Origin: a virus
DNA: 23,376 nt
Virus record (IMG/VR): IMGVR_UViG_3300000117_000191
Location: 3,353-26,728 of that record
Strand: one strand, 5' to 3'
A program made the translations under genes and the position numbers. This document shows, in pieces, positions 1-23,376 of the stretch (position 1 is its first letter; each line of letters starts with the position of its first letter). Under the pieces are notes generated by a model that made no database searches, was not told where the DNA came from, and worked only from the letters and a program-made list of their open reading frames with translations.

Positions 1-143
1 TTTCCTCCCATCTCTTCGCATAGTCTAGTAGCTTGTGATTTTACTTTTTCGTCTGTTTTCTCGTCATTAAAAGCACCCCCCATGAAAGAGGGTTCTTGTG
101 GTGCAAATACCGGGGTTGATTTTCTATTAATTGTATAATTCAT
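1..143 (-). CDS. Hypothetical protein, 5' part of a leftward gene cut by the window edge
   Basis: An open frame reads leftward from ATG at 143 and is still open after 47 codons at the window edge. The start is supported by AGGAG about eight bases upstream on the minus strand. The product begins MNYTINRKSTPVFAPQEPSF, then has a Gly/Ala patch and a charged stretch rich in Asp, Glu and Lys. No motif allows a functional call. It lies 50 bases downstream of the 155-residue gene on the same strand and is probably co-transcribed with it, although a palindrome sits between them. The start call is good; the function is unknown. Confidence 0.6.
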   Translation of the reverse strand, partial: MNYTINRKSTPVFAPQEPSFMGGAFNDEKTDEKVKSQATRLCEEMGG

Positions 144-179
144 TCGTTTTATTCTCCTATGGTTTTGTTGTTGGTTGTT

Positions 180-197
180 CTAGAATTAAAATTCTAG
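180..197. repeat. Short inverted repeat between two leftward genes
   Basis: CTAGAATT and AATTCTAG are perfect 8-base arms separated by AA. The right arm contains the TAG stop codon of the 155-residue gene. A two-base loop is too tight for an RNA hairpin of full length, and there is no T-run on the minus strand, so an operator or weak RNA element is as likely as a terminator. Confidence 0.4.
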
Positions 198-661
198 TCT
201 TGGTTAAAATTATATACCCATCTTAAAAATGGTCGGTCTTTAGTCCACGTATCTAAAACTATCAGTTGTTTTAAATCCCTGTTGTTAATAAACCATCTAC
301 CGAGGACAAATTCAATTTCTGCGTCTTCTAATTCAAAGCTACCGCTTTGCCATCTTTCAAATCTGTCAATACCTAGCCTATTATCCATATCAGTCATATA
401 ATGGTCTGTTTCTTCGTCGTAATGGTTCTGCCAATTAGTTCTCGCTATCTCCTTTAATAGGTCGACATTAAGCTTATTTTTCAGCGCCGTACTCGTCTCC
501 ATGTCTGTCCTAAAGCCGACGAGCTTTCTTTGCCATGTATAGTCTCCATTTGTAATCTCGACAGAAACAACAGGGTGTTTCTCTTTGATATTGTAAAGAT
601 AATCCGAGGGGTTATCACTTTTAATATTGGGTGTTATTACTGCTTCTATTCTATTCTTCAT
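194..661 (-). CDS. Hypothetical protein, 155 aa
   Basis: A leftward open frame starts at ATG 661, with GGAG about ten bases upstream on the minus strand. The protein is soluble-looking, acidic in its second half and unusually rich in Trp and Asp/Asn (for example the patches NGDYTWQRKLVGF and TNWQNHYDEETDHYMTDMD). It has no signal peptide, membrane segment or recognisable catalytic motif. I do not recognise the family. It belongs to the leftward group with the 936-1184 gene and the gene cut at the left edge, which would fit early or accessory functions, but that is inference from orientation only. Base composition is closer to the rest of the window than to the G+C-richer stretch just upstream. 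Confidence 0.65.
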   Translation of the reverse strand: MKNRIEAVITPNIKSDNPSDYLYNIKEKHPVVSVEITNGDYTWQRKLVGFRTDMETSTALKNKLNVDLLKEIARTNWQNHYDEETDHYMTDMDNRLGIDRFERWQSGSFELEDAEIEFVLGRWFINNRDLKQLIVLDTWTKDRPFLRWVYNFNQD

Positions 662-771
662 AGGGTGTTTACTCCATTTGTAACGGCTATGGTTTTGGGT
701 GTTCTTGCTGTTACACTCTATGCCGTCGTTATAGGGTGTTCTAGCACAAGTTTTTGTCTTAGCTGGGTGTA
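573..771. repeat. Cluster of GGGTGT words
   Basis: GGGTGT (ACACCC on the strand that carries the leftward genes) occurs at 573, 629, 663, 697, 734 and 765, mostly 31-37 bases apart, five of them followed by T. Further copies lie at 1113, 1137, 1154 and 1460. All are on the same strand. The copies at 573 and 629 are inside the 155-residue gene; the one at 663 touches its start codon. The role is unknown; a protein-binding repeat is possible. Confidence 0.4.
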
Positions 772-843
772 ATACTACGTATTACTCCCATGGGTTGAAG
801 TCGCTCGGATAGGTCGCATTTCGGTCTATGCCGAGGGTATAGA

Positions 844-899
844 AGCCTAGCTAGGAATCGAACCTAGCTATCCCAAAGGGATAGAGCCGTCTCTAGGCT
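844..899 (-). ncRNA. tRNA-like element without a D arm (or tRNA remnant / attachment-site core)
   Basis: Read on the minus strand, this 56-base element has three perfect stems. A 7-bp acceptor-like stem joins 893-899 with 844-850. A hairpin CTATCCC-TTT-GGGATAG spans 868-884. A T arm of 5 bp with loop TTCGATT spans 851-867, flanked by GG and CC as in real tRNAs. If the middle hairpin is read as a 5-bp anticodon stem, the loop is CCTTTGG and the anticodon would be TTT (Lys), but base 33 would be C instead of the conserved U. Only eight bases (885-892) replace the D arm, the variable loop is absent and no CCA follows. A normal tRNA is therefore unlikely. Alternatives are a degenerate tRNA, a tRNA mimic, or the tRNA-end part of an attachment site. 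Confidence 0.4.
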
Positions 900-935
900 T
901 TGCCGGACTTGCCGGTGTATGAGTACGCGCCTTGT

Positions 936-1184
936 CTATACGAACGCGTCCATAGGCATTTCACCGTTCTCGTCGAGAAGTGCTAGCATTCCGTCTTGAG
1001 CGGTGAGCCATGCTTCCTCGCGTTCTTCAGCTTCGCGTTTCTTGGTGTACGTACACGTAGGAAAGTCAGCACGAAACTCTTCGTCGTATGCTAGAAGAGC
1101 CTGTTCTTCGCGGGGTGTACACACGTCTGTGTGCTTGGGTGTCTGTGCGTTCTGGGTGTTCGGGTTTTGTATGATTGTTATCAT
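936..1184 (-). CDS. Hypothetical small acidic protein, 82 aa
   Basis: A leftward open frame starts at ATG 1184 with a strong AGGAG seven bases upstream on the minus strand, which fixes the start. The product has a polar N-terminus rich in Asn, Gln and Thr, then a central helix full of Glu and Arg (KKREAEEREEAWL), and an acidic tail ending DAFV. There is no membrane segment or enzyme motif, and I do not recognise the family. The gene is noticeably richer in G+C and CG dinucleotides than the rightward genes, so it may have a different history. It is the first leftward gene next to the gene-free control region, a position often used for early phage genes. Confidence 0.6.
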   Translation of the reverse strand: MITIIQNPNTQNAQTPKHTDVCTPREEQALLAYDEEFRADFPTCTYTKKREAEEREEAWLTAQDGMLALLDENGEMPMDAFV

Positions 1185-1549
1185 GGTTTTTCTCCTGTTC
1201 TACGCATAGGGTGCTATCCTTACGCGTAAGTTCGTTAGTTTGAATCCGACTGAATCTGTCCGTCGGCGACACCCAAATTTAACCATGAAAGCTAGCCAAA
1301 ACCAAGCGAAAAAGCTATAACCGACGGCTATAAGGCTCAAACGTAGGTAAAACTAGGGTAAATGGTCGCAAAGATATGAATGATTGCGCCTAGCGAGGGA
1401 AGAGCCAACGCGAAACGCGAACTCAACGAGAAACGCGAAGGACAACCGGAAAACGAGCCGGGTGTCCATACGTATATTACGTTCCACACATTTTTTACAC
1501 AGTTTTTTAGTGCCTCATAAACATGTTTATTTGGTGTTTTTTTGCACAA

Positions 1550-1582
1550 GGAGTAGTTAGGGAGTAGGTTGGGAGTAGGTTT
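1550..1582 (+). repeat. Three 11-base tandem repeats GGAGTAGGTTK
   Basis: The units are GGAGTAGTTAG (1550-1560), GGAGTAGGTTG (1561-1571) and GGAGTAGGTTT (1572-1582). The period of 11 bases is close to one helical turn, so the same face of the DNA is presented three times. Upstream and downstream bases do not continue the repeat. Confidence 0.65.
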
Positions 1583-1615
1583 TTATATCTAACAATATTA
1601 ACACTTAATAGCAAT

Positions 1616-1678
1616 GCCATACTTATAAAATGGCTTTGCCATAGCTTTGCTATAGCTTAGCTATAGCCTTGCCATGCA
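1616..1678 (+). repeat. 11-base iteron-like array with GCCAT/GCTAT core
   Basis: Four adjoining 11-base units, TTTGCCATAGC, TTTGCTATAGC, TTAGCTATAGC and CTTGCCATGCA, cover 1635-1678. The core GCYAT starts at 1638, 1649, 1660 and 1671, and a further GCCAT at 1616 is in the same phase with one unit missing. The array also shares phase with the GGAGTAG array (66 bases from 1550 to 1616). It resembles initiator or regulator binding iterons. Confidence 0.6.
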
Positions 1679-1680
1679 TA

Positions 1681-1698
1681 TAGAAGTAGAAGTAGAAG
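1681..1698 (+). repeat. Three tandem TAGAAG hexamers
   Basis: TAGAAG is repeated exactly three times directly after the 11-base array and is bordered on both sides by TATA-like bases. It could be slippage-prone spacer DNA or a binding site. Confidence 0.6.
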
Positions 1699-1740
1699 TA
1701 TATAGTATTATATAATATATATAATTAATAAATATAAATC
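1699..1740. other. AT-rich tract, possible DNA-unwinding element
   Basis: Almost every base is A or T, with runs of TATA and ATAAT. Its position beside the iteron-like arrays fits a duplex-unwinding element. It also contains TATAAT-like words, so a host-type promoter is an alternative. Confidence 0.4.
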
Positions 1741-1742
1741 TT

Positions 1743-1756
1743 AGGTTTATAAACCT
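1743..1756. promoter_or_regulatory. Operator-like palindrome AGGTTTATAAACCT
   Basis: A perfect 14-base palindrome. It overlaps a direct repeat of CTTAGGTT (1740-1747 and 1755-1762, 15 bases apart). It lies 104 bases before the first rightward gene, a position that fits a dimeric regulator site. Confidence 0.45.
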
Positions 1757-1793
1757 TAGGTTGCAAAATCAACCATTTTTTACTTTTAACTAC

Positions 1794-1815
1794 TGTAACA
1801 TTATCGTTATATTTA
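1794..1815 (+). promoter_or_regulatory. Degenerate TGTAACAT tandem site before the 1860 gene
   Basis: TGTAACATTAT (1794-1804) is followed by a poorly matching second 11-base unit, CGTTATATTTA, and then TTCC. It is the weakest of four related sites and lies 45 bases before the ATG of the first rightward gene. Confidence 0.35.
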
Positions 1816-1859
1816 TTCCGGGGCAAAAAATTATTTTTTAACCAAAATAGGAGCGTATA

Positions 1860-2057
1860 ATGGCTTACGAAGCAAAAGATAACACATTTAGTATGTTTGA
1901 TAACGAAAATAAAACAAATGAAAACCAACCCGACTTTACAGGTCAGGGCAAGATTGGCGGTAAAGAAGTAAAAGTTGCCGGATGGAAGAAGACATCAGCT
2001 AACGGCAAAGAGTATATTTCTTACAAGGTAGAAGAAAAAGGCGCTTACCTTGGCTAA
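1860..2057 (+). CDS. Small DUF736-like phage protein, 65 aa
   Basis: The first rightward gene starts at ATG 1860 behind AGGAG, nine bases away. The product has a polar N-terminus (MAYEAKDNTFSMFDNENK) followed by a compact beta-rich part, PDFTGQGKIGGKEVKVAGWK, then KTSANGKEYISYKVEEK. That pattern resembles the short DUF736-like proteins common in phages, whose role is not firmly known and is often guessed to involve DNA. The family call is by resemblance only. The gene sits directly downstream of the candidate origin and a degenerate TGTAACAT site, and its end overlaps the next gene by eight bases, suggesting coupled translation. A role in DNA metabolism would be a guess. Confidence 0.7.
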   Translation: MAYEAKDNTFSMFDNENKTNENQPDFTGQGKIGGKEVKVAGWKKTSANGKEYISYKVEEKGAYLG

Positions 2058-2367
2058 ACGTCTTAGAAAACGTAAAAACAAAAGCGCTGCTTGGACTAGA
2101 AAAGAGGGTAAGAACCCTAAAGGTGGTTTAAACGCTAAAGGGCGAGCTAGTTATAAAGCTCAAACCGGCGGAACACTTAAAGCTCCTGTAAAATCAGGCA
2201 CAAATCCTCGTAGAGTATCATTTGCAGCGCGATTTGCGGGCATGAAAGGCCCAATGAAAGATTCAAAAGGTCGTCCAACGAGAAAAGCCCTTGCTTTAAA
2301 AGCTTGGGGCTTTGGTTCTGTTGATTCTGCTAGAAAATTTGCTAACAACAATAAAAAAAGAGGGTAA
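2050..2367 (+). CDS. Basic DUF6321-like protein, 105 aa
   Basis: The frame opens with TTG at 2050 inside the end of the previous gene. The start is chosen because it gives MAKRLRKRKNK and because no later ATG gives a plausible N-terminus. The product is strongly basic and contains the conserved-looking segments WTRKEGKNPKGGLNAKGRAS, a TGGTLKAPVKSG patch and RFAGMKGPMKDSKGRPTRKA, followed by a helical tail. This pattern matches what I know of the DUF6321 family from marine phages, whose function is undefined. High positive charge suggests nucleic-acid binding. It begins a run of three small basic proteins placed just before the terminase genes, so a link to DNA condensation or packaging is possible but unproven. 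Confidence 0.75.
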   Translation: MAKRLRKRKNKSAAWTRKEGKNPKGGLNAKGRASYKAQTGGTLKAPVKSGTNPRRVSFAARFAGMKGPMKDSKGRPTRKALALKAWGFGSVDSARKFANNNKKRG

Positions 2368-2369
2368 TT

Positions 2370-2477
2370 ATGCCAAAAGTAGGTAAGAAAAAATTTCCAT
2401 ATACAAAAAAAGGAAAAGAAGCCGCGAAAAAAGCATCTAAAAAGACTGGAAAAAAGGTAAGACGAAGTGGCTACTAA
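2370..2477 (+). CDS. Very small Lys-rich protein, 35 aa
   Basis: A short frame starts at ATG 2370, two bases after the previous stop, with AGGG about five bases upstream. It encodes MPKVGKKKFPYTKKGKEAAK followed by more Lys/Ala/Arg and ends RRSGY. The opening and the K-K-F-P-Y-T pattern are familiar from tiny proteins of marine phages, where they are left as hypothetical. Its stop overlaps the next gene by 11 bases, so it is embedded in the translational chain. The size invites doubt, but position, ribosome-binding site and composition all support a real gene. It is probably a nucleic-acid binder, by charge alone. Confidence 0.65.
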   Translation: MPKVGKKKFPYTKKGKEAAKKASKKTGKKVRRSGY

Positions 2478-2658
2478 GAAAAGACCGGGTTTATATGCAA
2501 ATATTCACGCTAAACGCAAAAGGATTGCGCAAGGTAGTGGTGAAAAAATGAGAAAAGTAGGTTCAGATGGCGCGCCGTCAAAGCAAGACTTTGCAGATTC
2601 AGCTAAAACAGCAAAAAAACCTAAACGATTACGAGCTAGAAAAGCTAAAAAGAAATAA
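2467..2658 (+). CDS. Small basic protein, 63 aa
   Basis: The frame begins with GTG at 2467, giving MATKKRPGLYANIHAKRKRI, and continues with SGEKMRKVGSDGAPSK and a Lys/Arg tail. The segments GLYANIHAKRKRI and SGEKMRKxGxxGAP are, to my knowledge, a recurring signature in small hypothetical proteins of marine phages. It overlaps the 35-residue gene by 11 bases, and its stop shares a base with the start of the small terminase gene (TAATG), so translation of all of these is probably coupled. No enzyme motif is present. Nucleic-acid binding is likely from charge; a packaging role is an inference from the neighbours. Confidence 0.75.
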   Translation: MATKKRPGLYANIHAKRKRIAQGSGEKMRKVGSDGAPSKQDFADSAKTAKKPKRLRARKAKKK

Positions 2659-3428
2659 TGAAAGTAGAATGCCGAGGTAAGCAGTTTGATGTTTACACTC
2701 CGGAAGAAGCTAGTAAATTAAAAATTTTTCCTGTTAAAAATTGGAGAGACGCTGAAGTAGGCGATTGGATACTTACTTCCGATAATAAAGTAGTTCAATG
2801 CTTAAATAGGAAAGTCAAAAAATTCGCCAATACAAAAAAACCTTATATTTTTATTAGAACAGGTTATGGCGAGCGCGGATGTCACAAAAAACATTATTAC
2901 GCTAAAAAACAACACGATTGGGATTTAGATAAAAGATATGTTGGTGATTTAGTTAAAAATATAAGACCTACCGCTAAACAAAAAACATTTGTTGATTTTT
3001 TATTTTTACATGGAATGACAAATAAACTTGGTATGTGGGATACTGAGTCTGTTGTTCTTGCTTACCAATCTGTTTATATGGATAATAATCCAGAACAGGC
3101 TCTTCGCAGAGGGTTAACAATATTAAAAAGAAAACATATTAGGGAGTATATAGCTTTGAATATGAGAGATAAGTTAAGCGCATTAGGTCTTGATGATGAT
3201 TATGTTGCAGATAGGTATAGAGATATTATAGAAAATACAGAAACTCCGGCAGCAACAAGATTAAATGCTTTAAACAGAGTGAGTGATATGTTAGGCCATC
3301 TTACTAAAGAGAAAAAAGAGGAAAGCGTTGAAGGTGTATTTGCATTATCTGATGGGGATATTAAAAAATTGTCATCGGTACGAAAAACAATAGCAGAAAC
3401 AACATATGGCCCAAGAAAAGACAATTAA
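2658..3428 (+). CDS. terS: Terminase small subunit with an extra N-terminal domain, 256 aa
   Basis: Small terminase subunits recognise phage DNA and hand it to the large subunit. Residues about 104-212 have the family pattern: RPTAKQKTFVDFLFLHGMT, a helix with AYQSVYMDN, the repeat-like QALRRGLTILKRKHIREYI, and a C-terminal helical part with DDDYVADRYRDIIEN and RLNALNRVSDMLG. The first 100 residues form a separate region rich in aromatic and basic residues (VGDWILTSDNKVVQCL), so the protein is longer than many small terminases. The gene directly precedes the large terminase, with one tiny gene between them. The call rests on fold-like helices and position rather than on a catalytic motif. Confidence 0.75.
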   Translation: MKVECRGKQFDVYTPEEASKLKIFPVKNWRDAEVGDWILTSDNKVVQCLNRKVKKFANTKKPYIFIRTGYGERGCHKKHYYAKKQHDWDLDKRYVGDLVKNIRPTAKQKTFVDFLFLHGMTNKLGMWDTESVVLAYQSVYMDNNPEQALRRGLTILKRKHIREYIALNMRDKLSALGLDDDYVADRYRDIIENTETPAATRLNALNRVSDMLGHLTKEKKEESVEGVFALSDGDIKKLSSVRKTIAETTYGPRKDN

Positions 3429-3633
3429 AACGACAGGTTATGTAAGCCAACCTAAATCACAGAGTGGCGAAATAAATGTTAATGAATTAGCAATAATGAA
3501 TATTGACAATGTTTATTATGAAATTGATGGGCATGTTGCAAAATTTATTCTTACCCTTATTGAAGATGTTGAGTCTTCAAACGAAAGAATGGATTTTTTA
3601 GAAACTATAATGGGTGCAAATGGAGAAAGTTAA
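3406..3633 (+). CDS. Hypothetical small protein between the terminase genes, 75 aa
   Basis: ATG 3406 lies inside the end of the small terminase gene (23-base overlap), and the stop lies inside the start of the large terminase gene. The product has a polar N-terminus (MAQEKTIKTTGYVSQPKSQS), then NVNELAIMNIDNVYYEIDG and an amphipathic helix, AKFILTLIEDVESSNERMDF. It looks like a small two-part adaptor, but I recognise no family. No strong ribosome-binding site is seen, so it probably relies on coupling with upstream translation. Its invariable placement in the packaging cassette suggests a helper of terminase, which is inference only. Confidence 0.6.
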   Translation: MAQEKTIKTTGYVSQPKSQSGEINVNELAIMNIDNVYYEIDGHVAKFILTLIEDVESSNERMDFLETIMGANGES

Positions 3634-5287
3634 AAAACCGCTTACATCTCTTTCTGAAAAAAAGAAATCAGAAATGTTAAAAGCTATGTATTTAGATATT
3701 TTTACATTTGCTGAAATTTTATTTGGCGATAAAGAAAACCCTATGCATTTTCATGTGCGCTCCAAATCGCCCGATTTTCACCGTGAAATAGCAAAAACCT
3801 TAATAGGTATGGCGCCGGGCAGTAAACTAGCCGTAGTGGCCCCAAGAGACCACGCAAAATCGACGTTTATTAATCTCATCTACCCTTTGCATCGAATATT
3901 GTTTGGTGAAGAGCGTTTTTTGTTGCTTATATCAGAATCTGAAATGCAATCTAAATACAACCTAGAAGCGATTGGAAATGAAATAGAGTTTAATCCTAAA
4001 ATCCATTATTTTTTTGGAGATAGAAAAGGCGCTGTTTGGGGTAAAGAAGAAAAAGAAGTTGTTGGCGGGTTTGATAAATATGGAAAGCCAAATGTAATGT
4101 GCAAATGTTTAATTCGTGGTACTGGTCAAAAAGTTCGTGGATTAAAGTATGGAGCATATAGACCAACACTTACAATAATTGATGATGGTGAAGGTGAAGC
4201 TAACAGTACTACCCCTACAGCTAGGGATAAATTTAGAAGATGGCTAAACGGTGCTGTTATTCCCGGCTCTGGGGATGCAAAATTAGTATTTATAGGCACA
4301 ATCGTAGATACTTCTGCATATTTAAATAGAATTGCAGGCCCATTAGCCTATGATAAAAACGGTAATTATAAAGTCAAGGGTTGGAAGTCTTTATTTTTTC
4401 AAGCAATTCCACAAAATACGCCAAATGGTAGGTTTGCTACTTCTGGAAATGAGTTTAAAGATAAGAACGGAAAAATAAAAGTATTATGGGAAGACAGGAG
4501 ACCTTATGATTGGTTAATAGCTGAAAGAGATAGACTTAAATCAGAAGGCGACATTGCATATTTTTATCAAGAGTATCAAAATATTCCGGTAGATGATAGT
4601 TTTAGAATTTTTAAAGAAAAAGATATGCGCTATTGGGATGGTAGATATATTTACGAAGAAGGTCAAAGTTATATTTTTAGAACAGATGAAGACAGACGAA
4701 TGAAATTACCTGTAAATATATTTTTAGGTGTCGACCCCGCATCAAGCGAGAATGTTAAAGCAGACTATACTGTAATTATGGTAATAGCAGTAGATAAAGA
4801 GTATAATATTTATGTTTTAGATTATTTTAGAGGACAAGTAGCTCCAATGGACGGAGCGGACAGATTGTTTGAGCTAGCAGATATGTACCACCCTAAAGAT
4901 ATTAAGATTGAAGAAACAGGGCATGTTATGCTAGCAGACTATGTTAGAAGGCATTCTAAGCTTACAGGAAGATTTTATAATATAAATACTCGAAAAGCAA
5001 TTAAAGCAAAATATTATAGAATAAAACAAATGCAACCGCATTTTGCATCTCATTCGGTTTTTCTTAGAGATGAACATGAAGAGCTAGAGTCAGAATTATT
5101 AAATTTTAAAGAACATGGTACATTTAAAAAAGACACGTTAGACGCTTTAAGGTGGGCAATAGATGATGTATGGGCGCCCGATGTAGAGCAAAATGAACAA
5201 GGAGACTGGTTAGCTCCGGCTCCTATTTTAGAAGTAGATTGGGAAACAGGCCAGAACTTTAGTGCTTCTGATTTTTACGAAGCATAA
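3620..5287 (+). CDS. terL: Terminase large subunit
   Basis: This is the ATP-driven DNA-packaging motor and headful or site-specific nuclease. Numbering from ATG 3620, residues about 73-82 hold a Walker A-like VAPRDHAKST. Residues about 183-191 hold Walker B, TLTIIDDGE, and the coupling motif LVFIGTIVDTS follows near 222. The C-terminal RNase H-like nuclease shows FLGVDPASS with Asp near 372, KIEETG near 431 and DTLDALRWAIDDVW near 505-518, giving the expected acidic triad. At 555 residues it has normal length. I prefer ATG 3620 to the in-frame GTG two codons earlier; neither has a strong ribosome-binding site and both overlap the previous gene. The stop shares a base with the next start. Confidence 0.95.
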   Translation: MEKVKKPLTSLSEKKKSEMLKAMYLDIFTFAEILFGDKENPMHFHVRSKSPDFHREIAKTLIGMAPGSKLAVVAPRDHAKSTFINLIYPLHRILFGEERFLLLISESEMQSKYNLEAIGNEIEFNPKIHYFFGDRKGAVWGKEEKEVVGGFDKYGKPNVMCKCLIRGTGQKVRGLKYGAYRPTLTIIDDGEGEANSTTPTARDKFRRWLNGAVIPGSGDAKLVFIGTIVDTSAYLNRIAGPLAYDKNGNYKVKGWKSLFFQAIPQNTPNGRFATSGNEFKDKNGKIKVLWEDRRPYDWLIAERDRLKSEGDIAYFYQEYQNIPVDDSFRIFKEKDMRYWDGRYIYEEGQSYIFRTDEDRRMKLPVNIFLGVDPASSENVKADYTVIMVIAVDKEYNIYVLDYFRGQVAPMDGADRLFELADMYHPKDIKIEETGHVMLADYVRRHSKLTGRFYNINTRKAIKAKYYRIKQMQPHFASHSVFLRDEHEELESELLNFKEHGTFKKDTLDALRWAIDDVWAPDVEQNEQGDWLAPAPILEVDWETGQNFSASDFYEA

Positions 5288-5667
5288 TGGGTAATTTTGA
5301 TATTGATTTAGACTTTGGTCAAGTCTATGAACAAAAAATAAAAGACCTTTTTGAAGGCGATGGCTCAATCGAAGTTAAAACAGAGCGCGATATATGGGCT
5401 GATACAGGAAATATGGCTATTGAAATACGCTCAAGAGGAAAACCTTCTGGTATATCAATAACTGAAGCTAAGTGGTGGGTTCATAATTTCACAGTTGACG
5501 GAGATATAAAATTTTCAATGTTGTTTAAAGTTGATAAATTGCGTAAAGCAGTTAAGTATATGTATTTAAATGAATTAGCTAGTATGGTCAAAGGTGGAGA
5601 CGACTATACTAGTGATTTAATTTTAGCGCCAATTAGTACTTTAATTTTATTAAACAAAAAATTTTGA
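5287..5667 (+). CDS. Predicted PD-(D/E)XK-type nuclease, 126 aa
   Basis: The gene is chained to the large terminase by a TAATG overlap. The N-terminal helix carries Glu15 (GQVYEQKIKDLF), followed by SIEVKTERD with Glu29 and Lys31 and by a strand, GNMAIEIRSRGKPSG, with Glu46. A leading helix acid, E-x-K on a strand and a second acidic strand are the layout of PD-(D/E)XK nucleases and related resolvase-like enzymes. The aromatic TEAKWWVHN segment follows. Such an enzyme between terminase and portal could trim or resolve DNA before packaging. The call is from motif layout only; the first acidic residue is uncertain, and a non-enzymatic relative is possible. Confidence 0.55.
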   Translation: MGNFDIDLDFGQVYEQKIKDLFEGDGSIEVKTERDIWADTGNMAIEIRSRGKPSGISITEAKWWVHNFTVDGDIKFSMLFKVDKLRKAVKYMYLNELASMVKGGDDYTSDLILAPISTLILLNKKF

Positions 5668-5673
5668 ATTAAG

Positions 5674-5695
5674 TGTAACATTTTTGTAACATTAT
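5674..5695 (+). promoter_or_regulatory. Tandem TGTAACAT site before the portal gene
   Basis: TGTAACATTTT is followed by TGTAACATTAT, two copies exactly 11 bases apart, in the 37-base gap before the portal gene. The second copy ends only about ten bases before the ATG, and there is no ribosome-binding site after it. If this is a promoter, the mRNA leader would be very short or absent. Confidence 0.6.
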
Positions 5696-5704
5696 TCCAA
5701 ACAT

Positions 5705-7711
5705 ATGTTAAACTTAGCGAAGTTAGATACAAAAGAAATTACAGCGGAAGAAGTTCGCTCGGACTATTTGCATTTTGAAAGCAGTTCTAGTGAGTATCGA
5801 TACCAAATGGCTGAAGACCATGAGTTCTATCTTGGGAGCCAATTAACCAAGTCACAAAAGAACTACTTGCTCAGCGTGGGTCAACCCCCAGAAGCTAACA
5901 ATAAAATACGCCCTTCCGTTGAGCAAGTATTGGCAAACATTGCAGCTTCTGCTCCAGAATGGGATGTTCATTCTGTTGGAAAAACGGACAATGATGTTGC
6001 CTATGTTTTTGACCAGCTTTTAGATAAAATATGGTACGACTCTGACGGAGATGTTCATTTTAGACAAGCTTGTAAAGATTTCATTGTAAAAGGTATTGCT
6101 TGCATGTATATCTATCCGGATTATAAAGCTGATGGTGGTTTAGGTACGATAAAAGTAAAAAGAATGCCACCCGAGTCAATTTTTGTTGACCCCAATAGTT
6201 CTAATCCAGATTTTTCAGATGCTAGCGCAATAATTTATTCTGACATTCACACAAAAGAACATTTAAAAATATTATTTCCTCAATTTGAAAAAGAAATAGA
6301 AGAAGCAAAAGACGACGAAGATAGAAATGAAAAATCATCTGGAAAATACTCAAGAGACCAAATAGACACAGCCGGAACACAATCTTTAGACCATCAAGGG
6401 CGAGTTCGTAAATATTGTTACTTTACAAAAGTAAATATACCTCATGCTTTAATTCTCGATACAAAAACAGGTAAAAATCAGCTTTATAATAAAGAAGAAT
6501 ACAAAGAATTAATAAAAGACAAGCAATATGAGGATTTTTTAAAGCAAGGAATAATTACTGAGCAGTTAACGTACATTACAAGAGTAAGGGAAGTATTTGT
6601 AGTGGGAGATACTGTTTTGTATGACGAAGTATTACCTGTTTCAGAATACCCTATTGCAGTAGCTTGTAACGAACATGCGGGGAATCCGTTTCCTAGTGGT
6701 GATGTAAGACATTCAAAAACACCGCAAAGAATGTTAAATAGAACAGAAGCATTACTTATTTCACATACTAATGCTACGACAAATTTTAAGCTTGTTTATG
6801 AAGATGGCGCTATTGACGCTAGTGAAATTCAAAAATGGCACATTCCAAATGCTATTATTAGAGCTAATCCCGGTGCGCTTGCTTCTGGAAAAATAAAAGA
6901 ATTTAGCCCACCTTCAGTTTCTTCTGCTTTATATAATGAAAAAGCAAGATATGAAGTTGATATAGAAACAGTTTTTGGAGCGTACAAGTTTCTGCAAGGA
7001 AACTCTCAAGGTGCGCCGGGGACTGTTGGTGAAGCGCAAATAATGGATGAATCTAGCTCAAGAAAACAAAATTGGAAAATATTGCCAATATATGACATGC
7101 TTACACGTTCAGCAAAAGTAATTGTAGAATGGATGCCAAATATATATGACCAACAAAGAACATTGCGAATTGTTAGTCCAGAAGGCTCTGAAAGTGAAGT
7201 ACAATTAAATATTCCTGTTATAGATGATAAAACAGGCGCAGTAAAAAGATTATACGATTTAACAACTGCTCAATTTGATGTAAGAGTAGTTGTGGGTTCT
7301 ACAAGGTCTAAATCGCCAATGGCAGAACTACAAAAAGATTTAACACTCCTAAATGCAGGTATTTATGATAAGACGCAAGTAATTATGAATATGAAAGGCG
7401 ACATAGATAAAGCAAGCCTAATGCAAAGAATGGGAGAAATATCAAACTTGCAAGCTCAATTACAGCAAACGCAAGAAGAACTTAAGAAGATGCAAGGTGA
7501 CTTGCAGACTCGAGAGCGCGAAGTGTTCCATGCTAATATGCGTGCAGAAATTAGTGAGGCTACCAAACCTGTTTCAGAAGCGGTAAGCACCATTAAGTCT
7601 AACGCTAAGCTAGAACAAGCGCGACAAAGAGATAAGACTCGCATGGTCAGCGAAGACTTATCTGTCGCAAAACAAGCGGTTAACTCAGAATCCAAAGCTT
7701 CGCTAGCATAG
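5705..7711 (+). CDS. Portal protein, P22-like
   Basis: The portal forms the ring at one capsid vertex through which DNA enters and leaves. The 668-residue product has the family hallmarks: an N-terminal helical part with FYLGSQLTKSQKNYLL, the segment NNKIRPSVEQVLANIAASAP near 65-84, repeated beta segments including MPPESIFVDPNSSNPDF, and EHAGNPFPSGDVRHSKTPQ in the middle. A long C-terminal coiled coil lies at about 577-620 (LQAQLQQTQEELKKMQGDL). Length matches P22-type portals. The start at 5705 is the first in-frame ATG after a stop inside the TGTAACAT site, and it has no ribosome-binding site. Scaffold follows 25 bases later. Confidence 0.88.
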   Translation: MLNLAKLDTKEITAEEVRSDYLHFESSSSEYRYQMAEDHEFYLGSQLTKSQKNYLLSVGQPPEANNKIRPSVEQVLANIAASAPEWDVHSVGKTDNDVAYVFDQLLDKIWYDSDGDVHFRQACKDFIVKGIACMYIYPDYKADGGLGTIKVKRMPPESIFVDPNSSNPDFSDASAIIYSDIHTKEHLKILFPQFEKEIEEAKDDEDRNEKSSGKYSRDQIDTAGTQSLDHQGRVRKYCYFTKVNIPHALILDTKTGKNQLYNKEEYKELIKDKQYEDFLKQGIITEQLTYITRVREVFVVGDTVLYDEVLPVSEYPIAVACNEHAGNPFPSGDVRHSKTPQRMLNRTEALLISHTNATTNFKLVYEDGAIDASEIQKWHIPNAIIRANPGALASGKIKEFSPPSVSSALYNEKARYEVDIETVFGAYKFLQGNSQGAPGTVGEAQIMDESSSRKQNWKILPIYDMLTRSAKVIVEWMPNIYDQQRTLRIVSPEGSESEVQLNIPVIDDKTGAVKRLYDLTTAQFDVRVVVGSTRSKSPMAELQKDLTLLNAGIYDKTQVIMNMKGDIDKASLMQRMGEISNLQAQLQQTQEELKKMQGDLQTREREVFHANMRAEISEATKPVSEAVSTIKSNAKLEQARQRDKTRMVSEDLSVAKQAVNSESKASLA

Positions 7712-7736
7712 CGGATAACTTTAAAGGAGCATCGTA

Positions 7737-8645
7737 ATGACAAATGAAGACCAGAATAGTCAGGTAGAAGTAAAGAATGAAGATAACCTGTTAGCTGAAT
7801 TGGAACAATTCAACTCAGGCTCTTTACCCGAAGTAGAAGAACCTCAAGAACAGAACGTTTCTGTTGCAGAGGAGAATACAGAAGAAGTTCAAGAAACTAC
7901 ATCTGATGAGAAAGTAGATAAAGAACCAGAAACTAAATCCGAGATTGAGCAATGGTTAATTGAGAATAAGTTTAAAAATGATGAGCAGGGAGTCCAAAAA
8001 CTTGCTGACGCTTACAAACAGCTCCAATCAAAATCAGATAAGGAAAAAAATGAATGGAACTCTCAAAAAGAGAAGTTTGATAAGCTAGCACAGTTAGACG
8101 ATTACTTGGCTCAAAATCCTGATGTAGTTCAAAAACTCACAGAATCAGTAAATGAAAAACAACAGAATTTAAACTCTCCTCCGGTAAAGCCAGATGATTA
8201 TGATATTCTTGATGAAAGCATTGATAACTCTAGCTCCGCAAAATGGCGAGAACAACACAATGAATGGCTTATTCAACAAGGGGCTGTTCAAGCTATGCAA
8301 GAAGTTGAAAAGTTAAAGTCAGAGCTTAGTGAGTCTCAGGCATTTGACGCAGAAACTATAGAGTTACAAAAAATGGGGTTAAGCGATACTGAAATTGTTG
8401 AATATAGACAATTTATTGCTGACCCAAATAATGTAACTCAGGAGAACTTGGTTAATATATGGAAAACTTTATCTAATGGGCATAATTCTCAACCAAAAGT
8501 TGATGTAGAAACTGTTCCTAAGGTAAAAAACAAGCAAAATAGTGCAGCATCCATAAGTGGAAGCGCACCAAGTGCTATTGAACCAGAAGAAAAAGCTTTA
8601 GACAATTTTTGGAAAGGGATTATGGAATTTAATAATAATACATAA
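7737..8645 (+). CDS. Capsid scaffolding protein, 302 aa
   Basis: This gene probably encodes the internal scaffold that shapes the procapsid and leaves before or during packaging. It lies between portal and major capsid genes, the usual place, and starts behind AAGGAG. The sequence is acidic and low in complexity over residues 1-70, then has helical segments: EQWLIENKFKNDEQGVQKLA (70-90), a coiled-coil-like stretch to about 120, and another near 180-200. The C-terminus carries EEKALDNFWKGIMEF, plausibly the capsid-binding end. There is no membrane segment or enzyme motif. Scaffolds share little sequence, so the call rests on position, charge and helical content. Confidence 0.75.
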   Translation: MTNEDQNSQVEVKNEDNLLAELEQFNSGSLPEVEEPQEQNVSVAEENTEEVQETTSDEKVDKEPETKSEIEQWLIENKFKNDEQGVQKLADAYKQLQSKSDKEKNEWNSQKEKFDKLAQLDDYLAQNPDVVQKLTESVNEKQQNLNSPPVKPDDYDILDESIDNSSSAKWREQHNEWLIQQGAVQAMQEVEKLKSELSESQAFDAETIELQKMGLSDTEIVEYRQFIADPNNVTQENLVNIWKTLSNGHNSQPKVDVETVPKVKNKQNSAASISGSAPSAIEPEEKALDNFWKGIMEFNNNT

Positions 8646-8672
8646 TGTTATAATCCTTTTTTTTAACTAGGG

Positions 8673-8694
8673 TGTAACATTATTGTAACATAAT
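8673..8694 (+). promoter_or_regulatory. Tandem TGTAACAT site before the major capsid gene
   Basis: TGTAACATTAT and TGTAACATAAT stand exactly 11 bases apart, followed by a strong AGGAGG and the capsid ATG at 8711. A T-run lies just upstream (8656-8664), without a good stem. The site fits a dedicated promoter for the most abundant virion protein. Confidence 0.65.
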
Positions 8695-8710
8695 AATAGG
8701 AGGTAGCGAA

Positions 8711-10171
8711 ATGGCTACAAATTATGGTACCGGAACAGCTCTTCAATTTTCTGACTCGTCTCAAAGGCAGGTTTTAGAACTTGGAGAGAAAATCCACTAT
8801 TACAACCCTAATGTTACTCCCATTTTCTCTCTGTTTGGAATGAAGTCTATGTTGACTCCAGTCCCTATCTTTGAGTGGATGGAAGATGAGTACATGATTA
8901 AAAAGTCTGTTAAAAAATCAATGGTTACAGCAACGAATGGCGATATTGCAGCTAGTGCTGACCTTGGTGATACAACTACAGCTGATATTAATGGACATAA
9001 TACGATTGTCAGATTTGACAAGCAAGCTGATATGGAGCTTTTTGAAGTCGGTGGACTTTATTCAGTTTCTCAATCAAATGGAACAATACAAGCTAATGTA
9101 ACACATGTTATTGCAGTAGCTATTGGTAAAAGCGTAAATAGTGCAAACGCTTCAGATAGAATGGTTCAATTTATTGGTTGCCATGTTAAATCTGGTGATG
9201 CTACTATTTATCAAGTTGAGCAATGCGCTGATGGGTCAGACCTTTTTGGAGTGAATGGCAGTGATGTTACTACATTTACCCATGTAGGAACTGCTGGACA
9301 GTATGATGGCGGTGCTTATAAAGGTTCAAATGGTCTTTTTCAAGCTGAAACTGCATTTGTTGATGACAAAGAGTTTAAGCTAGAAGGCGGAGCCGGTGTT
9401 TATGCTGAAGGCGCAGCAGTTGGTGCTGAAACCAGTAAGAAAGTTCGTAGGTTGAAAAATTGTACTCAAATTTTTCGCGAACCTTATACTATTACCAACA
9501 CAGCTAAAGCTTCTAAGCATTATGGCGGTTCAGAGATGTCTCGTTTACAAGCTAGGAAGCTAGCCAAGATAAAAGCAGACATTGAATGGTCTATTCTTAC
9601 GAATGGCGCTCTTTCTTTAGATGCTAGCTCAGAAAACCCAAAAAGAGCTTTTCAAGGTTTAGGCCTTGGTAGTTCTAATGGGTCTATTGTCTCTCTAAAT
9701 GGATTTGACAATGCAAACCTAAGATGGGATTATGATGGTGCAAATCCTCTTAATCTTTTAGATGGTGTTTGTGAGTATATCTTTTCAGACATGGTTTCTG
9801 GTTCAATGAAGAAAACTGTATTTGCTTCTAATAAGTGGCTTGTACATCTAGCTTCTGCAACTAGGCTTCAAGATACTGGATTTTATGACTCAGGCGAAAG
9901 TACAGCCTCTGGTCTTAGAGTTCGTAAGTATATTGGCCCTGTTGGTGAACTTGAATTTGTTGCTCACCCTTTCTTAAAAGGTGCTTACGAAGATTATGCT
10001 GTAGCGATTGACCCTGCGAATTTTTCAATTCGCCCGTTGGCGGGTCGCGACATGCAACTTCGTTCTGACATCGTAAAAGATGGTCGTGATGGACAAACTG
10101 ACGAATGGCTAATGGAAATGGGTGTAGAGCTTAGAAATGAGCAAACACACGCAATCTTAAAGCTAAGTTAA
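8711..10171 (+). CDS. Major capsid protein, SU10-type (HK97 fold)
   Basis: This is the shell protein. The 486-residue product starts after AGGAGG. It has an N-terminal arm, MATNYGTGTALQFSDSSQRQ, then NPNVTPIFSLFG and the strand VPIFEWMEDEYM. A long insert follows (about 100-240), then the core segment IFREPYTITNTA near 254 with YGGSEMSRLQARKLAKIKAD, as in SU10-like/DUF5309 capsid proteins. The C-terminal half has the expected strand KYIGPVGELEFVAHPFL and the ending RNEQTHAILKL. No protease or cleavage site can be assigned. It is flanked by the scaffold gene, its own TGTAACAT site and a strong downstream hairpin, all consistent with high, separately controlled expression. Confidence 0.88.
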   Translation: MATNYGTGTALQFSDSSQRQVLELGEKIHYYNPNVTPIFSLFGMKSMLTPVPIFEWMEDEYMIKKSVKKSMVTATNGDIAASADLGDTTTADINGHNTIVRFDKQADMELFEVGGLYSVSQSNGTIQANVTHVIAVAIGKSVNSANASDRMVQFIGCHVKSGDATIYQVEQCADGSDLFGVNGSDVTTFTHVGTAGQYDGGAYKGSNGLFQAETAFVDDKEFKLEGGAGVYAEGAAVGAETSKKVRRLKNCTQIFREPYTITNTAKASKHYGGSEMSRLQARKLAKIKADIEWSILTNGALSLDASSENPKRAFQGLGLGSSNGSIVSLNGFDNANLRWDYDGANPLNLLDGVCEYIFSDMVSGSMKKTVFASNKWLVHLASATRLQDTGFYDSGESTASGLRVRKYIGPVGELEFVAHPFLKGAYEDYAVAIDPANFSIRPLAGRDMQLRSDIVKDGRDGQTDEWLMEMGVELRNEQTHAILKLS

Positions 10172-10184
10172 TCAGTAACTAATC

Positions 10185-10212
10185 GCTTGGGGGTAGGTAA
10201 CTACCCTCAAGC
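10185..10212 (+). promoter_or_regulatory. Strong RNA hairpin with GUAA tetraloop after the capsid gene
   Basis: GCTTGGGGGTAG pairs with CTACCCTCAAGC over 12 positions with a single G-U wobble, closed by the loop GTAA of the stable GNRA class. No T-run follows, so it is not a classical intrinsic terminator. It may protect the capsid mRNA 3' end, cause partial termination, or control the tiny gene whose ATG starts six bases later. Confidence 0.7.
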
Positions 10213-10218
10213 ATTGTT

Positions 10219-10341
10219 ATGAATAATACAACATACGGCACAGGAGCGACAAGCTTTACAGATGGTTCTAGCAGGCTAGTTAGAACAATATCTAAAAAAT
10301 CAAGAGTTCGCAAAAAATATAAAAAAAGGAAAAAGAAATAA
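10219..10341 (+). CDS. 40-residue basic protein with capsid-like N-terminus
   Basis: A short open frame fills the gap after the capsid gene and shares a base with the next start (TAATG). It reads MNNTTYGTGATSFTDGSSRL, then VRTISKKSRVRKKYKKRKKK. The first 20 residues match the start of the major capsid protein (MATNYGTGTALQFSDSSQRQ) in the pattern Y-G-T-G-x-x-x-F-x-D-x-S-x-R, while the rest is a Lys/Arg tail. No ribosome-binding site is visible outside the hairpin that ends six bases before the ATG, so expression may be low or coupled to structure. It could be a minor capsid-associated or DNA-binding protein, or a remnant of a duplicated capsid start. The resemblance is seen directly; the role is inference. 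Confidence 0.6.
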   Translation: MNNTTYGTGATSFTDGSSRLVRTISKKSRVRKKYKKRKKK

Positions 10342-11258
10342 TGCGTTATCAAGAAGCATACGAACTAATAGATGTAGGGGTTATTTCTGGTGGCGTTGAA
10401 ATTCCAATATCTGAAAATTTAAAAAGTATTTATTTTGACCAAGCAATCAACGAAATTGCAATGAGGTCGGTAAGAAAAAAGAACTCTCAATCTTTTGCCA
10501 CAAGTGGTAAAGAGTACATTTTTACAAACGAAGATTACTCTGGGCAAGTTTATAAAGTTGAGTTAGGGCAAACAGACGTTCCTTTTGTTGATGAGTCAGC
10601 AATTATATCTAATGTAACTGATGATGATATATCTAAAATTGGTTATTATATAAAAACTGATGTGTCTAATGGGGAAATAACTAATGTAACAAGCGCTAAT
10701 CCAACTGCTATAACATCTAGTAATCATGGACTTTTAACAGGGGATTATGTTGTTTTTAGCGAAATTAAAGGACATTATGTAACAGCTACAAAAGTATCAT
10801 ACCTTAATGGTAAAAGATTCGTAGTTACAAAAATAAATGACAATGATTTTTCTGTTGCTATTGCATCTAATTCTGGAAATACAGTTTATTCTAGCTCCGG
10901 AGTTTGGCAAAAAGATAATCATAAAATTTATTTAACTAAAAACCCGGAAAGCGGTAGTACTCTAAAAGTATTTTATTATGCTAAGCCAAAAGCAAAGACA
11001 AGTATAGTTAGTAGAATTGATTTACCTGACCAATTAATCCCTTCAGCAATACATCAAACTTTAGGTCACTTTTTAAATCTTGGAGGGAATCTTCAAGTGG
11101 GAAGTGGACATATGGGTTTAGCAAGAAAAATAGAACAAGACTATATTGATACTTCTAGAGCAAAAGAACCAATGCCTCATTTAATTCCAAATCCTATGCA
11201 ATCTTTTGTTACCACAAGAAATGGCTCAATAGGTAATTTAACAGGAGCAGATGATTAA
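10341..11258 (+). CDS. Head-tail connector / adaptor protein with FCCH-like insert, 305 aa
   Basis: It lies directly after the capsid cluster, where short-tailed phages carry the proteins that dock on the portal. The N-terminus, MRYQEAYELIDVGVISGG, and the helix SIYFDQAINEIAMRSVRKKN fit adaptor-type helices. Residues about 113-175 contain TSSNHGLLTGDYVVFSEIKG followed by LNGKRFVVTKINDNDFSV, the pattern known in phage proteins as resembling the FCCH domain of ubiquitin-activating enzyme; here it is probably a beta-rich structural module, not an enzyme. The C-terminal half (ALPD-like RIDLPDQLIPSAIHQTLGHF and helix GLARKIEQDYIDTSR) returns to adaptor style. AGGA precedes the ATG; the stop overlaps the next start. 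Confidence 0.6.
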   Translation: MRYQEAYELIDVGVISGGVEIPISENLKSIYFDQAINEIAMRSVRKKNSQSFATSGKEYIFTNEDYSGQVYKVELGQTDVPFVDESAIISNVTDDDISKIGYYIKTDVSNGEITNVTSANPTAITSSNHGLLTGDYVVFSEIKGHYVTATKVSYLNGKRFVVTKINDNDFSVAIASNSGNTVYSSSGVWQKDNHKIYLTKNPESGSTLKVFYYAKPKAKTSIVSRIDLPDQLIPSAIHQTLGHFLNLGGNLQVGSGHMGLARKIEQDYIDTSRAKEPMPHLIPNPMQSFVTTRNGSIGNLTGADD

Positions 11259-11908
11259 TGGCTGATTTTCAAACTAGAATAGAAGATATTATTGGTGCAA
11301 CAGTTAGCTTAGGTAGTGATGACTCAGTTGCTAATGAGCAAGCAATTCAAGACGCTTTACAAGATACTGCTAGTGATATAATTAATAAAATAACTCCCGA
11401 AATTCTTATACAATTTGCAACAAAGTCGTCAAATATAACATCTAACCCTGTTGTTAGTGATTTGGAAAATTCTAGAGTTTTAATGGTAGACAGAAAAAAT
11501 TCTGATACTTTTTACATATCGTGTGTTTATATTAATTCAGATTTAGGTGGAAAAATACAAAATCCAGAAAGTATTTATTTTGCTACAGAAAAATCTCCAA
11601 ATTGGACATTTAATGATAATGATGTATATGTATATCCTGCTCCTACTTCAGATTATCCGAGTAGGTGTTATACTATGGAAACTCCAACAATAGAGCATGA
11701 CAGTATTACTATTCCAAAATTTCCAAATGAGTTAGAGCAAGCTGTAGTTATTGGCGCTTGTGCTAGACTAAAGCAAAGACAAGTATCATTTTTTAACGAA
11801 GATGAAGATTCTGAAATTGTTGCTCTTCATCGCGCTCAGTATCAAGAGTTAGAACAAAAATATCAAGACGCGCTAGCACCTTTTCTAGCACAAGGCTCTG
11901 ATGGCTAA
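11258..11908 (+). CDS. Head completion / adaptor protein, 216 aa
   Basis: The gene begins at ATG 11258, behind AGGAG, and overlaps the previous stop. It encodes a mixed alpha/beta protein: an N-terminal helix, ADFQTRIEDIIGATVSLG, then QAIQDALQDTASDIINKITP, a beta middle (VLMVDRKNSDTFYISCVYIN, ESIYFATEKSPNWTFNDNDV) and a final helix, LHRAQYQELEQKYQDAL. That arrangement and the position between connector and large tail protein fit the second adaptor layer of short-tailed phages. No enzyme motif is seen. It overlaps the next gene by eight bases, so these virion genes are probably translated as a chain. The family cannot be named with certainty. Confidence 0.6.
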   Translation: MADFQTRIEDIIGATVSLGSDDSVANEQAIQDALQDTASDIINKITPEILIQFATKSSNITSNPVVSDLENSRVLMVDRKNSDTFYISCVYINSDLGGKIQNPESIYFATEKSPNWTFNDNDVYVYPAPTSDYPSRCYTMETPTIEHDSITIPKFPNELEQAVVIGACARLKQRQVSFFNEDEDSEIVALHRAQYQELEQKYQDALAPFLAQGSDG

Positions 11909-14771
11909 ACAAGTTTATAAAATTGACCAGTTTCACGGCGGTGTAAATAATAACGCAGACCCAAGAGATATTAAAGACCATGAATTTATTGAATTAAGAG
12001 ATATGGTAGTTGATAATATTGGTCAAATTAAAACAATGGGTGGTAGTGCGCTTTTAAATTATGTATTTGAAACAGACTCTTTAACTAACTCTTATGGATA
12101 CGGTCTTTTTGCATTTAGTCATGATTATACGATGGCAGGTCATCACAGCCTTTTGCGAAACGGAATTACAAACCAAAATTCTGGCAGTATATGGACAGTC
12201 ACTCAAACGCAATATGGTTGGACAAAAAATAACGGAAACTTCACATATAATGCTCAAGGTGATGTTGCTGTTATCCATCAAACAGCTAACAATAGGCAAG
12301 ATAGAGGCTTTAATTCAACTAATTATAAATTAACATATACAGTAGCCGGCTACTCAGAGTTAGGTGGAACTCCTATTTTTAAAATAAAAGGAGGTAGTGG
12401 AGAGTTTGCAAATACAGACCAAAATTTAAATAGGTCAAATGGAACTCATACAAAAACTTTTCTTTCTCACTCAGGTGCTAGGACTGGAAAATTTTCTATA
12501 CAAGCAAGTGGAAGTCAAATGAATATAGTTTTAAGTAATTTAAAATTGGAACCTATTGCGGTAAATACTGGTGATAATTATTTATTTAACTATAGAGGCC
12601 CAGGTGCAAATAACGTTTTTGAAGACGTTATTTTTACATACTCTTTTAATCAAGGTGCTTATGCTGTTCAAGAAAAGCCTTCTGGTGATACAGTAAATTT
12701 TTCTTTTGATAGAGGGCAGGGAGGTACAATATATCCTCAATATAATTTAATCGATGGTAACATAAGATTGTCAGATAGAAAAAAAGGTGAATACAATAAT
12801 TTAAAATGGTATGGATATATTGAAAGAAATAGATGGGGAACAACAAGTGTAAAGTGTAGTAAATGGATTTATGCAAATGCTGAGCTTTTATCTCCTACGG
12901 ATACTAATATTGTTTTGTCCGGTTCGGGCAGTTCTTATAGTCCAGATGAGGGTAAGTTAAAAATATCGACTGACTATGGATTTAGCAATATGGTTGCAGA
13001 ATCGGGAAAATGGAACCCTAATGGTGTAGTTGGAACTTCTGCAAGCTCTGGAAACGCTTTAAGAAAACTTATATCTGATAGCTCTGTTTTTAGTTCTAAT
13101 ATGGTAGGCCTGTCTGTAAAAATGGGTTCAAGCGTAAGTATTATTACAGGTTTTGAAAGTGAAACTATTGTCCACACAGAATCTATAACTTGGTCAAATA
13201 GCACATCTTTCCAAGTTTATGATAGTTATGATTTAGGATTTACTTGGGTTTATGATGGTAATCAAGAAAGTTTAATACACAATAGGACTTCTATTGCTGA
13301 ACCCACCAAAAAAAACTTTAGTTTTTTTATACAAGACATTGCCGCCGGACATGCTTGGGACACTAGCTCTACAGGTAGAATAACCGGCGCTAATATGTAT
13401 TATAGAAAAAATTCAGATACGTCAAAAACGTGGTATCATTTGTTAGAAATTGATTTAAATAAAGGATTAAGAAAATCTGACCAAGAAGACTTTACAACAA
13501 CTTGGACTCAAATAACATCAACAACAGAATACCACTTACAAGACACTTTTATATCTGAACCACCAACATTTGAAACATACGAAACAAGAAATGGTTTTAA
13601 AAACGACCCTACAGAACTTTTTAATATGAATAACGATAACCAAGTCGGAGTAGGTTACTCGACAGGGGTTTTTGCAAATCGTCAGTTTTACATTGGAAAT
13701 ATTAAAATGGCAAACAAAGATGGTATTTATAAAAATCATGGAGACATGATGTTAAAGTCTTTGCCAAATAAATTTGACCTTTTTCCTTTAAATAGAAAAG
13801 TAGAAGTAAGTGTTCAAGATGGAGATGAAATTATTCATTTAGATACTTATGCTGACAGATTGTTGCAGTATAAAAAAAATAAACTACATATTATAAACAT
13901 ATCTCAAGAAATAGAATTTTTAGAAGATACATATATGTACAAAGGGGTAAAAAATCCTTATGCAGTATGTCGAACAGATTATGGCATAGCTTGGGTAAAT
14001 GATTTAGGTTGTTATTTATATGATGGTAAAGAAGTGAAAAACTTATTAGAACACGAAGGTTTTTCTAGGTTTAATGTACATATAAGAGATTTAGACAGTT
14101 CAAATGGTTGGTTTAACTATGATAATGATAATCCTTCTATAGGTTACTTACCAAATAAGCGACAATTAATTATTATGGCAGACCCGAAAGGTGAACAACA
14201 TGATAATTCTATATACTTATATGATATGACAACAAAAAGTTGGACATATGGACTTAACAAAATAGACACCGATGAAGAATCGCGTGATAGTATGCCTGTT
14301 TCAAATTTTGTAAACGATTATAAAGGTAGACTTGTTTGGTCTGCTGGAACTGGTGCTAACGAATTAATGTATTGGACAGATACGCCAACTGCTTCTACTA
14401 CCGCAATTATAAAAACAAAAGATATTGATTTTAACGCTCCGGCAGTAAGAAAAAGAATTTATAAAGTAAGAATTTCATATAAAGGCGATGCTGATACTTT
14501 AACTTTTCAGTATTCTGTAAATGGAGACAATAATACTTTTTATAATTTTGAAGGAACATCTTTAGGTAAGCCAACAGGAAGCGCAGACACAACTCCATTA
14601 GAAGACACTAACGCAGACGATACTTACTGGTATCATGCTGAATTAAAACCTGCAACAACATCTGAAGCAAATAATATTTACAGCTTTCAACTACATATGA
14701 GCGGAACAGTATTAAGCTCATTTGCTATAAATGATATATCAATAATATATAGAATTAAAACAGTTAAATAA
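11901..14771 (+). CDS. Large tail protein (tubular / stabilisation type), 956 aa
   Basis: The product opens with YKIDQFHGGVNNNADPRDIK and DHEFIELRDMVVDNIGQIKT, a beginning I associate with tail nozzle or tail tubular proteins of marine short-tailed phages. The rest is beta-rich, with many Gly/Asn/Thr/Tyr repeats. A late segment near residue 650-700 (RLLQYKKNKLHIINIS, then YKGVKNPYAVCRTDYGIAWV and CYLYDGKEVKN) looks like propeller-type blades, as in P22 gp10-like or T7 gp12-like proteins. The C-terminus has a beta domain ending FAINDISIIYRIKTVK. Position after two adaptors supports the tail role. There is no clear enzyme motif, and the exact family is by resemblance. Confidence 0.65.
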   Translation: MAKQVYKIDQFHGGVNNNADPRDIKDHEFIELRDMVVDNIGQIKTMGGSALLNYVFETDSLTNSYGYGLFAFSHDYTMAGHHSLLRNGITNQNSGSIWTVTQTQYGWTKNNGNFTYNAQGDVAVIHQTANNRQDRGFNSTNYKLTYTVAGYSELGGTPIFKIKGGSGEFANTDQNLNRSNGTHTKTFLSHSGARTGKFSIQASGSQMNIVLSNLKLEPIAVNTGDNYLFNYRGPGANNVFEDVIFTYSFNQGAYAVQEKPSGDTVNFSFDRGQGGTIYPQYNLIDGNIRLSDRKKGEYNNLKWYGYIERNRWGTTSVKCSKWIYANAELLSPTDTNIVLSGSGSSYSPDEGKLKISTDYGFSNMVAESGKWNPNGVVGTSASSGNALRKLISDSSVFSSNMVGLSVKMGSSVSIITGFESETIVHTESITWSNSTSFQVYDSYDLGFTWVYDGNQESLIHNRTSIAEPTKKNFSFFIQDIAAGHAWDTSSTGRITGANMYYRKNSDTSKTWYHLLEIDLNKGLRKSDQEDFTTTWTQITSTTEYHLQDTFISEPPTFETYETRNGFKNDPTELFNMNNDNQVGVGYSTGVFANRQFYIGNIKMANKDGIYKNHGDMMLKSLPNKFDLFPLNRKVEVSVQDGDEIIHLDTYADRLLQYKKNKLHIINISQEIEFLEDTYMYKGVKNPYAVCRTDYGIAWVNDLGCYLYDGKEVKNLLEHEGFSRFNVHIRDLDSSNGWFNYDNDNPSIGYLPNKRQLIIMADPKGEQHDNSIYLYDMTTKSWTYGLNKIDTDEESRDSMPVSNFVNDYKGRLVWSAGTGANELMYWTDTPTASTTAIIKTKDIDFNAPAVRKRIYKVRISYKGDADTLTFQYSVNGDNNTFYNFEGTSLGKPTGSADTTPLEDTNADDTYWYHAELKPATTSEANNIYSFQLHMSGTVLSSFAINDISIIYRIKTVK

Positions 14772-14959
14772 TGAGTATGACAAGACAAGAGCGAATAGCG
14801 CTACACAAAAAACAAGAGCGCTTGCAAATTAGAAAAGGAGTACCTACTGTATCAGAACTTATTGAAGGAGTTCCTGTAATTAGAGAAACATCTGAAGGTT
14901 TGGTAGAATATCATCGCAAAGGTTCAATATTATATAAAAAAGTATTAGATAGGGCATAA
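14771..14959 (+). CDS. Hypothetical small protein, 62 aa
   Basis: ATG 14771 overlaps the stop of the large tail protein (TAATG). The product has a basic helical start, MTRQERIALHKKQERLQIRK, and then VPTVSELIEGVPVIRETSEG, ending in a basic tail. It has no membrane segment or recognised motif. Two bases separate it from the next gene. It may assist assembly of the internal virion proteins that follow, but only position suggests this. Confidence 0.6.
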   Translation: MSMTRQERIALHKKQERLQIRKGVPTVSELIEGVPVIRETSEGLVEYHRKGSILYKKVLDRA

Positions 14960-14961
14960 TT

Positions 14962-15912
14962 ATGGCAACAATAGAAGAAATAATAGGATTAGAAGGGGAC
15001 TCCAGACGTAGCTCTCAGGAAGTTCAAAGATTAATTCAAGAAATAAGAAGCGATTTACAACAAGCTCAACAAGCTGATAAGCAAAACCTTAAAAACATTA
15101 GTAGCGCAGGGAAAACAGGTTTAAAAGCGTTAAAAACTAGAAAAGATTTTTTACTTGCAAAAAGGGCAAGACCAGACCTCTCTTTTAAAGATTTTTTATT
15201 AAACGATAAACAATCGGCAGAATATATGAAACAAGGGGTAAAAAGTGTTGTCGATAAAACAAGAAAACCTATAACATTAAAAGAAACTCTTGGTTTTGAT
15301 AAATATAGATTTCAAGGTAATCCTATGGAAACAAAAAAAGAGTTTAATGAAAAAATGCAAATAGCTCCTGTAAGCACTATGCAAGAAGGAATGGTAGGAG
15401 ACCAACCGTTAGAAGCCTTAGGGTTCGCTGATTATAAAGACGCTGAATATATTCCAATAGCAAAATCTAAACCTACGTTAGAAGAAATAATGCAAGGTGT
15501 AAAACCGCCTCAAACTATTTTACAACAAAAGATGGATTTACAAAACAATCTATTAACTAATCCAACCAATAGTCAGATGTTTGAAGCTCAAGGCGTTTTG
15601 CCTGAGGGAGTAAACAAACTGAATGCTAGCACAGCTTCTCAAGCTCAAATTGACGAAGCTATGTCCGCTGCAAGCGAAAGGCTAGGGAATACTAGCACAG
15701 CATCTAGCACAGCTTCTAGCACACTAGGGACAGCAGGTACAGCATTAGGCGCAGTAAGTGCTTTAAAAGATTTAAGTACAAAAGGATTTACACCTACTAC
15801 AGCCTTAGATACAGTAGGAACCGGATTGCAATTAACAGGTTTTGGCGCTGTGCCGGGTACAATTTTAAAAGGAATAAGTAGTTTACTTAAGGGAACTACT
15901 AGGAATAATTAA
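14962..15912 (+). CDS. Probable internal virion / ejection protein, 316 aa
   Basis: The N-terminal third is helical and coiled-coil-like (SSQEVQRLIQEIRSDLQQAQ, then KTGLKALKTRKDFLLAKRAR). The middle is Pro/Gln rich. Near residue 243-262 there is a Ser/Thr/Ala-rich run built on TASST, and the last 60 residues are Gly- and hydrophobic-rich (TALGAVSALKD, GTGLQLTGFGAVPGTILKGI), able to contact membranes. Helical body plus membrane-active end is usual for proteins ejected with the DNA by short-tailed phages. It lies upstream of the huge transglycosylase-bearing protein, in the same order as other ejection cassettes. The role is inferred from composition and position. Confidence 0.5.
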   Translation: MATIEEIIGLEGDSRRSSQEVQRLIQEIRSDLQQAQQADKQNLKNISSAGKTGLKALKTRKDFLLAKRARPDLSFKDFLLNDKQSAEYMKQGVKSVVDKTRKPITLKETLGFDKYRFQGNPMETKKEFNEKMQIAPVSTMQEGMVGDQPLEALGFADYKDAEYIPIAKSKPTLEEIMQGVKPPQTILQQKMDLQNNLLTNPTNSQMFEAQGVLPEGVNKLNASTASQAQIDEAMSAASERLGNTSTASSTASSTLGTAGTALGAVSALKDLSTKGFTPTTALDTVGTGLQLTGFGAVPGTILKGISSLLKGTTRNN

Positions 15913-15923
15913 GGAATATTATT

Positions 15924-16385
15924 ATGGGAACTAAATGGCATCCGGCATCAGGAAAATGGGGAATAATTGGAGAAACTCAAGGCTCTAAACAAGCTAGAAG
16001 TAATAAAGCTAAAATTGATGATATGACTCAAACTATTGAGCAAAGAAGACCTCAAATAAACCAATTCTATTCTGAAATAGGTGGCATAAATAAAAATATT
16101 AGAGAGAATAAAAGATTGTCAGAGTTAGATAAATTTTTAAACTCATCATACAATATTAAAAGTGAATCAGAAAGTAAAATTGCTAGAACAAATTTAGCAA
16201 CAGTTACAGACATTTCTTCTGAAAGAAAAAAAGATATGATGAACAAACAGAAAGCACGAAATGATGAAATGTTTGGACTGCAAGCTACTCTTGATGAAAT
16301 TAATTTAGGAAGAAAAGAACAAACAGAATTAAACACTCTTGATGATTTATTAAACCAATTAAGAATTGAAAGGGGAAGGTATTAA
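15924..16385 (+). CDS. Coiled-coil virion-associated protein, 153 aa
   Basis: The start ATG follows AAGGA. The first residues, MGTKWHPASGKWGIIGETQG, are Trp/Gly rich and unlike the rest. The remainder is almost wholly charged helix: KIDDMTQTIEQRRPQINQFY, then a second helix with ISSERKKDMMNKQKARNDEM, and a last one, LNTLDDLLNQLRIERGRY. This suggests a long coiled coil and oligomerisation. I recognise no family. Its place among internal virion genes suggests a core or ejection component or a chaperone for one. Confidence 0.55.
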   Translation: MGTKWHPASGKWGIIGETQGSKQARSNKAKIDDMTQTIEQRRPQINQFYSEIGGINKNIRENKRLSELDKFLNSSYNIKSESESKIARTNLATVTDISSERKKDMMNKQKARNDEMFGLQATLDEINLGRKEQTELNTLDDLLNQLRIERGRY

Positions 16386-16387
16386 TC

Positions 16388-17080
16388 ATGGCATATAGAG
16401 AACCGACATTTAACGCAAACATACTTACAGACCTTTTAAGTACGTATTTAGACCAAAAGTCAAGTGAACGAGAAAAGTATTACAAAGCTGCTGAAAAAGC
16501 TAGCACGCCTAAAACTTATAGTGTAGGTGGTAATATTGTCCGTTTAGATAAAGATGGTAAGACAGAAATTCTTTATAAAGGCGAAAAAATGCCTCAATTT
16601 AAAGACTTTACAAAAAATGGGACAACATACCAAGCACAATACATGGGTGAAGATTATGTTCAAAAGGAAGAAGATATAAAAATAGGATTACCAAAATTTT
16701 ATCAATACCAAGGATTTAATAAACCTGCTCCTAATCAGCCTAAAAAAGGAAAGACAAGTGAAATTTATAAAGCTGTAACAGCAAGCGTAGATAAAGATAT
16801 TAAAAGATTGCTTAATATTAAAAATCAAAATACAGACCCATTCTCAGGTGATGTTCCTACAATAAAATGGGGGGATGACCCAACACATGAAGCTCAATTA
16901 AAATTCTATAGAAACATAAAAGCAAATCCAAGAAAATGGATAAAAGAAAATCCAGATGCGCAACAACCTGTTTATTCTGTCCAAGGAGTAAAACAAGAAG
17001 TAAGAAGAACAATGCCAGATGGCAGAATAGTTATTTATGACGCAGACACAAAACAGCCATTAAGGTTTTTAGATGAGTAA
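16388..17080 (+). CDS. Hypothetical virion-associated protein, 230 aa
   Basis: The gene starts two bases after the previous stop, behind GGGGAAGG. The N-terminus, ILTDLLSTYLDQKSSEREKY, is helical. Several short beta units follow (TYSVGGNIVRLDKDGKTEIL, then FKDFTKNGTTYQAQYMGEDY), and two end units read QPVYSVQGVKQEVRRTMPDG and GRIVIYDADTKQPLRFLDE. Similar units with G/N-D-G turns recur, so it may be a repeat-type structural protein. No catalytic motif is seen. It overlaps the 1717-residue gene by eight bases, which suggests a fixed expression ratio with it and membership of the ejection apparatus. Confidence 0.55.
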   Translation: MAYREPTFNANILTDLLSTYLDQKSSEREKYYKAAEKASTPKTYSVGGNIVRLDKDGKTEILYKGEKMPQFKDFTKNGTTYQAQYMGEDYVQKEEDIKIGLPKFYQYQGFNKPAPNQPKKGKTSEIYKAVTASVDKDIKRLLNIKNQNTDPFSGDVPTIKWGDDPTHEAQLKFYRNIKANPRKWIKENPDAQQPVYSVQGVKQEVRRTMPDGRIVIYDADTKQPLRFLDE

Positions 17081-20000
17081 TAAAAATGTAGATTTACCAA
17101 AATGGGAAGATACTTTTGAACTACCTTCTTGGGATGACACTTCTCCAATAGATAGTTTATCTACAGACACATTAAATCAAGAATCTGTAGACACACTACA
17201 ACAAGAACCTGCAAATACCGAAACACCTATAGAAGAAAACCCTATATCTTTAAGCACAGTTGAAGGCCCTAATGATATTTTACACAATGAATTAAATAAC
17301 CCCGGTTCTAGTTTAAGCGCTTTAGCTAACATAGCAAACCCGGACTTTGAGTCTAATCAAAAAATTAATAGTTCTGATTATGGGCTATTTCAAATTAATG
17401 ATAAGTATTGGTCAGATACTTCTAATCAGCTTTTTAATAAAAGCATAGCAGACCAAAGCATTCAAGAAAATATTGAAATGGCTGCTTATATAGCTAAAAA
17501 CGACCCGAGAGGATGGAATAACTGGGTAGCATACAATAAACAAAAACATAAAGAATTTGATGGTATTACGGACGAAGAAATAGTAAATAAATATGGAGTC
17601 TCTCCAGAGGCTGTTCAATTAATAAACGAATCGTTTGATGACCCTCAAACTGCAAAACAAGTTATGCTAGCAGAGTCTGGTGGTAAACAAAATGCTATTA
17701 ATGTTAATTACACGCCTCAAGAAGAAGGAAATGAGGTTATTGGGAATGATATAATTAAACAAGCTCAACAAATTATGCAAGACTCTGAATCAATGTTTAC
17801 ACCTTCGACATCAAGGGCATTAGACCCTATTGAAAAGTCTACGCAAGAAATATTATCTCAAGATGCTATAGCTCCTCAAATACAACAAATGTCTCAATTT
17901 TTTTTAGAAGGATTAACTGGTCAATATAGCGGGTTATATAATATGCCTGAGTTTAAAGATTTAAAACCAGTTGTTAATACAGCTACAAATTTTTTAAGCT
18001 ACCTTTCAGAAGCTCCGGGTTTAGTAATAGACTTACCAACATCATTAGCAACAGAGCCTATTGAAACGGCAAAAGGTCTAATAAAGTTTGTACCAGAACA
18101 AAGTTTTAACGCTTTACTTGCTACTAATTCTATTGATGTATTATTTCCTATTTTAGAAGCTACAAACTTAGACCAAGTGCTAGCTCCTGTTTTAAGTTTA
18201 ATGGGAATCGATTTTACAAGAGAAGGTATAAAAAAAGCTAAAATAAAAGCAGAAAAAGAAATACAAAAAACTGGTGGAGCGTATGTTTTCTTTGCAGCTC
18301 ATGGTTTAACAAGTATGGGAAAAAAGAATGCTAGCATAACAGAAAAAAATAAGCAATTTGCTGATGTAGTAGAATTAGCAAATGATAGACCTGCAAAAGG
18401 TAAAGTAACTCCAGAAATGCAAAAAGCAGCAAAGTCTTTAAAAGAAAGTCCTAGTTTAAAAAAGAAAGCTGAACAAGCTGTTGGTGAACAATTAGAAATA
18501 GATTTTATAGAACCAAAAAAAGTAGAAAAAATATTAGAAAAAGCAGAAAAAGAAGTAATTACAGAGCTTGATTTATCTAGGGATATTCCTACAAAAATTT
18601 TAGATAAAAAAAATAATGTAAAAAAAGAAGTAAAAAAAGTTGATAAAAGAATTGAGACTATTAATAAAAAAGTAAAAAAAGAAAAAGCTAAAAAAATTTT
18701 TCAAGAAACAATAAAAAAACAAAACCAAAAAAAATCACAAAAAAACCAAGAAATATTACAAGAACAAAAAATTACAAAATCTTCTGATTTTAAAATAAAA
18801 GATGGTTTTGAATCTATAAAAGGAGAGCCTACAAAAAGATATAAAAGTTTAGATAAAGTAAAGGAATATGTTTTTTCTAAATTACCAGAATATGTAGGTA
18901 AAAACGTAATTGCTACATACGCAAAAACAATTAAAGGTGATTATTTAGTTAGAATGCTAAAAGTTAAAAAAGACGCTCCTAAAGAAATTATTGCTGCTAA
19001 GTCTGGACAAAAAAAGATAGGGCCAGACGCTCCAAGCAAGTTAGTTACATCTATGAGAGACCCAAGAGGGGGCAAAAGAAGAATACAAAACAAAGAAGTC
19101 TTACTTGAAAAGTATAGTGCTGAAATTAATGAATTAAACAGAAATCTTAAATCAACAAGAAAAGAACTTAGTGCATTAGAAAAACAGACTAAAGAAACCG
19201 GGGTAGGGTCGCAAAGAATTGGACTTTTAAAAAATTCTATAGATTCTATTACTAGAACTATGGAGCGTTCTCAAAGAAATATAGCAGAAATAATGACAAC
19301 AAAAGAATTAATTAAAGACTCTGCTAAATTAATATTTACCAAAACATCAAGTGGACAAATTGGTGGAAAAATAAAAAAATCTTCAAAACAAAAATCAATG
19401 GATGCTCAGCTTTCTAGAAACATACAAGAAATATGGAAAAGAGGAGAAACAGGAGCAAAGCTCACTAAAAATAATTTAATTAAAAGATTAAAAGAAGAGG
19501 GTGCGCCAAAAGAAATGCTAGCATATGCTAGTAAAAACTATAAAGATTTAGCAGATAGGGCTTTTGTTCAAAACGCTTTTGAATTATCAAAAGAAATAGA
19601 TGCTAGTATACCGACCTCTCAAGGTGCAGTTACTTCGACTAAAACAAAAAGAAGAAATCCAGATGAATATGTAGATAATATACGAGTCGAGACTATAGGA
19701 GGTAAAACTCCGGATAATCCAAAACTAGCAATGGTTCAGTTGCTTGAATCTTTATCCGAATATGGAGGAGGAGAGAGGTCTGTTAAAGCAAAAGGGACTA
19801 GAAGTATAGTTGAAATAAAAAAAGGAAGTCAAGAAATTGGAATTTTAAAAGAGGTTATATCTGAAATTTCTGGACAAAAAAAACTTGCAGTAGATGCTTT
19901 GTCAGAAAAAACAGGAGCAGGACTTGATATAATGTTTGGCTTAATGGAAAGATTAAATAAAACTGCAAATAAAAAAGACTTAAATAATGTAATGCTTGCT

Positions 20001-22226
20001 ATGGATTTTGTAAAAGCATATATATCAGAACCCGCAAGGAATACAAGATACATAAGAGAATTAATGGCTGACAAATTACCTGCTTTTGAAAAATATAAAA
20101 ATAATTTAGCAGATTATCCTGATTTTCTTGCTATGTTAGATGATTTAACGAAAATGGCTAAAGAAGGAGATAGAAGTAAATTGCATATGATAGCAGAACT
20201 TGGTAGAAACATGAAACTAGCAACAGGTTCTTCTTTAGTTAGAAGTTTAGCAGGTAATTCAATATCTACATTAGATGCTTTTATAAGAATGCCTATTGAA
20301 TGGGGCTACAGTCACATTTTAGCAGGTGGTAGCGGACTTATTAATAATTTAACTTATGGAAAATTTGGAAATCTTTCTAGAAATCAATTAAATAAACTAG
20401 AACTTTCAGCGCAAGTAAATGGATTTTTAGAGCCTTACAGAAACGGACAAGTTGGAAAACTAATGCTTGACATGCTTTTAGAGCGAGATTCAGCAATTAA
20501 AGAATCCAAATATTTTAGAAGAGAAGGATTTACTAATTTAGATATACCCGGAAAAACCGGCGTTGCTATAAGAACTTTTCAAAGACTTCAAGGAATGATT
20601 GATATAATGTTTAGAGTTCCAATGACAAATGCTTTTATGAAAAAAAATGCAGTTAGACAAGCAATAGAGAGAGAAGGATTAACAAATCAATTAGATATAA
20701 AAAGAAGAGCAATAGATATTTTAGATAGAGAAATGCTTAGTCCAGATTTATTAGAAAATGCTATAAAAGGCGGAGAAGCAGTTACTTTTCAATCAAAGAT
20801 AGAAGGCCCTTTAAACTTTGTTAATACTATAAGATTGAGACAAGATTATTTAGGTGCATTATCTCAATTAGTTATTCCTTTTTATAATACTTCTATGAAT
20901 TTATTAAAATATACATATGAACATACTCCATTAAATCTTGCTCCATTTACTAGAGCAACTAGAAATGCGTATAAAGATGCTTTTTCCCCTACAGGACAAG
21001 GGCCTAGAGCTTTAGCCGAAAATCTTGGAAAAGTTACAACTGGAGCAGCTTCTTTATATGTTCTAAATCAAGTTTTTGGAAAAGAGTCTGGTGGTAAAAT
21101 TAATGGAGATTGGTCTCAGCTTACACCAGAAGAAAGAAATATGAAAACAGTAATGGGAGAGCAAGAGTATTCTATTGAGTTAAATGATGGTTCAGTTGTT
21201 TCTTATCGTGGATACGAGCCAATATCATCTTATATAACATTAATACACTCTTATCATAGAACAAATGAGCAATTTAACAAAGATGCAAGAAAAGGTAAAA
21301 TATCAGATACTGACGCAAATCGCATATATCAACAAACTTATAATGGCACTAAAGAAATGTTGTTGTCATTTGCTGAAAATCCTTTTTTTACAGGAGTAGG
21401 TGATATTTTTAAAGCATTTGACAATAGACATGATTTTGAATCTTGGGCAATAAGAACTGTAGCCGGAACATTTATACCCGGATTTTCAAGGCAGATAGAT
21501 AGTATTATTGACCCTGTTAGAAGAAAAGCTTTGAAAAAAAGAGACATAGATGAAAACAATACATTTTCAGACTATATTAAAAGTAATGTTGAAAAAAACT
21601 TACCTTGGTTTACTGAGGGTAAAACAAATTTGCCGGCATTAGACGCTTTTGGTAACGAAATACCTAAACTAGACCCTGTTGGTGGTTTATACGCTTTTAG
21701 AAGGTCTGATAAAAAAGACGACCCTGTGTATGCTGAAATACAAAGATTGTTTTTTGACCAAGAAGAAAATTTTACTAGCGCAAGACCTGTTTTGTATGGC
21801 AAAGAACAAGCGCAAATAAATCTTACTCGCGAAGAACATCAAGCTTTAATTAAAATCTCTGGTCAAACTACTTACAATATTATAGACGCTTTATTAAAAG
21901 ATGATAATTTTCAAGGAAAGACTGATTTTAAAAAGAGAAAAAAAATAAGAGAAATAAAAAGTACAATACAAGGATATGTTAGAGATAAATTATTTAAAGA
22001 ACAATATAAACCTCTTTTGAATAATTTGTTTTCTGCTATGTATACTGATGAAGTTACAACTGAAGAAGAAAGAATTGAGTTTGTAAAAGATTTAAAAAAA
22101 CAATTACCATCATATACTGTAGACCAATTACAAGATATGTTTAAAGAAAAATATAAAGAAGACAGAAAATATGCTAACGACTTTATAAAACCTGCGTATG
22201 ATAAAACTATAACTATATTAGATTAG
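17073..22226 (+). CDS. Giant internal virion protein with lytic transglycosylase motifs, 1717 aa
   Basis: This is probably ejected into the cell envelope, where an N-terminal muramidase-like part would open peptidoglycan. Residues 1-60 contain the repeat PKWEDTFELPSWDDT. Residues 101-110 read SDYGLFQIND, followed by a helix with DPRGWNNWVAYNKQKH (144-159), the second half of a lysozyme-like transglycosylase. The usual catalytic signature AESGG is found only later, at 200-204 (MLAESGGKQNAINVN), so motif order is unusual. Hydrophobic segments follow near 300-400, a Lys-rich coiled region near 475-570, and a long helical remainder. The segment LVIPFYNTSMNLLKYTYEHT near 1265 resembles the LPD38 region of large phage proteins. 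Activity is unproven. Confidence 0.72.
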   Translation: MSNKNVDLPKWEDTFELPSWDDTSPIDSLSTDTLNQESVDTLQQEPANTETPIEENPISLSTVEGPNDILHNELNNPGSSLSALANIANPDFESNQKINSSDYGLFQINDKYWSDTSNQLFNKSIADQSIQENIEMAAYIAKNDPRGWNNWVAYNKQKHKEFDGITDEEIVNKYGVSPEAVQLINESFDDPQTAKQVMLAESGGKQNAINVNYTPQEEGNEVIGNDIIKQAQQIMQDSESMFTPSTSRALDPIEKSTQEILSQDAIAPQIQQMSQFFLEGLTGQYSGLYNMPEFKDLKPVVNTATNFLSYLSEAPGLVIDLPTSLATEPIETAKGLIKFVPEQSFNALLATNSIDVLFPILEATNLDQVLAPVLSLMGIDFTREGIKKAKIKAEKEIQKTGGAYVFFAAHGLTSMGKKNASITEKNKQFADVVELANDRPAKGKVTPEMQKAAKSLKESPSLKKKAEQAVGEQLEIDFIEPKKVEKILEKAEKEVITELDLSRDIPTKILDKKNNVKKEVKKVDKRIETINKKVKKEKAKKIFQETIKKQNQKKSQKNQEILQEQKITKSSDFKIKDGFESIKGEPTKRYKSLDKVKEYVFSKLPEYVGKNVIATYAKTIKGDYLVRMLKVKKDAPKEIIAAKSGQKKIGPDAPSKLVTSMRDPRGGKRRIQNKEVLLEKYSAEINELNRNLKSTRKELSALEKQTKETGVGSQRIGLLKNSIDSITRTMERSQRNIAEIMTTKELIKDSAKLIFTKTSSGQIGGKIKKSSKQKSMDAQLSRNIQEIWKRGETGAKLTKNNLIKRLKEEGAPKEMLAYASKNYKDLADRAFVQNAFELSKEIDASIPTSQGAVTSTKTKRRNPDEYVDNIRVETIGGKTPDNPKLAMVQLLESLSEYGGGERSVKAKGTRSIVEIKKGSQEIGILKEVISEISGQKKLAVDALSEKTGAGLDIMFGLMERLNKTANKKDLNNVMLAMDFVKAYISEPARNTRYIRELMADKLPAFEKYKNNLADYPDFLAMLDDLTKMAKEGDRSKLHMIAELGRNMKLATGSSLVRSLAGNSISTLDAFIRMPIEWGYSHILAGGSGLINNLTYGKFGNLSRNQLNKLELSAQVNGFLEPYRNGQVGKLMLDMLLERDSAIKESKYFRREGFTNLDIPGKTGVAIRTFQRLQGMIDIMFRVPMTNAFMKKNAVRQAIEREGLTNQLDIKRRAIDILDREMLSPDLLENAIKGGEAVTFQSKIEGPLNFVNTIRLRQDYLGALSQLVIPFYNTSMNLLKYTYEHTPLNLAPFTRATRNAYKDAFSPTGQGPRALAENLGKVTTGAASLYVLNQVFGKESGGKINGDWSQLTPEERNMKTVMGEQEYSIELNDGSVVSYRGYEPISSYITLIHSYHRTNEQFNKDARKGKISDTDANRIYQQTYNGTKEMLLSFAENPFFTGVGDIFKAFDNRHDFESWAIRTVAGTFIPGFSRQIDSIIDPVRRKALKKRDIDENNTFSDYIKSNVEKNLPWFTEGKTNLPALDAFGNEIPKLDPVGGLYAFRRSDKKDDPVYAEIQRLFFDQEENFTSARPVLYGKEQAQINLTREEHQALIKISGQTTYNIIDALLKDDNFQGKTDFKKRKKIREIKSTIQGYVRDKLFKEQYKPLLNNLFSAMYTDEVTTEEERIEFVKDLKKQLPSYTVDQLQDMFKEKYKEDRKYANDFIKPAYDKTITILD

Positions 22227-22240
22227 TTTTTTTTATTTTT
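22203..22240 (+). terminator. Weak intrinsic terminator at the end of the 1717-residue gene
   Basis: AAAACTA (22203-22209) pairs with TAGTTTT (22224-22230), which contains the stop codon, and a T-rich tail of ten bases follows. The stem is only A/U-rich apart from one C-G pair and the loop is 14 bases, so termination would be partial at best. Confidence 0.3.
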
Positions 22241-22242
22241 AA

Positions 22243-22264
22243 TGTAACATTATTGTAACATTTT
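22243..22264 (+). promoter_or_regulatory. Tandem TGTAACAT site before the 22350 gene
   Basis: TGTAACATTAT and TGTAACATTTT are exactly 11 bases apart, directly after a T-run that could end upstream transcription. The first confident start codon is 86 bases downstream, leaving room for a leader or a tiny gene. Confidence 0.6.
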
Positions 22265-22287
22265 TATTAACTTACAGGCATAAACTA

Positions 22288-22392
22288 ATGATGTATCCAT
22301 GTCACTTATTCTTGGGCGGTAAGATACACAAACAAAAAAAGGAGAATATATGGCTAATTATGAAATACCAAGCTCACAGAAATTTTCTGTAG
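22288..22392 (+). CDS. Possible tiny gene, 34 aa
   Basis: Two consecutive ATG codons open a frame reading MMYPCHLFLGGKIHKQKKEN and ending 43 bases inside the next gene in a different frame. An AGG stands about ten bases upstream. It fills most of the 123-base gap before the 22350 gene, which would otherwise be an unusually long leader for this compact genome. Size and weak ribosome-binding site make the call uncertain; a noncoding leader is the alternative. Confidence 0.25.
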   Translation: MMYPCHLFLGGKIHKQKKENIWLIMKYQAHRNFL

Positions 22393-22676
22393 TTCAAGCC
22401 AGTAACGTCGGTCTTGGCCAAGTTGGTTCAGCCGTGCTAGATGATACAGAATCAATTTCTAGCATAGGAGACAACAAGGTCGTAGCAATCACCATGCTAG
22501 AAGACTGTACTTTTTCTACAATGACTCAATCAAGCGCAGCAATAGCAGGAACCGGTGCTAGCACGCACGGAAACTCAGTAGCTAGTTCTGATACATTTCC
22601 TCAAGGTGTTACAATTTTTGGAAATTGGTCTGCTGTCACGTTAGGTACAGGTCTTTGTATTTGCTATCTAGGCTAG
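22350..22676 (+). CDS. Small virion protein, decoration or tail-appendage type, 108 aa
   Basis: The start follows AAAGGAG at ideal distance. The protein is Ser/Thr/Gly/Ala rich and nearly uncharged: QKFSVVQASNVGLGQVGSAV, then VVAITMLEDCTFSTMTQSSA, and FPQGVTIFGNWSAVTLGTGL near the end. The pattern TFPxGVTIFGxWxxVTL is familiar from small proteins next to fibre genes in marine phages. It probably forms a beta-rich trimer or decoration, but the exact role is unknown. Cys residues occur near the C-terminus (GLCICYLG). It is the first gene after a TGTAACAT site and is followed one base later by the LamG-like gene. Confidence 0.65.
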   Translation: MANYEIPSSQKFSVVQASNVGLGQVGSAVLDDTESISSIGDNKVVAITMLEDCTFSTMTQSSAAIAGTGASTHGNSVASSDTFPQGVTIFGNWSAVTLGTGLCICYLG

Positions 22677-22677
22677 C

Positions 22678-23376
22678 ATGCTTGGATTAGGAGCAAGCCT
22701 AGCTAAGGGGGGAGCATCCCTCTTAACATACGTCAAGGATAATCTAAAACTCTATTTAGATTTTAAGAAAAATAGGTCAGACACACTTGCATTCCCATCA
22801 GAGGGTTCGACTTCGTTTGATGGTGACAATGATTATATAGATTTTGGAGATATTTCACTCACAGATGATTTTACAGTAAGTGCTTGGGTTAAATGTGATG
22901 ACGCTCCTGCTAATTGGTTAGATGGGAATAATGGCAATGTGGTAGTTGGTGATTCAGATAATAATGATTGGATTAGAATAAATACTGCTACTGTTTTAAA
23001 AATAAAAATAGCAGGTGCTACTGCTGTCAGTATTACACATGGCTTAACATTCACGCAAGACGAATGGCAACATATTACTGTGACAAGAAATTCTAATACA
23101 ATAACTGTATATAGAAACGGAGTTGCAGGAGGAACTACAGGCACATTAAGTGGTACTTTTACTCCAGAGTATATAGGACAAAAAAACCCAAGTGGTGGTA
23201 GTGATTATTTTGATGGTAAAATGGCTAATGTTGCTATTTGGTCACGAGTTTTATCCCTCGAAGAAATCAACTCCGTTATGAACAAGTCTTACAGTCAGTT
23301 AGGCTCTGTAGAAAAAACAAGTTTAGTTATGTGGCAGTCTCTTGATAGTCAAAGTAATGGATTAGTACAACCCGCA
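22678..23376 (+). CDS. LamG-like fibre or appendage protein, N-terminal part, cut by window edge
   Basis: An open frame begins at ATG 22678, one base after the previous stop, and is still open after 233 codons at the edge. The N-terminus, MLGLGASLAKGGASLL, is a short hydrophobic anchor-like start. From about residue 45 it shows a concanavalin A-like LamG domain: TSFDGDNDYIDFGDIS, DDFTVSAWVK, DEWQHITVTRNSNTITVYRN and FDGKMANVAIWSRVLSLEEI. Such domains bind glycans or form trimeric fibre parts, so surface attachment is likely. No clear ribosome-binding site is seen; it probably relies on coupled translation with the gene before it. The rest of the protein, and any receptor-binding tip, lies outside the window. 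Confidence 0.82.
   Translation, partial: MLGLGASLAKGGASLLTYVKDNLKLYLDFKKNRSDTLAFPSEGSTSFDGDNDYIDFGDISLTDDFTVSAWVKCDDAPANWLDGNNGNVVVGDSDNNDWIRINTATVLKIKIAGATAVSITHGLTFTQDEWQHITVTRNSNTITVYRNGVAGGTTGTLSGTFTPEYIGQKNPSGGSDYFDGKMANVAIWSRVLSLEEINSVMNKSYSQLGSVEKTSLVMWQSLDSQSNGLVQPA

Follow-up and report, generated by a model that had tools for sequence, protein, structure and literature searches.

The J protein of phiX174 and VP8 of microviruses are short Lys/Arg-rich peptides, one end of which is tethered to the inner capsid surface while the other binds the packaged DNA (PMC11281519). In adenovirus, VII and mu are basic DNA-condensing proteins, and the N-terminus of VII has been proposed to anchor capsomers (PMC7998265). 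The internal proteins of phage T4 carry an N-terminal tag that encapsidates them into the scaffolding core, and their lysines contact DNA (PMC3012670). CpmB of SaPI1 is a small protein that carries a copy of the scaffold's terminal RIIK motif and docks at the site that the scaffold itself uses (PMC5644958). Contacts between scaffold and coat are described as well: R293 and K296 of the P22 scaffold bind D14, E15 and E18 of the coat N-arm (PMC9965877), and a helix of the 80-alpha scaffolding protein (SP) touches the coat N-arm (PMC5644958).

The gene described here is a short open reading frame (ORF) of 40 codons at positions 10219 to 10341 on the forward strand of the window, that is, the whole stretch of 23,376 nucleotides of viral DNA that was analyzed, taken from a virus record of 26.7 kb. 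It encodes the protein MNNTTYGTGATSFTDGSSRLVRTISKKSRVRKKYKKRKKK and begins 47 nt past the stop codon of the gene for the major capsid protein (MCP; 8711 to 10171, forward strand). Residues 1-25 (10219 to 10293, forward strand) resemble the N-terminal arm of this MCP, and residues 20-40 (10276 to 10338, forward strand) form a Lys/Arg-rich tail with, over 46 relatives, a net charge of +9 to +14 and a K+R content of 43-64%. With J and VP8 the product shares the small size, since these are Lys/Arg-rich proteins of about 40 aa or less, but the order of the parts is reversed, the tether being C-terminal and the basic part N-terminal in J/VP8; furthermore, J/VP8 belong to ssDNA viruses with an unrelated shell, and descriptions of their tether do not present it as a capsid-protein copy. 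The short protein matched nothing in Pfam and PHROGs, nor was a sequence or profile relation to J/VP8 seen there, a query of 40 aa having little power in such searches. The likeness to adenovirus VII and mu is one of working principle (a basic DNA-condensing type with an N-terminal anchor), although VII loses its anchor by cleavage, no copying of the hexon is described for that anchor, and the virus is eukaryotic. The T4 capsid targeting sequence is likewise comparable by working principle, combining an N-terminal tag with DNA-contacting basic residues; however, several internal proteins share it and no copying of the major capsid arm is described for it, whereas the motif of the short ORF occurs in these loci on the MCP and the short ORF only. 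CpmB also copies a terminal assembly motif of another capsid-assembly protein, but of the scaffold and not of the coat; it is encoded by a phage parasite and no basic DNA tail is described for it. By sequence, the short protein belongs to none of J, VII/mu, the T4 internal proteins and CpmB. In a limited search of the open-access literature, which is weak evidence of absence, no account of a capsid-arm copy serving as an address came up.

The surrounding head genes follow a P22/SU10-like order: terminase, portal, putative scaffold, MCP, short ORF, neck-region protein and SU10 adaptor. On the forward strand these include the P22_portal protein (5705 to 7711; PF16510, E 1.5e-67), a 302-aa protein assigned as putative scaffold by its position (7737 to 8645), the 486-aa MCP of the SU10_MCP family (PF17236, E 9e-36; phrog_1328, major head protein, E 5e-23), a 305-aa neck-region protein directly downstream of the short ORF (10341 to 11258) and a 216-aa SU10_adaptor protein (11258 to 11908; PF24175, E 3e-7). 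The MCP passes the SU10_MCP profile with 124 bits against a cut-off of 24 over residues 15-484. MCP family and neck genes are those of the SU10/VP1-type short-tailed phages (PF17236, PF24175, PF16510; PDB 9in6, E 2.8e-19); identity to the MCPs of annotated phages reached at most 24-28% in a protein search. No arm-like ORF was seen after the MCP in the four annotated SU10/VP1-type relatives checked (L205-L208), and no copy of the short ORF turned up when annotated phages were searched at the DNA and protein levels. An AlphaFold model of the MCP built from 33 sequences has a mean pLDDT of 61 and a disordered N-arm (pLDDT about 26-35), which makes it uninformative about where the arm docks. As a separate observation, the MCP contains, at residues about 60-225, a long region that the solved capsid proteins of VP1 and SU10 lack; this region is predicted, with fair confidence, to consist of beta strands. 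Upstream of the terminase, positions 2050-2367 of the window encode a small basic protein with DUF6321 (E 4.6e-25). The putative scaffold is rich in acidic residues and matched no known scaffold family. It ends in a conserved peptide, EKALDNFWKGIMEFNNNT (8589 to 8642, forward strand), with the pattern F-(W/M/F)-x-(G/S)-(I/L)-(M/L) in the 63 listed cases; by analogy with P22 gp8 and 80-alpha SP this peptide is a candidate capsid-binding element.

The preliminary description had pointed to a pattern, Y-G-T-G-x-x-x-F-x-D-x-S-x-R, common to residues 6-19 of the short protein and residues 5-19 of the adjacent MCP with a gap of one residue. The likeness, written here as Y-G-T-G-x3/4-F-x-D-x3-R, is borne out and persists once homologues are aligned, and neither of the two findings named there as refuting the idea, a frame broken in close relatives or a resemblance lost on alignment, was made; its extent had been understated, as the likeness continues to about residue 25 (R-x-V-x-x-L). 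When a profile of 36 distinct short proteins was compared with 52 MCP N-termini, hhalign gave a score of 49.3 over 25 columns (E 2.6e-10), and across runs the match covered 25-28 columns with scores of 49-50 and E values from 2.6e-10 to 1.6e-10. The corresponding null, 300 column shuffles, had a mean score of 8.4 (sd 1.7, maximum 17.9), and shuffling the N-terminal half alone raised no score above 19.6. Among the 304 six-frame ORFs of the window the MCP was the only non-self match to the short ORF below E 0.01. In the first 80 loci the motif was confined to the MCP N-terminus and the short ORF, barring chance frames that contain stops and one match internal to an MCP, and no other protein with the arm tag was found in the motif scan of the loci or among the window ORFs; a further candidate carrier, in locus L088, was rejected as a chance match within a LamG-like protein. 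Judged by these profile scores, the arm resemblance of the short protein far exceeds chance.

The MCP arm (residues 1-29; 8711 to 8797, forward strand), which starts with MATNYGTGTALQFSDSSQRQVLELGEKI, has Y5, G6, G8, Q12, F13, Q18 and R19 invariant in an alignment of 33 MCPs. In the short protein T5, Y6, G7, T8, F13 and G16 are invariant (39/39 aligned sequences), D15 is kept in 38/39 and R19 in 37/39. Both alignments have in common Y, G, (T), G, F, (S), D and R, then V and L. The MCP-arm invariants Q12, Q18, Q20, E23 and G25 are mostly missing from the short protein, so that its binding may differ from that of the MCP arm. The short ORF holds its own consensus, TTYGTGAT-FSDG, and does not track MCP variants such as SYGAGTALQ. 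Where MCP and short ORF have identical residues, the same codon is used in 110/379 cases, against 137 expected from codon usage. With codon sharing no higher than codon usage predicts, neither recent duplication nor gene conversion has left a mark, and a recent duplication of the MCP was rejected as the source of the short ORF by this comparison. The arm would stem either from an old duplication rewritten under protein-level selection or from convergence; an ancient duplication followed by a new function is possible.

Relatives were gathered via the MCP (80 loci, then 80 further rows, largely from the same contigs) and, in a second and independent gathering, with a degenerate nucleotide pattern derived from the short ORF, which gave 52 hits. 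Of these, 51 place the short ORF next to an SU10-type MCP or next to the gene that follows it; L088, the one exception, is a chance hit. After removal of duplicates, 68 intervals were complete from the MCP to the next gene, and the short ORF is present in 46 of these distinct relatives. On the MCP tree it occurs in 44/44 members of one clade, a single uninterrupted group, and its presence maps as a single change (44 rows with it, 22 without; support 90/84; 91% of bootstrap trees). Its history is one of a single origin or a single loss, with no scattered losses. Only two relatives of the MCP came from a genome collection; their contigs had been assigned to Candidatus Marinimicrobia bins, and the short ORF is present in L209, one of the two. 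Within the relatives the frame after the capsid gene is open and conserved, as the preliminary description had proposed to check, and the second check proposed there, of synonymous against nonsynonymous change, indicates purifying selection: in pooled pairwise Nei-Gojobori estimates, in which related pairs are not independent, dN/dS is about 0.28 for the whole ORF, 0.31 for its N-terminal half and 0.23 for the tail; the MCP stands at 0.19 and its first 33 residues at 0.10. Between the window and its nearest relatives (L008, L013 and L040) synonymous differences in the short ORF number 14 in total and nonsynonymous ones 5. On these comparisons, the short ORF is a real, conserved gene under purifying selection. 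That it might instead be a non-functional remnant of a partial MCP duplication, an alternative raised in the preliminary description, is suggested by its place beside the MCP and its N-terminal similarity to it, yet this is scarcely credible, its supposed lack of function being refuted by a frame kept in 44/44 members of the clade at a dN/dS of 0.28, with a consensus (FSDG, TTYGTGAT) unlike that of the MCP and codons shared no more often than expected.

Directly after the MCP stop lies a strong, terminator-like hairpin with a 12-bp stem (10185 to 10212, forward strand), which is present in nearly all 68 relatives and shows paired stem changes (GGGGGTAGG/CTACCC, CTAGGGGCA/TGCCCCTAG and GGGGGCGG/CCGCCCCC); it had no match in Rfam. 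The hairpin remains beside the MCP when other genes are inserted. It was considered as an operator of the short ORF and rejected in this role, as it keeps to the MCP stop with the ORF 160-735 nt off. The short ORF itself is kept in several relatives where a protein of 158-221 aa or other small ORFs separate it from the MCP (L010, L023, L036, L038, L050, L053 and L070). The inserted protein (L010, 5723-6388; L023, 6514-7026; L036, 6514-6990; L070, 6514-7179) is variable, with a constant front (MAxSYKDSLRI...) and a differing rear, and is possibly a head decoration protein.

The stop of the short ORF overlaps the start of the downstream 305-aa gene (TAATG), an overlap of 1 nt in 25/46 relatives and of 4-32 nt in 14/46. 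Together with the adaptor-like genes that come next, this overlap would suit an accessory of the portal or neck that is co-translated with the neck protein, whose arm occupies MCP N-arm sites vacated where the portal replaces a penton and whose tail contacts the DNA end or the portal. Such a role is quite improbable, given that small basic ORFs can intervene before the neck gene and larger genes after the MCP, so that tight coupling is not required. The final codons of the short ORF, AAAAGGAAAAAGAAATAATG, also yield an AAGGA-like site before the next ATG, and the Lys/Arg tail might on this account be mainly a by-product of the A-rich ribosome-binding region of the next gene. This is very unlikely: the basic stretch is about 60 nt long and uses five Arg codons (CGT, AGA, AGG, CGC and CGA), the dN/dS of the tail is 0.23, and the tail stays basic in 7 relatives in which the ORF ends 90-103 nt before the next conserved gene. 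The ribosome-site artifact is largely refuted by these relatives.

In 18/22 relatives that lack the short ORF, the interval between the MCP and the neck gene holds at least one other small protein with 25-59% K+R, of several unrelated types; L063, L066, L068 and L204 have no K/R-rich ORF in this slot. In L034 (5756-6810), L044 (1595-2425) and L178 (4483-4821) the slot is filled by arrays of Lys/Arg-rich small proteins, one to five in number and different from each other, whose families are mostly unnamed. The simplest reading would be that this slot calls for some small basic protein, a demand that different proteins meet.

A natural exchange of the MCP bears on the binding partner of the short protein. 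Compared with the related locus L013, the DNA of the window is 96-99% identical over portal and scaffold to about position 8500, while the MCP region is about 80% identical or unalignable and the short ORF 94-98% identical; at the protein level the values are 97% for the scaffold, 71% for the MCP, 100% for the short protein and 86% for the next gene. Positions 8500-10100 make up a clean, gene-sized mosaic relative to L013. Against L001 the pattern is reversed (MCP 93%, short ORF 75%). One identical short protein is therefore paired with two MCPs, 29% of whose residues differ, which argues that its partner is not a fast-changing part of the MCP; the partner is likely to be the scaffold or an unchanging part of the MCP. 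Co-variation singles out no partner, as the divergence of the short protein has about equal partial correlations with that of scaffold, MCP and next gene (0.20, 0.29 and 0.29; pairwise distances, 39 phages).

By analogy with the systems above, the short protein is proposed to be a capsid-internal, DNA-binding accessory peptide recruited via the site at which the MCP N-arm docks, plausibly the C-terminus of the scaffold, a proposal that in our judgment has about an even chance of being right. During procapsid assembly the N-terminal half would dock at the site of the MCP N-arm. The favored site is on the scaffolding protein, at its C-terminal helix, as in P22 gp8 and 80-alpha SP, with a neighboring MCP subunit as second choice; once docked, the peptide would end up enclosed in the shell, and there its basic tail may neutralize or tether the packaged DNA. 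The preliminary description had already considered a part that binds like a capsid arm, coupled to a tail that holds DNA; the capping of assembly that was also raised there neither gains nor loses support. The combination of arm and tail fits all the sequence evidence and the basic proteins of the 18/22 slots that lack the short ORF, while virion location, arm partner and DNA binding are what we infer. The further idea that this is self-mimicry serving as a packaging address, with the tip of the MCP set on a protamine-like tail and sorted into the procapsid via the docking site of the shell protein itself, is offered tentatively, a little on the doubtful side of even.

The same arm could make the short protein an assembly regulator instead of a virion component, competing with MCP N-arms for the scaffold and so tuning nucleation, shell size or scaffold release, with the basic tail binding RNA or acidic patches of the scaffold. 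Short copies of assembly motifs are known as competitors, CpmB redirects capsid size with its copy of the scaffold RIIK motif (PMC5644958), and the putative scaffold is acid-rich; nevertheless, the many unrelated basic small proteins that share the slot and have no arm suggest that what the occupants of the slot have in common is the function of the basic part, and a purely regulatory role is rather unlikely. Defenses that sense capsids are known in bacteria, and a mimic of a conserved capsid peptide might act as a decoy against a host defense that senses the MCP N-terminus. A decoy would leave the basic tail and the shared slot unexplained, and this explanation is highly improbable.

Next to their capsid genes, uncultured phages of this kind commonly have small Lys-rich ORFs to which no role has been assigned. 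In the family of the short ORF, the copy of the capsid arm is a readable clue that predicts location and partner. If the proposal of a capsid-internal accessory peptide is true, the tip of a coat-protein arm would be a sufficient address for loading cargo into an HK97-fold procapsid, and the finding would hint at the job of the other basic ORFs that occupy this slot.
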